A stretch of 62,675 nucleotides of DNA from Levilactobacillus senmaizukei DSM 21775 = NBRC 103853 (GTDB taxonomy: Bacteria > Bacillota > Bacilli > Lactobacillales > Lactobacillaceae): assembly GCF_001592085.1 (NCBI RefSeq), contig NZ_BCWD01000013.1:1-62675 (forward strand), read 5' to 3'. Numbering within the stretch: the first letter of the stretch is position 1; each line of letters opens with the position of its first letter. Below are positions 1 through 62,675 of this stretch, one piece after another. Under the pieces are notes generated by a model that saw nothing but the letters and a program-made list of their open reading frames with translations, searched no databases and was not told the origin of the DNA. The position numbers and the translations under genes were made by a program.

Positions 1-6
1 GCCAAT

Positions 7-45
7 AAAAAACGAGTTGGGAAGGGGCATTCTCAGCTCGTTTTT
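7..45. terminator. Bidirectional intrinsic terminator
   Basis: An inverted repeat (AACGAGTTGGGAA / TTCTCAGCTCGTT) is flanked by an A-run on the left and a T-run on the right, so it can work on both strands. No convincing gene precedes it inside the window; it may end a gene that starts to the left. Confidence 0.7.
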
Positions 46-361
46 AAATTGGCTTGATTTCTGTTGGGGACTAACTTGCCACACCGAAAGGTTAACAAAA
101 TGGTCGTGAACGTCGACCGCTTGAAGAGCCAGCCCTTAATTGACTGCCTTGACTGACTCAACCTCTTTTCGTTGTTACGTGCCCGGATCAACACTGCGTC
201 ATTATCATTACTTGCTGGCCCCTTGGCCTCCATTGCCGAAACGTGGTCCCGAGGGCAGCCGGTTCCGCCTAACTCCACCAAGAAAATAATCCAGGTCCGG
301 GTTTTCTTCTTAGTGACGTTAATGCTCGCCAGCTTAGCGCCCTTGAGACCATTCTGATCAC
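46..361. other. Region without a recognised gene
   Basis: Open frames of 60-80 codons exist on both strands. None has a ribosome binding site, a recognisable motif or a compositional reason to be preferred. The minus-strand frame stays open well upstream of its first start, which could mean a decayed gene remnant, but I recognise no family. Confidence 0.4.
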
Positions 362-388
362 AAAAAAACCGCTGCTTTTCAGCACCGG
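362..388 (-). terminator. Terminator of the candidate RNA
   Basis: On the minus strand, CCGGTGCT and AGCAGCGG pair around a GAAA loop with one mismatch, followed by seven T. Confidence 0.7.
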
Positions 389-634
389 CTCTTAATAGTT
401 TCTTTGAGATTATCCAACATTATAGACTGTAATCAAGAAAACGCTGTTTACTCAAATCAACTATATTCCCAATTAGATCGAATCAGGAATGTAGAATTGT
501 GAAAAGCCTCGGCAAAGACTTTTCGCAACGTGGACGAAACACCTACCGTCTAAATAGATGTTTCTTCACAAAGTCTAGAACCCGTAAAATTGCTTTAATT
601 CTCCGGCTCCCAAGAAGGATTGATTGGTATTACA
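362..634 (-). ncRNA. Candidate small RNA downstream of the sensor-kinase operon
   Basis: A promoter-like pair on the minus strand (TTGCAA at 668-663, 16-base spacer, TATACT at 646-641) would start a transcript of about 270 bases. The transcript ends at an intrinsic terminator (stem 369-388, T-run 368-362). It holds no open frame with a ribosome site. It contains stacked inverted repeats: GAAACATCT/AGGTGTTTC and GAAAAG/CTTTTC, enclosed by TTGTGAA/TTCACAA. A LytTR-type half site lies upstream at 700-692. No terminator is visible after the kinase gene, so the region could instead be the operon's 3' untranslated region. Confidence 0.4.
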
Positions 635-640
635 AATATT

Positions 641-668
641 AGTATATCAGACGGCCACCGATTTGCAA
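641..668 (-). promoter_or_regulatory. Promoter of the candidate RNA
   Basis: TTGCAA, 16 bases, TATACT on the minus strand. The -35 hexamer is the same as the one in the promoter of the response-regulator operon (4241-4236). Confidence 0.45.
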
Positions 669-691
669 GCGGTTTCAGAATCTTTCACCAC

Positions 692-700
692 CTAAACTGT
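692..700 (-). promoter_or_regulatory. LytTR-type half site (ACAGTTTAG)
   Basis: The nonamer fits the consensus of LytTR response-regulator half sites, [TA][AC][CA]GTTN[AG][TG], at every position. A much weaker half site (TAGATTGTT) lies 21 bases upstream, the usual helical phase. It sits just beyond the kinase genes and upstream of the candidate RNA promoter. A single nonamer can occur by chance. Confidence 0.35.
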
Positions 701-748
701 CAGTTTTATGTCAACAATCTAGACAGTCGACTTTGTGAATGATCCAGC

Positions 749-2077
749 CTATCCCACACCCTTGGGAATTGCGACCAGCAATTGGCCCCAATGTAGCTTT
801 AATTGTAATGAGCTGGTCGCCGACTGCGGCAAGCTAGCGCGGACGTTGGCAAAACTCATGACACCAACGTCCGTCACCACTCGATGGTGGCCATCGATTT
901 TAGCATCCTTAGATACTGAAAACGTCAACTGTAGCTGAATCTGTTTGGCCGATTCCTTGAGACTTAATGTAACCACCGCAGGATCCATCTTACTGAGGGC
1001 TGGGACCATTCCCGGCAAAACCTGATCAACAACCTGGCTAATCTGTTTTAAGGCCGCCACCGTCGCCGTGAGGGGCTCTGGAACCTGAATGAACAGTTGG
1101 ACCCCCTGTTCCCGAGCCAAAAGATAATTATGATAGAGCTGAAACTTTAATCGGGTCCCAGGAATATTGGCCAAGTCTTCGAGGGTTAACTCTGCAGCAT
1201 TACTGGTAGTCCAGCCCGACCGAATGTCGATGTAGAGTTGTCGAAAACCCGCGTAATCTTCATCCTCCAGGTAACCCCCTAGTCCCAACAGCATATTCTG
1301 ATAGTCATGATTAAATTTGCGAATGGCCTGTACCTGCCGGTTAAGTTCATTGGTGTATTGCTCCCGAAAGGCCTGTTGCTGTCCTTGAAGTAAGGTATGT
1401 TCCTGTTGCAAATGGGTCTGCATTAACATATAGGTACTCAACGATAAACCAATTAACAAGATACCTGCGATTCCGGCCAAAAAGAACAGATACTGCTCCG
1501 AATTTGCCAGGCTCTGTAGCGAGTATTCAAAGAGAATGTAAACCACCGCCAGGATGGACATGAATCCCAAGAATAGGAATTCCATGGAACTGCCTAAGAT
1601 ATCTTGGATTAAGTTTTCCATTGGTGCTCGCGTCAGCCAAATACCCACCGCCAGCAAACTAAAGACCGCCGTGTCCAATATCATTTCAATAATTGTGCCC
1701 GTTAGACTGGCTGCAAAAACCGGACCCGTTAGGTGAATCATCCCCGCCAGAATCACCATATCAATGAATTCCGTCAATAGATAGGCCAAAATCGACACGT
1801 CAATAAAGGATGGAATGTATTGCCACCGATGATGACCACCCAACCACCCCAACTCGATACCGAGCAGGACAATGATCGAAAACGCCCCAAGAACGGCACT
1901 TTTCGTAAAGGGATTCACGATATCAACAAACGTGAAAATCCCGGCCAGCAAGGCACAATAGAGTAAAAAGTGTTTTTGTGGCCGGATCTGAGGAAACCAG
2001 TAATATTGAAAATAGACAAACCAAAAGACCAGGAAGAAGTCCGAGATATAAAAACTGATGGGACTGACTGTAATCAC
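749..2077 (-). CDS. HPK10-type sensor kinase with phosphoacceptor His but degenerate ATPase domain
   Basis: A 442-residue AgrC/PlnB-like membrane sensor. Residues about 7-218 are six or seven hydrophobic segments, then a coiled linker, then the H-box with FNHDYQN (His257, codon CAT). The C-terminal region aligns with the ATPase domain of its neighbour but lacks the catalytic boxes: the N-box DNAIEA is replaced by DQVLPG (351-356) and no GxG-containing G-box remains near residues 398-415. It should accept a phosphate but not bind ATP. The GTG start follows AGGTGA, which overlaps the stop of the upstream kinase gene, so the two are translationally coupled. It is the last gene of the operon. Family assignment is secure; loss of ATP binding is inferred from missing motifs. 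Confidence 0.85.
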   Translation of the reverse strand: MITVSPISFYISDFFLVFWFVYFQYYWFPQIRPQKHFLLYCALLAGIFTFVDIVNPFTKSAVLGAFSIIVLLGIELGWLGGHHRWQYIPSFIDVSILAYLLTEFIDMVILAGMIHLTGPVFAASLTGTIIEMILDTAVFSLLAVGIWLTRAPMENLIQDILGSSMEFLFLGFMSILAVVYILFEYSLQSLANSEQYLFFLAGIAGILLIGLSLSTYMLMQTHLQQEHTLLQGQQQAFREQYTNELNRQVQAIRKFNHDYQNMLLGLGGYLEDEDYAGFRQLYIDIRSGWTTSNAAELTLEDLANIPGTRLKFQLYHNYLLAREQGVQLFIQVPEPLTATVAALKQISQVVDQVLPGMVPALSKMDPAVVTLSLKESAKQIQLQLTFSVSKDAKIDGHHRVVTDVGVMSFANVRASLPQSATSSLQLKLHWGQLLVAIPKGVG

Positions 2078-2081
2078 GTTA

Positions 2082-3398
2082 TCACCTGCCTGGTTTGGTC
2101 AAAATAACTGTAAAGTAAAGCATCCCCCGCTTATAGACCACCTGCAGCGAGGCGTTATCGGTTTGATCAATAATTTCATGGACGGAGCTCAATCCTAAAC
2201 CATGACCGCCACCCTTGGTGGTGTATCCGGCTTCCATGAAGTGACTCATCTTACGGGGCGTATCGGCCGGCACCGGATTAGCCACCGCCAGTTCAACGGC
2301 GCCGGAATAGTCCAGAACCGCACAATAGATTTCCGGTTGAGACTGACCCACACAAGCTTCAATCGCATTGTCCAACAGGACCCCCACGATTCGCAGCAAG
2401 CGCACACTTTCCATCGGCAGCACCGCAACTTTATCGGGAACCTCCAGTCTAAAAGCAATCCCATGGTTCTGCGCCGCCAACATCTTCTGAAATAACAGAC
2501 TCTTCAGCGCCGGATCACTCAACTGGTGCAACCCATCCGCTTCAATCCCGGCCCGCAGGCTCGTCGCTTGCCACCGCGAATTTAACGTTTCGTAATAAGC
2601 CGCCAAGCCGTCATAGTCTTCGGCATCCAGATAGTCGCCCAACTTGAGCATTTGTTTTTGATACGTCTGCTTGAACTCTCGAATGGCGCGAACCTGGTTC
2701 GAAATTCGCCGGTCATACCGGGTTTGCAGCAGATTCTCCTGAAACTTGGCCCGCACGTGTTGCCGATCAAAGAAGCTCTGTAGGAAGAAAAACAGACTTG
2801 CACTAATCAGTAACACCATGACTAATTCAATACTTAGAGCAAAGGTCAACATGGCATGGGTAATCTTTAATCGGTGAATCATCATCGATGATACTTGTGC
2901 AAGGATGACTAGACTCGTCAGCAGTGCCATCACGGTCCACTGTTCCTTCCGACTAAACGACAGTCGTTCCAGATTCCCGGGTTGGATCCGCATCCCGGAC
3001 ACCGCCAACGAGATGAGCGAATAAATCAATAACTGAAAGATTAACCGGCCTGCGACAACTAATGGTTGCTCACTCCCGGCAACCCCAATCAGTTCGACAA
3101 TCACTTGACGGACCACATCATTAACCAACACCACCACTAGATATATCACAATGGTCGCGTTCACGAAGATCAGACTCAGCTTAGGACGATGCCGAATCAA
3201 ATAAACCAAGGCACTGAGTGGTGGAAAAATCAGCGTCCATGGTTGGCCGAGTAGCGCTGGAATTAAGCCCCAGCCAATCCACTTCAACGGTAGCTTCCAG
3301 TTCTGTGGACGAATAACCCCCACCCACAAGGTAATAAACCACTGCATCGTGACCGCCAGCACCAAATTAACCCAGAAACGGTAATCTAAGAAATGCAT
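2082..3398 (-). CDS. HPK10-type sensor kinase with intact ATPase domain but no phosphoacceptor His
   Basis: A 438-residue paralogue of the downstream kinase, with about six membrane segments in residues 1-210. Its H-box region reads FKQTYQK: the phosphoacceptor position is Gln244 (CAG at 2669-2667), and the following Asp and Asn are also changed. The ATPase domain is complete: N-box LLDNAIEA (Asn344) and G-box GGGHGLGL (396-403). I chose the ATG at 3398 because AGGTGA lies five bases ahead of it. A GTG at 3407 directly abuts the regulator's stop but would place the ribosome site inside the gene. The protein should bind ATP but cannot autophosphorylate at the usual histidine. Confidence 0.85.
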   Translation of the reverse strand: MHFLDYRFWVNLVLAVTMQWFITLWVGVIRPQNWKLPLKWIGWGLIPALLGQPWTLIFPPLSALVYLIRHRPKLSLIFVNATIVIYLVVVLVNDVVRQVIVELIGVAGSEQPLVVAGRLIFQLLIYSLISLAVSGMRIQPGNLERLSFSRKEQWTVMALLTSLVILAQVSSMMIHRLKITHAMLTFALSIELVMVLLISASLFFFLQSFFDRQHVRAKFQENLLQTRYDRRISNQVRAIREFKQTYQKQMLKLGDYLDAEDYDGLAAYYETLNSRWQATSLRAGIEADGLHQLSDPALKSLLFQKMLAAQNHGIAFRLEVPDKVAVLPMESVRLLRIVGVLLDNAIEACVGQSQPEIYCAVLDYSGAVELAVANPVPADTPRKMSHFMEAGYTTKGGGHGLGLSSVHEIIDQTDNASLQVVYKRGMLYFTVILTKPGR

Positions 3399-3407
3399 GC
3401 GGATCAC

Positions 3408-4169
3408 CTAGCCCTTCAAATGCTTCTGTACCAACGTTTTCACCTCATGAAACCGGCGGGTGGCTACGTCCGTTTCGTCACCATTCGGAAAGACCAGACG
3501 GCGAGTCGTCGCATCGATCCCACTGACATTGTTAAGGTTCACCAAGAAACTCTTATCCGTACGATACAGCTCGGGATACTGGTCAGCGATATCCTTCAGA
3601 AAACCAGGAAACTCCACTAATTGATTGACCGCATGAACAGTCACTTTATGGGGGGACTCAGCCGTCGCCACGAAGTAAACATCTCCCATCGGCAGGCTGA
3701 ACTTACGGCCGCCGATCGTATAACTGAAAAGATTTTCCGTATTGCCTAAGTAATTGGTATACCGTTGATAGCCATAGTCGACATTTTCTCGCAGCTTTTG
3801 GTCAATCTGGGCCCGTCCCAAGTCCTTGACGACAAAGTCCATGGGTTCCACCTTGCGCTCAAACGTCAGTAGCGCCATTTCCGAGTGAGTCGTCACGAAG
3901 ACAATCTCCGCAAACCCGAGGTGTTGCCGAATCTTTATCGCCGTCTCCAACCCTGTCGTCTGCTCCCCAGGAAACTCGATGTCGAGGAAAAATAGCGCGT
4001 ACTCCGGTATTGCTTCTTCCAAGTGGTCCAAAAGTTCCCGTGGACTCGGTGTGGCCAATCGCACCTGCATATCATAATCGTTAATCATAATGTAGCGCTC
4101 GATCACGTCACGATAATGGGTAAGCTGTTCAACGTTATCTTCACATAAATAAACGGCCAGCACCGACAT
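3408..4169 (-). CDS. LytTR-family response regulator (AgrA/PlnC-like)
   Basis: A cytoplasmic two-component regulator of 253 residues. The N-terminal receiver domain has an acidic patch (CEDN) and the phosphoacceptor Asp63 in FFLDIEF. The C-terminal LytTR DNA-binding domain spans about residues 140-250 (ending KTLVQKHLKG). It is first in an operon with two sensor kinases; its TAG stop directly precedes the next gene. The ATG at 4169 is preferred over the adjacent GTG at 4172 because of spacing from AAAGGGG. AgrA and PlnC relatives bind direct-repeat half sites and usually answer a peptide pheromone; no precursor gene is evident here. Confidence 0.88.
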   Translation of the reverse strand: MSVLAVYLCEDNVEQLTHYRDVIERYIMINDYDMQVRLATPSPRELLDHLEEAIPEYALFFLDIEFPGEQTTGLETAIKIRQHLGFAEIVFVTTHSEMALLTFERKVEPMDFVVKDLGRAQIDQKLRENVDYGYQRYTNYLGNTENLFSYTIGGRKFSLPMGDVYFVATAESPHKVTVHAVNQLVEFPGFLKDIADQYPELYRTDKSFLVNLNNVSGIDATTRRLVFPNGDETDVATRRFHEVKTLVQKHLKG

Positions 4170-4212
4170 CACACCCCTTTAACAAATTTATCATTAAATC
4201 TATTCACCCACT

Positions 4213-4241
4213 AATGTAACCTGAATTTTGTTTGGTTGCAA
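4213..4241 (-). promoter_or_regulatory. Promoter of the response-regulator/kinase operon
   Basis: On the minus strand, TTGCAA (4241-4236), a 17-base spacer and TACATT (4218-4213) lie about 45 bases upstream of the regulator start. No clear LytTR box was found here. Confidence 0.5.
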
Positions 4242-4242
4242 T

Positions 4243-4268
4243 AAAAAAGAGCCATCCGCAAATGGTCC
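4243..4268 (-). terminator. Terminator upstream of the operon promoter
   Basis: On the minus strand, GGACCAT and ATGGCTC pair (one wobble, one mismatch) around TTGCGG and are followed by six T. It would end a transcript coming from the 4269-4611 gap. Confidence 0.5.
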
Positions 4269-4611
4269 TTTCTCACGTGGATTATTTAATTACTACTGCT
4301 GGCTATTTAGCACTCCCCCAAGCCCCAAACTAGTCGTTATCCCTTAGGTCTTCCAACAACAATCACTTACTCTTCAGCTCACTGGCTACGAACGATTCAA
4401 ACCTAAGAAGGACGAACACTGACACACTGTCAGGCCAACTATTCATTAAAAAACGTGGGACGCCAACTCAAAGGTCGACCGATACAGTGACTCATTGAGT
4501 AGCAAAATCAGTTGCCGTAAAACTGACCCCTTCCAACTGTTATTACTTTACCATGAAATCCCCTTATCGCTCGGTAAGTGGCAAAAACGTCAGTATTTGC
4601 ACGTTAATGCA
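4269..4611. other. Gene-poor gap bounded by two minus-strand terminators
   Basis: No gene is recognised. Because terminators lie at both ends, something may be transcribed leftward here. The longest candidate is a 27-codon minus-strand frame (4363-4446, starting MNSWPD) with no ribosome site. A short inverted repeat TCAGTT/AACTGA lies at 4507-4525. A pheromone gene would be expected near such a kinase operon, but I cannot support one. Confidence 0.4.
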
Positions 4612-4640
4612 TAAAAAAACAGCACAATTTAATTGTGCCG
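4612..4640 (-). terminator. Terminator of the 4629-5030 gene
   Basis: A near-perfect palindrome (GCACAATT/AATTGTGC) is followed on the minus strand by a long T-run. The stem overlaps the end of the coding region. Confidence 0.75.
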
Positions 4641-5030
4641 TAACGAATAAGTCAGATACCCACCCAAAACCAGTGGACCCAAGAATACCAGACCAAGGTC
4701 AACCACGCCTCGCCAGTACCACTTAAGTGGCGTCTTGGCGGCCGCTTGGACCCGTTTGGGCCTCAACATCTGCTCGTTCAAACCACTGGGGGCAACCGCC
4801 TTCCGCCGCCGGCGAATGGTTGGCGCCTGCACCTGACGGCCATCCACCAAGACGGCCCATTTCGCAAACGGAAAGGCCAACCAACTGAGGATAAAATACC
4901 CATCTGCCATCGTAAACCCGGTCACCAGGACCCACCGGCCATAATCCAAATGGCCCAGTAGCGACAACATGGCCACCCAGAACAAGCCAATCACAACTTG
5001 GTGACGCCAATAAGCAAACGTCATGTGCAT
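4629..5030 (-). CDS. Small membrane protein of unknown function
   Basis: 133 residues, not recognised. Two or three hydrophobic segments lie at about residues 10-30 and 33-60, and one at 106-128. They flank a basic loop with RRRRK and PKRVQAAAK. The ATG at 5030 follows AAGGAGG with seven bases between, an excellent start. It is transcribed divergently from greA and sits upstream of the two-component operon but has its own terminator, so it is not clearly co-transcribed. A sensing accessory role is possible, but nothing in the sequence shows it. Confidence 0.6.
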   Translation of the reverse strand: MHMTFAYWRHQVVIGLFWVAMLSLLGHLDYGRWVLVTGFTMADGYFILSWLAFPFAKWAVLVDGRQVQAPTIRRRRKAVAPSGLNEQMLRPKRVQAAAKTPLKWYWRGVVDLGLVFLGPLVLGGYLTYSLRHN

Positions 5031-5104
5031 AGCGATCCCTCCTTGATCTCAACGGCTGACTGTGTAAAATGAAGTTATTAATGATGTGTAAGCGAGGTGG
5101 AATT

Positions 5105-5593
5105 ATGGCAGACTCACGGGACTTCAATCCCATTACTGCAGCGGGATATCACGATTTGGAAACCAAAATTGCTGTGTTAGAAGCCGACCGACCCGAAAAG
5201 ATCGCTATTCTGGCGGAGGCCAGAGCCCACGGCGACCTCTCGGAGAATGCCGAATATTCGGCAGCCAAACGAGATCTACGCCACTTGGAAAGCCAACTCC
5301 GATTCTTCAACAAACAACTCCAGTATGCCAAGGTCGTTAATCCTAAAGCGGATACCACCGTTGAGCTCGGCAAATGGGTCACCGTACGCTTTCTAGACGA
5401 CAATGACACGGCAACGTATCAACTCGTGGGGACCGCGGAGGCCGATCTGGACGCGGGGAAAATTACCCGCGTGTCGCCTTTAGGCAAAGCCCTAATGGGG
5501 CATCGGCCTAACGATCACGTCACGATCGTGGCCCCCAACGCCAGTTATGACGTTGAAATAATCGCAGTCGCACTAACATCCCCCCACAACTAA
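5105..5593 (+). CDS. greA: Transcription elongation factor GreA-family protein
   Basis: GreA rescues backtracked RNA polymerase by stimulating cleavage of the nascent RNA through the secondary channel. The 162-residue length is typical. The N-terminal coiled coil carries the conserved tip HGDLSENAEYSAAK with its acidic residues, and the C-terminal half has the FKBP-like fold region (SPLGKALMGHRPNDHV). I chose the ATG at 5105 because GAGGTGG lies just upstream; an in-frame ATG at 5069 lacks a ribosome site. Lactobacilli often carry more than one greA-like gene, so this could be a paralogue rather than the housekeeping copy. Confidence 0.9.
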   Translation: MADSRDFNPITAAGYHDLETKIAVLEADRPEKIAILAEARAHGDLSENAEYSAAKRDLRHLESQLRFFNKQLQYAKVVNPKADTTVELGKWVTVRFLDDNDTATYQLVGTAEADLDAGKITRVSPLGKALMGHRPNDHVTIVAPNASYDVEIIAVALTSPHN

Positions 5594-5617
5594 TTTCAGT
5601 ATACCGAGAACTAAAAT

Positions 5618-5667
5618 TAAAAACCCGACCAAACGCTGTGAACCACCACGTTTGATCGGATTTTTTA
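5618..5667. terminator. Bidirectional terminator between greA and tetR
   Basis: ACCCGACCAAACG pairs with CGTTTGATCGGAT, with A and T runs on either side. It serves convergent greA and the TetR gene. Confidence 0.75.
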
Positions 5668-5671
5668 ATTT

Positions 5672-6259
5672 CTACTGCTTAACCGAGAAAACCGGTAACA
5701 AGATTTCATCGACCATGGCGGTTTGTGCCGCTAGGGTCAGTTCCCGCCGACTAAAAATTTCATTTAATAGAAGAATTCCCGGTAGGTTAACGACCCGTTC
5801 CGGCCACCTTGCCTGACTAATTTCGCCGCGCGCCGCGGCGTGGTCCAGAATCGGCTGCACATAACTGGCAAGTGCATTGTCATTATTCAGCCGGTCCAAG
5901 ATTTGATCGAACTTGACTTGCTTTAGTCGATCGCTCAGCAGGCCACGGAAGGTCTCCCCTTTGAGAGTATCCAAGACACTGGCCAATTGGCCAAAGAGAT
6001 CTAATAGATCTCCCCGAAAGGTTCCCGTATCCGGTACCTGATAGCTCACCAGGTTACCAAACTTACGAATCGTCGCAATCACTAAGTGGGCCTTATCGGG
6101 CCACCGTCGATACAAAACGGTCTTAGTTGTAGCGGCTCCCGCGGCTACGCCCTCAATGGTTAGCGCTTGATAGCCCTGAGCTTGTAATTGGTCCCAGGCC
6201 ACCTTCAAGATGGCCGCTTCTAGGGCGGCTCCTCGCCGACGTGTTTTCTTCTCTGACAT
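5672..6259 (-). CDS. TetR-family repressor of the adjacent DHA2 exporter
   Basis: 195 residues. The N-terminal helix-turn-helix spans about residues 10-58 (TIEGVAAGAATTKTVLYRRW), followed by a ligand-binding domain of the TetR_C type. It is divergent from the exporter gene at 6355. The shared intergenic region holds a perfect 16-base palindrome plus a third half site, so it very likely represses both genes until a drug-like ligand binds. The ligand is not visible from sequence. Confidence 0.88.
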   Translation of the reverse strand: MSEKKTRRRGAALEAAILKVAWDQLQAQGYQALTIEGVAAGAATTKTVLYRRWPDKAHLVIATIRKFGNLVSYQVPDTGTFRGDLLDLFGQLASVLDTLKGETFRGLLSDRLKQVKFDQILDRLNNDNALASYVQPILDHAAARGEISQARWPERVVNLPGILLLNEIFSRRELTLAAQTAMVDEILLPVFSVKQ

Positions 6260-6300
6260 AAACTAGGGCTCTCCCTTGTATTTCCCTTTGGAGGGGTGTA

Positions 6301-6331
6301 GTATCTTCGAACATAAGATACGGCCGTATCT
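6301..6331. promoter_or_regulatory. TetR operator cluster
   Basis: AGATACGGCCGTATCT (6316-6331) is a perfect 16-base palindrome. An upstream GTATCTT (6301-6307) pairs as an inverted repeat with AAGATAC (6315-6321). Three half sites thus overlap between the divergent tetR and exporter genes. Confidence 0.8.
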
Positions 6332-6354
6332 AATTAATGAATTCAGGTGATTTT

Positions 6355-7761
6355 ATGAAAACTCAAATGAACACCCGTCACATGCTGCAAATTGCCCTGT
6401 TCCTGGTCATCGGGGCGATTGCGCCTCTTCTGGATACAACGATGACCAACGTGGCCTTAGACACTATTATGAAGTCGATGGCCGTTTCCGTCAACGATGT
6501 TCAATGGGTCACGACTAGTTACGTATTAGCCTTAGGGATTGCCGTGCCCATCGCCGGTTGGGCTACCAATTGGTTTGATGGCAAGCGGATTTATCTGTGG
6601 GCCTTGATCGTCTTCTTAATCGGTAGCTTGGTCTCCAGTTTCTCCACCACCCTCCCCATCCTGATTATCGGCCGAATTATTCAAGGCGCCGGTGCCGGCA
6701 TTATCGTTCCCCTGATTACCACCTTGGTCGTCCAAGCCTCCGGTGGAACCGGGTTAGGTAAGATCATGGCAGTCGTCGGCCTCCCCGTCGTCTTGATTCC
6801 AATTCTGGGTCCGTCCATTGGAGGATTCCTGATTGATACACTCAGCTGGCACTGGATCTTCTTAGTTAACGTGCCCTTGGTCATCATTGCCTGGGTCCTT
6901 CTAAGTTGGAAATTACCCGCCTTTCCGGCTCCCAGGACCGGTAAACATCTCGATTTCCCCAGCTTAATCACACTAGCTGGCCTCTTCACGAGTGCCATCA
7001 TTGGCATCACCCGCTTCAGCACCGGCGACCACTTTTTCTCGGCCAAGGTGCTCACCCCAATTTTACTAGCCATCACCTTTTTGATTGGTTACGTTGTCTA
7101 CGCTAGCTTACGGCCTAAGCAGGCTCTAGTCAGCCTCAAGCTCTTCAAGTCACCCACGTTTGATGCCTCGGCCATTATCCTCATGTTATCGGGCATTGCC
7201 GTTAATGGTGCCATGTTCCTCCTACCACTCTATTTACAAAACAGCCGTGGCCTCACTGTTATTTGGTCCGGGGCCTACCTCATTGCTCAAGGAGTCGGGT
7301 TACTCGTGGCCCGGGGTGAAATCGGTAAATTAACGGATGCGATCGGCGCCCGTTGGGTTGTCTTAGTAGCCATTGTCATCGCAATTGCCGGGACACTTCC
7401 CTTCGTCTTCTTTACCGCCCACACCAGCACCTGGCTCGTCCTACTGGCGCTCTTCGTTCGCGGCATTGGCCAAGGGGGCTTGACCATTCCCGTTATGGCC
7501 GACAGTTACACGGGGGTACCTAAGGAACTCGTTGCCGAAGCAACCACTGCCACGCGGATGCTGCAAAATATTGGCGGCGCCGTCGGGACGGCCATCCTCG
7601 CCACCGTTATCCAACATGAGTTACCCAGCACCGGCATGAACGCGGCCTACCAAACCGCCTTCATGTGGTCCGTCGGCTTCATTGCCATCACGGCTGTGCC
7701 AGCTTGGTTCCTCAGTCATCGCAAGCCAGTTTCAATTTCAGCGAGCGAAAAAGCTGAATAG
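6355..7761 (+). CDS. DHA2-family MFS multidrug exporter (EmrB/QacA type)
   Basis: A 468-residue, 14-segment proton-driven exporter. Features of the family are visible: DTTMTNVALDTIM in segment 1, the loop motif WFDGKRIYLWAL, and the segment-5 stretch GLPVVLIPILGPSIGG. I chose the ATG at 6355 because AGGTGA precedes it by four bases; an ATG at 6337 lies too close to the operator and lacks a site. Control by the divergent TetR protein is likely. It is one of three DHA2 exporters in this window; the substrate is unknown. Confidence 0.9.
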   Translation: MKTQMNTRHMLQIALFLVIGAIAPLLDTTMTNVALDTIMKSMAVSVNDVQWVTTSYVLALGIAVPIAGWATNWFDGKRIYLWALIVFLIGSLVSSFSTTLPILIIGRIIQGAGAGIIVPLITTLVVQASGGTGLGKIMAVVGLPVVLIPILGPSIGGFLIDTLSWHWIFLVNVPLVIIAWVLLSWKLPAFPAPRTGKHLDFPSLITLAGLFTSAIIGITRFSTGDHFFSAKVLTPILLAITFLIGYVVYASLRPKQALVSLKLFKSPTFDASAIILMLSGIAVNGAMFLLPLYLQNSRGLTVIWSGAYLIAQGVGLLVARGEIGKLTDAIGARWVVLVAIVIAIAGTLPFVFFTAHTSTWLVLLALFVRGIGQGGLTIPVMADSYTGVPKELVAEATTATRMLQNIGGAVGTAILATVIQHELPSTGMNAAYQTAFMWSVGFIAITAVPAWFLSHRKPVSISASEKAE

Positions 7762-7793
7762 CCTGGCCGCAACTGGCGTTCATTGTCGCCTGC

Positions 7794-7930
7794 CGGTTGG
7801 CCCCAGAAACGCTGGAACGTGGTGGGTGGCCTTTAAGCCTGCAAACCCCAGTCTTAAAGCGCCACCTTTGCCTAAACCGAGCAACCCCCTCGGTTAACGC
7901 AAATTTCACCACTGAGCGTTTCTGGAACCG
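7794..7930. repeat. Branched palindromic element (structured RNA or miniature repeat)
   Basis: 137 bases fold completely by nested complementarity. 7794-7798 pairs with 7926-7930, 7803-7813 with 7915-7925 (11 of 11), and 7819-7824 with 7907-7912. Inside these lie two hairpins: 7825-7837 with 7853-7866 (one bulge), and 7875-7881 with 7889-7895. No T-run follows on either strand, so it is not an ordinary terminator. It lies between the convergent exporter and xfp genes. It could be a non-coding RNA or a small mobile or REP-like palindrome. Confidence 0.6.
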
Positions 7931-8109
7931 TCCTCTCGGCTAGAACCGTTCAAACCAATGACCCACTAAGTTGCGAACCCAAGGGCCGCATCGTACCCAG
8001 CATTAAGCCACGGGCTCTTCATACTTACTGTTATCCGGCAGTTTATCCAAGGATGAGCCAATAATTTCCGGCCAAATTTTCCCGCAACCATCAAATATTT
8101 ATCCAAACG

Positions 8110-8153
8110 AAAAGCCACCACTTGCCAACCCGAAGGTTAGTAAGTGGTGGCTT
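8110..8153. terminator. Bidirectional terminator after xfp
   Basis: AAGCCACCACTT and AAGTGGTGGCTT pair, with A and T runs at the ends. It serves xfp on the minus strand. Confidence 0.8.
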
Positions 8154-8191
8154 ATTTAATGACTAGTTTTTAAGCCCAGGTAATCCGAAGA

Positions 8192-10573
8192 CTACTTAAG
8201 TGGCTTCCATTGCCATGCATCAACCTCTGGCAAGTCAGTCCCAACTTCGCGAATGTAGGCATTGTGCTTAGCAACCATGTCGTTCATCCGTTGAATGAAG
8301 TAGGCACCCTTAACAGCGTAGGCGTCGATGTCACTGACAGCTTCCTTAGCCAAGTCGAAGCGGTCCAATTGGTTCAGGACACGCATGTCGAATGGCGTCG
8401 TGATATCACCGTTTTCACGGTAACCATGCACGTGTAAATTGTGGTTGTGACGGTCGAAGAAGAGATCCTTAACCAAGTCTTCAAAGCCATGGAAGGCAAA
8501 GATAACTGGCTTGTCGGTCGTGAACAGACGATCGAATTCTTCATCAGAAATCCCACGAGGGTCAATCTTAGGAGAACGTAACTTCAACAAGTCAACAACG
8601 TTGATGAAGCGGATCTTCATTTCTGGGAATTCGTCGTGCAATAATGAAATTGCGGCTAATGATTCCCAAGTAGGTTCAGTACCGGCAGCGGCAAAGACGA
8701 TGTCCGGTTCTTGACCTTGGTCAGTCGATGCCCAGTCGATGTAGCCCAGACCATTGTTAACCAGATTAGTGGCTTCATCAATGGAGAACCATTGTGGACG
8801 TGGGTGCTTGGAAGTAATGATCAGGTTAATCTTTTCACGACTCCGGAAAGCAACGTCCCCAACAGCTAACAAGGTGTTGGCATCAGCAGGCAAGTATTCG
8901 CGAACGAATTCAGGCTTCTTTTCTGCCAAGTGAGTTAACATACCTGGGTCTTGGTGGGTGTAACCGTTGTGGTCTTGTTGGAATACAGTTGACGTATCAA
9001 CAAAGTTCAAGGATGGGTAATCATGACGCCATTCTTGTTCAGCGGCCTTACGTAACCACTTGAAGTGTTGTGTAAGCATGGAGTCCACTACTCGACCGAA
9101 TGATTCGTAGGTCGCGAAGAAACCATGACGACCAGTCAAGACGTAACCTTCTAACCAACCTTCAGCTTGGTGTTCTGAAAGTTGTGAGTCGATGACCCGA
9201 CCAGTTCTGGACATGTCTTCGTCGTAAGGTTCGTGGATGTCTTCCATCCATTGACGCTTACCATAGTCTAACATGCTGTAAAGACGGTTAGACTTGGATT
9301 CGTCAGGACCAAAGGCACGGAAAGTTTCTGGGTTCAACTTCATCGTGTCAGCCAGGTAATCTGACCAAACTAACATGTCTTGCGCGATGGTCTTCCCATG
9401 TTCGGTGTTATCCAAAGCGTAGTCCTTGTAGTCAGGCAACTTCAATGGTTCTGGCTTGATCCCACCGTTAGTAACGGGGTTCATTGCCATCCGTTGGTTA
9501 CCCTTAGGGGCAAATTCGCGGATTTCTGGCTTAACCTTGCCATCTTCAGTGAAGAGTTCTTCTGGCTTGTAAGACTTCAACCAGTCAACTAACAAGTCAA
9601 CATGTTCCATGTCGTTTGCGTCTACTGGAATTGGAATTTGGTGAGCACGGAATGACCCTTCGATTGGGTTACCGTCCAAGTCGTTCTTAGGACCAGTCCA
9701 GCCCTTAGGTGAACGAACGATAATCATTGGCCATACTGGTAAGGAGTCATCGTTGTTGTCGCGGGCATTCTTTTGAATAGCCTTGATCTTTTCAACCGTT
9801 TCGTCCATAACCTTTGCCATGTTAGCGTGAGCTTCCATGTGTGAAAGGCCTTCGGTTTCAACGAAGTGAGGTTCCCAACCCATACCTTCGAAGTACTTCG
9901 TCAGTTCTTCGTCGCTCATCCGTGAAAGGATCGTTGGGTTAGAAATCTTGAACCCGTTCATGTTGATGATAGGTAATACGGCACCATCAGTGATTGGGTT
10001 GATAAACTTGTCTGAGAACCATGAAGCAGCCAATGGGCCGGTTTCAGCTTCCCCATCACCGATTTCAACAGCGGCGATCACGTCTGGGTTATCTAAGATA
10101 GCACCAGTACCGTGGGAAAGACTGTAACCAAGTTCCCCACCTTCGTGGATCGAACCTGGTGTTTCAGGTGCGGCATGGGATGCAACGCCACCTGGGAAGG
10201 AGAATTGCTTGAATAAGCGCTTCATACCTTCTTCATCTTGAGAGATGTTAGGATAAATTTCACTGTAGCTACCATCAAGATATGAGTTAGAAACCATCAC
10301 TTGGCCACCGTGACCTGAACCTTCAATATAGAACATGTTCAAATCGTACTTTAAGATGGCCCGGTTTAAATGAGCATAGATAAAGTTTTGAGAAACGATC
10401 GTTCCCCAGTGACCAATCGGCTTAACCTTAACATCGTCTGAAGTCAGGTCACGCTTTAACAGCGGGTTGTCACGCAAGTATAACTGACCTACAGACAGGT
10501 AGTTAGCGGCCCGAAAGTACTTGTCAACGCCTTCCAAGTATTCCTTGGAGTCGAAGTTTGCATTTGCTGCCAT
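8192..10573 (-). CDS. xfp: Xylulose-5-phosphate/fructose-6-phosphate phosphoketolase
   Basis: A thiamine-diphosphate enzyme that splits xylulose 5-phosphate with phosphate into acetyl phosphate and glyceraldehyde 3-phosphate, the key step of heterolactic fermentation. The 793-residue length is normal. The family signatures [13 protein letters not shown] and the TPP/Mg motif GDGEAETGP are intact, as is the C-terminal [15 protein letters not shown]. The ATG at 10573 follows a strong AAGGAGTG site. It works with zwf (53073) and gnd (55799), which supply its substrate, and with adhE (26621), which recycles NADH. It has its own terminator; the upstream GntR gene is separately terminated. Confidence 0.97.
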
Positions 10574-10951
10574 GTAATTAACACTCCTTCTTTGAAATCA
10601 TAACTGCATAATCTAGTTGATAGAAAATTGGTAAAATTTATCTCGTAATGACTACCGAGTTGTTTTTTACTGTCCCTATCATAACGTGTTTTCACAAAAA
10701 GTCAACCTTTTTGAAAATTGGATCGTATCAATTTTTGAATTGAGTGACCACACGTCATCTACACCTTGCATTATGCCAAACTTAACGGACAATTGCGACT
10801 AAACAGCGTTGTTTTTCCTATTTTTTTCTTTATTCATAACAAGTAAAATTAGACCAATATTCCAAATGGTCCATCAGGGTCCATTGCCATTGTTATACCG
10901 ATTCTAGACCAATAAAAAAGTGACTACCGCGCGGTAATCACTGCTGGTTAA
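10574..10951. other. xfp upstream region
   Basis: No gene. The region holds the xfp leader and the gntR terminator (10912-10943). An inverted repeat GACCA-N10-TGGTC at 10852-10871 is a possible operator for the GntR protein encoded next door. I found no matching second copy near gntR, so this is weak. Confidence 0.35.
10912..10943 (-). terminator. Terminator of the GntR gene
   Basis: AGTGATTACCGC and GCGGTAGTCACT pair, and a T-run follows on the minus strand. Confidence 0.8.
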
Positions 10952-11677
10952 CTATTCTTCATCAAGTGAAACAAAGGTGTTATAGTTCAAATATTGATAA
11001 TGTAGCCGCATGTTAGAAACCTCAAACGGCGTCCCATCGTCCAGGAAGAAGACACCTTCCATAATCCCAACCGGCTCAACTGGCTTCAGATTCAAGAGTT
11101 CCTGATCCTCGGCAGTGGAAGGCTGGGCCTGGATCGACATGAAGGACTTGGTAACGACCTTTCCCTGAGTTTCTAAATAGTTAAAGATCGAATCGGTCAC
11201 AATCTTTTGTGAAAGGTTCGGCGCAATCTTGATCGGAATATAGCCAGTTTCGATCATGAAGGGCTTGTCATCAAACAGCCGCAACCGCTTGATTTCATAG
11301 ACAAAGTCCCCCTCCGATAGAAAGAGATCTTGCTGGATTTCCTTGCTAGCAGGAACCACATCAAACTTCAGCAACCGAATCCCCGGCGTATTGCCGGCAG
11401 ATTTCATACTGTCAGTAATTCCTAAATTAGACCCCTCATATTGAAAAATTGTTTGGTTTTTCATATATAATGGGTTAATGAAGGTCCCCGACCCCCGCTT
11501 TTTAAAAATAATGCCTTGGTTAGCCAAGACATTGAGGGCGCGCTTAACTGAGCTGCGACTAACGTCGTAAGCTTCACTCAGGCTCCGCTCATCGGGGAGA
11601 CGTTTATTGGGGAACTCATTCTGATGGATCCGTTGTTTTAAGTCCCGCATCACTTTTCGATAGACTAAATCTGCCAT
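10952..11677 (-). CDS. GntR/HutC-family transcriptional regulator
   Basis: 241 residues. The N-terminal winged helix-turn-helix (about 5-70) contains LPDERSLSEAYDVSRSSVKRAL and GSGTF. The C-terminal UTRA effector domain (about 85-235) contains IKRLRLFDDKPFMIETGYIP. HutC-type proteins usually respond to a sugar phosphate or related metabolite. It lies upstream of xfp in the same direction, separated by a terminator, so control of xfp is possible but not shown. SD GAGGAGA supports the ATG. Confidence 0.88.
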   Translation of the reverse strand: MADLVYRKVMRDLKQRIHQNEFPNKRLPDERSLSEAYDVSRSSVKRALNVLANQGIIFKKRGSGTFINPLYMKNQTIFQYEGSNLGITDSMKSAGNTPGIRLLKFDVVPASKEIQQDLFLSEGDFVYEIKRLRLFDDKPFMIETGYIPIKIAPNLSQKIVTDSIFNYLETQGKVVTKSFMSIQAQPSTAEDQELLNLKPVEPVGIMEGVFFLDDGTPFEVSNMRLHYQYLNYNTFVSLDEE

Positions 11678-11887
11678 GATATCTCCTCATAACTCTTCAA
11701 CTAGACTTGCACTGTGATAGAGTATAACAGGTTTTCTCAGTGGTGTCTGCTTTTCTGAGCAAACAACCGTTCCATTTAATTTTTAAGACCGATCCAATTT
11801 AACTGGCGACTTAATTACCGACTCATGTATCCCCGTCGGCTACGAATCACCGTTAATCCCATAAATTTACTTTGAAAGGTGAGTCAC

Positions 11888-12391
11888 ATGGCAAAAAAGA
11901 AAAAAGGCAAACGTCTCCATAAGACCTTGGTCGAACAAATCCTAGATAAGCACAAGATTGCCTACAAGCAATTTGAATTCGCTACCCACACCGAGGGTGA
12001 CGTGGCTCAAATGGAGGTCGACCACGACGCGGTCGATGAACATCACATCTATAAAACACTGGTACTCAGTGGCAATACCACCGGTCCCGTGGTGGGTGTC
12101 TTGCCCATTGATGAGCATTTAGATGAAAAAAAGCTGGCCAAGGTTTCGGGTAACAAAAAGGTCAACATGGTTCCCCTGAAGAATCTGGTCAAGACCACCG
12201 GTTACGAACACGGGGCCAATACACCCGTTGGTATTTGGGAAAAGAATCAGTTCCCAATATATTTCGACCAAACCGCTCAAGAACAGGGGCAAATCCTGGT
12301 CTCTTCCGGTCAGATTGGCCGGTCGGTCGAGATCGATGCCACGGATCTGGCAACGTTAGTCCACGGCACATTTGCCGACCTGTTGGAGTAG
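11888..12391 (+). CDS. ybaK: YbaK/ProX-type aminoacyl-tRNA deacylase
   Basis: 167 residues. The family hydrolyses mischarged Cys-tRNA(Pro) and similar species. The core is recognisable: the conserved Lys in IYKTLVL, LPIDEHLDEKKLAKVSGNKK, the loop TTGYEHGANTPVG and the C-terminal RSVEIDATDLATLV. I chose the ATG at 11888 after GAAAGGTGA; an ATG nine bases upstream would sit inside that site. It is followed after four bases by a membrane protease gene, so the two form an operon. Confidence 0.9.
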   Translation: MAKKKKGKRLHKTLVEQILDKHKIAYKQFEFATHTEGDVAQMEVDHDAVDEHHIYKTLVLSGNTTGPVVGVLPIDEHLDEKKLAKVSGNKKVNMVPLKNLVKTTGYEHGANTPVGIWEKNQFPIYFDQTAQEQGQILVSSGQIGRSVEIDATDLATLVHGTFADLLE

Positions 12392-12395
12392 CTGG

Positions 12396-13199
12396 ATGAA
12401 CACCGACCTCAGTCTAATTTTTAAAAATTTGGGAATCGTTGGGTTAGATCTACTGGTCATTCCCTTCGTCTTTGTGACGTTATTAACGTATTTAAACCGG
12501 GATACCAAGAAAATCCTGGCCAACGGCTTTGGGGTCAACAGTGAATTTTATTTGGGGTTCATCGGCATCTTTTGCCATGAACTCAGTCACCTACTCACAG
12601 CAATCCTCTTTGGCCATCGGATTGATCGGATTAGCCTGTTACGGCGGCCACATCCCGAGCGTATCGGTGCGGATGGTCAACCGGACCTAGCCTTAGGTTA
12701 CGTGAATCACACCTGGAATCAACGCAACTGGTATCAGGTCATCGGCAATCTCTTCATCGGCATTGCGCCGATTTTCGGCTGCGCCTTACTGTTATTGGCC
12801 TTAACGGCGATTCTGATCCCTAGCCTGTTCGATGGCATGATAACGCTCATCGCCAATCCCTTTAGCTTAGATTGGCCCGGTTTTTTTCAGACCATTGGTA
12901 ACGACCGTCATCCTTGGATTCGCTGGGGGATCATGCTCCTCTTATCCTTAAACATCAGTATCGGTGGCTTCGATCTCAGCACCGCCGACTTTGCTAACTC
13001 TCGCATTGGTCTGATCGGTTTCATCGCCATTAACGTGGTAATAACCGTTCTGTTATCGCTCTTTAACCTGGCGAGTGGTTTTCTGACCGTGATCACGGCC
13101 GGTATCATTCTGCTAGCCGTGATCCTCAGTTACTCATTACTGGTCTCATTGGTTACAAACCTGTTCGTTCGACTGGGGCTGCAGATCAAGTACCATTAA
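12396..13199 (+). CDS. Putative membrane zinc metallopeptidase (M50-like)
   Basis: 267 residues with about six hydrophobic segments. HELSH (His61, Glu62, His65) sits in the second segment, as in intramembrane M50/site-2 proteases, and is followed by LLTAILFGHRI. A conserved downstream Asp ligand (NPDG or similar) is not obvious; the Asp in GGFDLS is a candidate, so catalytic competence is uncertain. The ATG at 12396 is preceded by TTGGAG. The coding region starts four bases after ybaK, so the two are co-translated. Substrate unknown. Confidence 0.65.
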   Translation: MNTDLSLIFKNLGIVGLDLLVIPFVFVTLLTYLNRDTKKILANGFGVNSEFYLGFIGIFCHELSHLLTAILFGHRIDRISLLRRPHPERIGADGQPDLALGYVNHTWNQRNWYQVIGNLFIGIAPIFGCALLLLALTAILIPSLFDGMITLIANPFSLDWPGFFQTIGNDRHPWIRWGIMLLLSLNISIGGFDLSTADFANSRIGLIGFIAINVVITVLLSLFNLASGFLTVITAGIILLAVILSYSLLVSLVTNLFVRLGLQIKYH

Positions 13200-13232
13200 C
13201 CAAATCGTCAAAAATGGTGGTCGATTGGTCAC

Positions 13233-13290
13233 CTACCAGAGCCAGAAACACCACCGCTGCTGGTAGTATTTCTAGCTCCCTCTGGTTACA
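13233..13290. repeat. Long imperfect hairpin
   Basis: ACCAGAG and CTCTGGT enclose AGAAA/TTTCT and ACCACC/GGTAGT in one extended hairpin. It lies after the M50-like gene and before the bidirectional terminator. Role unknown. Confidence 0.35.
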
Positions 13291-13337
13291 TTGGTAATTA
13301 ATTTAATCATCGACTAAACCAAAATATTTATTCGAAA

Positions 13338-13387
13338 ATAAAACCGTTTCGACTGTCTGATTTTCTCAGATAGTCGAAACGGTTTTT
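13338..13387. terminator. Bidirectional terminator between the M50-like and chitosanase genes
   Basis: AAAACCGTTTCGACT and AGTCGAAACGGTTTT pair, with T-runs on both strands. Confidence 0.85.
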
Positions 13388-13389
13388 AG

Positions 13390-14199
13390 TTACCTTAACT
13401 GATAGCGATCACCATACATTTGCCACCTCAAAGGTCGCCGCAGATCGTAGCGGCCATCGTGGATGAACTGACGTTGCGTCGTCAACCGTGACAGATCCTT
13501 GTGGGCAGCCTCCTGCTTCATCACCTTGGTTCGTTCCCGCAGAAAGACGCGCAGGTAATGCGCCTGATCGCCACCCTGAGCTGGTGTTCGCGCCAATTGC
13601 TTGGCGCGTCGGCGAATCCCACCGAAGCTACTAGTATCCTTACCAGGTCCATGGACCACGATCGCATCGTAATAAATGTATTGACCTAAGGGACTGAGAT
13701 CATCTTGCTGGGCCGCTCGTAATACTGGTCGTAGATACAATCGGTCTAGCTCCTGATTCTCCGCCACGACCAGCTGCCGGTCGTGACCAGCCTGCTGCCA
13801 AGCCCGGACGAAGCCAGGACCCAACCCCCGATGACTTGCCGTGCCATTGACCCGCTTCAGTGCCGGTAAATATTGCCGTAAACCATTATTCTTTGGTTTC
13901 AATTTCACATACGTCGCAACGACTTGGGCCAGGTCCCCCGTTCCAGAGGTAAACCCAATAATACCGGCCGTGTAACCGCGGCCATCCCCAATATCTTCAA
14001 TATAGCCATACTGGCGTTGGTAATCAGTCGTCGAATTCTCCGCGCTGGCAACCAGTGAAAAAGTGGTATCTCGTAACCGGCCCGTCGCGATCGTCCGCCC
14101 GGTACGATATCCTGGAACCTTCGTCTGAGCAGCACAGGCGGCCAAACCACCTAGCATTAATACCAGACAAATGAGTCCCGTGACGCGTTTTCCAATCAT
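13390..14199 (-). CDS. csn: GH46 chitosanase, predicted lipoprotein
   Basis: An endo-acting enzyme that hydrolyses beta-1,4-linked glucosamine (chitosan). 269 residues begin with a lipoprotein signal peptide; LGGLAAC places the lipidated Cys at 22. The catalytic pair of the family is present with canonical spacing: Glu54 in SAENS and Asp72 in IGDGRGYTAG, 18 residues apart as in Streptomyces enzymes. Also visible are YYDAIVVHGPG, GGDQAHYL and the C-terminal PLRWQMYGDRY. It should be anchored outside the membrane and may release glucosamine oligomers or act on de-N-acetylated wall glycan. It stands alone between terminators. Confidence 0.92.
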   Translation of the reverse strand: MIGKRVTGLICLVLMLGGLAACAAQTKVPGYRTGRTIATGRLRDTTFSLVASAENSTTDYQRQYGYIEDIGDGRGYTAGIIGFTSGTGDLAQVVATYVKLKPKNNGLRQYLPALKRVNGTASHRGLGPGFVRAWQQAGHDRQLVVAENQELDRLYLRPVLRAAQQDDLSPLGQYIYYDAIVVHGPGKDTSSFGGIRRRAKQLARTPAQGGDQAHYLRVFLRERTKVMKQEAAHKDLSRLTTQRQFIHDGRYDLRRPLRWQMYGDRYQLR

Positions 14200-14343
14200 A
14201 AGTACTCATCCCCCCGAATGACTCGACTGATTGACCCTTCATCCAGTGTAACAATCCACCATCCAACCGGATCACACTTTCGACCAACTTAGCTAGAATT
14301 TAAAAACAGGTCGTCATGCGCAAGGTCACGGCTACCGGTTTCA

Positions 14344-15750
14344 TTATTTGTCAGCTTGTTGATGCTTAAAGGCTACGCGGTAGAAAACAAAGTTCAGGGC
14401 GCTAAGCGCAAAGATTAACCCAAAGGCCAATTGACTCCCCACGGCAGTCTCGTGAGCATAGCTCATGCCATGAATTTTGACGGCGGACATCAAGGCAGCT
14501 AAGACCGTGGTTCCCAAAGACCCGGCAAACTGCTGACCGGTATTGTAGATGGCATTGGCATCCGCCCGTTGGCGTATATCAACTTCCTTCAGCCCATTAG
14601 TTAACGTATTGCTAAAGGCCATCGACCGACCAATACTAAACAGAATATAGAGTATCGCAATCACGAGCACCGTTAAATGTTGACCCAGAATCATAAAGCC
14701 GGCCGCAGCCAACAGAAAGAGACTACTCCCAAATAAAATCGGTAGCCGAGCCCCATGGGCGTCCAGTAAATGTCCGAACCAAGGCTGCAGAACCGCTGTA
14801 ATCAGACTCCCTGGCAGTAGCATCATTCCTCCGATAAGTGAGGTCGCACCAACCACAATCTGGGCATAGTTCGGTAAGGCAAAGTTAATCCCGATATTAC
14901 AGAATTGGAGGACCACATACGCAAAGAAGCTAAATGTGAACACCCGATTCTTAAAAATTTCTAGCCGCAGTAACGGACGGCCACTACGCTTCGACACGCG
15001 GATATACAGCCTGATCGCCACCAATGCCAGCACGATGCCGCCAAGAAATTGCCAACTCAGAAGGCCCGCTGTGCTTAGGCTATTGACCCCTAGTGTGAAG
15101 CTGATAAAAGCCACCGCAAGTAGGCCAAACTGCAGCCAATCAAAGCGAATTTTTTCCACGGGATCGAACTGTTGAATCGTCAAGACCCCGAAGACGAGGA
15201 TGATCATTTCGACCGGTAGCGTTGACCAGAAAATCAGCCGCCAATCGGCCAACGACACCATGATCCCACCAAAGGTAGGTCCACTAGCCGGGGCAATCAT
15301 CAGGATTAATCCTGCCATCCCCATATAAAAACCGAGGCGAGAACGCGGAACACTCTCCATCACCACGTTAAACATCAGCGGAATCGCCAGGCCGGCACAG
15401 CCGGCCTGGATCAGCCGACCGAATAAGAGTACCCAGAAATTGGGTGCGAGCGCACAAATCAGATCACCTAAAATAAATACCAATGCACCGGCAACAAAGA
15501 GCTGGCGATTGGTGAACCGCTGCTTCAAAAAGGCCGAGGTAATCATCAATAAGGCCACCATCAACAGGTAACCCGTGGTGATCCACTGCACCGTACTCAG
15601 TGAAACATGCATCGTTTTCATAAGTGTTGGGAAGGTTACATTCATCGAGGTTTCTACCAAAATCCCCAGGAATGCCATTAACGCTACGGCAACGATGGCC
15701 ACCAAATTCTTCCCCGGGACCTTATCAGGGACCGGATTCGTTTGATTCAA
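14344..15750 (-). CDS. DHA2-family MFS multidrug exporter
   Basis: 468 residues with 14 predicted membrane segments. Motifs include ETSMNVTFPTLMK in segment 1 and MAGLILMIAPASGPTFGG. The start is TTG at 15750. No ATG lies upstream of the first membrane segment in frame, and the ATG nearby is followed at once by a stop. No regulator gene adjoins it; the nearest TetR gene belongs to the ABC module. Substrate unknown. Confidence 0.88.
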   Translation of the reverse strand: MNQTNPVPDKVPGKNLVAIVAVALMAFLGILVETSMNVTFPTLMKTMHVSLSTVQWITTGYLLMVALLMITSAFLKQRFTNRQLFVAGALVFILGDLICALAPNFWVLLFGRLIQAGCAGLAIPLMFNVVMESVPRSRLGFYMGMAGLILMIAPASGPTFGGIMVSLADWRLIFWSTLPVEMIILVFGVLTIQQFDPVEKIRFDWLQFGLLAVAFISFTLGVNSLSTAGLLSWQFLGGIVLALVAIRLYIRVSKRSGRPLLRLEIFKNRVFTFSFFAYVVLQFCNIGINFALPNYAQIVVGATSLIGGMMLLPGSLITAVLQPWFGHLLDAHGARLPILFGSSLFLLAAAGFMILGQHLTVLVIAILYILFSIGRSMAFSNTLTNGLKEVDIRQRADANAIYNTGQQFAGSLGTTVLAALMSAVKIHGMSYAHETAVGSQLAFGLIFALSALNFVFYRVAFKHQQADK

Positions 15751-15865
15751 ATTTACATCTCGCTTTCAAAAAAGTTCATTACTGACTATCATACCGACAT
15801 TACGAGCAAAATGCATCGGTTATTTATGATTAAACTGGTTACCGGACAAAATAAAAACGCGGCGC

Positions 15866-16525
15866 CTAAGCTTCCGCGTTCCATTCGGCCTTATATTCGG
15901 CTAGAAAGTCTAACATCACCTGTTGCCGGTGTTCGGCCAACCGCTTGGCCGCCTCGGTATTCATCAGGTCCTTCAGTGTTAATAGTTTTTCATAGAAGTG
16001 ATTAATAATGGTCTCGTTATCCAGGTTCCGGTACTCGGCGTGCGTCATTTCCGTCCGGGGCTTCACCGCCGGATCGTAAATCTTTTCGCCGAAGTGACCC
16101 CCAAAGTAAATGGCTCGCGAAATTCCAATCGCCCCAATGGCATCGAGGCGATCGGCATCTTGAACAATCTGGCCCTCGAGTGGCAAGGGCTTAGCCGTCC
16201 CGTCCAACGTCTTGTGGTAAGACATGTTATCCATGATAAGGAAGACCGTGTCAATCTGGGGGATGGTCAGACCCTGGTCACTCAGAAACTGGCGAACCTC
16301 GGCGCTGGCTGCGACCGTATCTGCAACTAATTTTTCGTCGATGACATCGTGGAGGTAGGCGGCCGTGATGGTGAGCACGTAGTCCGCCTTCGGATAAGAC
16401 TGACTGATGTGATCGGCTAATCCGACCACCCGTTGAATATGATCGAATCCATGACCAGTTTCGTCATTCCCCATTTTGGCTTGGGAAAAAGCGCGAACCT
16501 TTGCTAATACTGCTGATGCTGTCAT
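15866..16525 (-). CDS. HD-domain phosphohydrolase
   Basis: 219 residues of the YpgQ/YedJ type. Metal-binding HD-family residues are visible: His25 in HGFDHIQRV, the HD pair in AAYLHDVIDEK, and Asp in IVQDADRLDAIGAIG. Relatives act on nucleotides or pyrophosphate; the substrate here is not evident. Its ATG overlaps the stop of the upstream TetR gene by four bases (ATGA), so the two are translationally coupled. Confidence 0.85.
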   Translation of the reverse strand: MTASAVLAKVRAFSQAKMGNDETGHGFDHIQRVVGLADHISQSYPKADYVLTITAAYLHDVIDEKLVADTVAASAEVRQFLSDQGLTIPQIDTVFLIMDNMSYHKTLDGTAKPLPLEGQIVQDADRLDAIGAIGISRAIYFGGHFGEKIYDPAVKPRTEMTHAEYRNLDNETIINHFYEKLLTLKDLMNTEAAKRLAEHRQQVMLDFLAEYKAEWNAEA

Positions 16526-17151
16526 TTGTCATCCTCCTCAGTCGATTGGTAAGGCGCATGGGGGGCGCCAATGAATCCGTAGAAGAACAGATGCATCAGC
16601 TGGTCAACGATGGTTTGATACTCACCGGATGGTATGTTAGCGGTACTGAAATACTCCACATACATCGACAAAAAATGAAGCAGTGCTTCATTCGAGATAT
16701 CTGGGTTAATCATCCCGGCGGCGCGACCCCGGGCAACGAAGTCACCCCAAAAGTCACGTTTTCCAGCCTCATAGGCGTCCTTAACCACGCGGCTCCCGGT
16801 CTTACTGCCCATTTCATCAATGACAAATTGATAAAAGTCACCACTCATGTGATCACTCAGGCTAACCTTGGTCCGCATCATCAGCCGAATGAGGTCCGGA
16901 AAACTCTGGTCAGAGTCATCGACCATCTGCTGAAAGTCCCGGTAACCATCCTCAATCATCTTGACGACCACCGCCCGGCCCAGGTCCAACTTACTATCAA
17001 AGTATTTATATAACGTCACCTGCGACACGTCCGCCGCAGCCGCAACCGTCGTGATATGAGTTGCCTTGAACCCGTCCCGGACAAACAAGGTCTGGGCGGC
17101 GGTCATAATCCCTTGACGTTGCCGCCGTTTCCGTTCTTGATTCGTTGCCAT
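16522..17151 (-). CDS. TetR-family regulator of the ABC exporter
   Basis: 209 residues. The HTH is at about 25-50 (ITTVAAAADVSQVTLYKYF), with a C-terminal ligand domain. The ATG at 17151 is preferred, eight bases after AAAGGCGG; a GTG at 17160 is possible. It is divergent from the ABC exporter genes, and a perfect 8-base inverted repeat lies between them. Control of its own operon (with the HD hydrolase) and of the exporter is likely. Confidence 0.88.
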   Translation of the reverse strand: MATNQERKRRQRQGIMTAAQTLFVRDGFKATHITTVAAAADVSQVTLYKYFDSKLDLGRAVVVKMIEDGYRDFQQMVDDSDQSFPDLIRLMMRTKVSLSDHMSGDFYQFVIDEMGSKTGSRVVKDAYEAGKRDFWGDFVARGRAAGMINPDISNEALLHFLSMYVEYFSTANIPSGEYQTIVDQLMHLFFYGFIGAPHAPYQSTEEDDK

Positions 17152-17215
17152 TCCTTCCACCGCCTTTACCAGTCTTTATTTTAGCATACCGCAAACATCC
17201 CGCGTTTTTAATTTT

Positions 17216-17244
17216 AGTGAACTATTTCGTAAATAAAGTTCACT
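17216..17244. promoter_or_regulatory. TetR operator (AGTGAACT-N13-AGTTCACT)
   Basis: Perfect 8-base arms separated by 13 bases lie between divergent tetR and the exporter, ending six bases before the exporter's -35. Confidence 0.7.
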
Positions 17245-17250
17245 TTTCTA

Positions 17251-17279
17251 TTGACTTTGTCGATCCTCGGGCTTACGAT
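17251..17279 (+). promoter_or_regulatory. Promoter of the ABC exporter operon
   Basis: TTGACT, 17-base spacer, TACGAT, 36 bases upstream of the ATG. The TetR operator lies immediately upstream. Confidence 0.75.
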
Positions 17280-17314
17280 GATAGCGATTTTAAACTTGTG
17301 AGGAGGGGATTTTA

Positions 17315-18211
17315 ATGACGATCAACCCTGTACTAGAAATTAATCATTTACAAAAGAAATTTGGCCATCTACAGGCTCTAAAGGATATTACCTTCACCGT
17401 CCAGCCCGGTGAGGTGTTTGGTTTCATCGGGCCAAACGGTGCCGGGAAGTCGACCACCATCCGGATTCTACTAGGTATTATTCGGGCCAGCGGCGGTCAC
17501 GCCCAAATTTTTGGTCAGGATGTTTGGTCCGACAGCGTCGCCATTCATCAACGACTGGCCTATGTGCCCGGTGACGTCTACCTGTGGCCCAACTTGACCG
17601 GTGGTGAAATCATCGATCTCCTGCTCAAACTAAACGGATCGGCCCACACGGTTAAGACCGACGATCTCATCCAACGATTCGGCTTGGATCCGACCAAGAA
17701 GGCCCGCACCTATTCCAAAGGTAACCGGCAGAAGGTGGCCCTCATCGCCGCCTTCTCCCAAGATGCCGATTTCTACATTTTTGACGAGCCCACATCCGGC
17801 TTGGACCCTCTGAACGAGCGAATCTTTCAGGAAGCCGTCCTCGATCTCAAGCAACACGGCAAGGCCGTTCTGTTATCCAGCCATATCCTGTCCGAAGTCG
17901 AACGGATGTGTGACCGGATCGGCATTATTCGTGAAGGCCAAATCATTGAAACCGGCAGTTTAGCCGAAATGCGCCACCTAACCCGTACCATGGTAACGGT
18001 GACCCTCGGTGACAATTTCGACGTCACTGATCTTACTGGTGTGCACGAAGTTACCGCGGGACAACACCCCAACGAATGGCAATTTGCCGTGGAAGACAAA
18101 GAACTCAGCCAGGTTATGACCACATTGGCCCAACACCAGGTTGAAGCCCTACAAAGCACGCCACCCACGTTGGAAGACCTCTTCATGCACTACTACACGG
18201 GAAAGGAGTGA
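17315..18211 (+). CDS. ABC exporter, ATP-binding subunit
   Basis: 298 residues. Walker A is GPNGAGKST. The signature loop is YSKGNRQKV rather than LSGGQ, as is usual in this exporter group. Walker B is FYIFDEPTSGLD, followed by the H-loop SSHILSEVERM. A C-terminal extension (about 215-298) is typical of drug and antibiotic exporters. It forms an operon with the permease at 18217, whose ribosome site lies across this gene's stop. TetR-controlled. Confidence 0.93.
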   Translation: MTINPVLEINHLQKKFGHLQALKDITFTVQPGEVFGFIGPNGAGKSTTIRILLGIIRASGGHAQIFGQDVWSDSVAIHQRLAYVPGDVYLWPNLTGGEIIDLLLKLNGSAHTVKTDDLIQRFGLDPTKKARTYSKGNRQKVALIAAFSQDADFYIFDEPTSGLDPLNERIFQEAVLDLKQHGKAVLLSSHILSEVERMCDRIGIIREGQIIETGSLAEMRHLTRTMVTVTLGDNFDVTDLTGVHEVTAGQHPNEWQFAVEDKELSQVMTTLAQHQVEALQSTPPTLEDLFMHYYTGKE

Positions 18212-18216
18212 GCGCC

Positions 18217-19839
18217 ATGACTCGTTTTGGACGCTTGGGGCAGTTAACCCGCCTCAACTTTCGGCGGGATCGCTTCCGCATTCTCACGTGGCTCATCATC
18301 TTAGCTGCACTTATGGCCAGTGTCGCCTGGAAATTTGAAGATATCTATGGGACCCAATCCGAAATTGCGGCCATCAAGAGTACCCTCGCCAGTCCCGGCA
18401 TCGTTGCCATGTTTGGCGCCTTCTCTTTCAAGGGAAAAGTCACCACCGCCGAAATTTTTGCCAACGAAATGTTACTGTTTATGGGATTGATTCAGGTCGT
18501 CATGAACCTAGCCCTTAGCGTGCACGCTACTCGTGGCGATGAGGACCTGGGGATTACCGAGCTGGTGCGGTCGCACGCTGTGGGTACCTTGGCACCCTTG
18601 GGCGCCGCCGCTCTCGAACTGGTCATCGTCAATGGACTACTAGGGATGCTCTACAGCATTGGCCTAACGGCGGCCAACATGCCTGGAGCGACGACCGAAG
18701 GCAATTGGCTCATTGGGATTGGGCTCGCCACCACGGGCCTGCTATTTGGTTTGCTCGGCCTACTGACGGCCCAGCTCGCCGATCATTCGGCCAGCGCGAC
18801 CGGGCTGGCCTACACCTTGTTCGGAATCAGTTATCTCGCCCGTATGATCACGGACGTGCAGCACCCCAAGCTCACCTGGTGGTCACCGATGGGCTGGGTA
18901 GAAAAATTAGCCCCCTATAACGCCGCCAATTGGACCCCCGTCTGGCTCAGCCTGTTAACTGGCCTGATCTTATTGAACCTGGCCTTTTTCCTTAATGATC
19001 GCCGAGACCTCGGAGCCGGTGCGATCACAACTCGGCCCGGTCGCCGCACGGCTTCCGCCTTGCTTCGGGGGCCAATCTCGCTACTCTGGCGACGCGAACG
19101 CAACGTCATCATCGCCTGGATATTGGCCGTCATCATCTTTGGCATCGCCTATGGGACCGTCTTCAACACCATTGGTGATATTCTCAAAACCAACCCCACG
19201 ATGCAGCAAGTCTTCGGGTCGACCATGGTACATGAGGCCAATCATCAAGTCCTCTTGAGCTTTACGTCTTTACTGGCAATTGTGATGGCCGCCGTGGCCA
19301 CCATCCCTGGCATTCAACTCATCCTAAAGCTCCACACCGATGAGACTCGTGGGTGGCTGGAAGCTCTCTACGCTCGGCCGCTGAGTCGGACGACCTTGCT
19401 CTTTAGTCACGTGGGGATGGCATTCATCACGTCCACCCTGGCTTACATTGGCGGCTTGGGTGGGATTGTTGTCATGGGTGACGCCAGCCTAACCCACGTT
19501 CAAGATGGGATTAGTGCGACAGAATTCTGGCACGGGGTAGCGGCCCAGCTACCAGAAATCTGGGTCTTTCTCGCCCTCAGCACCCTATTAGTTGGCTGCT
19601 GGCCACGTTTGAAGACCCTCAGTTGGGCCTACTTGGCCCTGGGTTTCATTGGCGTCTACATGGGTAGTCTATTGAAGCTACCCGATTGGGTCAAACAGCT
19701 TACCCCGGCCGGCTGGATGCCACGGGTTCCGCTTCATGATATGAACTGGACGACCTTTAGTTGGATGACCGGCCTGGCCATCGGACTGGTCGTTATCGGT
19801 TGGATCGGGTATCGTCGACGTGATTTACAAATGCGCTAA
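18217..19839 (+). CDS. ABC exporter, permease subunit (two ABC-2-like halves)
   Basis: 540 residues with about 12 membrane segments in two similar halves, each starting with an amphipathic stretch (LTRLNFRRDRFRILTW and LLWRRERNVIIAW). This is the arrangement of polyketide/tetronasin-type exporter permeases. The ATG at 18217 follows AAGGAG by eight bases. It is the partner of the upstream ATPase. Substrate unknown; export of a toxic compound is inferred from the family and the TetR neighbour. Confidence 0.88.
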   Translation: MTRFGRLGQLTRLNFRRDRFRILTWLIILAALMASVAWKFEDIYGTQSEIAAIKSTLASPGIVAMFGAFSFKGKVTTAEIFANEMLLFMGLIQVVMNLALSVHATRGDEDLGITELVRSHAVGTLAPLGAAALELVIVNGLLGMLYSIGLTAANMPGATTEGNWLIGIGLATTGLLFGLLGLLTAQLADHSASATGLAYTLFGISYLARMITDVQHPKLTWWSPMGWVEKLAPYNAANWTPVWLSLLTGLILLNLAFFLNDRRDLGAGAITTRPGRRTASALLRGPISLLWRRERNVIIAWILAVIIFGIAYGTVFNTIGDILKTNPTMQQVFGSTMVHEANHQVLLSFTSLLAIVMAAVATIPGIQLILKLHTDETRGWLEALYARPLSRTTLLFSHVGMAFITSTLAYIGGLGGIVVMGDASLTHVQDGISATEFWHGVAAQLPEIWVFLALSTLLVGCWPRLKTLSWAYLALGFIGVYMGSLLKLPDWVKQLTPAGWMPRVPLHDMNWTTFSWMTGLAIGLVVIGWIGYRRRDLQMR

Positions 19840-19997
19840 CCACAAAACCACTAACCCACCTAGTTTCCGATCCGATTAAGCAATCGGGTTGGTCGATAAT
19901 TTCCAGACGAATTAGTACAGCTTAATAATTCTCGCATTTCAATCGTGGCTCGGGTATGCTAACCATGTTGGCTCCCCCAGCCTACTAACACGAACAC

Positions 19998-20046
19998 AAA
20001 AAGCCACCCGTTCTGCCGGACTTGCCGGTTAAACGGGTGGCTTTTA
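19998..20046. terminator. Bidirectional terminator
   Basis: AAAAGCCACCCGTT and AACGGGTGGCTTTT pair. It serves the exporter operon (+) and the secreted-protein gene (-). Confidence 0.85.
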
Positions 20047-20077
20047 TTTGAAGTGAGGGGGACATTGACGCTCGTGG

Positions 20078-20533
20078 TTAGATGACGACATCGTAATGAC
20101 TACCGCCGATCGCCGTCCCGCGGTCATGCACGACCCCCATCCCCAGCGGCGTCATGATCTTAGTGCCAAAGGGGATATTGGCCGGTGCGGCGACGACGCG
20201 ATAACCATTGGGGTCTAACCCGCTAACGGTAATAGAGGTTCCGTCGGCCGTGACACTACCGGAATAGTAGGTCCACTTATTGCCATTCAGGTATACGACA
20301 CCTTGAAATTCAAATTGCGCCACGCTGATGGTAGCGCCAGTCGCTTGGCTGCTACTATTGGTCGAACTGGCTGCGGATGATTGACGGTAAATTGAGGTTT
20401 GTGGTTGATAGTGATCATGCCGTGATGCTAGCCCGCGATAAGTACTGGCACTAGCAGTCACGCTGGAGGCGCCGCTGCCTACCAATAAAATGGCAGCGGT
20501 ACTTAACGTAGTGATAATAATTTTCTTAATCAT
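20078..20533 (-). CDS. Secreted protein with 3D-domain-like C-terminus
   Basis: 151 residues: signal peptide (MIKKIIITTLSTAAILLVG, cleaved near ASA), a Ser/Thr/Gln-rich linker (about 30-65), and a C-terminal domain resembling the 3D double-psi barrel of Rpf/MltA-like wall enzymes. Visible 3D features are RVVAAPANIPFGTKI, VVHDRGTAIGG and the final HYDVVI, although the usual Asp triad is only partly kept. The ATG at 20533 is chosen for its signal peptide and SD GGGAGG; an upstream start would add 15 non-signal residues. Confidence 0.65.
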   Translation of the reverse strand: MIKKIIITTLSTAAILLVGSGASSVTASASTYRGLASRHDHYQPQTSIYRQSSAASSTNSSSQATGATISVAQFEFQGVVYLNGNKWTYYSGSVTADGTSITVSGLDPNGYRVVAAPANIPFGTKIMTPLGMGVVHDRGTAIGGSHYDVVI

Positions 20534-20752
20534 CAATGGTTCCTCCCTTTCGAATTGACCATAGCTTACCGCCGCCATGTCTCAATTCGATGTGATCAGC
20601 GTTACTGCTGCGTTAAACTCAAGTAAAGTTCATGACAAACTGTCACGGTCTTTACCGAATCGACACAGAACTTCCGGAAAGCTTAACCTCAAGCTCAAAT
20701 TAACGTTAACCATCGCCGTACGCCCTTATTCCCAGCGGTTTGACATACAAGG

Positions 20753-21337
20753 CTAACCATCTTTGGTTGTCCGCCCCTTGACGTCACTTAAGACCAATTG
20801 CTCGGGGGCCAACGACCGGCTGACACAAAAAATCTGATAGGCCCGTTCCGGCAAATCAACCGGCGTTCGGGTCAGCCAGTAGTTAAAGAAATCCAAGATC
20901 CCCTGAGCCACAATCTCTTGCGCATACGCTGCCGGGACCGCGGTCGTTATTGGCCGGCCAATAACCTGGACAATCAGGGCTTTAACCCGCGCGTCCAGGG
21001 ACGAGTCAGCACTCTTTAACAAGGCAACCGCTAAATCGCGTTCCCGGTACAAGACGTGAAAAAGTTCCCAGAAAGCATTGTGTTCCGGCGAGTCATCCAC
21101 CGTGGGTTTAGGGTAATGCTGAAAAATTCCGGCAATCTCACCTAACATGCCATCTTCGTAGTGGGTCAGCAGATCAAATTTATCCAAATAATGTAAGTAG
21201 AAGGTGCCCCGATTGATACCCGCCAGATGGGTTAGTTGTTGAACGGTCAGACGTTCAAACCCTTCTGCATTGATTAACTGAATAAAGGCCCGCTGAATCT
21301 TAACCTCGGTGTCTAGACGTTTTCGATTGGCTTCCAT
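20753..21337 (-). CDS. TetR-family regulator of the YhgE-like gene
   Basis: 194 residues. The HTH is at about 27-48 (LTVQQLTHLAGINRGTFYLHY), with a C-terminal domain of the TetR_C group typical of YhgE-linked regulators. It is divergent from the membrane protein at 21595. Two copies of the same 17-base motif flank the intergenic region, one beside each gene, so this protein probably represses both. Confidence 0.88.
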   Translation of the reverse strand: MEANRKRLDTEVKIQRAFIQLINAEGFERLTVQQLTHLAGINRGTFYLHYLDKFDLLTHYEDGMLGEIAGIFQHYPKPTVDDSPEHNAFWELFHVLYRERDLAVALLKSADSSLDARVKALIVQVIGRPITTAVPAAYAQEIVAQGILDFFNYWLTRTPVDLPERAYQIFCVSRSLAPEQLVLSDVKGRTTKDG

Positions 21338-21350
21338 TATTTTACCTCCC

Positions 21351-21367
21351 TGAACAGTTTGTTGATT
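21351..21367 (+). promoter_or_regulatory. TetR operator copy 1
   Basis: TGAACAGTTTGTTGATT lies 14 bases from the tetR start codon. It matches copy 2 at 14 of 17 positions (TGAACA-NNNT-GTTGATT). Confidence 0.7.
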
Positions 21368-21557
21368 TACTGGCCATTTAATAACTTTTTCTCGTCAAAC
21401 ACAATCAACGCTTCTTCCGGAATTGTCGCTAGTAATATCAGCTACCTAAAGCCTGATACCCCTCTTCGTCACAAAATTTTCGCCGTCTTATGAACCACAA
21501 AATCCGGCAAGTTGTTGATTGTCCCAACCAATAAGACTCGGTATTCTGTAGACGTTC

Positions 21558-21574
21558 AATCAACAGGTTGTTCA
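21558..21574 (-). promoter_or_regulatory. TetR operator copy 2
   Basis: Read on the minus strand it is TGAACAACCTGTTGATT. It lies 21 bases upstream of the YhgE-like start codon, immediately before its ribosome site. Confidence 0.7.
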
Positions 21575-21594
21575 TTCGAAAGGTGGTTTTAAAC

Positions 21595-22998
21595 ATGCTA
21601 GCTAGCGAATGGCGGTTCCTCCGCCAACACAAAATGATGGTTGTCGTCCTACTGATGATTGCCATCATCCCGGCAATTTACTGTTATCTCTATCTCTCCT
21701 CGATGTGGAATACGTACGGCCACGTCGACAATATTCCCGTTGCGGTGGTCAATCACGATCGGCCGGTCACAACCAACGGCCGTCGACTCACCCTAGGTCA
21801 AACGCTCACGCACCAGCTGACCCATTCTGCTAGCCTGGATTTCAAAGCACTTAGCGAAACCACGGCTCATCGGCGGCTAAAGCGTGGTCAACTCTACATG
21901 GTTCTAACCATTCCGAAAGACTTCTCTAAGAACGCCGCCACACTCTTAACTCGACGGCCACAAACTTTGCGACTACACTACGACCTGAACTCCGGCACTA
22001 ACTTTATTGTTTCAAAGATCACTACGGGTATGACGACTTCCATTACCGCCAAGATCAACCGGGCCGTAACCCAAACGGATACCCAGGTTCTGCTCAACAC
22101 CCTGCATAAGACGGCCAGTGGCATGCAAACCGCTGCCGACGGTAGTCAACAATTGGCCCTGGGTGGCACCGCATTGACGGCCGGTACATCAAAACTGCAA
22201 CAGGCCATAGCTTCAGCCAATAATACCGCACTAACCACCGGCGTCACGGCGATCCAATCCGGTCTGAGCCGTTTAACCATTGGCGCTGAAGCTTCTCAGC
22301 GATCCCTTGCCCAAGGAAGCCACCAACTTCAAGCCATTCACACCCAATCCGCCAACGCCGCCGCGATTGCAAAGCCGGTGACCGCTGACACCCACGATAT
22401 CGCCAGCGTTCCCAACAACGGCACTGGTATGGCGCCCTTTGCCATTGCAATTGGCCTATACGTCGGCGGAATTGCCCTTGGGACAATGTATGATGGTCGT
22501 CGCACTTATCGCCAACCCACGCTGGCCATCACCTGGTGGGGAAGTAAGGCGGCCGTCATCGGCGGTGTCGCGGTGATTCAAAGCCTTCTACTCTACGGTA
22601 CGCTCCGACAAATGAATGGCCTTACCGTACGGTCACGGCTTGGACTATTTGCCACCATTCTCATCGGATCGCTGCTATTTCTATCACTCATCTTCTGCCT
22701 TCGCCTCCTGCTTGGCGGTTTTGGTACCTGGCTCATCTCCATCGTGCTGGTTGCTCAACTCGCCAGCTCTGGTGGCCTCTACCCGCTGCCACTCATCAGT
22801 CCCGTCGCCAAGTTCCTCAATCCCTGGTTACCCATGACTTACCTGATCCAACTCCTACGGTCGGCAATTTCAACGAACCTTAACCTGCCCGGTGCTTGGA
22901 TCATGACGATTGCCATGACCATTGGTTTTAATCTACTCATTATTCTCAAATTCCACCTAGTCTTGAAGCGTCATCCCCTGACCGATCAGACCTTATAG
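21595..22998 (+). CDS. Short YhgE/Pip-family membrane protein (ABC-2 permease-like)
   Basis: 467 residues. One membrane segment at about 15-37 is followed by the conserved extracytoplasmic start NIPVAVVNHDRP, a roughly 200-residue helical external domain, and five C-terminal membrane segments (about 285-455). YhgE/Pip relatives are often twice as long because of a larger central coiled region, so this is a compact version. The ATG at 21595 follows AAAGGTGG; the frame also opens at a TTG nine codons earlier that overlaps the operator. A phage-receptor or export role is known for relatives; the function here is unknown. Confidence 0.8.
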   Translation: MLASEWRFLRQHKMMVVVLLMIAIIPAIYCYLYLSSMWNTYGHVDNIPVAVVNHDRPVTTNGRRLTLGQTLTHQLTHSASLDFKALSETTAHRRLKRGQLYMVLTIPKDFSKNAATLLTRRPQTLRLHYDLNSGTNFIVSKITTGMTTSITAKINRAVTQTDTQVLLNTLHKTASGMQTAADGSQQLALGGTALTAGTSKLQQAIASANNTALTTGVTAIQSGLSRLTIGAEASQRSLAQGSHQLQAIHTQSANAAAIAKPVTADTHDIASVPNNGTGMAPFAIAIGLYVGGIALGTMYDGRRTYRQPTLAITWWGSKAAVIGGVAVIQSLLLYGTLRQMNGLTVRSRLGLFATILIGSLLFLSLIFCLRLLLGGFGTWLISIVLVAQLASSGGLYPLPLISPVAKFLNPWLPMTYLIQLLRSAISTNLNLPGAWIMTIAMTIGFNLLIILKFHLVLKRHPLTDQTL

Positions 22999-23022
22999 CC
23001 CGATCCCCCTTCCTCATTGATC

Positions 23023-23059
23023 AAAAAAGACGCGTTAGTCCTCATCGACTAACGCGCCT
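23023..23059 (-). terminator. Terminator of the small Apf-like gene
   Basis: GCGCGTTAGTC and GACTAACGCG pair, with a T-run on the minus strand; it may also serve the YhgE-like gene. Confidence 0.8.
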
Positions 23060-23077
23060 TGTTCATTTAAATTTTAG

Positions 23078-23428
23078 TTAGAACCAATGGTAACCCCGCC
23101 AGTGGACCTTGGCCTTCGTCCATGACCCGTAACGGGTATGGGCATAGCGATCAGCCGTCTTTTCTTGATTCGCCTTACTGTAGTCACCCTTTAACATGGA
23201 AATGGTCAGCTGGTACTTGCCGTAGTACCGCCCATTGCGGGCCCGATAGTTACCGCCGGATTCGCGTTTAGCAATCCAGGCCTTGGCCTTCTTTTCCTTG
23301 TTAGATAACTTACAGACGTAGGTGGTGCTGGCTTCGGCCGTGGTTGCCGGACCAGCGATCGCCGTGATGCTAGGTAGGGCAAGCGCCATTAAAGTAACGA
23401 TCACCATGCATAATGACTTAAACTTCAA
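23078..23428 (-). CDS. Small secreted Apf-type (lysozyme-like) protein without LysM
   Basis: 116 residues: signal peptide to about residue 33 (AEA), then a C-terminal domain with AWIAKRESGGNYRARNG, YYGKYQL and the closing HWRGYHWF. This matches the catalytic-like domain of aggregation-promoting factors and resuscitation-type transglycosylases, including the Glu in RESGG. It lacks the LysM of its two neighbours. A perfect WalR-type repeat lies upstream. Confidence 0.8.
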   Translation of the reverse strand: MKFKSLCMVIVTLMALALPSITAIAGPATTAEASTTYVCKLSNKEKKAKAWIAKRESGGNYRARNGRYYGKYQLTISMLKGDYSKANQEKTADRYAHTRYGSWTKAKVHWRGYHWF

Positions 23429-23497
23429 AAGTTTCCCCTCCTAGCGAATTTGTTAGGATCAGCATAACGTTTTGAAGTTACAGTCAGGTTGTCCGAA

Positions 23498-23514
23498 TGT
23501 TACAAAATTGTAAC
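23498..23514. promoter_or_regulatory. WalR-type direct repeat (TGTTAC-N5-TGTAAC)
   Basis: It fits the WalR consensus TGTWAH-N5-TGTWAH in full and is also nearly palindromic. It lies 70 bases upstream of the small Apf-like gene. WalRK regulates wall hydrolases in Firmicutes. Confidence 0.55.
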
Positions 23515-23584
23515 AGACGACCCCAATTCCGGCCAACTGGTCACTAAACCCCGGTATAAATCCTGCCAAGTAGGCCTTTGAGCT

Positions 23585-23625
23585 AAAAAAAACGACGGTA
23601 AGTCCCCAGGACTTGACCGTCGTTT
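23585..23625 (-). terminator. Terminator of the first LysM/Apf gene
   Basis: AAACGACGGT.AAGTCC and GGACTT.ACCGTCGTTT pair, with a long T-run on the minus strand. Confidence 0.85.
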
Positions 23626-23661
23626 CCGCTTTAGTTACTTATTTCACTGAACTATTTCGGC

Positions 23662-24273
23662 TTAGTACCAGCCGTTGGCTTGCCAGAAAGACTTGGCAGC
23701 CGACCATGAACCGTAACGAGAACTTACGTATGAGTTGGCAACCTTCTCCTGGTTAGCAGCTGAGTAGTCACCATGCAAGTAAGAGGCACTCAGTTGGTAC
23801 TTCCCAACATATTGGCCATTACGGGCAGAGTATGAGCCACCGGATTCCTTGTTGGCAATCCAAGCTTTAGCAGAGGATGAGTTAGAACTCGTCGCTGCTG
23901 AAGACGTCGTCCCAGTTGATTGGGCATTGTAGTTAGCGCTCGTATTGTTTGAGCTGTAGTTAGAAGTCGTTTGAGTTGATTGACTAGGCGTCGTGGATTG
24001 CGTGGCCGTCGTAGTCGTGCTTGCAGTCGAGCTAGCTGAGCTAGGAACGACCAAGGATTCGCCAACGTAGATTAAGTTAACGTTCTTCATGCTGTTGGCA
24101 CTTTCAATTGCGGAAATGCTGGAGTTGTATTGGTTTGCAATCTTAGCAACCGTGTCTCCCGACTTAACCGATACCCGGACGTCGGCGTTTGCGGAAGTGG
24201 TGCTTGCGAATAAACCGGCACCTAACACTGCTGCGGTTCCTAATGTAGAAACTAAAACTTTTTTGATATTCAT
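23662..24273 (-). CDS. LysM-containing aggregation-promoting-factor-like protein
   Basis: 203 residues: signal peptide (cleaved near ANA, residue 30), one LysM (about 31-78, VKSGDTVAKIANQYNSS to LVVPSS), a Ser/Thr/Gln-rich linker (80-137) and the Apf C-terminal domain (138-203) with NKESGGSYSARNG and SSRYGSW. It binds peptidoglycan and is probably a wall-associated transglycosylase-like protein influencing shape or aggregation. It is a paralogue of 25185-25757, from which it differs mainly in the linker. Confidence 0.88.
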   Translation of the reverse strand: MNIKKVLVSTLGTAAVLGAGLFASTTSANADVRVSVKSGDTVAKIANQYNSSISAIESANSMKNVNLIYVGESLVVPSSASSTASTTTTATQSTTPSQSTQTTSNYSSNNTSANYNAQSTGTTSSAATSSNSSSAKAWIANKESGGSYSARNGQYVGKYQLSASYLHGDYSAANQEKVANSYVSSRYGSWSAAKSFWQANGWY

Positions 24274-24370
24274 AAAAATGAATGTCCTCCTTTTGATTAG
24301 TAAATCTGTCTATCAATTACTTAACGAGACCTATCATAACCTGTGGACGTTACACCGGGATTGTTGCGGA

Positions 24371-24390
24371 GTTACGCCCACATTAAGAAA
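24371..24390. repeat. Upstream element shared with the second LysM/Apf gene
   Basis: GTTACGCC followed closely by TTAAGAAA recurs at 25835-25852, in the same position relative to the paralogous gene. It may be a conserved promoter or operator inherited with the duplication. Confidence 0.4.
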
Positions 24391-24415
24391 AACCAGCTTA
24401 AATGACAAAGCGTAA

Positions 24416-25109
24416 TGTGGTTAATAACCTTGCAATATTAAGCGGTTTTCTCGGCCTTACGTTGCGCTAGTGTGACGAAAACCGCAGAATACTAGCGTTT
24501 TTCTAAAGAAGCCCACCAAATTTATTGGCAGAAAACGGTGATTTTTTCTGAATTTTGCCAGATATTTGGTGGCTTTTCCGTGATTTACAGAAATTTACCC
24601 TGTCTAGCGGAGATATTCCCCAGTTGTTTTCTCGACATCACCTTCATTGTTACCGATCATCCTTCATGAAAATGACAGCGAGTAATCTGGGCTCAGGCGT
24701 ATAGGCCGAATTCGGAAAGGCGTTATTGGTCGTTTCTACTATAATAGTGACATTATATTTTGGGGGACAGCCGACTATGTTGAAACGGCGGTGGTATTTC
24801 CAAAAGACCTAACCGTTCGACCACACGCTGATCGATGGTTCATTTCAGTTGACCTAGCGATTTAGAACGGTTATCTGAGTTGGGATCGGCTAGCTTGTTT
24901 ATTTTAAGCGGTGCTGATTTTTCTAGTTCCTATGACTTATAATTGCTTGGCCTAATATCTAGGCCGGCGCCGAGTTTCTATCCCCGGTATCTGTGGCCGC
25001 CGGGGCAGTCCCCTCCACTTAACCTCGCTAAGCACCGGTCCGGGTCCCCCGGTTGGGCACTTAGTGACATTAAGGCTCAGGGTCTAAACGCCCGGCTCTC
25101 GATCTGATC
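24416..25109. other. Gene-free region between LysM/Apf paralogues
   Basis: No gene of supportable length. A plus-strand -10-like TACTATAAT occurs near 24738-24746. The right part (24945-25109) is GC-rich and strongly self-complementary: GGCCTA/TAGGCC, CCCCGG/CCGGGG, and nested CTTAA-CTAAG-ACCGG with CCGGT-CTTAG-TTAAG. This could be a structured RNA or decayed sequence. Confidence 0.4.
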
Positions 25110-25146
25110 TAAAAAAAGTCCCTCCAGACCTGCATCTGGAGGGACT
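25110..25146 (-). terminator. Terminator of the second LysM/Apf gene
   Basis: AGTCCCTCCAGA and TCTGGAGGGACT pair; seven T follow on the minus strand. Confidence 0.9.
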
Positions 25147-25184
25147 ACTTGATTTAAACGTGAATTGACTTTACTAAACTTGGT

Positions 25185-25757
25185 TTAGTACCAGCCGTTG
25201 GCTTGCCAGAAGGCTTGTGCGGCCGTCCATGAACCGTAACGGGAACTAACATAAGCGTTAGCAACCTTTTCTTGGTTCGCAGCTGAGTAATCACCATTTA
25301 AGTATGAAGAACTTAATTGGTACTTCCCAACGTATTGGCCGTTCCGGGCAGTGTATGACCCACCGGATTCCTTACCCGCAATCCAAGCCTTGGCAGTAGC
25401 TTCTGAACCGGAAACGCCCGTAGAAGCAGTCGTGTTGCTGCTAGTCGTTGGCTTCGTGGTTGCTTGGCTAGTGTAAGTCTTGTGGCTAGCAACGCTAGCC
25501 GTCGTGGTCTTCGTCTTCGTGTCATTTGGCACGTTTAACTTCTGACCAACCATGATTAAGCTACTGTTGCTTAAGCTGTTCGCCTTTTCAATAGCACTAA
25601 CGGATGAATCGTACTTATCAGCCAATGACCAAACAGAATCCCCCTGCTTGACCGTAACCTTAACGTCGGCGTTAGCCGTTTCGTTAGTAGCGAAGAGACC
25701 AGCACCAACAACGGCTGCCGTCCCAAGAGTCGTAACTAAAGCTTTTTTGATATCCAT
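25185..25757 (-). CDS. LysM-containing aggregation-promoting-factor-like protein
   Basis: 190 residues with the same plan as its paralogue: signal peptide (ANA), LysM (about 31-77, VKQGDSVWSLADKYDSS), Thr/Ser-rich linker and Apf C-terminal domain (GKESGGSYTARNG to FWQANGWY). SD AGGAGG precedes the ATG. It carries the same upstream GTTACGCC element, and a near-match WalR repeat lies further upstream. Together with 23662 and 23078 it forms a cluster of three related wall proteins. Confidence 0.88.
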   Translation of the reverse strand: MDIKKALVTTLGTAAVVGAGLFATNETANADVKVTVKQGDSVWSLADKYDSSVSAIEKANSLSNSSLIMVGQKLNVPNDTKTKTTTASVASHKTYTSQATTKPTTSSNTTASTGVSGSEATAKAWIAGKESGGSYTARNGQYVGKYQLSSSYLNGDYSAANQEKVANAYVSSRYGSWTAAQAFWQANGWY

Positions 25758-26117
25758 AAGAAATGAATGTCCTCCTTTGTTTGCTTAACGGCTATTAGAA
25801 TAACCGATGGGTATGTCAATCAGATTGGGCTAAGGTTACGCCAGTGTTAAGAAAAATATTACTATGTGACAATCCGTAATATTCGTTACCTCCCTGTAAC
25901 ATAAAACGCTTTAATTAGCCCATTTTTAGCCTTTTTAGCGAAAATCCAACGAAATTTCCGGTGATTTTTGCACTGATTTTTATGAAAAATTCCCGCTTTT
26001 TGATGAAAATTTGATGATAAATCGTAGGATTAACGAAAATTAGTGAAAGCACCCCGCATTTTCCCGGATAACTACGGATTATTTTAGGAAAATTCGGCAC
26101 CAATTATCTAATCTCAC
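25758..26117. other. Upstream region of the second LysM/Apf gene
   Basis: No gene. It holds GTTACGCC (25835-25842) and, at 25885-25901, TGTTAC-AGGGA-GGTAAC on the minus strand, one mismatch from the WalR consensus. The remaining AT-rich stretch to 26100 shows nothing I can name. Confidence 0.4.
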
Positions 26118-26156
26118 AAAAAAAGCGGCGGGAGCAAAGGCTCCTACCGCAAAAAA
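26118..26156 (-). terminator. Terminator of the Cys-rich protein gene
   Basis: GCGGTAGGAGC and GCTCCCGCCGC pair and are followed by seven T on the minus strand. Confidence 0.85.
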
Positions 26157-26163
26157 TTTAACG

Positions 26164-26394
26164 TTATTCTTTGGCTTCTTTGGCTTTCATCCGCGCGTAT
26201 TCCTTGGCATAGCAATCCGCACAGACGGATAATCCAAAACTACCGTCATCAATGAATTGTTCCAGTGAGGTATAGGTTTCTCCATACTTCACTTTTTTCC
26301 CGCAGCTAGCACAATTGATAACTTCGTCCACGTTTTCTCCGTAGAAGATCACGTGCCAGTCCGGATGCAGCTTTTCAATCTCCGATTGCAGCAA
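26164..26394 (-). CDS. Small zinc-ribbon-like protein
   Basis: 76 residues with two Cys pairs, CASC (about 29-32) and CADC (about 57-60), spaced as in a zinc ribbon, and a charged C-terminal helix (KEYARMKAKEAKE). The start is TTG at 26394, seven bases after GGGAGG. No family name is recognised; nucleic-acid or protein binding is only an inference from the metal-site pattern. It is a single-gene unit between adhE and the LysM/Apf genes. Confidence 0.7.
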   Translation of the reverse strand: MLQSEIEKLHPDWHVIFYGENVDEVINCASCGKKVKYGETYTSLEQFIDDGSFGLSVCADCYAKEYARMKAKEAKE

Positions 26395-26579
26395 GCTAAT
26401 TCCTCCCTAACGACACAAGACTACCAGCCAGCAATGTAACCGCATCACCGGCCATCACAAAACCAATTTTAGCATATCTCACGGAAAAACGGGCCACTTA
26501 TCCCCAAATTTAACTGACCGGTCATTCATTCATCCCATGATAAGCAAACCCTGTATTAATATTATAGAAGAAACCCAAC

Positions 26580-26605
26580 AAAAAACCGGCCACTAGGACC
26601 GGTTC
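26580..26605 (-). terminator. Terminator of adhE
   Basis: GAACCGG and CCGGTTTT pair across CCTAGTGG, with a T-run on the minus strand. Confidence 0.8.
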
Positions 26606-26620
26606 TCTTCCAACTAAATA

Positions 26621-29239
26621 TTACTTTTCAACATTTTTGCCGTCATATTCATCTAACATAATTTGCTTTAGTTCAGCAACTAAGGGTTCCTTAGGGTTGG
26701 CAGTCGTACATTGGTCCTGGAAGGCCAACTCGGCTAAATGGTCAACCGTCCGGTCGAAGTGAGCCTTGTCGACACCGTTAGCCTTCAGACTTAACGTGAC
26801 GCCAACGGAATGCGCCAAATCAATCACCTTGTGGACCAAAGCTTCCTTCAGTTCTTCTCTCGTGCTACCTTCAAGGCCTAAGAAGCGGGCGATTTGGGCG
26901 TAGTCTTCGTCAGCTCTGAAGTAGTCGTACTTAGGCCACATGGACAACTTCGTTGGTTCCTTGAAGTTGTAACGAATAACGTGGGGCAACGTGATAGCAA
27001 TGGCTAAACCATGAGGCAAGCCGAACTCACCACCCAGTTTGTGGGCAATCGAGTGGTCAACCCCCAAGAAGGCATTGGCAAAGGCCATCCCGGCTAAGGT
27101 TGAGGCGTTATGCATCTCTTCACGGGCCGTGATATCTCCATTGTATGAGGCGGTCAGGTTATCCATAACCAACTTGATGGCTTGCAATGACCATGGCCGC
27201 GTGTAATCGGAGGCCATGTTGGAAACATAGGATTCGATGGCGTGGGTCAACACGTCTAGACCAGAGTAAGCAACCGTCTTCTTGGGCACCGTTTCGATGA
27301 ATTGTGAATCCACAATCGCAACGTCTGGTGTCAAGGCATAGTCGGCCAAGGGGTACTTCACGTGCGTCTCGGAGTCGGTAATCACGGCAAACGGTGTGAC
27401 TTCGGAACCAGTCCCGGAAGTCGTTGGAATAGCCACGAATTGAGCCTTGTGAGGCTTGTTAAACTTGTAAGTCCGCTTCCGGATGTCTAAGAACTTTTGC
27501 TTGGCACCGAAGAAGCTAGCGTCTGGGTCTTCGTAGAAGAGCCACATGTTCTTAGCGGCATCCATCGCTGAACCCCCACCTAAGGCAACAATGGTGTCTG
27601 GCTTGAACATCCGCATTTGCGTCACCCCACGGTTAACGGTGTCCGTGGTTGGATCTGGTTCAACGTCACTGAATAGGGAGTATTCAATCCCGTTTGGTTG
27701 ACGCTTCAATTCATTCAAGACCGTGTCGATGTAACCCAATTCAACCATGGCGGGGTCGGTAACCAAGAAGACCCGCTTAACACCCGGCATATCGTTCAGG
27801 TAACGCACGGACGTCTTTTCAAAGTAAACTCGAGGAAGTTTAATCCACTGCATGTTATTTCGCCGCTTTGCAATAGTTTTGATGTTCAAGAGGTCAAAGG
27901 CAGAAACGTTGTGAGACACGGAGTTCTTACCCCATGAACCCGTACCTAAAGTCAGTGATGGCACCATTTCGTTGTAAAGGTTCCCAATCCCACCGATGGC
28001 GGAAGGCGTGTTGACCAAGACCCGGCTAGCCTTCATCTTAATCCCAAATTCGGTCGCCAAGTCATCGTTCATGGTGTGAATGTCCGCCGTGTGCCCCAGC
28101 CCACCGAAGTGGAGAAGTTCGTCACATAACTTGAAGGCATCGTCCTTACTCTTCGCCTTGAAAACGGAGATAACTGGCGATAACTTTTCTTGCGACAGCG
28201 GTGCATCTGGACCAACACCGGAGATTTCGGCAGCTAAGACCTTGGTGTTAGCAGGAACCTTGATCCCCGCTAAATCAGCAATCTTTGTGGCAGCCATCCC
28301 AGCGATTGGACCCTTAACGCCACCCGCTGGCCGGAACATCGCGTCGGCCAAAGCCTTGTGGTCACTCTTCTTAATGAAGAAGACGCCACGGTCTTGCATT
28401 TCTTGCTTAACGTCATCGTAAATGGCGGCATCGATAACGGCACTGTTTTCGGAAGCACAGACCATCCCGTTATCAAACGTCTTGGATAAGACAATGTCAT
28501 AGACGGCGCGCTTGATGTTGGCCGACTTTTCAATATAAGCTGGGCCGTTACCAGGACCAACTCCTAAAGCTGGTTTACCGGTGGAGTAAGCCGCCTTAAC
28601 CATGCCAGGGCCACCGGTTGCCAAGACACTGGCAATCATGGGGTGGTTCATCAAAGCCGTCGTTGCTTCAAGACTAGGCTTGTCGATCCACTGGATAACA
28701 CCTTCAGGCGCACCGGCAGCAATCGCAGCATCCCGAACAACCTTAGCGGCCATGACGGAAGACTTTTGAGCTTGTGGGTGAAAGGCAAAGATGATTGGGT
28801 TCCGCGTCTTAACGGCGATTAGAGACTTGAAGAGTGTCGTTGACGTCGGGTTCGTTACCGGGGTAACCCCCGCCAAGATCCCGAGTGGTTCGGCGACGGT
28901 AATCAATTGCCGTTCGTGATCATCCTTGATGATCCCAACGGTCTTGTTGTTCTTGATTGAGTGCCAGATTTCTTCGGTTGCAAACATGTTCTTGACAGCC
29001 TTATCTTCCATAACACCACGGCCAGTTTCTTCAAAGGCCGCCTTGGCTAATTCCATGTGGTGGTCTAAGCCGGCGATGGCCATCTGGTGAACAATGTGGT
29101 CCACTTGTTCTTGGGTAAAGTCATCCATGGCACATAGAGCATCGTGTGCCTTACTCGTTAAGCGGGTCATCATTTCCGCAACGGTTTCATCATTATTATT
29201 ATCTGTGGTAGGAGTGGTCTCTTTCACATTTTTCAACAT
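26621..29239 (-). CDS. adhE: Bifunctional acetaldehyde-CoA/alcohol dehydrogenase
   Basis: Converts acetyl-CoA to acetaldehyde and ethanol, oxidising two NADH; essential for redox balance in heterolactic growth. 872 residues: an aldehyde dehydrogenase half (about 1-440) with the catalytic Cys in DNGMVCASENS, and an iron-dependent alcohol dehydrogenase half (about 460-872) with GGGSAMDAAK, PTTSGTGSEVTPF and the metal motif DHSIAHKLGGEFGLPHG. SD GGAGG precedes the ATG. Upstream lie a Rex-type operator and a cre-like site, fitting control by NADH/NAD ratio and carbon catabolite state. Confidence 0.97.
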   Translation of the reverse strand: MLKNVKETTPTTDNNNDETVAEMMTRLTSKAHDALCAMDDFTQEQVDHIVHQMAIAGLDHHMELAKAAFEETGRGVMEDKAVKNMFATEEIWHSIKNNKTVGIIKDDHERQLITVAEPLGILAGVTPVTNPTSTTLFKSLIAVKTRNPIIFAFHPQAQKSSVMAAKVVRDAAIAAGAPEGVIQWIDKPSLEATTALMNHPMIASVLATGGPGMVKAAYSTGKPALGVGPGNGPAYIEKSANIKRAVYDIVLSKTFDNGMVCASENSAVIDAAIYDDVKQEMQDRGVFFIKKSDHKALADAMFRPAGGVKGPIAGMAATKIADLAGIKVPANTKVLAAEISGVGPDAPLSQEKLSPVISVFKAKSKDDAFKLCDELLHFGGLGHTADIHTMNDDLATEFGIKMKASRVLVNTPSAIGGIGNLYNEMVPSLTLGTGSWGKNSVSHNVSAFDLLNIKTIAKRRNNMQWIKLPRVYFEKTSVRYLNDMPGVKRVFLVTDPAMVELGYIDTVLNELKRQPNGIEYSLFSDVEPDPTTDTVNRGVTQMRMFKPDTIVALGGGSAMDAAKNMWLFYEDPDASFFGAKQKFLDIRKRTYKFNKPHKAQFVAIPTTSGTGSEVTPFAVITDSETHVKYPLADYALTPDVAIVDSQFIETVPKKTVAYSGLDVLTHAIESYVSNMASDYTRPWSLQAIKLVMDNLTASYNGDITAREEMHNASTLAGMAFANAFLGVDHSIAHKLGGEFGLPHGLAIAITLPHVIRYNFKEPTKLSMWPKYDYFRADEDYAQIARFLGLEGSTREELKEALVHKVIDLAHSVGVTLSLKANGVDKAHFDRTVDHLAELAFQDQCTTANPKEPLVAELKQIMLDEYDGKNVEK

Positions 29240-29397
29240 GGTTATGCCTCCATTTATTTAAAAAATCCTTGTTAACTTATTCACGAGTATTATCATATCA
29301 CAGATTTTTCGTGGTGCAAGCACTTTATGTTAAAAAGATCACAAATAATCAACATCTACAAGAACGCCTATATAGCGCGTTCTTTGGCCAGCTTGAA

Positions 29398-29411
29398 TGT
29401 AAGCGCATACA
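29398..29411. promoter_or_regulatory. cre-like site (CcpA)
   Basis: TGTAAGCGCATACA matches the consensus TGWAANCGNTNWCA at all but one position. It is about 160 bases upstream of adhE; the divergent gene at 29602 could also be affected. Confidence 0.55.
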
Positions 29412-29442
29412 TAAGAATTAACAAAAATATCGATTCGCTTTT

Positions 29443-29460
29443 GTGTGAATGGTTTCACTA
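29443..29460. promoter_or_regulatory. Rex-type operator
   Basis: GTGTGAA-TGGT-TTCACTA matches the Rex box TTGTGAA-N4-TTCACAA at 12 of 14 arm positions, with a perfect GTGAA/TTCAC core. It is about 200 bases upstream of adhE, a classical Rex target. Confidence 0.6.
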
Positions 29461-29601
29461 ACAAACTAAAACATTTTCAGCAAATCGGGTCCAATCCGCT
29501 TTTTTCCATTGAATAGCGGTAACCAAACGATTCCCCCCAGCAACTTCCCGATTTTATGCTAAAGTTAGGTTAACCATTTATCCCGAAAGGAGTTGCGGCG
29601 T

Positions 29602-31395
29602 ATGCAAGCGTGGACCTTTTGGAAGGATGCCACCCGACACTTCTTCCAGCACTGGGGCAGCTACGTCACCCTAGTCTTTCTCACCAACCTGCTCATTAGC
29701 TATATCGCGGTACCCATCTTCACCTGGCTCGTGGCACAACTCATGCGTTGGCAAGACATTCCCTATGTGTCTTACACCAATCTATGGTCGATGACCATCC
29801 ACCACCCCTTAGCGATTCTGGGCCTGCTGCTCATTCTCTTAACCATCATCACGCTAATCTATTGGCAATTTGCCTACCTACTCCTAGGCGTAACCAACAT
29901 TCGCCGCGGCCGGCCACAGACGACCCGCAGCGTGTTGTACGACACCTTCCGCAGTATTGCTGGCGCCTCCCCCAGCACGTTTTTCTTCTTTATTGGTTAC
30001 TTTATTGTGATTATTCCTTTCGGAAGTGAACTCTTTACCACGCCACTGCTCAATAAGGCGAAGATTCCCGCCTTCATTACCAGCTACCTTATGGCCAATC
30101 CCGTCTGGGCTGTCTGTCTCGGATTATTCTATCTTGTGGCCGCCTATGTTGGCACCCGTCTAATTGGGGTGCTGCCACTCATGATTATCGACCACTACCA
30201 TAGTCACGACGCCATTCGCTTGAGCTGGCAGCGTACGCGGGGGCGGTTCTGGACCTACTTTTCTAAGTTAGTGATCACCTTCATCATGGTCAGTATCGGG
30301 GTCGCCGTCATTTACGCCATCCTTTACGTTGGGCAACTCGGTTTTGATAAGACCCCCTTTGGGCTAGCCGGAGCAACGGCCAATCTCTTCTTGATGGAAG
30401 TCATTACCGAATTCATCATCTGTTACGCGACTATTCTGTTCATGATGGTCATTCTCAGCAGTCATTCGGCCAACCAACCGACACCCACCATGCTCCTGAA
30501 TTTCCACGAACCCGCTCGAACCAAGCTACGGACCCGATTACTGATTATCATCGGACTGGTGGCTATCAGTGCCTCATTAGTTGGTTTTAACCTGGTCTAT
30601 CTAAACGGCCTCGCCATGTCGACTCCACTCACCATTGCTCACCGCGGCGTGGATAACGGGAATGGCGTCCAAAATACCATTCCAGCAATGGTCAAGACCA
30701 GTAAAGAAAAACCCGACTACGTCGAAATGGATATCCGCGAAACCAAGGACCATCAATTTGTAGTCATGCACGATGCCAACCTCAAAAATTTAGCTGGACT
30801 AAATCGCACGGTGTCCAAGATGACCTTGAAACAACTCACCAAGGTCACGCTCACAGAAAATGGCTACCAAGCCAAAATCCCTAGCTTTAACGACTATCTC
30901 AACGCTGCCATTCGTCATCACCAAAAACTACTCATCGAAATCAAGACAAGTTCGCGTGATACGAGAGACCTACCCGAGCGCTTCTACCGACAATTTGGCC
31001 AACGAATCCTGACGAATCACGAACAGATTCACACGCTGAGTTACGGCATCATGAACACCTTAAAAACCAAGTATCCTCAACTGTTTGTGAGTTATATCAT
31101 GCCGTATAATCTGACCTTCCCCCGAACGAAGGCCAACGCCTACACCATGGAATCAACGACCTTAAACGATAACTTCATCGACCAGGCCAACCGCGAGCAC
31201 AAGCGCGTCTACGCTTGGGACATCGACGACATTACCAGTCTCGATCAGATGATGTTTATGGGCGTGAACGGCGTCATCACCAATAATCTCAGCACCATTC
31301 AACAAGAAATCAAGGACAACACGGATCATCCTAGTTACGCTAACCTACTCTTAGCGTTCATGAATGACCTGTCCTTAGAAACTCAGACCCAATAA
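29602..31395 (+). CDS. Membrane-anchored glycerophosphodiester phosphodiesterase
   Basis: 597 residues. The N-terminal half (about 15-335) has eight or so membrane segments; the C-terminal half is a GDPD TIM-barrel domain facing the outside. Catalytic-site residues are visible in IAHRGVDNGNG, VEMDIRETKDHQFVVMHD and LIEIKT. The usual ENT of the first loop reads QNT here. It releases glycerol phosphate from glycerophosphodiesters, perhaps from teichoic acid or lipids. The ATG at 29602 has AAAGGAG ten bases upstream; an ATG nine bases earlier overlaps that site. Confidence 0.9.
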   Translation: MQAWTFWKDATRHFFQHWGSYVTLVFLTNLLISYIAVPIFTWLVAQLMRWQDIPYVSYTNLWSMTIHHPLAILGLLLILLTIITLIYWQFAYLLLGVTNIRRGRPQTTRSVLYDTFRSIAGASPSTFFFFIGYFIVIIPFGSELFTTPLLNKAKIPAFITSYLMANPVWAVCLGLFYLVAAYVGTRLIGVLPLMIIDHYHSHDAIRLSWQRTRGRFWTYFSKLVITFIMVSIGVAVIYAILYVGQLGFDKTPFGLAGATANLFLMEVITEFIICYATILFMMVILSSHSANQPTPTMLLNFHEPARTKLRTRLLIIIGLVAISASLVGFNLVYLNGLAMSTPLTIAHRGVDNGNGVQNTIPAMVKTSKEKPDYVEMDIRETKDHQFVVMHDANLKNLAGLNRTVSKMTLKQLTKVTLTENGYQAKIPSFNDYLNAAIRHHQKLLIEIKTSSRDTRDLPERFYRQFGQRILTNHEQIHTLSYGIMNTLKTKYPQLFVSYIMPYNLTFPRTKANAYTMESTTLNDNFIDQANREHKRVYAWDIDDITSLDQMMFMGVNGVITNNLSTIQQEIKDNTDHPSYANLLLAFMNDLSLETQTQ

Positions 31396-31440
31396 AAAAA
31401 GAGCGCTTAACCTAGTCTTTTGCTAGGTTGAGCGCTCTTT
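31393..31440. terminator. Bidirectional terminator
   Basis: AAAGAGCGCTTAACCTAG and CTAGGTTGAGCGCTCTTT pair; it serves the phosphodiesterase (+) and the DUF1836 gene (-). Confidence 0.9.
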
Positions 31441-31515
31441 AACTAATTTAGATTTTTAAAAATTTCAGCTGTCGTCCGACTAACCATCCTGTCAGATGCC
31501 AACTCAACAAGCAGC

Positions 31516-32040
31516 CTATTTCTTGGTAACCTTCCGCAATGGCCGTTTGATCAATCGCAATAGCTTTTCGGATTGGAGCCGGGAGACGACGGCATCGATG
31601 GCAACCTGTACCAGCTTCTCATTTAGGTTCTGAGCGGCCGGTTGTACGTGATCCTCGCCGAGGTGGTGCAACCGGTCCTCCAGTTGGCCAATGAAGTTAT
31701 CATAGGCTTGCTTGGGATAGTCACCGGCCGTAATCTGGTCGATACCAGAACGCACCGTATCGGTCTGGAACATGGGTTTCAACAGACTAATCATCAAGAT
31801 ATCCGTGAGTTGCATGGTCTGATACTTCTTTTTGACGGGCGCCATAATAATATTGTGCTTCACGTAATTGTTAATCATTGCCGGCGTCACGGTATCAATC
31901 CCTAGTGGCCCCAGAATATCGTTAATCAGTGCCGTGACCTGGTCCATGTATAAATCGAACTTAGGAAGATCATCCCACCGGGGTAACCGTACCCCATGCA
32001 TCTGGTGTTCCCACCGGGTGTATTGATTAAAGTCTGCCAT
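31516..32040 (-). CDS. DUF1836 protein, MerR-like fold, function unknown
   Basis: 174 residues. It shows the family's typical start (LPRWDDLPKFDLYMDQV), the block TPAMINNYVKHNIIMAPVKKKY, which resembles a MerR-type winged helix, and LTDILMISLLKPMF. No transporter or enzyme motif. It is transcribed alone. DNA binding is inferred from the fold only. Confidence 0.8.
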   Translation of the reverse strand: MADFNQYTRWEHQMHGVRLPRWDDLPKFDLYMDQVTALINDILGPLGIDTVTPAMINNYVKHNIIMAPVKKKYQTMQLTDILMISLLKPMFQTDTVRSGIDQITAGDYPKQAYDNFIGQLEDRLHHLGEDHVQPAAQNLNEKLVQVAIDAVVSRLQSEKLLRLIKRPLRKVTKK

Positions 32041-32127
32041 GTCTATCCCTACCTTCCGTTAATATCCCTATTATATCATACTAACTAGTCTTGATGACTA
32101 GCTAAGCATAACGAAGGTTGTTTTTAG

Positions 32128-34473
32128 CTAGCGCCATTTTATTTTGCTGAGAATTCGCTTGCCTAGTCCATCCTGAACCAGCATAAACACTGGAAAAATA
32201 CTGGCTATGAGCGGCAGGTATAGTAAGGCTAACCGCCAGTTAAGGAGACTAACCAGCGAGAAAATCGGGCCAGCAATCAAGAAGACCCCGGCGAATAGGA
32301 TCGCCATTAGGATAACTAAGGCCACCTTGAACCGGTTCATTGGCCGCGCCACTAGAACCAAGGCATTGAGACCCACAAGTCCCGTCATTAACACACTCAG
32401 CGTGGACGTCGTGGCAAAGCTCAAGTGGAACTGGGTCCCAATTCCTAGAATAACCAGGATGTAACCCACCACACAGACCGCGGCGGGTGCCGCAATCTCC
32501 ATGACCTGTTGCATGAAGCGTCCGGCAATCCGGTCGTGGTTCGGCTGTAGTGCCAAGAAGAAGGTGGGGATTCCCACCATCAGTGAGGAAATTGGGGTAA
32601 GTTGAATCGGTTCAAACGGATAACTCCGACTCATGAAGATAAAGATCAGGGTTAAGACAACCGAGTACATCGTCTTGATCAGGTAAAGCGAGGCCACTCG
32701 TTCAATGTTATTGATGACCCGGCGGCCTTCATTTAAGACGTGGACCATCGCATCGAAATTTGATTCAATTAGGACAAAGTCGGCCAAACTCTTAGTGGCC
32801 TCGCTTCCAGACGCCATCGCAATGCTACAATCGGATTGGCGTAACGCCAGCAGATCGTTGACCCCATCCCCCGTCATCGCCACCGTGTGACCAGCGGCTT
32901 GATAGGCCTTGATGAGACTTTCCTTTTGTTGAGGGGTTACCCGACCAAAGACATTGTAGTCCTGAACCAACCGGTTATAATCCGGTTTAGGCCCCACCTG
33001 GCTCATATCAACCAGCTGTTGGGCGCCGGCAATTTCCGCCCGTTCGGCGATGCTGGCCACTGTCACGGGGTTATCGCCGGAGATGACCTTAAGCGCCACA
33101 TCCTGTTTCGCAAAGAAACTAAACGTGGACTTGGCCCGTGGTCGTAATTCATCCGTGATCAATAATAATCCCAAGGCCACGGGCGCCGTTGGGTGTGGCG
33201 CCGGCATGGCGGTCACCTTGGCTAACAACAGTACCCGGTAACCGCGCTGGGCCCAGGTCTGAATTCGCTGCTGGACACCGACGGGCACCTGGTCATAAAT
33301 GAATTCGGGCGCACCTAAGACGAACGACTCGCCATCGATCGTCGCCCCACTCCACTTACGATCCGAAGAGAATGGCTGAATCTCGGTCGCGGTGACCGCT
33401 GGTGATCCCAAGGCGACCCGTACCGCCGTTGCCGTTTCGTTGTCATCACCCGTCGCCGCCACCAACTGAGCAAGGGTGCTTTCAAGTTCGGTCACCGGTA
33501 CCGCCGTTAATGGGTCGATCCGTGCGTATTTCAAATGACCACTGGTAATGGTCCCGGTTTTATCCAGACAAAGGACATCGACCCGCGCCAGCGCTTCAAT
33601 CGCCGGCAACTCTCGAACCAACACCTTACGCCGACCCAGGTTATACGCCCCCACAGCTAGCGCCACAGAGGTCAATAACACGAGACCTTCCGGAATCATT
33701 CCCACCATAGCGGCAACGGTCCCCAGAATGGCTCGTCGCTGATCTTGACCTCGCATGAGTGAGGAAATAAAGAGGGCTGCGCCCAGGGGCACAATGGTGA
33801 AGGTCAACACTTTAATAATCCGATTGATAATGGTTAGGAGTTCACTCGGCGTCCGATGTTCCTGCTTCGCGGAATGGGCTAACTGCTTCACGTAGCTGTC
33901 GTCACCAACCGTCATGGCCTGCACAATGGCCTTGCCACCTAGGATCACGCTCCCGGAAACCAATTCATCCCCGATACTCTTCACAATGGGAGTCGCTTCC
34001 CCGGTAATCTGGGACTCGTCGACCTCTAGTCCGGTGGTTTGCCGAATTCGGCCGTCAACTGGTAACTGATCACCCCGGCCCAGAATCAGGAGATCATCTT
34101 GAACGATCGCGTCTTGATGGCGATTAACGATCGCACCTGCCCGTAAAATCTTAACCTGACTCTCCGAGAGCAAGGCTAACTTATCGACTTGCCGTTTAGA
34201 CCGGATCTCTTGAAAGATTCCAATCCCCGTATTGATGACCACCACGCCCAGGAACAACATGTTTTTATAACTACCCGTGAAGAAGACCAATCCGGCCAAG
34301 ACCAGGTTAATCAAGTTAAATAAGGTCACGATGTTATCCCGGAAGATCTGTTTAACGCTACGGGTTAATGACGGTAACGGGTCGTTCTTCTGGCCCGCCG
34401 CCTCACGTTCAGCAACCTCGGTCGCCGAGAGCCCAATCGTTAAATCTGGCTGCTTGGATTCACTTTGTCTCAC
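32128..34473 (-). CDS. P-type cation-transporting ATPase (type II/III-like)
   Basis: 781 residues. Key sites are intact: actuator TGEA (about 157-160), membrane-segment-4 motif PEGL (261-264), phosphorylated Asp304 in DKTGT and hinge TGDGVNDLLAL. PEGL rather than a CPx motif excludes a heavy-metal P1B pump and points to Ca2+, Mg2+ or a similar cation; the ion is not determined. The GTG start follows AAGGAGG by eight bases. It stands alone. Confidence 0.88.
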   Translation of the reverse strand: MRQSESKQPDLTIGLSATEVAEREAAGQKNDPLPSLTRSVKQIFRDNIVTLFNLINLVLAGLVFFTGSYKNMLFLGVVVINTGIGIFQEIRSKRQVDKLALLSESQVKILRAGAIVNRHQDAIVQDDLLILGRGDQLPVDGRIRQTTGLEVDESQITGEATPIVKSIGDELVSGSVILGGKAIVQAMTVGDDSYVKQLAHSAKQEHRTPSELLTIINRIIKVLTFTIVPLGAALFISSLMRGQDQRRAILGTVAAMVGMIPEGLVLLTSVALAVGAYNLGRRKVLVRELPAIEALARVDVLCLDKTGTITSGHLKYARIDPLTAVPVTELESTLAQLVAATGDDNETATAVRVALGSPAVTATEIQPFSSDRKWSGATIDGESFVLGAPEFIYDQVPVGVQQRIQTWAQRGYRVLLLAKVTAMPAPHPTAPVALGLLLITDELRPRAKSTFSFFAKQDVALKVISGDNPVTVASIAERAEIAGAQQLVDMSQVGPKPDYNRLVQDYNVFGRVTPQQKESLIKAYQAAGHTVAMTGDGVNDLLALRQSDCSIAMASGSEATKSLADFVLIESNFDAMVHVLNEGRRVINNIERVASLYLIKTMYSVVLTLIFIFMSRSYPFEPIQLTPISSLMVGIPTFFLALQPNHDRIAGRFMQQVMEIAAPAAVCVVGYILVILGIGTQFHLSFATTSTLSVLMTGLVGLNALVLVARPMNRFKVALVILMAILFAGVFLIAGPIFSLVSLLNWRLALLYLPLIASIFPVFMLVQDGLGKRILSKIKWR

Positions 34474-34644
34474 CGTGCAAACCTCCTTTACCGTCCACTT
34501 ACTTTATCTTCATTGTACTCGCTTCACTCCGGGACCTCCGGTTGATTTGTAAGAATTCTCCCGGATTTAACCGAATCGTTAGCAGTTAACACTTTGACCA
34601 AACAGTGGGTATAATCGACTTAGTTGTTCAAGGGAGGAACCATT

Positions 34645-34806
34645 ATGAATCACAAATCATCCGCAATTATTTTATTTATTCTCTACCTCATCTTGTTGGG
34701 CTGCATGCTAACGAATCACAGCATGTTGGCGATGTGGATCATGACTGGCGGAATGCTGATCGAAGCCAGTATCAATCTCTTTGATCAGTTTCACCGGCCA
34801 CAGTAA
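34645..34806 (+). CDS. Small two-segment membrane protein
   Basis: 53 residues, with two hydrophobic stretches (about 6-24 and 28-44). The ATG at 34645 follows GGGAGGA. A promoter TTAACA-18-TATAAT precedes it. Not recognised; it lies between the P-type ATPase (divergent) and an aldo/keto reductase. Confidence 0.65.
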   Translation: MNHKSSAIILFILYLILLGCMLTNHSMLAMWIMTGGMLIEASINLFDQFHRPQ

Positions 34807-34879
34807 GCGTTGTCATTCCTTTCATTTTAGCTTAAGATGAATTCATGACGCAACAGTAATGTGAGGAGGCCGTACTTGT

Positions 34880-35728
34880 ATGGCATTAACAAAAATAAGC
34901 GACACCATCTCCTTGGCCGATGGCAAAACCATCCCGGTCATGGGTTTCGGCACTTATCTAATTAAGGATCAAGCGACCATGAACACCAGCATCCAGGCGG
35001 CTTGGGACGCCGGTTATCGGCTCTTTGATACGGCGATGCTTTACCGCAACGAAGATATCCTGGGCCCGGCCTTTCAACAACTGGGGATTCCCCGCGAGGG
35101 CTTCACCCTAACCAGCAAGGTCGCCGAAGTGGTTCAAGGGTACGACCGAACAATGAAGGCCGTCGAGGGGTCGCTAAAACGACTCCAAACGGACTACCTT
35201 GATCTCCTATTAATCCATTGGCCCGTCCGTGAACACTTCTTCGAAACCTGGCGGGCCTTGGAACAACTTAAGGCTAATGGTCAGGTGAAGTCGATTGGCG
35301 TTTCAAACTACTCCGTCGCTCACCTGGAACTTCTAGCCACCCAAGCCAAGGAAATGCCCGTCGTGAACCAGGTGGAATATCACCCCTACCTCAACCAACA
35401 GGGCCTAGTAGACTACGATCAATCACAAAAGATTGTCACGGAAGCGTGGAGTCCCCTGGGACGCCGGGCGGTACTCGACAATCCCATGCTAGCCAAAATT
35501 GCTAAACATCATCACAAGTCCGTGGCCCAAATTGTCTTACGGTGGGAACTACAACACGGCGTGGTCCCTATTCCTAAGTCGACCCATCCCGATCGGATCG
35601 CGGCTAATGCCAACATCTTTGACTTCCAACTCGACCAAGACGAGATGACCATGATCGACCTGCTTAATCAGAATCGCCGTACGGGTAATGACCCCGAGAT
35701 CGTTTATGAGTCCGGCAAACAATACTAA
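34880..35728 (+). CDS. Aldo/keto reductase
   Basis: 282 residues, an NADPH-dependent (beta/alpha)8 reductase related to diketogulonate/methylglyoxal reductases. The catalytic tetrad is intact: Asp50, Tyr55, Lys80, His113. The C-terminal cofactor loop IPKSTHPDRI is present. SD GAGGAGG; the start may be ATG at 34880. Substrate not predictable. Confidence 0.9.
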   Translation: MALTKISDTISLADGKTIPVMGFGTYLIKDQATMNTSIQAAWDAGYRLFDTAMLYRNEDILGPAFQQLGIPREGFTLTSKVAEVVQGYDRTMKAVEGSLKRLQTDYLDLLLIHWPVREHFFETWRALEQLKANGQVKSIGVSNYSVAHLELLATQAKEMPVVNQVEYHPYLNQQGLVDYDQSQKIVTEAWSPLGRRAVLDNPMLAKIAKHHHKSVAQIVLRWELQHGVVPIPKSTHPDRIAANANIFDFQLDQDEMTMIDLLNQNRRTGNDPEIVYESGKQY

Positions 35729-35736
35729 ACAAAATA

Positions 35737-35773
35737 AAAGGCAATCAATCCATTTACGATTGATTGCCTTTTC
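35737..35773. terminator. Bidirectional terminator
   Basis: AAAAGGCAATCAATC and GATTGATTGCCTTTT pair, between convergent reductase and hsp20. Confidence 0.85.
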
Positions 35774-35804
35774 ATTGTTGTGGTTAACCACGAACGCGGT
35801 CGAC

Positions 35805-36230
35805 TTAGTCGATGCTGATTTCGTGATGATCATCCGTCTTAGTTTCCTTAGGCAACGTCAACGTCAAAATACCGTCGGCATACTTTGCCTGAACCTGCTT
35901 CACGTCAATGTCGGGCAGGTAGAACGAACGGGCAACATCTTGGCTACGCCGTTCTTGCCGTAAGATCCGGCCATCTTGGTCCTTTGATTCTTCATTGACA
36001 TGACTCTTACCAGAGATCCGTAACGTCTCATCACGGTAGTCAATATGCAGGTCGTCTTTCTTGAAGCCGGGCACTTCGGCAGTGACAACGTAGTCTTGAT
36101 CATGCTCGACGACATCCGTCTTCATCATGTTATCACCATTAAACATGTCATGACCCAAATTGCCCACTTCATTAAAGAAGTTCATTGGATCGAATAAGTC
36201 AAAGTTGCGGCTCATCATTTCATTAGCCAT
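35805..36230 (-). CDS. hsp20: Small heat-shock protein Hsp20/alpha-crystallin
   Basis: 141 residues, an ATP-independent holdase. The alpha-crystallin domain spans about 37-128: DYVVTAEVPGFKKDDLHIDY, then RSFYLP, and the closing YADGILTLTLPK. A Met-rich N-terminus comes first, and the IxI-like EISID ends the protein. The ATG at 36230 follows GAAAGGGG. The promoter carries both an HrcA site (CIRCE) and a CtsR-like heptad repeat, so heat induction through two repressors is likely. Confidence 0.93.
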   Translation of the reverse strand: MANEMMSRNFDLFDPMNFFNEVGNLGHDMFNGDNMMKTDVVEHDQDYVVTAEVPGFKKDDLHIDYRDETLRISGKSHVNEESKDQDGRILRQERRSQDVARSFYLPDIDVKQVQAKYADGILTLTLPKETKTDDHHEISID

Positions 36231-36275
36231 AATCAATAACCCCTTTCTGTCTTCCTTGTTTACATTATCTATAAT

Positions 36276-36292
36276 AGTCAGTATTGGTCAGT
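36276..36292 (+). promoter_or_regulatory. CtsR-like tandem heptad
   Basis: AGTCAGT-ATT-GGTCAGT has the direct-repeat geometry of the CtsR box (RGTCAAA-N3-RGTCAAA) with two changes in each heptad. It lies between the -35 (TTGCAA) and -10 (TATTAT) of the hsp20 promoter. Confidence 0.45.
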
Positions 36293-36303
36293 ATTGCAAG
36301 CAA

Positions 36304-36330
36304 TTAGCGCTCGACATAAGTGAGTGCTAA
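36304..36330. promoter_or_regulatory. CIRCE element (HrcA operator)
   Basis: TTAGCGCTC-N9-GAGTGCTAA differs from the consensus TTAGCACTC-N9-GAGTGCTAA by one base. It lies just upstream of the hsp20 -35. Confidence 0.9.
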
Positions 36331-36446
36331 TTTTATTTAAAAAGCACCGTCATATCAACGCTAAGAAGGCATATCAAGTGTCTAAGTTTAAACTTTTACG
36401 ATCCATTTGGTCAAAAGGTCAAATATCTCTGCTAACTTTTACCCAA

Positions 36447-36479
36447 TAAAAAAGGCCTCGGCATCCCTGCCGAAGCCTC
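36447..36479 (-). terminator. Terminator of the 36496 gene
   Basis: GGCTTCGGCA and TGCCGAGGCC pair and are followed by a T-run on the minus strand. Confidence 0.85.
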
Positions 36480-36495
36480 GCCAATCACCACAGCT

Positions 36496-36858
36496 TTAGT
36501 AAGTCGTTTGGTCAACCTCGTGGTTAACAATCTTTTCACCCAGTGCATCGGCCAAGTCGTCCAAGGCTGCTTCACGGGTCTTGATGATATCCATATTGAA
36601 GATAATTGAATCAATATCGCCACCATCGAAGTCGAATTGTTCGAAGTAAACGTAAGGGTCATGGTCGTCATCGTTGTTTAAGAAATGCTTTGTCACAGCA
36701 TCAGATAAAGCGGTCGCCCAGGCTAAATCTGCCATCTTTGGTAAATCCTTCTTCGTCACATAACCCGGATCCAGAACCAACTTCGCTGCCTTTTCCACGT
36801 CTTCTTTTGGAATATCAACAGTTGGTGTATCTACTTTTTCCTTTGGTGTATCTGCCAT
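36496..36858 (-). CDS. Acidic cytoplasmic protein of unknown function
   Basis: 120 residues, no signal or membrane segment. It has a Pro/Lys/Glu-rich N-terminus (TPKEKVDTPTVDIPKEDVE), an acidic middle (NNDDDHDPY, DFDGGDIDS) and a helical end (ALDDLADALGEKI). Not recognised. The ATG at 36858 follows AAAGGAG. Its neighbour in the same direction is hsp20, but each has its own terminator. Confidence 0.6.
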   Translation of the reverse strand: MADTPKEKVDTPTVDIPKEDVEKAAKLVLDPGYVTKKDLPKMADLAWATALSDAVTKHFLNNDDDHDPYVYFEQFDFDGGDIDSIIFNMDIIKTREAALDDLADALGEKIVNHEVDQTTY

Positions 36859-37068
36859 AATCAAAATCTCCTTTGATGTTACTAATTTCAGTTTAGTCCT
36901 TTTTGGTCAAAACGTTAAATATCCCATTTCGAAATTAACTTTTTCCGCGTGTTCGGTTGCTAAGCGAACGTATAAAGGGTAAAATTTGCTTCAATTCACC
37001 CCCTGTGAAAAGGCGCTGAGACGCGCTATAATAGAGGGATAGAAACTTTATGAAATGAGGAATGATGT

Positions 37069-38430
37069 GTGAGCGGTCAGATAGTTGTGAATCTAATTAT
37101 TATTTTAATTACCTTCTTATTTGCAGCTTTCTTTGTTGCCTGCGAGTTTGCTTTAGTCCAGACGCGGCCTAGTGCCTTAGAAGAAAAAATCGAGGATCTA
37201 GACAAGCCGTCAGTGAAGCTTAATCGGGCCATGAAAATGGTTACCAATTTAAACGAATATTTATCAACGACTCAAGTGGGGGTTTCCCTCGCTGGGATCA
37301 TCCTTGGGTGGATCGGGGAAACTTTCTTCGTCGACATTCTGTTAGACGGACTAGCCCCTGCCCACCTCAATGGGGCCACGGCTCACACCATTAGTGTGAT
37401 CGTCGGGGTACTCTTATTGACTTACCTAGAAGTGGTCTTCACCGAAATTGTTCCTAAGAACATCTCGATTGATATGCCAATGAAGGTCTTAATGCTAGTG
37501 GTGACGCCTCTGCATTACTGCCACGTCCTCTTCTATCCGTTCGTTTGGTTACTCAACAGTAGTGCCTCCGGAGTCGTTAAGCTCATGGGCCTCAAGGTTG
37601 CAAACGAAAGTGATGAAGTTTTCTCTCAAGCTGAAATCCTAAACCTATCACGGAGTGCCGTGGAAGGCGGAGAATTGGAAAAGAACGACCTGGTTTACAT
37701 GCAACGGGCTTTCGAATTGAATGACAAGGTTGCCAAGGATATCATGATTGACCGGACGCAGCTAGAAGTTATCGATATTACCTCCACCGTTAAGGATGCC
37801 CTGAACGTTTATTTACAGGAACGCTTTAGCCGGCTCCCAGTGGTTGCCGATAACGACAAAGATAAGATTCTCGGATATGTCTACAACTATGACTTGATTC
37901 GACAGCAACAGGTGGATTCTTCCATCCGGGTCGACAAGTTAATTCGGGATATCTCAACGACGCCGGAAACGACGCCAATTACCCAGGTCCTTTCACAAAT
38001 GATTAAGAAGCGAACACCAATCGTTGTCGTTGTCGACGAATATGGTGGGACCTCTGGGATTATTACGGATAAGGATATCTACGAAGAGCTGTTCGGAACA
38101 GTTCGCGACGAAATCGACGATGCCAATGATCAGTACATATTCAAACAGCCTAACGGCACTTACCAAGTTAATGGTAAGATGACGACTTACGACTTTGAAC
38201 GGTACTTCAACACGGACATCAAGGGGTTTGAATCCACCGAAACGGTGACGATGGCTGGGTTTATCATTGATAACTACCCTAACATCAAGGTCAACGACGT
38301 GATTCACCTGGAAAACTTTGACTTAAAGGTCCTCGACTACGAGAACTCCTTTATCAATTGGTTAGAGGTTACGGTTAATCCACCACAGAAGCGGATTGAA
38401 ATGACCGATCCAGAAAAGAACGATGACTAA
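37069..38430 (+). CDS. CNNM/CBS-domain transporter-like protein (HlyC/CorC family)
   Basis: 453 residues: a DUF21/CNNM membrane domain with four segments (about 1-185, including CEFALVQTRPSALEEK and TQVGVSLAGIILGWIGE), a CBS pair (about 205-330, with MIDRTQLEVID and VVVVDEYGGTSGIIT), and the C-terminal CorC/HlyC domain (about 345-430). Relatives mediate Mg2+ or Co2+ homeostasis. The GTG start at 37069 follows TGAGG. A -10 TATAAT lies at 37026-37031. Single-gene unit with its own terminator. Confidence 0.9.
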   Translation: MSGQIVVNLIIILITFLFAAFFVACEFALVQTRPSALEEKIEDLDKPSVKLNRAMKMVTNLNEYLSTTQVGVSLAGIILGWIGETFFVDILLDGLAPAHLNGATAHTISVIVGVLLLTYLEVVFTEIVPKNISIDMPMKVLMLVVTPLHYCHVLFYPFVWLLNSSASGVVKLMGLKVANESDEVFSQAEILNLSRSAVEGGELEKNDLVYMQRAFELNDKVAKDIMIDRTQLEVIDITSTVKDALNVYLQERFSRLPVVADNDKDKILGYVYNYDLIRQQQVDSSIRVDKLIRDISTTPETTPITQVLSQMIKKRTPIVVVVDEYGGTSGIITDKDIYEELFGTVRDEIDDANDQYIFKQPNGTYQVNGKMTTYDFERYFNTDIKGFESTETVTMAGFIIDNYPNIKVNDVIHLENFDLKVLDYENSFINWLEVTVNPPQKRIEMTDPEKNDD

Positions 38431-38431
38431 T

Positions 38432-38464
38432 AAAACGGTCTGGCAAGATGCCAGACCGTTTTAT
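38432..38464. terminator. Terminator of the CNNM gene
   Basis: AAAACGGTCTGGCA and TGCCAGACCGTTTT pair. Confidence 0.9.
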
Positions 38465-38918
38465 TAGTATCTGTAAGACCCAACAGTGAATGAAGACCAT
38501 TGAGCCGCTGACTCATCAAGTAGGATTGTGGAGTGCGGCTGTCGGTCCGCTCTCTGACGCTAATCTACCATGTCCAATGACTATTTAGGCAAATGAACCC
38601 TGAGCTAGTTATGTTAGCTTACAAGTTATCCTTGAAATAGAAAAACCACTGATTAACCATTCCCCATCACTATACCTACTAGACACCGTTTTCTCCGTGA
38701 CGTTGTCTCAAGTGTCCCTTAAAATTAGTTGATGAACGACTGAAGCTCCCAATCAAAGTGTCTGGCAACCCAGGCTCTTTGATTGGGGGCTTTTTATCCG
38801 GTCGAACCGGCGTTCAAACGCCATAGATTTCGTTTGAAACTGATAACCAAGCCAGCCTCAAACCAGACTCATTCGATTATCAGTCTTAATGCATCCACCT
38901 TTGGTCCCGCTCTCTGAC
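38465..38918. other. Gene-free gap containing a plus-strand terminator
   Basis: No supportable gene. It holds a strong plus-strand terminator (38743-38795) that belongs to no visible gene; a short unrecognised transcript may end there. The sequence CCGCTCTCTGAC occurs twice, near 38548 and 38906. Confidence 0.35.
38743..38795 (+). terminator. Orphan plus-strand terminator
   Basis: CCCAATCAAAG and CTTTGATTGGG pair perfectly, extended by AAGC/GCTT, with five T on the plus strand. The preceding plus-strand gene already has its own terminator 280 bases upstream. Confidence 0.7.
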
Positions 38919-40352
38919 TTATTTCGCCTCTGACTTGGGAAGCCTCAGCGCTAATAAAAACCCAACCAGTGCCAGAATAAATGTGAAGTAAAATCCATAA
39001 TGGGTCCCATGAACAAAGGCCATCGCACCATGCAAGCCAGAGTTATTGGCAGCGAGTTGCCCGATGCCCAATAAACTCGTGGCAATTGCCGTCGCAATCG
39101 CTCCGACAATCTGTTGTAAGGTATTCATGATGGCACTGCCATCGGCCGCAATCGGGCCCGTTAAGGCATTTAACCCATGAGTCTGTGACGGCGACATGGC
39201 CAGTGGCGCCCCAATCATTAAGATGATGTGGGCCATAATGACATACCCAATGACACTGTGAGCCGACGTCAACGCCAGCATCAGTGCCCCAACCATCGAG
39301 ATAATAAAGCCCAAGCGAGCCGGTCCCTGGGCTCCTACCCGGTCATACAACCGACCAGAGATTGCCGATACCACCGCGTTCATGACACCACCAGGAAACA
39401 TGATAATCCCCGTCAGGGCGACCGGAATCAACAATCCCCGCTGGATATACATGGGCAGTAGATACATCGCTGAAAGAATAATACCGAAGTTAATCATGAC
39501 TAGGCTAGCCCCGATGCGAAAGCCCGGAATAGCGAAGGCCCGTAAATTTAAAATAGGCTTCGGCATCGTTAACTGACGATGCGTATACCAGGCTAGAATC
39601 AAGATACCCACGATTAAACTGCCAATCACGGGCAATGACCCCCAGCCATGGTCACTGGCTAAGCTGACACCTAAGACCAAGCTTCCGAACCCTAGGGTTG
39701 AAAGGATAATGGACAGAAAATCAACCTTGGGCCGGGTCACGGGCGCAATGTTTGCCAATGAGGTCACGGCAAAAATAAAGGCAATCACCAAGAACGGCAC
39801 GAATAACCAGAAGATCCAGCGCCAGGAAGCAATCCCTAACACTAGGCCGGCCAAGGTTGGCCCGACGGCTGGAGCAAACATGATCACTAGGCCCACCATC
39901 CCCATGGCAGCACCAAGTTTATACGGCGGGAAGATTTGCATCGCCACCGTAAACATTAGCGGCAGAATTAGCCCGGTGGCAATCCCTTGGATCATCCGCC
40001 CCAAAAGGAGAACACCAAATCCCGGGGCCGAGGCCGAAATGACGGCCCCGATGGCAAAATCAACCAGGGCAAATAGAATCACTTGTCGCGTGGTGAACCA
40101 CTTGGTAATAATACTGGATAATGGCAGAACAACACCCACCATTAACATATAACCCGTGACCAACCATTGAATAGTCGCGGTCGAAACGTTTAATCGCGTC
40201 ATTAGTTGTGGTAGGGCGATATTCAAAGAGGTCTCGGAAAACATTCCGACGAATCCCCCGATCAGCATCCCCATCATAGCCAGTAACGGATGCGCAACTG
40301 GCACCCGGGCCCGTTTAACAACTTCAGGCCGACTATTTTGTACTGAATCCAT
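38919..40352 (-). CDS. DHA2-family MFS multidrug exporter
   Basis: About 477 residues with 14 membrane segments. Motifs include ETSLNIALPQLMTRL and MVGLVIMFAPAVGPTLAGL. I favour the ATG at 40352 because AAAGAGAG lies about ten bases upstream; ATG 40373 and GTG 40382 in the same frame lack a site. It is similar in plan to 14344-15750. No adjacent regulator; substrate unknown. Confidence 0.87.
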   Translation of the reverse strand: MDSVQNSRPEVVKRARVPVAHPLLAMMGMLIGGFVGMFSETSLNIALPQLMTRLNVSTATIQWLVTGYMLMVGVVLPLSSIITKWFTTRQVILFALVDFAIGAVISASAPGFGVLLLGRMIQGIATGLILPLMFTVAMQIFPPYKLGAAMGMVGLVIMFAPAVGPTLAGLVLGIASWRWIFWLFVPFLVIAFIFAVTSLANIAPVTRPKVDFLSIILSTLGFGSLVLGVSLASDHGWGSLPVIGSLIVGILILAWYTHRQLTMPKPILNLRAFAIPGFRIGASLVMINFGIILSAMYLLPMYIQRGLLIPVALTGIIMFPGGVMNAVVSAISGRLYDRVGAQGPARLGFIISMVGALMLALTSAHSVIGYVIMAHIILMIGAPLAMSPSQTHGLNALTGPIAADGSAIMNTLQQIVGAIATAIATSLLGIGQLAANNSGLHGAMAFVHGTHYGFYFTFILALVGFLLALRLPKSEAK

Positions 40353-40459
40353 GACTTTCACACTCTCTTTCATAGCAATCACAATAGATTACTGTAGCAG
40401 AGATTATTTCTTTTCGTAAGGATTTCACCCAAATTTTCATGAAAACAGCTGGTATTTAG

Positions 40460-41974
40460 TTACTTCGGTTGTAGCCGTTCGATCTGGTCGCGAAGTTCCT
40501 GAAGCCGCTTCGTATCCAGCTTCGGCGCCATCATCAACTGGTCATACTCGAATTTTAGCCGTGGTAAGTCGGAAGCGGGCTCACCCACCGCTGTTCGGTC
40601 GGGATCAATCAATTGGCGATCCTGTATGACCAGCGTTCGTGTGGCTACTCGGTCGCGAAAAGTCTGATCGTGAGCCACGAATAGGACCGTGCCCGGATAG
40701 CCGATCAAGAAGTCTTCTAAGGCCCGCAGCGCTGGTAGATCCAGGTAATTCGTCGGTTCATCGAGAATCAGCAGGTTGCTGGCACTAACTAAAATAGTCA
40801 TGAGTTGCAGCTTAACCTGCTCACCCCCACTTAAATCACCCACCAGTCGATCATAGAAGATGGCACTCAAGCCGAAGGCCCCCATGATCTGTCGTGTCCG
40901 GTTGGTATCCAACGTGGTCGCGGCCGCAATGGTCGCCCAAACCGTCCGATCCAATGGCAACTGGGTCATGTCTTGATGGAAATAGCCGACCCGTGCGCTA
41001 GGAGCCAAACGAGTGCCCGGCACCCCTGCTAGAATCTGATCAATCAGGGTTGATTTTCCACTCCCATTCGGTCCACTGATGGCTACCCGTTCCTGCGGTT
41101 TAATCCGAAAGCTAACGTGGTGTAACAGGTCATGGTGATCCCGCTTCAAATGTAGATCGCTAACCGTGACCAACTGCTTCCCAACGACCGTTGGCAGGTC
41201 GGTCGCCAACAACTTTAGTGCAGCCACCTCATGCGGCTTCTCTGTGGTCATTTCCCGGTTAGCGCGGTCTTTTAATGCTCGCGCGCTTCGCTCCATCTTT
41301 CCGGCGTTATCCTCTCGTAACGACTTCGAATTGGCCCGTTCCTGGGCGCTCATTCGCCGACTCCCCTTACGAATCCGAGCGGCCTTCTCATGACGAGCCT
41401 GAATGGCTTGTTGGACCTCCCGTTTCTCCCGTTGTTCGTGCTGGTACGCCTGCAACCGATTCTGCCGGTGCTCGGTCTGCTGCTGTTCGAAGGCCGCAAA
41501 GCCCGCGTTATACTGGTGAAACTCACCTTCACGTAACGACCAAATACCCGTTGCAACGGCGGTCAATAATTCCCGGTCATGCGAAATAACCAGCAATAAT
41601 CCCCGATACCCCAACAATTGATGAACTAACCACGTTTGGTGGTCATCATCCAGGTTCGCGGAGGGTTCATCCAAGATGAGCACAGCCGGCCGCTGAGCCA
41701 GTGCCCGTCGAATTCGATCCAACATGCTCTGACCCCCCGAACGATCCCCAGTTGGCGCGATCTGCGGCACCAACGTCACGGTCTGATCGACATGTCGTTC
41801 ACCCGTAAAGTCGGTCCCCTGACCAGCGATGAGTCGGGCCAGCGTCGTCTTACCGCCACCATTGGCGCCGACAATCCCGATTCGATCCCCTGTCTGGGCG
41901 GTCAAATGGGGGGCCGTGAAAAGTGGTTCACCAGCCACTATTTTTGTGATATTTGTTAAAGTTATTTGTGTCAA
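40460..41974 (-). CDS. ABC-F ATPase (Vga/Lsa/Msr-like, ribosome protection type)
   Basis: 504 residues with two nucleotide-binding domains and no membrane segments. Walker A is GANGGGKTT and GPNGSGKST; signatures are SGGQ and LSGGEQ; Walker B is LILDEPSANLD and LILDEPTNYLD. The linker between the domains (about 170-260) is long and basic, as in antibiotic-resistance ABC-F proteins that remove drugs from the ribosome. The start is TTG at 41974, eight bases after AGGGAG. A 240-base leader with an intrinsic terminator and tiny reading frames precedes it, suggesting drug-induced attenuation. The drug class cannot be told from sequence. Confidence 0.9.
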   Translation of the reverse strand: MTQITLTNITKIVAGEPLFTAPHLTAQTGDRIGIVGANGGGKTTLARLIAGQGTDFTGERHVDQTVTLVPQIAPTGDRSGGQSMLDRIRRALAQRPAVLILDEPSANLDDDHQTWLVHQLLGYRGLLLVISHDRELLTAVATGIWSLREGEFHQYNAGFAAFEQQQTEHRQNRLQAYQHEQREKREVQQAIQARHEKAARIRKGSRRMSAQERANSKSLREDNAGKMERSARALKDRANREMTTEKPHEVAALKLLATDLPTVVGKQLVTVSDLHLKRDHHDLLHHVSFRIKPQERVAISGPNGSGKSTLIDQILAGVPGTRLAPSARVGYFHQDMTQLPLDRTVWATIAAATTLDTNRTRQIMGAFGLSAIFYDRLVGDLSGGEQVKLQLMTILVSASNLLILDEPTNYLDLPALRALEDFLIGYPGTVLFVAHDQTFRDRVATRTLVIQDRQLIDPDRTAVGEPASDLPRLKFEYDQLMMAPKLDTKRLQELRDQIERLQPK

Positions 41975-42035
41975 AAAATCGTCTCCCTCTTTAATAGCCG
42001 GGATTGCTGGTGATCATTGTCCACTTCGATGACAC

Positions 42036-42077
42036 AAAAAAAGTGGTCACATTTCCCATCTGGAAATGGCGCCCACT
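42036..42077 (-). terminator. Attenuator-like terminator in the ABC-F leader
   Basis: On the minus strand, CATTTCC/GGAAATG and GTGG/CCAC form a long stem followed by seven T, about 60 bases before the ABC-F start codon and after its promoter. A terminator in this position would block expression unless it is opened. Confidence 0.7.
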
Positions 42078-42092
42078 GAATGCCTTAGCAGT

Positions 42093-42110
42093 TCAGACGC
42101 GCGTCCCCAT
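42093..42110 (-). CDS. Candidate leader peptide MGTRV
   Basis: A five-codon frame (ATG GGG ACG CGC GTC TGA) follows AAAGGGG by four bases, within the ABC-F leader and directly upstream of the competing stems. Such minimal leader peptides control several macrolide/lincosamide resistance genes by ribosome stalling. It is in frame with a longer candidate starting upstream without a ribosome site. A three-codon MRN frame lies further upstream after a weaker site. Confidence 0.4.
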   Translation of the reverse strand: MGTRV

Positions 42111-42222
42111 CAATCCCCTTTGCAGGCCCACTCCACCCCTCATATGGGTGAAGCTGACTAACATTGGTTGATTGATTAGTTACGCATCGGCTGAATACCT
42201 CGTTCTTTCTTAAAGTACCCAC

Positions 42223-42251
42223 AGGATAGCATATCCGCCAAATCTTGACAA
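42223..42251 (-). promoter_or_regulatory. Promoter of the ABC-F gene
   Basis: TTGTCA (42251-42246), 17-base spacer, TATCCT (42228-42223) on the minus strand; the leader is therefore about 240 bases. Confidence 0.55.
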
Positions 42252-42358
42252 GCGACCGGACAATTTCGATCGTTTGGATTACCTTCTTACCAGCAATTTT
42301 AACTAAATCCGTGTACACTAAATAGAGATTAACTGGCACAGAAAATGGAGGAATCCCT

Positions 42359-42832
42359 ATGCAACCCTTACGAATCCTATTTATTTCTATCGAAGGTAAC
42401 ACCCGCAATTTTGTTAAGAATCTCACGACCTATGCCGCCAAGCAACATACGGCGGATGCCAGCCAACCAACGATTGTGGCCACGGAGATTAGTGAGGCCA
42501 GTGACTTTAACCCCGAAACGACCCCGTATTTCTGTTTCGTACCCACCTACCTCGACGGGGGCAATGGTGTCGACAACGGCGTTAAGGAACTCATGACCAA
42601 CGTCTTGGGTGAATATATCGAATACGGTGATAACGCCAGCCAACTCATCGGTGTCGTGGGTAGCGGGAACCGGAACTTTAACGAACAATATTGCCTAACC
42701 GCCAAGCGTTATGCTAAAAAATTTAACGCCCCTTTCGTTGCCAACTACGAACTCCGTGGGGTTCCACGCGATGAATCCCGGGTCTACGATGCCCTGGTTG
42801 CTCGGCAAAAGGCGGTGATGTCTCATGACTAA
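42359..42832 (+). CDS. nrdI: NrdI-family flavodoxin-like protein
   Basis: 157 residues. NrdI is an FMN protein that supplies oxidant to assemble the manganese cofactor of class Ib ribonucleotide reductase. Motifs: the phosphate loop SIEGNTRNF, PTYLDGGNGVDNG and GVVGSGNRNFNEQYC. SD GGAGGAAT precedes the ATG. No nrdE, nrdF or nrdH is nearby; instead it overlaps a nitroreductase gene by eight bases. It may be a stand-alone copy. Confidence 0.88.
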   Translation: MQPLRILFISIEGNTRNFVKNLTTYAAKQHTADASQPTIVATEISEASDFNPETTPYFCFVPTYLDGGNGVDNGVKELMTNVLGEYIEYGDNASQLIGVVGSGNRNFNEQYCLTAKRYAKKFNAPFVANYELRGVPRDESRVYDALVARQKAVMSHD

Positions 42833-43574
42833 CCCCACCTTGGAGACGTTAATGGCCCACCGTAGCGTGCGTCATTTCACCACCACCAAGTTGACCGAAG
42901 CGGAGGTCACCACCCTGGTCAGTGCAGCTCAACATGCCCCTACCAGTACCTTTTCGCAGCAGGCTAGCATCATTAGTGTGACCGACCCGACCAAGCTGGC
43001 CGTTCTCGCCGAGGTCACCGGTCATCCCTGGTTGCAACAAGCTGGCCACTACTTCATGATGGTCGCCGACCAATTCCGGAACGAACAGTTGACGCCAAAC
43101 GATCCCACCACAACGACTAACCTCCACAGTACCGACAAACTTTTGGCAAGTATCTTTGATGCGACCATCATGACGGAGGCCATGGTCACCGCTGGCGAGA
43201 GCTTGGGCTTAGGGAGTACCATCATGGGTAGTATTTTAAATGATGTTCCCCGGCTGATTGACCTGTTCGACCTACCCCAGCTAACCTTCCCATTGCTGGG
43301 CTTAGCCATTGGTCATCCGGCTAATCAACCCGACCAGAAACCACGGTTGCCACAAGGCCTGATGCATTTCGAAAATACCTATCAACGGCTCAATCCGGTC
43401 GATGACCATCTCACGGCTTACGACCAACTCATCACGGACTACTACCATAAACGCGACTCGCATCAACGAGACGAAACCTTCTCTCATCACATTATGACGG
43501 AGATGAGTCGTGATCCCCAGCAACGAGCCGGCATCCTCACTGCCCTACATCAACAAGGTTTTTCAACCAATTAA
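42825..43574 (+). CDS. NfsA/FRP-type flavin oxidoreductase (nitroreductase family)
   Basis: 249 residues. FMN-binding features are the start LMAHRSVRHFTTTKL, AAQHAPTSTFSQQ and the later GLGSTIMGSI with GLAIGHPANQP, typical of NADPH-dependent NfsA/FRP flavin reductases. Its ATG lies inside the last codons of nrdI (ATGACTAA), so the two are translationally coupled. It could reduce the NrdI flavin, but that is inference. Confidence 0.88.
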   Translation: MTNPTLETLMAHRSVRHFTTTKLTEAEVTTLVSAAQHAPTSTFSQQASIISVTDPTKLAVLAEVTGHPWLQQAGHYFMMVADQFRNEQLTPNDPTTTTNLHSTDKLLASIFDATIMTEAMVTAGESLGLGSTIMGSILNDVPRLIDLFDLPQLTFPLLGLAIGHPANQPDQKPRLPQGLMHFENTYQRLNPVDDHLTAYDQLITDYYHKRDSHQRDETFSHHIMTEMSRDPQQRAGILTALHQQGFSTN

Positions 43575-43578
43575 ACCT

Positions 43579-43618
43579 AAAGCAGGCGTAACGACAGATG
43601 TCGTTACGCCTGCTTTTT
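43579..43618. terminator. Terminator of the nrdI operon
   Basis: AAAGCAGGCGTAACGACA and TGTCGTTACGCCTGCTTT pair. Confidence 0.9.
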
Positions 43619-43688
43619 AACCGCTTATATGGTGACGTCAAGTAGCTCACAACGTTAATGCTCTCGGGCTAGCTGCCTGCGCCACCAG

Positions 43689-44855
43689 CTATTCCTTTAA
43701 CTTCAACAAGTCGCGATGGTTCCGGAACATGACGGCTCCTAAGACTAGCAGCATAATCACCGTCACCGACCAGAACAGGGATTGGTAGCTCCCATATTCG
43801 ATCAATAGGCCCCCATATAAGGGTCCAATGGCCCGACCAAATGAGATGGCCATATTATAAATCCCTTGATATTTGCCCTTATCATTCTCACCCGCTAGAT
43901 TATCAATCCAGGCGGGAATCCCTGGGAATCCCGTCATTTCACCCAATGTCAGGATAACCATCGTGAAGACAAACGTGGCGTAACTCTTCGCAAAGACCAA
44001 GAGTAAGAAGGACAGGATGAAGACGACCGTCCCGGTCCAAATCTGCGAGCTCAACTTAAAGTTAGCCCCAATCCGATTCGCTAACGGTTGACCGAAAACA
44101 ATCAGGATCCCATTCAACGTCCAGAGAAGACTGTACTTTTCAAAGGAAATTCCCAAGTTGGTCATGTGAACCGAAATCACACTTTCCCACAGGGAGTAGC
44201 TCAAATACAGACAGAAGACTAAGAAACTAATCAGCCAGATCAGCTTTATTTGAACTGGTTTAACGGTCTTTTGGTCACGACTGTAGGTCTTCTTCTCGAT
44301 GGGTACTCGAAAGTCCAACACGAAGATAATCAGCTGAGCCGCGTAGCAGAAGCTAGCGACGATGAAGACCAGGGTTACCCCATGATCCATCAGATAACCC
44401 ACCATCAAAGTTCCCAGCACGACCCCTAGGTTCATCCCGATATAGAGGTAATTGAAGACTCGCCGGCTATTCACACTCTTCACGTTCGCCGCAAAGGAGT
44501 TCACCACTGTCATCACAATTCCATCGCCTAGCCCAATGAATAAAAGCATGAAACCAAAAATCGGCCAGCCGTGAAAGAAGATTAGCCCCACCATGGGAAT
44601 TAACGAGCACAGCGTCCCGATCACACCACTCTTAAAGGGCGACCAGTGATCGAATAACCAGCCACCCAGCCAGTTTCCTAGAATCATGCATAGTGACATG
44701 CCCAGCAACGCCACCCCGGCCAACGCCAGGGTTTGATGGAGTTGATTATGCATATAAACGGTCGTCAACGGCCACATACATGCGGCCGCAGCGTTTAAGA
44801 GTAATGTTGCGGTGACAACCCCCGCCATACTCACTTCTTTTTTCTTCTTCCACAT
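43689..44855 (-). CDS. MFS exporter, 12-segment (DHA1-like)
   Basis: 388 residues with 12 predicted membrane segments. The motif-A-like loop GNWLGGWLFDHW and the segment-5 stretch SVNSRRVFNYLYIGMNLG suggest a drug-H+ antiporter similar to YfmO/MdtG. SD GAGGGA precedes the ATG. No regulator adjoins. Substrate unknown. Confidence 0.82.
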   Translation of the reverse strand: MWKKKKEVSMAGVVTATLLLNAAAACMWPLTTVYMHNQLHQTLALAGVALLGMSLCMILGNWLGGWLFDHWSPFKSGVIGTLCSLIPMVGLIFFHGWPIFGFMLLFIGLGDGIVMTVVNSFAANVKSVNSRRVFNYLYIGMNLGVVLGTLMVGYLMDHGVTLVFIVASFCYAAQLIIFVLDFRVPIEKKTYSRDQKTVKPVQIKLIWLISFLVFCLYLSYSLWESVISVHMTNLGISFEKYSLLWTLNGILIVFGQPLANRIGANFKLSSQIWTGTVVFILSFLLLVFAKSYATFVFTMVILTLGEMTGFPGIPAWIDNLAGENDKGKYQGIYNMAISFGRAIGPLYGGLLIEYGSYQSLFWSVTVIMLLVLGAVMFRNHRDLLKLKE

Positions 44856-45004
44856 GGTTCGTCCCTCACTTATTTTTTATTTCTGCTATATATTGTCGCA
44901 TATTTACTAATATTCCGAAACTCTTACCCACGATAAACCCGATTAAACCGCTGCTTTATGAGCAAGTTGCTCATTTTTACGGTAAATTTCAAAAAACTTT
45001 GGGT

Positions 45005-45024
45005 AACTTGATCTGAGTCAAGTT
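45005..45024. promoter_or_regulatory. Metal-regulon operator, copy 1
   Basis: AACTTGA-N6-TCAAGTT has perfect seven-base arms. Its right arm overlaps the -35 region of a promoter whose -10 is TATACT. An almost identical palindrome (49542-49560) lies at the same position before the P1B ATPase gene. Confidence 0.75.
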
Positions 45025-45093
45025 CTTTTCTCGCGGTCGACCGTATACTAATTTATGTAATCAAGACAAGCGAAACCTAAGGAGGTTTTCAAT

Positions 45094-45321
45094 ATGAGTA
45101 AAGTAACCATGAAATTAGACGACCTGACCTGCCCATCTTGCATGACTAAAATCGAGGGCGCTCTTAGTAAGAAAGACGGCGTGAAAAACGTGAAAGTCCT
45201 CTTCAACGCCAGCAAGGTTAAGGCTGAATTCGATGACAGTGCTATCTCTGCCGACGACCTAGAAGCCACCGTAACTGACCTAGGCTATGCCGTTCAAAGT
45301 TCAAAAGTTAAAGCTCTTTAA
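45094..45321 (+). CDS. Heavy-metal-associated (HMA) domain chaperone, CopZ-like
   Basis: 75 residues forming a single ferredoxin-like HMA domain. The metal-binding loop is LTCPSC with Cys13 and Cys16. CopZ-type proteins carry Cu(I) or a related soft metal to P1B ATPases. SD AAGGAGG. It is the first gene of an operon with a Dps-like protein. The P1B ATPase at 49649 has no HMA domain of its own and shares its operator, so they may be partners. Confidence 0.9.
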   Translation: MSKVTMKLDDLTCPSCMTKIEGALSKKDGVKNVKVLFNASKVKAEFDDSAISADDLEATVTDLGYAVQSSKVKAL

Positions 45322-45349
45322 AACCCAAATTTGAAAGGAAGTTCATCCA

Positions 45350-45913
45350 ATGACTACTAACACCATGACGATTGCCGACCGTTACGCTGCCGAACAGGCA
45401 CAAACCGAACATGACCACCACGTCCCAACCGCTGGGGCCATGACCAACCATATCTTAGCTAACCTCCACATTTCAATTGTGAAATTCCACCAAGTTCGTT
45501 GGTCCGTCAAGGGACCCCTGGCCGTCAGCGTTCGGGCCCTGCTCAATGACTACATTGCAACCTATCGTCGTCAATTCGATGCGTTGGGTGAATTGCTTTT
45601 AGATGAAGGCGAAATCGTCTCCACGACAACCAAGGAATTCCACGACTACAACATGTTACAGGAAGGCGGCGACAAGAAATATTTCGCCGCTGAAGACCAG
45701 ATTGACGAACTGGTCCACGACGCGGATACCCACAATCTCTTCATCGACCGGGCCATCAAGCTCGCCGAGAAGGAAGAACGCCCAGCTTTGGCAAGTTTCC
45801 TAACCGACCTGCGTGGCACGAATAACCACATTATCCGAGAACTCCAAGCCCTTCTGGGCAAAGATGCTCGCGACGGTCTCGATGAAGAAGACGATGACGA
45901 TGATGACGACTAA
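45350..45913 (+). CDS. Dps/ferritin-like protein with altered ferroxidase site
   Basis: 187 residues with the Dps four-helix bundle (about 28-170). Aligned to E. coli Dps, the two ferroxidase histidines correspond to Arg50 (VRW) and Arg62 (SVRALL), and Asp67 to Asn66; Asp77 and Glu81 are kept, with spacing identical to the E. coli protein. The C-terminus is an acidic tail ending in seven Asp. Canonical Dps oxidises and stores iron and shields DNA; this one may store or buffer metal without the usual H2O2-driven oxidation. Co-transcribed with the HMA chaperone. Confidence 0.85.
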   Translation: MTTNTMTIADRYAAEQAQTEHDHHVPTAGAMTNHILANLHISIVKFHQVRWSVKGPLAVSVRALLNDYIATYRRQFDALGELLLDEGEIVSTTTKEFHDYNMLQEGGDKKYFAAEDQIDELVHDADTHNLFIDRAIKLAEKEERPALASFLTDLRGTNNHIIRELQALLGKDARDGLDEEDDDDDDD

Positions 45914-45930
45914 CCGCTACTAACCAAGTT

Positions 45931-45972
45931 AAAGGCCCCGGCAACTCTCTGTGAGGAGTTACCGGGGCCTTT
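45931..45972. terminator. Bidirectional terminator
   Basis: AAAGGCCCCGGCAACTC and GAGTTACCGGGGCCTTT pair; it serves the Dps operon (+) and the GPH transporter (-). Confidence 0.9.
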
Positions 45973-45988
45973 AGTGTTCACTTCAATA

Positions 45989-47392
45989 TTAAGCTTGTGA
46001 TGATTCGTCGGCTTCGGCTTTCACCCGGCGTTCTTCAATAATCTTCATGCAGTCATGGAACTCGTCTTCCGTGTAATCATACTTGGCAAGTACCCAGAGC
46101 CGAAGTAACGACCCCAGCGCGGGTAGAATCGAAATAATCACGAAGAGTCCCGTGAGCGTCGTGCTGGATTGTGTGGTGTTGGCCTGATAACCAACCCCGG
46201 ACAATAGCAACCCGGTTAAGGCACCAGCCGCAGCAATGGCCACCTTGCTGGCAAAGGTTTGACCACCAAAAACGATGGCTTCACACCGCTTCCCGGTTTT
46301 AACTTCACTGTATTCCACCGTTTCGGCCAACATGGCAGAAATAATCGGACCAGTTGCCGAATAAAGCGTCTGCGTAATCGCCAGAAAGATAAAGACCGGC
46401 ACGACATGCCGATAGCCAGTGGCAAAGAACGCCACCCGCACGATGACGTCGGTAATCAAGAGCACCCGAAGAATGTGGAGTTTCTTAAAGCGTTTCGTCA
46501 GCAGCGGAATCAGGAAGAACCCGAGGGCACTGAACGTCCCAATCAACCCAAAGACACTCATCAAGTTAGCATTTAGGAGGTTGTAGGTAAAGAAGTAAAT
46601 GATAATACTGTTGACCATTTCCATAAAGATCTTGAGGAAGAACAACAGGAGAATCCGGAGCATGTACTTGTTCGCCTTCACGGAATCCACAATATCTTTG
46701 GTTGTGAGCTTCTCAGCCTTGGGGCTAACAACCCGTTCTTTGGTGAACTTGTAACCAATCTCCATCAGCACAAATCCAACGACCATCAGAATAGCCACAC
46801 TAATCATGTAGCTAGATGCTGGTGACCCATGCTGTTTGAAATAGGTCAGCATCATCGGTAGGATCAAACCAACCATCCCGATACCCCCGAAAACACCCAG
46901 GTTGGCAGTCGTCAACAGGTTCGTTCGAGCCTGACCATTCTTAGAAATAACGGTTGACAGTGACCAGAAAGGAATGTCGGAAAAGGCGTACAGCGTCCCC
47001 CACAGGATGTAGGTCACGCCGGCATACATAATCTTTCCACCCATACTGATGTCTGGGCTAATGAAACAGGTAACCGTCGACACGGCGACAAAAATTGGGG
47101 CAATCCGCATGTATTTCCGAAACTTCCCCGTGGTCGTCTTGTGCTTATCAATCCACCCGGAAACAACGGGATCGAAGACCGCATCCCACAGCCGGGCAAT
47201 CATGAAGATCGCACTGGCAATCACGGATGAAATTCCCACGATATCCGTGTAAAAAATCAGGATAAAGCTCCCGACTACCCCAAAACTAAAACACTGGCCA
47301 AAGCCGTATAAGAAGTAGGCGGCATACTCACTCGGCGCGACCGTTTGGCTCTGGTCATCGTCCTTTGGTAACGTTAAATCATTTTCCTTCAT
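45989..47392 (-). CDS. GPH-family glycoside-Na+/H+ symporter
   Basis: 467 residues with 12 membrane segments and the family motifs DAVFDPVVSGWIDKHKTTTGKF and LAETVEYSEVKTGKR. GPH transporters import beta-glucuronides, beta-galactosides, pentosides or similar sugars. It lies 15 bases after a GH2 glycosidase gene, so transporter and hydrolase likely handle the same glycoside. No regulator is encoded beside the operon. Confidence 0.9.
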   Translation of the reverse strand: MKENDLTLPKDDDQSQTVAPSEYAAYFLYGFGQCFSFGVVGSFILIFYTDIVGISSVIASAIFMIARLWDAVFDPVVSGWIDKHKTTTGKFRKYMRIAPIFVAVSTVTCFISPDISMGGKIMYAGVTYILWGTLYAFSDIPFWSLSTVISKNGQARTNLLTTANLGVFGGIGMVGLILPMMLTYFKQHGSPASSYMISVAILMVVGFVLMEIGYKFTKERVVSPKAEKLTTKDIVDSVKANKYMLRILLLFFLKIFMEMVNSIIIYFFTYNLLNANLMSVFGLIGTFSALGFFLIPLLTKRFKKLHILRVLLITDVIVRVAFFATGYRHVVPVFIFLAITQTLYSATGPIISAMLAETVEYSEVKTGKRCEAIVFGGQTFASKVAIAAAGALTGLLLSGVGYQANTTQSSTTLTGLFVIISILPALGSLLRLWVLAKYDYTEDEFHDCMKIIEERRVKAEADESSQA

Positions 47393-47407
47393 CGTTTTAT
47401 TCCCCCA

Positions 47408-49168
47408 CTAGTCAAAGACAAAGCCCGTCTGGTGCTCCGCCGTAAAGATCGCGTGAATTTGTTCTGGATCAATCTTGTACCGATGGTCATGGTCCAATAA
47501 ACCATTAACCTCCTGTTCCACATCGGAAAGCTGCGTGTAGCAGAAGCCGGCACAATTAGGAATGGCCATCACAGCCTGCGTTAACGCTTCGATCTTAGCA
47601 ACGACGTCCGTTTTAGACTGAATCCGGTCACCATAACCCCAAGAGTTGGCCTGCGCATTTTCTTCGTAGGCAATCCCACCATACTCACTGAGAATAAAGG
47701 GAACCGCCTGTTGCTGATAGCCATCGCAGAAGGTCCGCCGACCACTGGTTTGTGATGGCGACCCCTCATAGGTCGTTTTCAGGTCTGGATAGCTGGCCGT
47801 CAAGCGATCGGGATCGTTGTCGTAATCATGAACGGTGGCGACGTCGGTCTTTACCTGTTCCCAACCATCGTTACCAATGACCAGGCGCGTTGGATCGTAG
47901 GCCTTGGTCAGGTCGACGAGGCCATCGACAAAGGCCTGTTCCGCCGGTTGATGGGCGATTTCGTTGACCCCCCAGGACTCATTCATTAAGACATAGGTGA
48001 TCACCGCTGGATGGTTGATATGCTTGGCGATGAAGGCTGGCAACTCTGCCTGAAAGTTTGCCATCATCGTTGGGCTAAACTCAAACGGACTCGGCATTTC
48101 TGCCCAGGTATATAGACCTTTCGCGTCACAGAGATAGAGCAGCCGGTGGCTACCCACGTGTTGATGCAGTCGATGACCGTTAAAGCCCATTTCCTTAATC
48201 TTATCGACGTCGGCAGCATCACCCGCAACCGGGGCGCTGAGGCCATTGTGTCGGTCGTACCCCTGATTCAAGACTAACTTCTGGTAGATTCGCTGATCGT
48301 TGACCAAGATATCATGACCGCGAGTTTCAATTCCCCGCATCCCAAAGTAACTGTCAATATGGTCCGTTACTTGGCCACGGTCCAAGACTTCCAATGATAG
48401 ATCATAGAGGTCCGGCGTCTCTGGCGTCCAATAATGAAGTCGAAAGTTCGCTTGGTTATCGCTGACATCCAAGGCAAACTTGGCGCGACCGTTCTTGACG
48501 GAAACCGTAGCCGTCGTGATCAGCTGACCGGCATAGCGGGCCGTCGCTCGAACCTCGACTGCCGCCGGCGCGTCCAACTCCAAGTCCAGATTCAAGGATG
48601 CCCGGTGAATTTCTGGCAAGGCGGTAAAACTCGTCACGTAATGTTCTCCGGTAAATTCCAACCAAACATTTTGCCAAATGCCAATGGTCCGCGTGTACCA
48701 GCACAAGAAGTTTTGATCCTTCCAGCTCTGCTTGCCGATCGGCTGCGTCGTTAAATTATGGTCAACAACCTTCACGATCAACTCATTCGTAGCCATCAGC
48801 CAATTCGTGACGTCGAGGGTAAATGGCGTATGACCACCCCGGTGATGCCCGATATGTTGGCCATTAAGCCAAATGTCACATTCGTAATCGACCGCTTCAA
48901 AGTTTAAGAGCGCCCGCTGCTGATCCTGTAAGTCGGCCGCAAATTCCCGACGATACCAGATGACCGGGTAATATGTCGTGAGGTCCAGCCCAGAAACGGG
49001 AAAAGTTGGACTACTAGGAACTTGGATTTGCCGGTCAAATTGATCCGCCGTTGGCGGCATTATGTAATCGTTTTCATTTTCAACCAATAAACAATCCCAC
49101 TGTCCGTTCAGGTCAAGCCACTCTTGACGGATCTGCTGGGGATTGGGAAATGCTAATCTATCCAACAC
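47408..49168 (-). CDS. Glycoside hydrolase family 2 (beta-glucuronidase-like)
   Basis: 586 residues with the three GH2 parts: sugar-binding domain (about 15-175, NFEAVDYECDIWLNGQHIG), Ig-like domain (about 180-275) and TIM barrel (about 280-586). The acid/base Glu is in LMNESWG and the nucleophile Glu in LSEYGG. GH2 covers beta-glucuronidase, beta-galactosidase and beta-mannosidase; beta-glucuronide or a related plant glycoside is a guess from resemblance and the GPH partner. No signal peptide, so it acts inside the cell. The start is GTG at 49168 (or TTG next to it), after GAGGTGA. Confidence 0.88.
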   Translation of the reverse strand: MLDRLAFPNPQQIRQEWLDLNGQWDCLLVENENDYIMPPTADQFDRQIQVPSSPTFPVSGLDLTTYYPVIWYRREFAADLQDQQRALLNFEAVDYECDIWLNGQHIGHHRGGHTPFTLDVTNWLMATNELIVKVVDHNLTTQPIGKQSWKDQNFLCWYTRTIGIWQNVWLEFTGEHYVTSFTALPEIHRASLNLDLELDAPAAVEVRATARYAGQLITTATVSVKNGRAKFALDVSDNQANFRLHYWTPETPDLYDLSLEVLDRGQVTDHIDSYFGMRGIETRGHDILVNDQRIYQKLVLNQGYDRHNGLSAPVAGDAADVDKIKEMGFNGHRLHQHVGSHRLLYLCDAKGLYTWAEMPSPFEFSPTMMANFQAELPAFIAKHINHPAVITYVLMNESWGVNEIAHQPAEQAFVDGLVDLTKAYDPTRLVIGNDGWEQVKTDVATVHDYDNDPDRLTASYPDLKTTYEGSPSQTSGRRTFCDGYQQQAVPFILSEYGGIAYEENAQANSWGYGDRIQSKTDVVAKIEALTQAVMAIPNCAGFCYTQLSDVEQEVNGLLDHDHRYKIDPEQIHAIFTAEHQTGFVFD

Positions 49169-49541
49169 TAATCACCTCATTAACTGTCAGCACGTGCCAC
49201 CTGTTTCAGCACCAGAGAAAAGCGTACCAATTTTAGATCATCCTGTCAAACCAACACACCCGCCTTTATTTCATTCGGCATAATCAGTTCATCAGAGTTA
49301 ATCATCCCCACCAGTAACGATCGGGCTTATTTGTTGTCAAAATGCCATTTTAAATCGTTTTATCTTTGTGATCTATTAAAAATCTAACAGATTTCCCAAT
49401 AATTCTCAGCCCTTCACACCATCAGAATGTAAATTTAACGAACGTTTAATTCCGGTATACCAATTATTCAATTAACGATTTTTCGCCCGCACCTCTTTTC
49501 ATTGGCAATTTATTTCAAAAAAGCTCAAATTATTTGTCCCG
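49169..49541. other. Divergent promoter region of the GH2 operon
   Basis: No gene. It holds a near-palindrome ATTTAACG-AA-CGTTTAAT (49433-49450) and the palindrome GGTATACC (49454-49461). Either could be an operator of the glycoside operon; the regulator is not in the window. Confidence 0.35.
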
Positions 49542-49560
49542 ACTTGATTCGCATCAAGTT
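49542..49560. promoter_or_regulatory. Metal-regulon operator, copy 2
   Basis: ACTTGA-N6-TCAAGTT repeats the palindrome found before the HMA/Dps operon, with the same arms and spacer length. It overlaps the -35 region; the -10 is CATAAT near 49581. Confidence 0.75.
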
Positions 49561-49648
49561 AATTTGTTTGAATCCACGGCATAATGGAAACATCAACAAG
49601 AACAACAAGTCTTGAAAAAATCGACTTCACAGAAAGGATCGTTTATTT

Positions 49649-51550
49649 ATGGCTATTCAACGTTATATCTATTCCCACACTAATCCCATTACCTTTTGGT
49701 CGGCCGGCCTCATCATCTTCGGCTTCCTGAACGCCTGGTTCACCAAAATCCCGTATATCACGGATACGGCCTGGATCATTGCCTCCGTCATTGCCGCAGC
49801 TCCGATCGTCCTGCGAGCCATCAGTGCCTTGAAGGCCAAGGTCTTCAGTATTGAACTCTTGGTCGGTATCGCCGTTATTGGGGCCTTTGCCATTGGTGAA
49901 TTTGAAGAATCCGCCATCGTCACCTTCCTCTTCCTCTTTGGTTCCTACCTAGAACAAAAGACGCTGGCCAAGACCCGCGGCGCCATTCAATCACTGACGG
50001 AGATGGCCCCAACAACCGCCCAACTGGTCACTAACGATGGGACGACCGAAGAAGTCGACGTGGATGACCTGGAAGAAGGCAACATTGTCTTGGTTAAAGC
50101 CGGGGGCCAAGTCCCCGTCGATGGTCAGGTCGTCGATGGTTCTGGCTACGTAAACGAAGCCTCCATTACCGGTGAATCTCGTCCTATTAACAAGGGCAAC
50201 GGCGACGGCGTTTACTCCGGCGCCATGGTTGAAAGTGGCACAATTCAGGTCAAGGCGACCCAAGTTGGTGACGAAACCACCTTCTCCAAGATTATTGAAC
50301 TGGTCGAAGAAGCCCAAGATACCAAGTCACCTGCCGAAAAGTTTATTGATAAATTTGCCCAATACTACACGCCAGCCGTCCTGGTCATTGCCATTTTGGT
50401 CTTCGTATTCTCACGGGACCTCAAGCTGGCGATCACCGTCCTGGTTCTGGGTTGCCCTGGCGCCCTAGTTATCGGGGCCCCCGTTTCCAACGTTGCCGGA
50501 ATCGGTAACGGCGCTAAGAACGGCATCCTAATCAAAGGGGGCGACGTCGTTGACAGTCTGGCCAAGGTCGATACCTTAGTCTTCGACAAGACCGGGACCC
50601 TAACCACTGGTAAGATGACCGTTGCTGGTGTTCAAAGCTACACCGATGACCAATCATTATTAGCCGGCGTGGCCCAAGTTGAACAAACCTCCGACCATCC
50701 CCTGGCGCAAGCCATCACCGCTCATCTGGCCAATCACGTCGCCACCGATGCTAAAACCATTGAGACCGAGACCGTTAAAGGCCGTGGGATGATTGGCCAA
50801 TGGCATGACCACGACCTGTACGTCGGGAATGCCGCCTTACTCAAGGATCATGACATCACATTATCGGCCGACCAACTCAGTGACCTCCATGACATGCAAG
50901 ACGACGGTCAATCCACGGTATTAGTGGGTTACCAAGGCAAATTAGCCTTTATCTTAGGCGTCGCTGACACGGTTCGTGATGAGGTGCCCGCTGCCCTAGC
51001 CGCTCTAAAGCGCCAAGGTATCAAGCACTTGGTTATGTTAACGGGTGACAACCAAGCGACCGCCCAAGCCGTGGCCAAGTCACTAGGGATTGACGAGGTC
51101 CATGCCGACCTCTTGCCATCCGATAAGGTCACCTTCGTTAAGAAGTTTCAAGACATGGGTCGTCACGTCGCCTTCGTTGGTGATGGGATTAACGACAGTC
51201 CTTCCTTAGCCACCGCCAACATTGGTATCGCCATGGGGGGCGGGACCGACGTCGCCATTGAAACAGCCGACGTGGTCCTGATGCAATCCAGCTTTACGGC
51301 CCTGAACCATGCCGTTGGCCTAGCCAAAAAAACTTCCGCTAACACTAAAGAAAATATCACCATTGCCATTCTGACCGTGGCCTTCCTGTTAATCGGTTTG
51401 GTTTACGGCTACATCTACATGGCTAGTGGGATGTTTGTCCACGAAGCTTCCATCCTAGTGGTTATCTTCAACGCTATGCGGCTCATCCGCTACCGGCCAC
51501 GGGTTGCCAAGGCACCTAAGCCCGTTACTCAACAACTTGTCACAAACTAA
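49649..51550 (+). CDS. P1B-type heavy-metal ATPase with CPG motif
   Basis: 633 residues and eight membrane segments, with no N-terminal metal-binding domain. Actuator TGES (about 174-177), phosphorylated Asp313 in DKTGT and hinge GDGIND are intact. The membrane metal motif is Cys269-Pro-Gly (codons TGC CCT GGC) where CPC, CPH or SPC are usual, so metal specificity cannot be assigned to a standard subgroup. AAAGGAT precedes the ATG. The promoter carries the palindrome shared with the HMA chaperone/Dps operon 4.5 kb upstream. Confidence 0.88.
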   Translation: MAIQRYIYSHTNPITFWSAGLIIFGFLNAWFTKIPYITDTAWIIASVIAAAPIVLRAISALKAKVFSIELLVGIAVIGAFAIGEFEESAIVTFLFLFGSYLEQKTLAKTRGAIQSLTEMAPTTAQLVTNDGTTEEVDVDDLEEGNIVLVKAGGQVPVDGQVVDGSGYVNEASITGESRPINKGNGDGVYSGAMVESGTIQVKATQVGDETTFSKIIELVEEAQDTKSPAEKFIDKFAQYYTPAVLVIAILVFVFSRDLKLAITVLVLGCPGALVIGAPVSNVAGIGNGAKNGILIKGGDVVDSLAKVDTLVFDKTGTLTTGKMTVAGVQSYTDDQSLLAGVAQVEQTSDHPLAQAITAHLANHVATDAKTIETETVKGRGMIGQWHDHDLYVGNAALLKDHDITLSADQLSDLHDMQDDGQSTVLVGYQGKLAFILGVADTVRDEVPAALAALKRQGIKHLVMLTGDNQATAQAVAKSLGIDEVHADLLPSDKVTFVKKFQDMGRHVAFVGDGINDSPSLATANIGIAMGGGTDVAIETADVVLMQSSFTALNHAVGLAKKTSANTKENITIAILTVAFLLIGLVYGYIYMASGMFVHEASILVVIFNAMRLIRYRPRVAKAPKPVTQQLVTN

Positions 51551-51566
51551 CTCAGCCTAGCAAATC

Positions 51567-51604
51567 AAAAACGGCCCTCACTAAACTTGGTGGGGGCCGT
51601 TTTA
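51567..51604. terminator. Terminator of the P1B ATPase gene
   Basis: AAAACGGCCCTCACTAA and TTGGTGGGGGCCGTTTT pair. Confidence 0.85.
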
Positions 51605-51680
51605 CGTGAACGACTATTACAAAAAAAGTGGCACCCGCTATTGGGGATACCACTAACAATAATCTATTTTATTAATGAGC

Positions 51681-52484
51681 CTACTTCGTAAAAGTCCACT
51701 TAGCAGCTGGGGCAACACCGGCCTTGACGGCAACGACCTTGTTCTTGCTGTTAACGACCTTGAACTTCTTAGCAGAAGTGAAACGCAGGTAAACGGTCTT
51801 CTTAGCCTTAGAACCCTTAGGGGTATACGTAATCTTCCAGAACGTTGGTGTCTTAGCACTAACACTGTACTTAGCGTAAGAAACTAAGGTCTTAACCTTT
51901 TTACCGTTCTTGTAAAGATATTCGTTCAGACCAGACTTTTGACTGAAGACCCACTTTTGCGAGTACTTGTTAGCCTTGTTAGACTTCCAAGTCCCAGTAG
52001 GCGTTTTGACCGTGAACTTAGCGGTGCTCTTCTTAGTCGTGGCCTTCTTAGTGGATTTCTTAGTCGTCTTTTTCGTAGCCTTCTTGGTCGTGGTTGCGGC
52101 CTTCTTAGCAGCGGCAGCTTCGACGCGGATGATCCGGTAGAAGGACGTCTTCGTCTTAGGGTTCGTTGCATAAACGTAAACGTTAGCGTTCTTCTTCAGC
52201 TTCTTGGACAACTTAACCGAGAACTTCCCCGTCTTCTTAGAAGCAGTACCACTAGCCAAGTTCTTCTTAGCCTTCTTCGTGGCTTTAACCGTAATCTTTG
52301 AGCCCTTCGTTGCCGTCCCCGAAACTTTGGTGGTTGACGTACGAATCGTCTTAACGTTCAAGCTTGGCCCCACGTGAGTTGCCGCGTGAGCAGTCGTGGC
52401 TGACGTTACGGCCGTTGCTGGTACCACTGCACCTACCGTGGCCAACGTTACCAACCCGGTCAAAGCAATCATAAACTTCTTCAT
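51681..52484 (-). CDS. Secreted Lys/Thr-rich protein with Ig-like domain
   Basis: 267 residues: signal peptide (cleaved near AHA, about 34), a bacterial Ig-like beta domain (about 40-122, TTKVSGTATKGSKITVKATKK), a very basic Lys/Thr repeat linker (about 125-157) and a C-terminal domain (about 160-267) rich in Tyr, Trp and Lys (GTWKSNKANKYSQKWVF). No LPXTG or LysM. The strong positive charge suggests electrostatic binding to teichoic acid. Function not recognised. Confidence 0.75.
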   Translation of the reverse strand: MKKFMIALTGLVTLATVGAVVPATAVTSATTAHAATHVGPSLNVKTIRTSTTKVSGTATKGSKITVKATKKAKKNLASGTASKKTGKFSVKLSKKLKKNANVYVYATNPKTKTSFYRIIRVEAAAAKKAATTTKKATKKTTKKSTKKATTKKSTAKFTVKTPTGTWKSNKANKYSQKWVFSQKSGLNEYLYKNGKKVKTLVSYAKYSVSAKTPTFWKITYTPKGSKAKKTVYLRFTSAKKFKVVNSKNKVVAVKAGVAPAAKWTFTK

Positions 52485-53072
52485 TATATCCTGACCCCTT
52501 AATCGGCCGACAGTTCGGTGCCGGCACTTTATTTTCTAACCGCCTCATAGTATAACAGCTTTCAACCTTAATTGAACCCGGTTTCATGCGGTTTTTAGTC
52601 TTTTTTAATAAGGCTTAAAATTAGCTTAGCATCCACTTAGTTTAGAAGAGAATGGTTTACATCCCACATTGTCAAAGACTGCCACAACAGCCCCTTGTCG
52701 GCCAAGTTGGTTGTTGCAATTGTCCAACACCAATCACGTGTCTTTTTCCACCTGATTTGCTAGACTAACGTCAGATTAGTCGATCGACCAGTGACCGGAA
52801 GCAAGTCGTTTTCATATCCCCACGGCAAAAACTGTTTTGCTTTCATGAAACCAGCACTTGGCTGAAAGCGTTGATTTTAAGCCAATGCAACCGGTTGTCC
52901 TAATTTTAATTTCTTGCTTTAAAATTGTCGCGTTTCATTTGAAAGTAGCGTATAATGAACCTTCGAAGTGGTCTAGACACTCGTCGGCCACACCTGCTTG
53001 GCCCATTCGGCTGGGTGGGTTCAGTCCTGTTAAATAACCTCATTAAACTCACACTTAAGGAGTGACGAATCC
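52485..53072. other. zwf upstream region
   Basis: No gene. A -10 TATAAT at 52951-52956 with a poorly conserved -35 probably starts zwf, giving a leader of about 110 bases. The leader contains a GC-rich hairpin around 52995-53020. The left part (52600-52900) shows nothing I can name. Confidence 0.4.
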
Positions 53073-54560
53073 GTGGCAACTGAACGTACCGCATTATTCA
53101 TGTTCTTTGGAGGCACTGGTGACTTAGCTTACCGGAAGCTCTACCCAAGTCTGTTTAACTTATATCACAAAGGTAACTTACGGTCCCATTTCGCTGTTAT
53201 CGGGACTTCCCGGCAAACGTTAGACGATGAAAAGTTCCGCGCTGCCATCAAGAAATCATTGGCAGATAGTGGCGAACGCGCCGACTCCAAAGAAGCCAGC
53301 GACTTTATCTCCCATTTCTACTATCAAGCACATGACGTCACGGACACAGCCCACTATTCCGTTTTAAAGGAATTGGCTGACAAATTGGACAAGAAGTACA
53401 AGTTACAAGGTAACCGGATCTTCTACCTGTCCATGGCCCCACAATTCTTCGGCACGATTGCTCAAGATTTGCGGTCCCAAGGCTTAATGTCTGATACCGA
53501 AGAGGCCTTCAACCGCTTGGTAATCGAAAAGCCATTCGGTCGCGACTTTGACTCTGCAAAACAATTAAACGATGCCCTCAGCAAGTCCTTCGATGAAGAA
53601 CAAATCTTCCGAATTGACCACTACCTGGGTAAGGAAATGATTCAAAACATCGAAGCCCTACGCTTCGGTAACACCCTGGTTGAATCCCTTTGGAACAACC
53701 GTTACATCGATAACATCCAGGTCACGCTGTCCGAAAAGCTTGGGGTTGAAGAACGGGCTTCCTACTATGATAACAGTGGGGCTCTGCGAGATATGGTTCA
53801 AAACCACATCATGCAAATTGTTTCCCTGTTAGCCATGGAACAACCCGTTGCCTTCACGGATACCGATATTCGAGCTGAAAAAGTGAAAGCCTTACGGAGC
53901 TTGCGGGTCTACAATGTTGCTGACGCTGCAACCAACTTCGTCCGCGGCCAATATGGGTCGATCAACGACCAAGCCGACTATCGTCATGAAGACAACGTTC
54001 CTCACGATTCAACGACGGAAACCTTCGTTGCCGGCAAGCTCTTGTTCGATAACTACCGTTGGTCTGGCACCCCATTCTACATCCGAACCGGGAAGATGTT
54101 AGCCGACAAATTTACCCGAGTGGATGTCGTCTTCAAGAAGCCATTGGTTGATATCTTTGCCTTCCCACAAGCACCGAACGCCCCTCTGGCCGCCAACGTC
54201 TTGACGATCTTCGTTGAGCCACACGCTGGGTTCTCCTTACAATTGAATGCAAAGACCAACGATGCTCTGTTCCAAACGGAACCAATCAAGTTGGACTACC
54301 TGGTTGATGCTGAAAAGTCTAAGGAAACGCCAGAACCTTACGAACGTCTGTTGCATGACGTTTTGAAGGGCGACGGGACCAACTTCTCAAGCTGGCCAGA
54401 AGTCTCCTACGCTTGGAAGTTCGTGGACCAAATTCGACGGGTTTGGGACTTACAAGAACCACAATTCCCTAACTACACGCCACATTCAATGGGGCCTGCA
54501 GCCGCTGAAGAACTGATCCAACGCGATCATCGCGAATGGGTCTACCGTTTAAACAACTAG
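53073..54560 (+). CDS. zwf: Glucose-6-phosphate 1-dehydrogenase
   Basis: 495 residues. Oxidises glucose 6-phosphate to 6-phosphogluconolactone, the entry to the phosphoketolase pathway. The nucleotide-binding motif GGTGDLAYRKLYPSLFNL and active-site RIDHYLGKE are intact. The GTG start follows AAGGAGTG. Its pathway partner gnd is 1.2 kb downstream in the same direction, separated by ElaA and MarR genes. Confidence 0.96.
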   Translation: MATERTALFMFFGGTGDLAYRKLYPSLFNLYHKGNLRSHFAVIGTSRQTLDDEKFRAAIKKSLADSGERADSKEASDFISHFYYQAHDVTDTAHYSVLKELADKLDKKYKLQGNRIFYLSMAPQFFGTIAQDLRSQGLMSDTEEAFNRLVIEKPFGRDFDSAKQLNDALSKSFDEEQIFRIDHYLGKEMIQNIEALRFGNTLVESLWNNRYIDNIQVTLSEKLGVEERASYYDNSGALRDMVQNHIMQIVSLLAMEQPVAFTDTDIRAEKVKALRSLRVYNVADAATNFVRGQYGSINDQADYRHEDNVPHDSTTETFVAGKLLFDNYRWSGTPFYIRTGKMLADKFTRVDVVFKKPLVDIFAFPQAPNAPLAANVLTIFVEPHAGFSLQLNAKTNDALFQTEPIKLDYLVDAEKSKETPEPYERLLHDVLKGDGTNFSSWPEVSYAWKFVDQIRRVWDLQEPQFPNYTPHSMGPAAAEELIQRDHREWVYRLNN

Positions 54561-54639
54561 TCGTCCTGGCATTGGTCGACAGCTAGAGAAATTAAAATTG
54601 ATTAGTGAGGACCAAGGCATAACTTGGTTTTCTACAGAT

Positions 54640-54677
54640 AAAGGCGTTGCAGTCATCAATGATTGCAGCGCCTTTTT
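54640..54677. terminator. Bidirectional terminator
   Basis: AAAGGCGTTGCAGTCAT and ATGATTGCAGCGCCTTT pair, between zwf (+) and elaA (-). Confidence 0.9.
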
Positions 54678-54684
54678 AGTTAAT

Positions 54685-55134
54685 CTAAGCTTGAACCAAA
54701 GCCGGCTTGGTCATCCGAATATGCGGTGAGCCATTAAAGTCAAAGACTGCGCCCTCGGCTACGTACCCAAACTTCTCATAAAAATGTTGCTTGTCAATCT
54801 GTGCCTCAATAAAGATTGGTCGATAGGCAAAGTGACGCGCAATCTCACCCTCGATTTGTTCCATCAATTGGCGGCCCAACCCTTGACCTCGTCGCTCAGG
54901 GATCGTCAGCACTCGACCGAACGTGACGCTCGCCTCGTCGGTAAAGACGCGGGCATAGGCCACGAGCTGGCCATCCTGATAACCGACGATATGCCGCGCA
55001 ATCAAATCCGTCTGATCAATCTCCTGATAGGGCCGGTGCTGGGCAATAACAAACGTCCGGATACGTTCATATGCAATCTTATATAAATCAATAGTTGTCA
55101 ATTCGTCGAAGGACTCAATCTGCCAGTTAATCAT
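54685..55134 (-). CDS. elaA: GNAT acetyltransferase, ElaA type
   Basis: 149 residues. Acetyl-CoA-binding motif VLTIPERRGQGLGRQLM and C-terminal FYEKFGYVAEG are typical. The substrate is unknown. Divergent from the MarR gene. Confidence 0.85.
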   Translation of the reverse strand: MINWQIESFDELTTIDLYKIAYERIRTFVIAQHRPYQEIDQTDLIARHIVGYQDGQLVAYARVFTDEASVTFGRVLTIPERRGQGLGRQLMEQIEGEIARHFAYRPIFIEAQIDKQHFYEKFGYVAEGAVFDFNGSPHIRMTKPALVQA

Positions 55135-55214
55135 AGTACCGCTTCTCCCTGTGTTATAATGTTGTTAACGAGTATCTCACTGTTTAATTGCAAATGCAAC
55201 TACTGGAGGAAAAC

Positions 55215-55637
55215 ATGCCTAATTCATTTCGCAGTATCGGTCTGATCGCCCGGGCAACTGCCGTCATTGGTAACCAACGCTTCCAGCCCGATCAACTGCA
55301 CCACAACCAATTCATCTATCTGATGCAGATCGTCGAGAATCCCGGCATCACCCAAACAGAACTCGCCGCTCAACTTCACGTCGACCCCTCCACCTGTCTA
55401 CGAACCGTCCGCAAGCTGATTACCAGCGAGTACGTGGTCCGCACCGTGGATGAACAGGATAAAAAGCGCCGGCCCCTCATGGCGACGGAAAAAGGCCAAG
55501 CCGTGTATCCCGACCTCGAACGCTATGAGCGGCAGATCATTGCTGCGGGTACAGCAGGCCTGTCAACCGGTGAAAAGGCCCTCCTGAGCGAATTATTGGG
55601 CAAAGTAGCTAACAATATCAAGCACATCCAGCTTTAA
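55215..55637 (+). CDS. MarR-family transcriptional regulator
   Basis: 140 residues with a winged helix-turn-helix (about 40-100: GITQTELAAQLHVDPSTCLRTV, wing EQDKKRRPLMATEKG). The ATG at 55215 follows GGAGGA; upstream in-frame starts have no site. Its target is not visible; the divergent elaA and the downstream gnd are neighbours. Confidence 0.87.
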   Translation: MPNSFRSIGLIARATAVIGNQRFQPDQLHHNQFIYLMQIVENPGITQTELAAQLHVDPSTCLRTVRKLITSEYVVRTVDEQDKKRRPLMATEKGQAVYPDLERYERQIIAAGTAGLSTGEKALLSELLGKVANNIKHIQL

Positions 55638-55798
55638 AAACGGAAATTCTCGTTCGCTATCATTATTCTAATAACCAGTGAAAGCTTTCCCAATCTTTCA
55701 GTAAAAATCAGACAAAACATTTTCCTTTTAAATTGTTCAATGCTACACTAACTGTTGGACAAACCGTTCTTAATTTCAAACGTAAAGGAAGGTTACTA

Positions 55799-57241
55799 AT
55801 GGCAGATCAAAAAGCAAATATTGGTGTTGTTGGTATGGCGGTCATGGGCAAGAACTTAGCCCTGAACATTGAAAGCCGCGGCTACACGGTTGGTATCTAC
55901 AACCGTTCCGCAAGCAAGACCGAACAAGTTATGAAAGACCACAGTGAAAAGAAGCTGGTCCCAAGTTACAACGTTGAGGACTTCGTGAAGTCTTTGGAAA
56001 CGCCTCGGCGGATTCTCATGATGGTGAAGGCGGGTAAGCCAACCGATGCCGTTATTCACGAACTATTACCACTCTTGGACAAGGGTGACGTCCTCATCGA
56101 TGGTGGGAACACGAACTTCCACGATACGATGGCTCGTAACGCCGAACTCGATAAGTCCGGGATCAACTTCATTGGTATGGGTGTTTCCGGTGGTGAATTA
56201 GGGGCCTTACAAGGGCCTTCACTGATGCCCGGTGGCCAAAAAGAAGCCTACGACTTGGTTGAACCAATCTTAACCAAGATTGCTGCCAAGGCTCCCCAAG
56301 ATGGCAAGCCTTGTGTAACCTACATCGGCCCTAACGGTGCTGGCCATTACGTTAAGATGGTCCACAACGGGATCGAATATGGTGATGAAGAGCTGATCGA
56401 CGAAAGCTACAATATCATGCGTAACGTTGCCGGTATTTCAGTTGACGAGATGGCCGACATCTTCAAAGACTGGAACAAGGGTGAATTGGACAGTTACTTA
56501 GTTGAAATCACTGCCGACATCTTGACTCGTAAGGATGACTTGGGCGACGACAAGAACTTACCAATCGTCGACGCCATCAAGGACCGCGGGAACAACAAAG
56601 GGACTGGTAAGTGGAGTTCCGAAGATGCTCTGGACGTTCAAGTTCCTCAATCAGTAATTACCGAAGCCGTTTACGCTCGTTACATTTCCATGTTGAAGGA
56701 CGAACGGGTTAAGGCTTCGAAGGAATTGCCAGCTGCTGAAAAGCAAGGCAACGTTGACATCCCTGACAAGGACAAGTTCGTCGAGGAAGTTCGCCAAGCC
56801 CTCTTCTTTGGTAAGCTGATGAGCTATGCTCAAGGCTTCGAACAACTCCGGTTCGCTTCCGAAGCTAACGACTGGGACTTGAAGTTCGGTGAATTAGCAC
56901 AAATCTGGCGGGGTGGCTGCATCATCCGGGCCCAATTCCTCCAAAACATTACCGAAGCCTTCGACAAAGATCCTAAGTTGTCTAACCTACTGTTCGATAG
57001 CTACTTCAAGGATATCGCTGGCAAGTATCAACAATCAATCCGTGACGTGGTTGCCATGGCTGTTCAAGCCGGCATCCCCGTTCCGAGTTTATCCGCCGCT
57101 ATCACTTACTATGATAGTTTCCGGGCAGAAGTTTTACCTGCTAACTTGTTGCAAGCGCAACGGGACTACTTCGGTGCTCACACGTACGAACGGAACGACC
57201 GCGAAGGGAACTTCCACTATACTTGGTACGAAGAACAATAA
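55799..57241 (+). CDS. gnd: 6-phosphogluconate dehydrogenase, decarboxylating
   Basis: 480 residues. Converts 6-phosphogluconate to ribulose 5-phosphate and CO2, feeding xfp. The Rossmann motif [18 protein letters not shown], substrate-site [19 protein letters not shown] and [16 protein letters not shown] are present. The ATG at 55799 follows GGAAGG; the frame extends further upstream without a site. Confidence 0.97.
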
Positions 57242-57256
57242 AACCGATTTTAAATT

Positions 57257-57283
57257 AAAGACGCCGTTATGGCGTCTTTTTTA
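57257..57283 (+). terminator. Terminator of gnd
   Basis: AAGACGCC and GGCGTCTT pair and are followed by a T-run. Confidence 0.85.
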
Positions 57284-57404
57284 TCTGCTTAATTTTAGGC
57301 CTAGCATGCCGAATCCCTTGATATGACAGGCATGCTTAGAAACTTAGCTAGGCAATTTTGGCGATATTTGGTATGGTGAAGTTAGTCATTAAGGGGGAAT
57401 CATC

Positions 57405-57997
57405 ATGAAATTTGGGGGCCTTTTACAACAAACCCGTCAGCAAAAAAATTAACTCAGAGTCAGGTGGCGGACGCCTTACACGTCTCGCGCCAAACCATTT
57501 CCAGTTGGGAAACCGGGCATAGCTACCCCGACATCGACAGTCTCATTAAGCTCAGTAACCTATACACTTTGTCCTTAGACATCCTGTTGAAAGAAGACCG
57601 CAGCATGACAGACACGTTGCGGAAACCCGCGGTTCTGCATGCCCTACACCCGACCATTCGTAACCTAACCATTATGAATAGCATCCTAATGGTCGCTCTC
57701 CTATTCGACGACCAGTTTGCCTCTGCCAAGGGTCTGCTGCTACTCATCGCTCTGCTGAACTTCTGGACACTCAATCAATTTGCCAGCACACTCATTCAAG
57801 AAGATCCGGTCGCACGCTGGCAAAAGAGTCGGCGGTGGTTGCTGATCGTTACGCTCATCAGTACCACGGGCGCTATCGTTGCCTGGCAGCTCCATCACTC
57901 GGGTCTACTAACGGATGTCCTGTACCTTACCATCGGGTGTTGGATCACCCTGGCATTCGGTACGATTAAGTACACCCACCGTCTCATCGCTCAATAG
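57405..57997 (+). pseudogene. XRE-family regulator with membrane domain, frameshifted at an A7 run
   Basis: A good start (AAGGGGG then ATG at 57405) opens MKFGGLLQQTRQQKN and stops at 57452. The continuation LTQSQVADALHVSRQTISSWETG, an obvious HTH, is in the -1 frame. The break falls in seven A (57442-57448). One more A, or a -1 slip on AAAAAAA, restores the protein exactly. The rest is a linker (LLKEDRS) and three or four hydrophobic segments (about 80-190), as in XRE proteins with C-terminal membrane anchors. It may be a pseudogene, a phase-variable gene, a slippage product or a sequencing error. Confidence 0.8.
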
Positions 57998-58072
57998 ATT
58001 AAAGTGGGCTCACTGCTCATTCATACCACCCATTGACGTGTCAGCTCCGTTGGAAACGCCTAACCGAGCTTT

Positions 58073-58113
58073 AACGGCGATCAAACCCCGTTTGGTTTTG
58101 ATCGCCGTTTTGA
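58073..58113 (+). terminator. Terminator of the XRE gene
   Basis: AACGGCGATCAAA and TTTGATCGCCGTT pair, with T at the end. Confidence 0.85.
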
Positions 58114-58264
58114 CGAATAACTAACGTTTTTAAGCTCACTTGCCGAGTCCCTAATAAAGAGTCCGCGAGCTCGGTCCAAATGGCGTGAAGCACCGCCCAT
58201 TGGTTGATTTCGACCGCCAGACCCGCTTCCCACTCGACCTCGTCACGACTCTTCGATCATTAAC

Positions 58265-58906
58265 TTATAAATTCTGCAGGACTGCCGCAATCGACTGATC
58301 ACCACTCAATAAGGGAATAGTCTTGCGCCGAGCCTGGGGCGCATGTAGCGCCGCAACCATAAACGCTGCCACGTCCGCCCGTGAAATACTGCCAACCGCC
58401 AGCGGATCGCTCTTTACCCGACCAGTACCTGCATGAAAGGATAACGCCCCTGGCTGAACAATTGTGTAAATCAAATGCGTTCGGTGAACCAGCCAGTCAT
58501 CCGCGTAAAACTTCGCCACGTATAGCGGTTTGAGGGGATCGGCCCAGCGATTACGGTCCTCGGTAAATAACATACTCAGCATGATAAACCGGCGTACACC
58601 GGCAATCTCGGCGGCCTGCATCGACTTAACTGCTCCATCTAAGTCAATAAGCAAGGTCATATCATCCTTGGTTCGACCACCCGAACCAGCCGCGAAGATA
58701 ATCGCATCCGCACCTAACATTCCTTGAGCCAACCGCTCCGGCTTTGCTAACAGATTGAGTCGTTCAACAGCAATCTCACGATCTCGCCAATCCTCATCCG
58801 GCTCGTCCGGACGAATACCGGCGATGGGTTCATCCCCGACCGATAACAATTGCTGGACCACCAAATGACCCACTTCACCATTAGCCCCAATCACCAACAC
58901 TCGCAT
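58265..58906 (-). CDS. NAD(P)-binding SDR/NmrA-like protein
   Basis: 213 residues. The Rossmann motif GANGEVGHLVVQQL opens the protein, then FAAGSGG and the late VQPGALS and DVAAFMVAAL typical of atypical short-chain dehydrogenases (YtfG/NmrA group). The canonical YxxxK is replaced by a form such as YVAKFYAD. Probably a redox or nucleotide-sensing protein; substrate unknown. Confidence 0.82.
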   Translation of the reverse strand: MRVLVIGANGEVGHLVVQQLLSVGDEPIAGIRPDEPDEDWRDREIAVERLNLLAKPERLAQGMLGADAIIFAAGSGGRTKDDMTLLIDLDGAVKSMQAAEIAGVRRFIMLSMLFTEDRNRWADPLKPLYVAKFYADDWLVHRTHLIYTIVQPGALSFHAGTGRVKSDPLAVGSISRADVAAFMVAALHAPQARRKTIPLLSGDQSIAAVLQNL

Positions 58907-59075
58907 ATTCTTCCCACCATTTCTAATTATCCTGTCTTTCTATATTCATTTTGCCACGAAATTCAGGAAAAAGCAGGTGACAAACTTTTACCTACCTATA
59001 AAAAGTGCCATAATAAAGTTAGGGTACGACCAACACTCGCAGCAACCCAGAGATTTTATGAGGAGGTCACCAATC

Positions 59076-59423
59076 TTGCCAAATGCAGATTTGAAAATCA
59101 CTGATTTGGATGCAGATGCTCAACAACAAGCCCTGATTGACTTTGCTAAGTTCTACATTCGCCACTTCCGGTCTAATGACCTGGAAATCTTGTCTCAATA
59201 CAAAGTGGACTACGCCATGAACGATATCAACCATTATCTCTACGTCAACCGTTCATTCAGCCCCGCGGAACTAGCCGCTGGTGTGTTGGAATATAAACGC
59301 GAGATGTTTCTCGAAATTCTGAAGACGGTCGACCTGGCCTACAATGCCGATGGTCGGTTAAAGGGTAACACCTGGAAAGCTTGGTATCTCCAAGAATACG
59401 CCGCAATTGCCCCAGGCATTTAA
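59076..59423 (+). CDS. Small soluble protein of unknown function
   Basis: 115 residues, helical, acidic, with no signal or membrane segment. Not recognised. The TTG at 59076 lies nine bases after AGGAGG; earlier in-frame starts would place that site inside the gene. Blocks such as FAKFYIRHFRSNDLEIL and EYKREMFLEILKTVD look like a real, conserved protein. It is followed by a terminator shared with ahpC. Confidence 0.65.
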   Translation: MPNADLKITDLDADAQQQALIDFAKFYIRHFRSNDLEILSQYKVDYAMNDINHYLYVNRSFSPAELAAGVLEYKREMFLEILKTVDLAYNADGRLKGNTWKAWYLQEYAAIAPGI

Positions 59424-59426
59424 GTT

Positions 59427-59465
59427 TGAAAGGGACCGCAACGATTAGGTTGCGGTCCCTTTTTG
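59427..59465. terminator. Bidirectional terminator
   Basis: AAAGGGACCGCAAC and GTTGCGGTCCCTTT pair. Confidence 0.9.
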
Positions 59466-59470
59466 TCAAT

Positions 59471-60034
59471 TTAGATTTTACCAACAAGCTTGGTTCCAGG
59501 TTGTAAGGTTGCTTCGCCAGGATGCCAGTTAGCCGGGCAAACCCGATCACCATGCTCCGCGACAAATTGAGCCGCCGTCAGTGTCCGTAGGATTTCGGTT
59601 GCATTCCGGCCAATTCCCATGTCATTGATGGTATATGACCGAACGGCTCCAGCTGGATCCAGGATAAATACCCCACGGTAAGCTTGACCCGCATCTTCAT
59701 CCAAAACACCGTAGTGCCGTGCCAGATCGCCGGCTGGATCGGCAATCATTGGGTACTCAACCTGCCCCACCTCTGGACTCTGTTCATGCCAAGCTTGGTG
59801 GACAAACTCCGTATCCTCGGAAACACTATAAATCTCAGCATCTTGATCTTTGAAAGCTGCGTAGTGCTCCGCCAAATCGCCTAGCTCAGTCGGGCAGACA
59901 AAGGAAAAGTCAGCCGGATAGAAAAACAGCACGGACCAATGGCCTTTCAGATCGGTCGCCGTCAATGACTGGACCTCGCCATGTTGAAAGGCCTTTACTT
60001 TAAAATCGGGTAACGTTGAACCAATGTAATTCAT
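59471..60034 (-). CDS. ahpC: AhpC-type 2-Cys peroxiredoxin
   Basis: 187 residues. Reduces hydrogen peroxide and organic peroxides. The peroxidatic Cys47 is in DFSFVCPTE and the resolving Cys166 in RVCPANW. The ATG at 60034 follows GAGGGGG; the frame opens 12 codons earlier without a site. The reductase AhpF is not adjacent. Confidence 0.95.
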   Translation of the reverse strand: MNYIGSTLPDFKVKAFQHGEVQSLTATDLKGHWSVLFFYPADFSFVCPTELGDLAEHYAAFKDQDAEIYSVSEDTEFVHQAWHEQSPEVGQVEYPMIADPAGDLARHYGVLDEDAGQAYRGVFILDPAGAVRSYTINDMGIGRNATEILRTLTAAQFVAEHGDRVCPANWHPGEATLQPGTKLVGKI

Positions 60035-60203
60035 CTTAAAATCCCCCTCATTCAGTAATCTCTGACTCACCTCCAGGATACACGTTCGTCAATAGCAAAT
60101 AAATAATGATTCTAAACTAGATACCGGTATTCCCTATAAATAAGTCAGTAAGCGTCTTAGTAAATTATTATAATTATTATTTAGAAGTTGTGGGCGTTTT
60201 TCC

Positions 60204-60230
60204 TTGCACTCTGATTGCCAATGATATAAA
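60204..60230 (+). promoter_or_regulatory. Probable promoter of the M-box transcript
   Basis: TTGCAC (60204-60209) and TATAAA (60225-60230) with a 15-base spacer, or a 17-base spacer to TAAACT. Confidence 0.45.
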
Positions 60231-60256
60231 CTAAGTGCATAGGATAAATCAGAAGC

Positions 60257-60400
60257 TGTTAGGTGAGGCTCCTATACGGAAAATGCTACTACTCAGAAAC
60301 GTCGAGAAACGCCAATGAGTCAACTGGACAGGTCAAAGTAAGGCCTGTTCTAATGTAGCTGTTAGCAATTAACTACGCCGTATAGTGCTAAAACTCAACG
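60257..60400 (+). promoter_or_regulatory. M-box (ykoK) magnesium riboswitch
   Basis: The element has the highly conserved M-box blocks: TTAGGTGAGGCTCCTATACGG at the 5' side, CAGAAACGTCGAGAAACG, CCAATGAGTCAAC, and the 3' side GCCGTATAGTGCTAAAACTC, which pairs with the 5' side. M-boxes fold on Mg2+ and switch off Mg2+ uptake genes. Downstream on this strand there is no transporter gene before the convergent symporter, only a 30-codon frame and structured sequence. Confidence 0.92.
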
Positions 60401-60432
60401 ATTGGCTAAGATAGTTCACGATTTTTAATTGT

Positions 60433-60462
60433 GCGCTTAGTCGATCGCGACTAAGCGCTTTT
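60433..60462 (+). terminator. Expression-platform terminator of the M-box
   Basis: GCGCTTAGTCG and CGACTAAGCGC form a perfect 11-base stem followed by T-rich sequence. CGATTGGCTAAG (60399-60410) can pair instead with CTTAGTCGATCG (60437-60448), giving the antiterminator expected for a working switch. Confidence 0.85.
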
Positions 60463-60508
60463 AATTTGTTCCGGCCGTCACTGTCGACATTATAGGAGGT
60501 GATTGAAC

Positions 60509-60601
60509 ATGACGACACAATTATTAGATGATCCTGGATCGTGTTATAACTCGCCGGTGGGAAAGTCAGAGTCTGTTCACACCTCTTGGTTGACGCTTTG
60601 A
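60509..60601 (+). CDS. 30-residue open frame downstream of the M-box
   Basis: An ATG follows TAGGAGGTGAT with good spacing, the strongest ribosome site in this gap. The peptide begins MTTQLLDDPGSCYNSP and is not recognised. The mRNA around its end folds strongly (GGGAAAG at 60556-60562 with CTTTCCC at 60619-60625). It could be a leader peptide, a small Mg2+-stress protein or the stub of a lost gene. Confidence 0.4.
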   Translation: MTTQLLDDPGSCYNSPVGKSESVHTSWLTL

Positions 60602-60830
60602 GGAGAACGGCCACTCTAGCTTTCCCGATTCCGGACCCGTAGCTTGATGCGGGGGTTCGATTAAGGGACGTTAAACCGAATCAACTGGGCACTCCTTTCC
60701 AGACGCTGTTGGTGTTGTAACCGACTGTAACTCGTCTGGTCTTCGCGAATTCGTTTGTGCATCCAGCTGGATTCAAACCACTTTTTGATTAACGCAAGCT
60801 AGAGTTACGCCGTTTTTCTCGGCTCTATTC
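60602..60830. other. Structured region without a gene
   Basis: No further gene. Stem arms such as ACCCG/CGGGG and GATTCCGG/CGGTTTAACG-like partners suggest a folded transcript, but I cannot name it. Confidence 0.3.
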
Positions 60831-60833
60831 CAC

Positions 60834-61148
60834 TATAATGCACTGACGTGCTAGTCAGAATAGCGTTACATCAGTAACGAAGCTTCACCGTTGGGGGAAC
60901 CCGATGGGGAGAAATTCAACCGTAACTGACGCCGTTTCATGAGGCTGGTCTTTAAGGTCAACTAGTCGATTTAAGTACACTGATACCAAACCGAATCTGG
61001 TTAACAAAACGAATTGTTGGCACCCATGGGCTGATGGGAATCACCCCGCAAGTTGTTCCAATATGCAGTTAGTTGAGCTGGTATTAGGTAAACAATACGA
61101 TTTAGAAAAAGAGCTAGCATTCCAGATAGATGGACTGCTAGCTCTTTT
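60834..61148 (+). ncRNA. Candidate structured RNA before the symporter terminator
   Basis: A -10 TATAAT (60834-60839) with a weak -35 precedes about 300 bases without a gene that end at a strong terminator (61107-61148). Inside, a stem closed by TCAGT/ACTGA contains an eight-pair hairpin CCGTTGGG/CCCGATGG with a GGAA tetraloop. This is consistent with a small RNA but matches no family I know. Confidence 0.35.
61107..61148. terminator. Terminator at the end of the gap
   Basis: AAAAGAGCTAGCA and TGCTAGCTCTTTT pair, with inner TCCA/TGGA. T-runs on both strands. Confidence 0.85.
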
Positions 61149-61160
61149 GATTTGGCGATC

Positions 61161-61195
61161 AAAAGGGTCCTCACCAGCACTGGCGAGGACCTTTA
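61161..61195 (-). terminator. Terminator of the symporter gene
   Basis: GGTCCTCGCCAG and CTGGTGAGGACC pair, followed by CTTTT on the minus strand. Confidence 0.85.
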
Positions 61196-61197
61196 TT

Positions 61198-62487
61198 TTA
61201 AGCTTTGACTTTTGCTGCACGCATATTTTCGAGATATTTCTGACTCTTCTCTTCACTGAATTCGTGTTCAGATTTAGCAATGATCACTGTGGCCAAGGAG
61301 TTCCCCACCACGTTAACCGCCGTGCGACCCATATCAACTAACCGGTCAATTCCGGCAATGAAGGTTAAACCACTCATTGGGACACCAATTGTCGAGACCG
61401 TTGCCAGTAGGACCACAAATGAGGCCCCTGGCACGCCAGCCATCCCTTTACTAGTAATCATCAGGACAACTAGTAGGGTAATCTGTTGGCCAAGGCTCAG
61501 GTGGATATGATAGGCCTGCGCAAGGAACAGTGCGGCCAGAGATTGATAAATGGCGGAACCGTCTAAGTTAAACGTATAGCCCGTCGGAATTACAAAAGAA
61601 ACAATTCCTTGGCTAACTCCAAATTTATCCATCTTATCAATTAACCGTGGCAAGGTTGCTTCCGAACTGGCCGTTGAGAACGCCAGAACTGCCTCATCCT
61701 TAATCACATAGAGAAGATCCCAGAGACGGAACTTAAATATCCGCGCCGCCAAGCCCATGAAGACCAGAATAAACACAATCATGGTGGCATAGGCTAAGAT
61801 GATAAAGTATCCCAATGGTGCGAGGGCTGAGATGCCCATCTGAGCAATGGTCACCCCAATCAAAGCACAGACACCAATTGGCGCCATGTGCATGACCCAA
61901 TTGGTCACCCGGAACATTACTTGAGAAACCGCGTCTAAAACATCGATGATAACCTGACCTTGCTTACCAATCGCTGCCGTGCCTAAGCCGAAGAAAACTG
62001 AGAAGAAAATAACTGGCATCATGTCACTCTCACTCAGGGACTTGAAGATGTTGGTTGGAATAACCCCCATCAAGGTTGCCCAGATACCGGAATCTTTAGC
62101 AGATTTGGCCGAGGAGACATATTGACTAATATCGGTACTATGTAATTGATGAATATCAATGAAATCGCCAGGATGGAAGATGTTCCCCACCAATAACCCT
62201 AACGCAATGGCAATCGTGGTCATAATTTCGAAATACAGGATGGTCTTACCACCGACTCGACCTAATTGCTTAATATCACCCATGTTGGCAATCCCAACCG
62301 TTAAACAAGAAATAACAATTGGGAGCACAATCATTTGAATCAAACTAATAAACATGGTCCCAATATTTTGCATGGCTGTGATGGCCACCTTGTTTTGATA
62401 GAAGACGACTCCCAAGATAATTCCGAGAACTAATCCAATCAAAATTTGCCAGCCCAAACTTAGGCGGTAACTTCTATACTTTTTCAT
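61198..62487 (-). CDS. gltP: Dicarboxylate/amino acid:cation symporter (DAACS, GltP-like)
   Basis: 429 residues with about eight membrane segments and two re-entrant loops. Family motifs: the serine-rich loop FSTASSEATLPRL, PTGYTFNLDGSAIYQ in segment 7 and the hairpin GVPGASFVVLLATV. It imports glutamate, aspartate or C4-dicarboxylates with H+ or Na+. SD GGAAGG precedes the ATG. The upstream sequence to 62675 is AT-rich and ends before any further gene. Confidence 0.92.
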   Translation of the reverse strand: MKKYRSYRLSLGWQILIGLVLGIILGVVFYQNKVAITAMQNIGTMFISLIQMIVLPIVISCLTVGIANMGDIKQLGRVGGKTILYFEIMTTIAIALGLLVGNIFHPGDFIDIHQLHSTDISQYVSSAKSAKDSGIWATLMGVIPTNIFKSLSESDMMPVIFFSVFFGLGTAAIGKQGQVIIDVLDAVSQVMFRVTNWVMHMAPIGVCALIGVTIAQMGISALAPLGYFIILAYATMIVFILVFMGLAARIFKFRLWDLLYVIKDEAVLAFSTASSEATLPRLIDKMDKFGVSQGIVSFVIPTGYTFNLDGSAIYQSLAALFLAQAYHIHLSLGQQITLLVVLMITSKGMAGVPGASFVVLLATVSTIGVPMSGLTFIAGIDRLVDMGRTAVNVVGNSLATVIIAKSEHEFSEEKSQKYLENMRAAKVKA

Positions 62488-62675
62488 TTTCCTTCCACCA
62501 TTCTCTAGATTAATGTCCGAACGACTTTATCGATTCTCTCATTGTTTTCTCATCATACTTAACTATCATATCACACTGTTGCTCGAGTACCTAGCACTAC
62601 AGATAATTTCACCAGCAAATCCCTTGTTACAATAATGATTAATCATCTATAAAATTGCCCTAAATACTAAAAAAA

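Follow-up and report, generated by a model that had tools for sequence, protein, structure and literature searches.

Adjacent Levilactobacillus kinase genes with complementary motif losses, a predicted split histidine kinase

Two adjacent genes in the window, the whole contig of 62,675 nucleotides from Levilactobacillus senmaizukei that was analysed (G000:C13), encode membrane kinases, HK-A and HK-B, in which the ATP site and the phosphoacceptor histidine of a histidine kinase lie on separate co-encoded proteins. Judging from the sequences, we consider it very likely that the two form a membrane heterodimer, one histidine kinase in two halves, that drives the LytTR regulator of the same operon. 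This reading draws on the complementary losses and their conservation, on purifying selection acting on both genes, on the gene order and on the finding of no other HPK10 ATPase in the genome. The usual picture of a membrane histidine kinase is a homodimer, and a genus-wide HK-A/HK-B pair departs from it; in food bacteria, it offers a natural system for heterodimer-only signalling, for cis and trans phosphorylation and for the ultrasensitivity that has been predicted for split kinases (PMC3591291).

Motifs and domains of HK-A and HK-B

The regulator, HK-A and HK-B form a minus-strand gene row at the left end of the contig (Table 1), and the nearest named relative is Levilactobacillus tangyuanensis, with 93% identity in HK-B. 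Both kinases have the HPK10/AgrC-type layout, with DHp and GHKL domains behind a polytopic membrane part, as supported by structural models and AgrC fold matches. The H-box HDYxN, N-box and G-box expected in one HPK10 protein are divided between the two, HK-A lacking the first and HK-B the other two, and each is by its motifs half a member of this class. The H-box of HK-A reads EFKQTYQKQ, with Gln244 replacing the histidine, while that of HK-B reads KFNHDYQNM and contains His257; reading of the HK-B translation found no G-box-like sequence. Against Pfam, HK-A matched HATPase_c_5 (E 2.3e-10) and HK-B matched no family above the cut-off, giving only a weak SPOB_a match at the H-box (E 0.025), while NCBIfam returned an AgrC match for HK-B (E 2.8e-13). 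At an E value of 0.01, ATPase family matches were obtained for 23 of 23 A rows and 0 of 24 B rows. Translation, Pfam and a 34-genome alignment thus confirm the complementary motif losses of the original prediction, and its description of two paralogous HPK10 kinases in one operon holds for adjacency and paralogy, with the qualification that an identity of 21–22% over about 290–300 residues makes them distant paralogues.

Moderate-confidence structural models were obtained for both proteins. The HK-B model (mean pLDDT 67.7) matched AgrC best, followed by other kinases and also Spo0B, and the HK-A model (mean pLDDT 61.5) matched the AgrC ATPase domain. In these models, the ATPase-like domain of HK-B appears to keep the AgrC fold with the pocket gone.

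Table 1 Features of the kinase operon and its upstream region in the window
Feature	Position	Strand	Comment
HK-B	749-2077	-	442 aa; polytopic membrane region, His-bearing DHp, ATPase-like domain lacking the ATP site
HK-B VVDQVLPG at N-box place	1010-1033	-	N-box absent there in 41/41 B rows
HK-B His257 codon (CAT), H-box FNHDYQN	1307-1309	-	His in 41/41 B rows
HK-A	2082-3398	-	438 aa; polytopic membrane region, DHp lacking the phosphoacceptor His, HPK10 ATPase domain intact
HK-A G-box GGGHGLGL	2190-2213	-	
HK-A N-box LLDNAIEA, residues 341-348	2355-2378	-	Kept in 34/34 A rows
HK-A Gln244 codon (CAG), phosphoacceptor site	2667-2669	-	
LytTR/AgrA-type response regulator	3408-4172	-	254 aa; first operon gene
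Likely operon promoter TTGCAA-N17-TACATT	4213-4241	-	22-locus alignment, read by eye
Genus-conserved non-coding block, candidate sRNA	4243-4527	-	Outer limits approximate; upstream of operon
Hairpin and T-run end of non-coding block	4243-4268	-	
15-mer TTGGGGGAGTGCTAA in non-coding block	4307-4321	-	

Conservation and selection in Levilactobacillus

A search of 58 relatives, 35 of them in the genus Levilactobacillus, placed both genes side by side in 34 of the 35 genus genomes, the exception being an assembly that is 72% complete (G006). The A gene and the first B gene overlap or lie 1–4 bases apart in 33 of the 34. From these 34 genomes, 34 A and 41 B proteins were aligned, as seven genomes have two B genes. 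FxHDYQN is present in all 41 B rows, and an N-box or G-box was found at the expected place in none of them; three B rows contain the letters NNA past the H-box, and the N-box place there reads VDKTLPR, IDETLPR or VDETLPA. The A rows have LLDNAxE[AS] and HG[LQ]GL in 34 of 34, and the histidine is lost in 29 of 34, its site holding Gln in 24, Arg in five and His in five. In those five, the site reads FKHTY (G004) or FTHNY (G011, G015, G018, G024), and the Asp after the site and the Asn four residues on are missing from all 34 A rows. The five His-bearing rows sit at two separate places in the A tree, indicating that the histidine reappeared or survived on more than one occasion. This histidine is the single result that argues, in part, against a strictly obligate division, and in the species that carry it the A protein could in principle be phosphorylated too.

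The seven genomes with one A gene and two tandem B genes (L083–L089; G005, G025, G013, G014, G004, G022, G023) encode B proteins that both have HDYQN and lack the N-box; there, a single catalytic subunit might have a choice of two His partners. The first B gene of G025 is broken into two frames close to the N-terminus (L084:6434-7754), and the second is intact. Other rearrangements affect the regulator: in G015 its gene is split by an insertion of ~1.35 kb with both kinase genes intact (L090:7620-9732), and in L. brevis CD0817 a stretch of some 2 kb that includes a transposase-like frame separates it from HK-A (L067:4646-6672).

A B profile was used to scan 397 family genomes, with up to four candidates scored per genome. 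In each of the 25 genus genomes listed, the best copy had an E value of at most 1e-186; the strongest genome outside Levilactobacillus reached E 5e-26, and the kinase there (L120) is intact. In HPK10 kinases from 19 other Lactobacillales genomes, drawn from the stronger search matches, the His, N-box and G-box were all kept in 22 of 22.

Both genes are under strong purifying selection. Median dN/dS over 13 genome pairs, with saturated-dS comparisons dropped, was 0.044 for the membrane part, 0.015 for the DHp domain (from nine comparisons) and 0.037 for the ATPase domain of HK-A, and 0.039, 0.024 and 0.046 for the membrane part, DHp and ATPase-like domain of HK-B. The low value in the last of these indicates that the domain is maintained despite its absent ATP site. 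Two developments in relatives had been named as ones that would count against a division of labour. Further decay of one gene was seen in neither, and the same split recurs in 34 of the 34 genomes with both genes; as to an orthologue regaining both sites, the ATP site returns in none of the 41 B proteins, and the five His-bearing A proteins are without the accompanying Asp and Asn.

The regulator, the neighbouring RNAs and the proposed phosphate transfer

In the receiver of the regulator, the acid pair and the Asp, Thr and Lys residues are conserved throughout the rows compared (30 of 30), with some species represented twice. A search of the genome gave three LytTR frames (256, 187 and 158 codons), of which only the regulator has room for a receiver. 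Matches to PF14501 were HK-A and two kinases with SHELRTP H-boxes, which belong to another class, and as queries in their own genome HK-A and HK-B matched only each other at E 0.001; the genome search thus found no other HPK10 kinase able to supply either half. Searches of the same genome for AgrB (PF04647) and ComC (PF03047) were negative. A scan of 1 kb on each side of 22 loci for small ORFs preceded by strong ribosome sites, which short peptides can escape, gave none common to all, and those that recurred did so between near-identical species only. No candidate for a peptide pheromone beside the operon emerged from these searches.

Upstream of the operon lies the non-coding block of Table 1, in which 28 sequences reveal double changes at nine of the 20 predicted pairs, and which may belong to the kinase system. 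Its 15-mer TTGGGGGAGTGCTAA occurs in 34 of the 35 genus genomes, twice in 21 of them, and the reversed control gave 0. The 20 second copies examined lie within another conserved RNA, beside a DegV-like gene; this RNA is read on the opposite strand and therefore carries the complement of TTGGGGGAGTGCTAA, in a hairpin loop. The RNA itself was found in 33 of the 35 genomes. In the genome studied here, it is located at G000:C11:59197-59354 (L167), and TTGGGGGAGTGCTAA and TTAGCACTCCCCCAA, from the best conserved parts of the two RNAs, are complementary at 14 of 15 letters. The two may be an sRNA–sRNA or sRNA–leader pair. The computed energy of their full duplex was no better than that of shuffled controls (−84.0 versus a mean of −83.6, n = 100), so that the conserved 15-mer alone supports pairing. 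Neither RNA matched Rfam at a meaningful score. Elsewhere in the window, an M-box magnesium riboswitch (Rfam RF00380, 140 bits) was found at 60248-60413 on the plus strand.

In the mechanism that we propose, HK-A would bind ATP and phosphorylate His257 of HK-B in trans, and HK-B would pass the phosphate to the Asp of the operon's LytTR regulator. Such an arrangement has a parallel in AgrC, whose subunits reportedly phosphorylate in trans and whose H-box and G-box mutants are said to complement each other. The heterodimer, the direction of phosphate flow and a phosphatase role are all inferred. Dephosphorylation of the regulator would probably be permitted as well by the HDxxN motif of HK-B, a phosphatase motif, and ultrasensitivity has been predicted for split kinases in which the free His subunit acts as a phosphatase (PMC3591291). 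The weakest step is the output: by analogy with Fas, whose output is also a regulatory RNA, the adjacent conserved non-coding RNA would be a possible target of the regulator and a lead to what it controls. The regulator may also be phosphorylated by another kinase or a small phosphodonor. The literature, covered chiefly through open-access papers and at title level, held nothing biochemical for Levilactobacillus and no report of its HK-A/HK-B pair.

Four other readings were weighed. The fold match to Spo0B, the weak SPOB_a match (E 0.025) and the retained HDxxN phosphatase motif (PMC3591291) would suit an HK-B that works as a stand-alone phosphotransferase or phosphatase, a Spo0B-like homodimer supplied with phosphate from elsewhere, with HK-A as a separate modulating sensor. 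We regard this as improbable, given that the genome search gave no HPK10 ATPase besides HK-A, whose ATP site is strongly constrained, that the two genes are neighbours in all 34 genomes with both and that the Fas precedent is reported as heterodimeric (PMC12675982). Slightly less probable still is that HK-A autophosphorylates on an unusual residue and feeds the regulator, leaving HK-B as an accessory: five of the 34 A rows do have a histidine at the H-box, but the neighbouring Asp and Asn are missing from all 34, and every one of the 41 B rows has HDYQN. That each protein is missing one essential half might also point to two pseudokinases that bind or scaffold without phosphate transfer, which is very unlikely, as exactly the complementary halves persist across all 34 genomes and the regulator has its receiver residues intact. 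Decaying remnants, suggested by the motifs lost in each, can be dismissed almost entirely, as the dN/dS medians are 0.015–0.046 and the frames are open in 34 of 34 A genes and in all B genes but one (G025).

The heterodimer of HK-A and HK-B thus remains the preferred reading. An obligate heterodimer of an ATP subunit and a phosphate-carrying subunit was the core of the original prediction, and it is strengthened by the conserved split, the adjacency in 34 of 34 genomes, the lack of decay and the FasB/FasC precedent (PMC12675982); the word "obligate" is partly called into question by the histidine in five of 34 A proteins.

Streptococcal loci, origins and known split systems

The genus of G037, judged to be Streptococcus by its size and by the Fas numbering, was searched in 197 genomes with the B profile and a profile of five streptococcal His-only kinases, and 38 regions were taken from the matches. 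At 22 loci in 20 genomes, at least one kinase without the His but with N- and G-box accompanies at least one with HD..N and without a full G-box (22 of 22); these loci were selected by the His-only profile, and their count is no frequency. Two are weaker cases: L224, in which the two kinases are separated by 4.5 kb containing two opposite frames, and L225; the His kinase in each retains a G-box in altered form. Many of the streptococcal His kinases, FasC-like ones included, retain the N-box. One further region, L223, has a His-only kinase and no catalytic partner among frames of at least 180 residues. The kinases of the other 15 regions, classed column by column in part, looked ordinary, and L199 has four tandem kinases that are all intact, showing that tandem kinases need not be split.

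L215–L217 have four-kinase gene rows, each with two further kinases that lack both the His and the G-box. The same loci encode HPK10-like proteins that stop behind the DHp domain, at 296 residues (L215:5096-5986, L216:4992-5882, L217:4755-5645), by their sequence natural His subunits without an ATPase domain.

L219 reproduces the published Fas numbering exactly, with a FasB of 448 aa with H241 and H284, a FasC of 427 aa with His246, and Asp60 in FasA. The H-box site of FasB (4675-6021) holds Ser, FasC is without a G-box, and three related loci have Asn, Ile and Ser at the FasB site. FasB being without a histidine at the H-box site, the histidines of the Fas paper, H241 and H284, are not the canonical one, and the complementary losses in these Fas-numbered proteins sharpen the published Fas model.

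Trees built from 76 and 74 kinases group the Levilactobacillus pair with intact kinases of Lactobacillaceae, and the split kinases of streptococci with intact kinases of streptococci. A single clade of all split kinases was rejected in the 74-row tree (AU test, p = 0.00025, with long branches as a caveat), as were the grouping of Levilactobacillus A with streptococcal A (p = 1.9e-173) and of Levilactobacillus B with streptococcal B (p = 1.7e-7), long branches weakening both tests. The Levilactobacillus split is thus apparently independent of the streptococcal one. HK-A and HK-B likely derive from one duplication, with weak support (61–78) for their sister relation. Whether the HPK10 split evolved at least twice in Lactobacillales as a general design, with streptococcal operons of up to four kinases that include the 296-residue His subunit, we judge to be evenly balanced. 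If so, one catalytic subunit could serve several His-bearing sensors, or several could serve one His subunit, and kinase arrays would combine signals through the choice of heterodimer partner.

Among known systems, AgrC of Staphylococcus aureus is of the same kinase class and is the best structural match of both HK-A and HK-B, but it has both sites in one protein and forms a homodimer. Spo0B resembles HK-B, by fold match, as a His-carrying DHp protein whose ATPase-like domain is dead; it is soluble and is phosphorylated by a response regulator within a relay, with no known ATP subunit beside it. His and ATP functions lie on separate proteins, as here, in the split CheA3/CheA4 of Rhodobacter sphaeroides, neither of which is reported to autophosphorylate alone (PMC3591291), and in Hik36/Hik43 of Synechocystis (PMC7656254); the former pair is CheA-type, and its His-bearing protein is described as entirely without a kinase domain (PMC3591291).

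The closest system is FasBCAX of group A Streptococcus. The 2025 report describes FasB and FasC as a heterodimer, with heterodimers and no homodimers in two-hybrid assays, His246 of FasC as required, the FasC ATPase domain and the membrane part of FasB as dispensable, and Asp60 of FasA as phosphorylated; its authors left phosphorylation of FasB H284 possible (PMC12675982). It has overtaken the earlier statement that no characterised AgrC/PlnB-type system has this natural division. Both systems comprise two complementary, polytopic HPK10-like kinases and one LytTR/ComE-type regulator in one operon, with the ATPase domain coming from one kinase and the His from the other, and a separate non-coding RNA gene beside the operon (FasX in the streptococcal case, the candidate sRNA in Levilactobacillus). 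They differ in that the regulator gene is last in fas and first in Levilactobacillus, that FasC keeps the N-box whereas HK-B has lost both N- and G-box, that the Levilactobacillus non-coding element sits upstream of the operon and that common descent of the split halves was rejected by the tree tests. The Levilactobacillus pair is of a kind already known from Fas, in a variant with an apparently independent origin.
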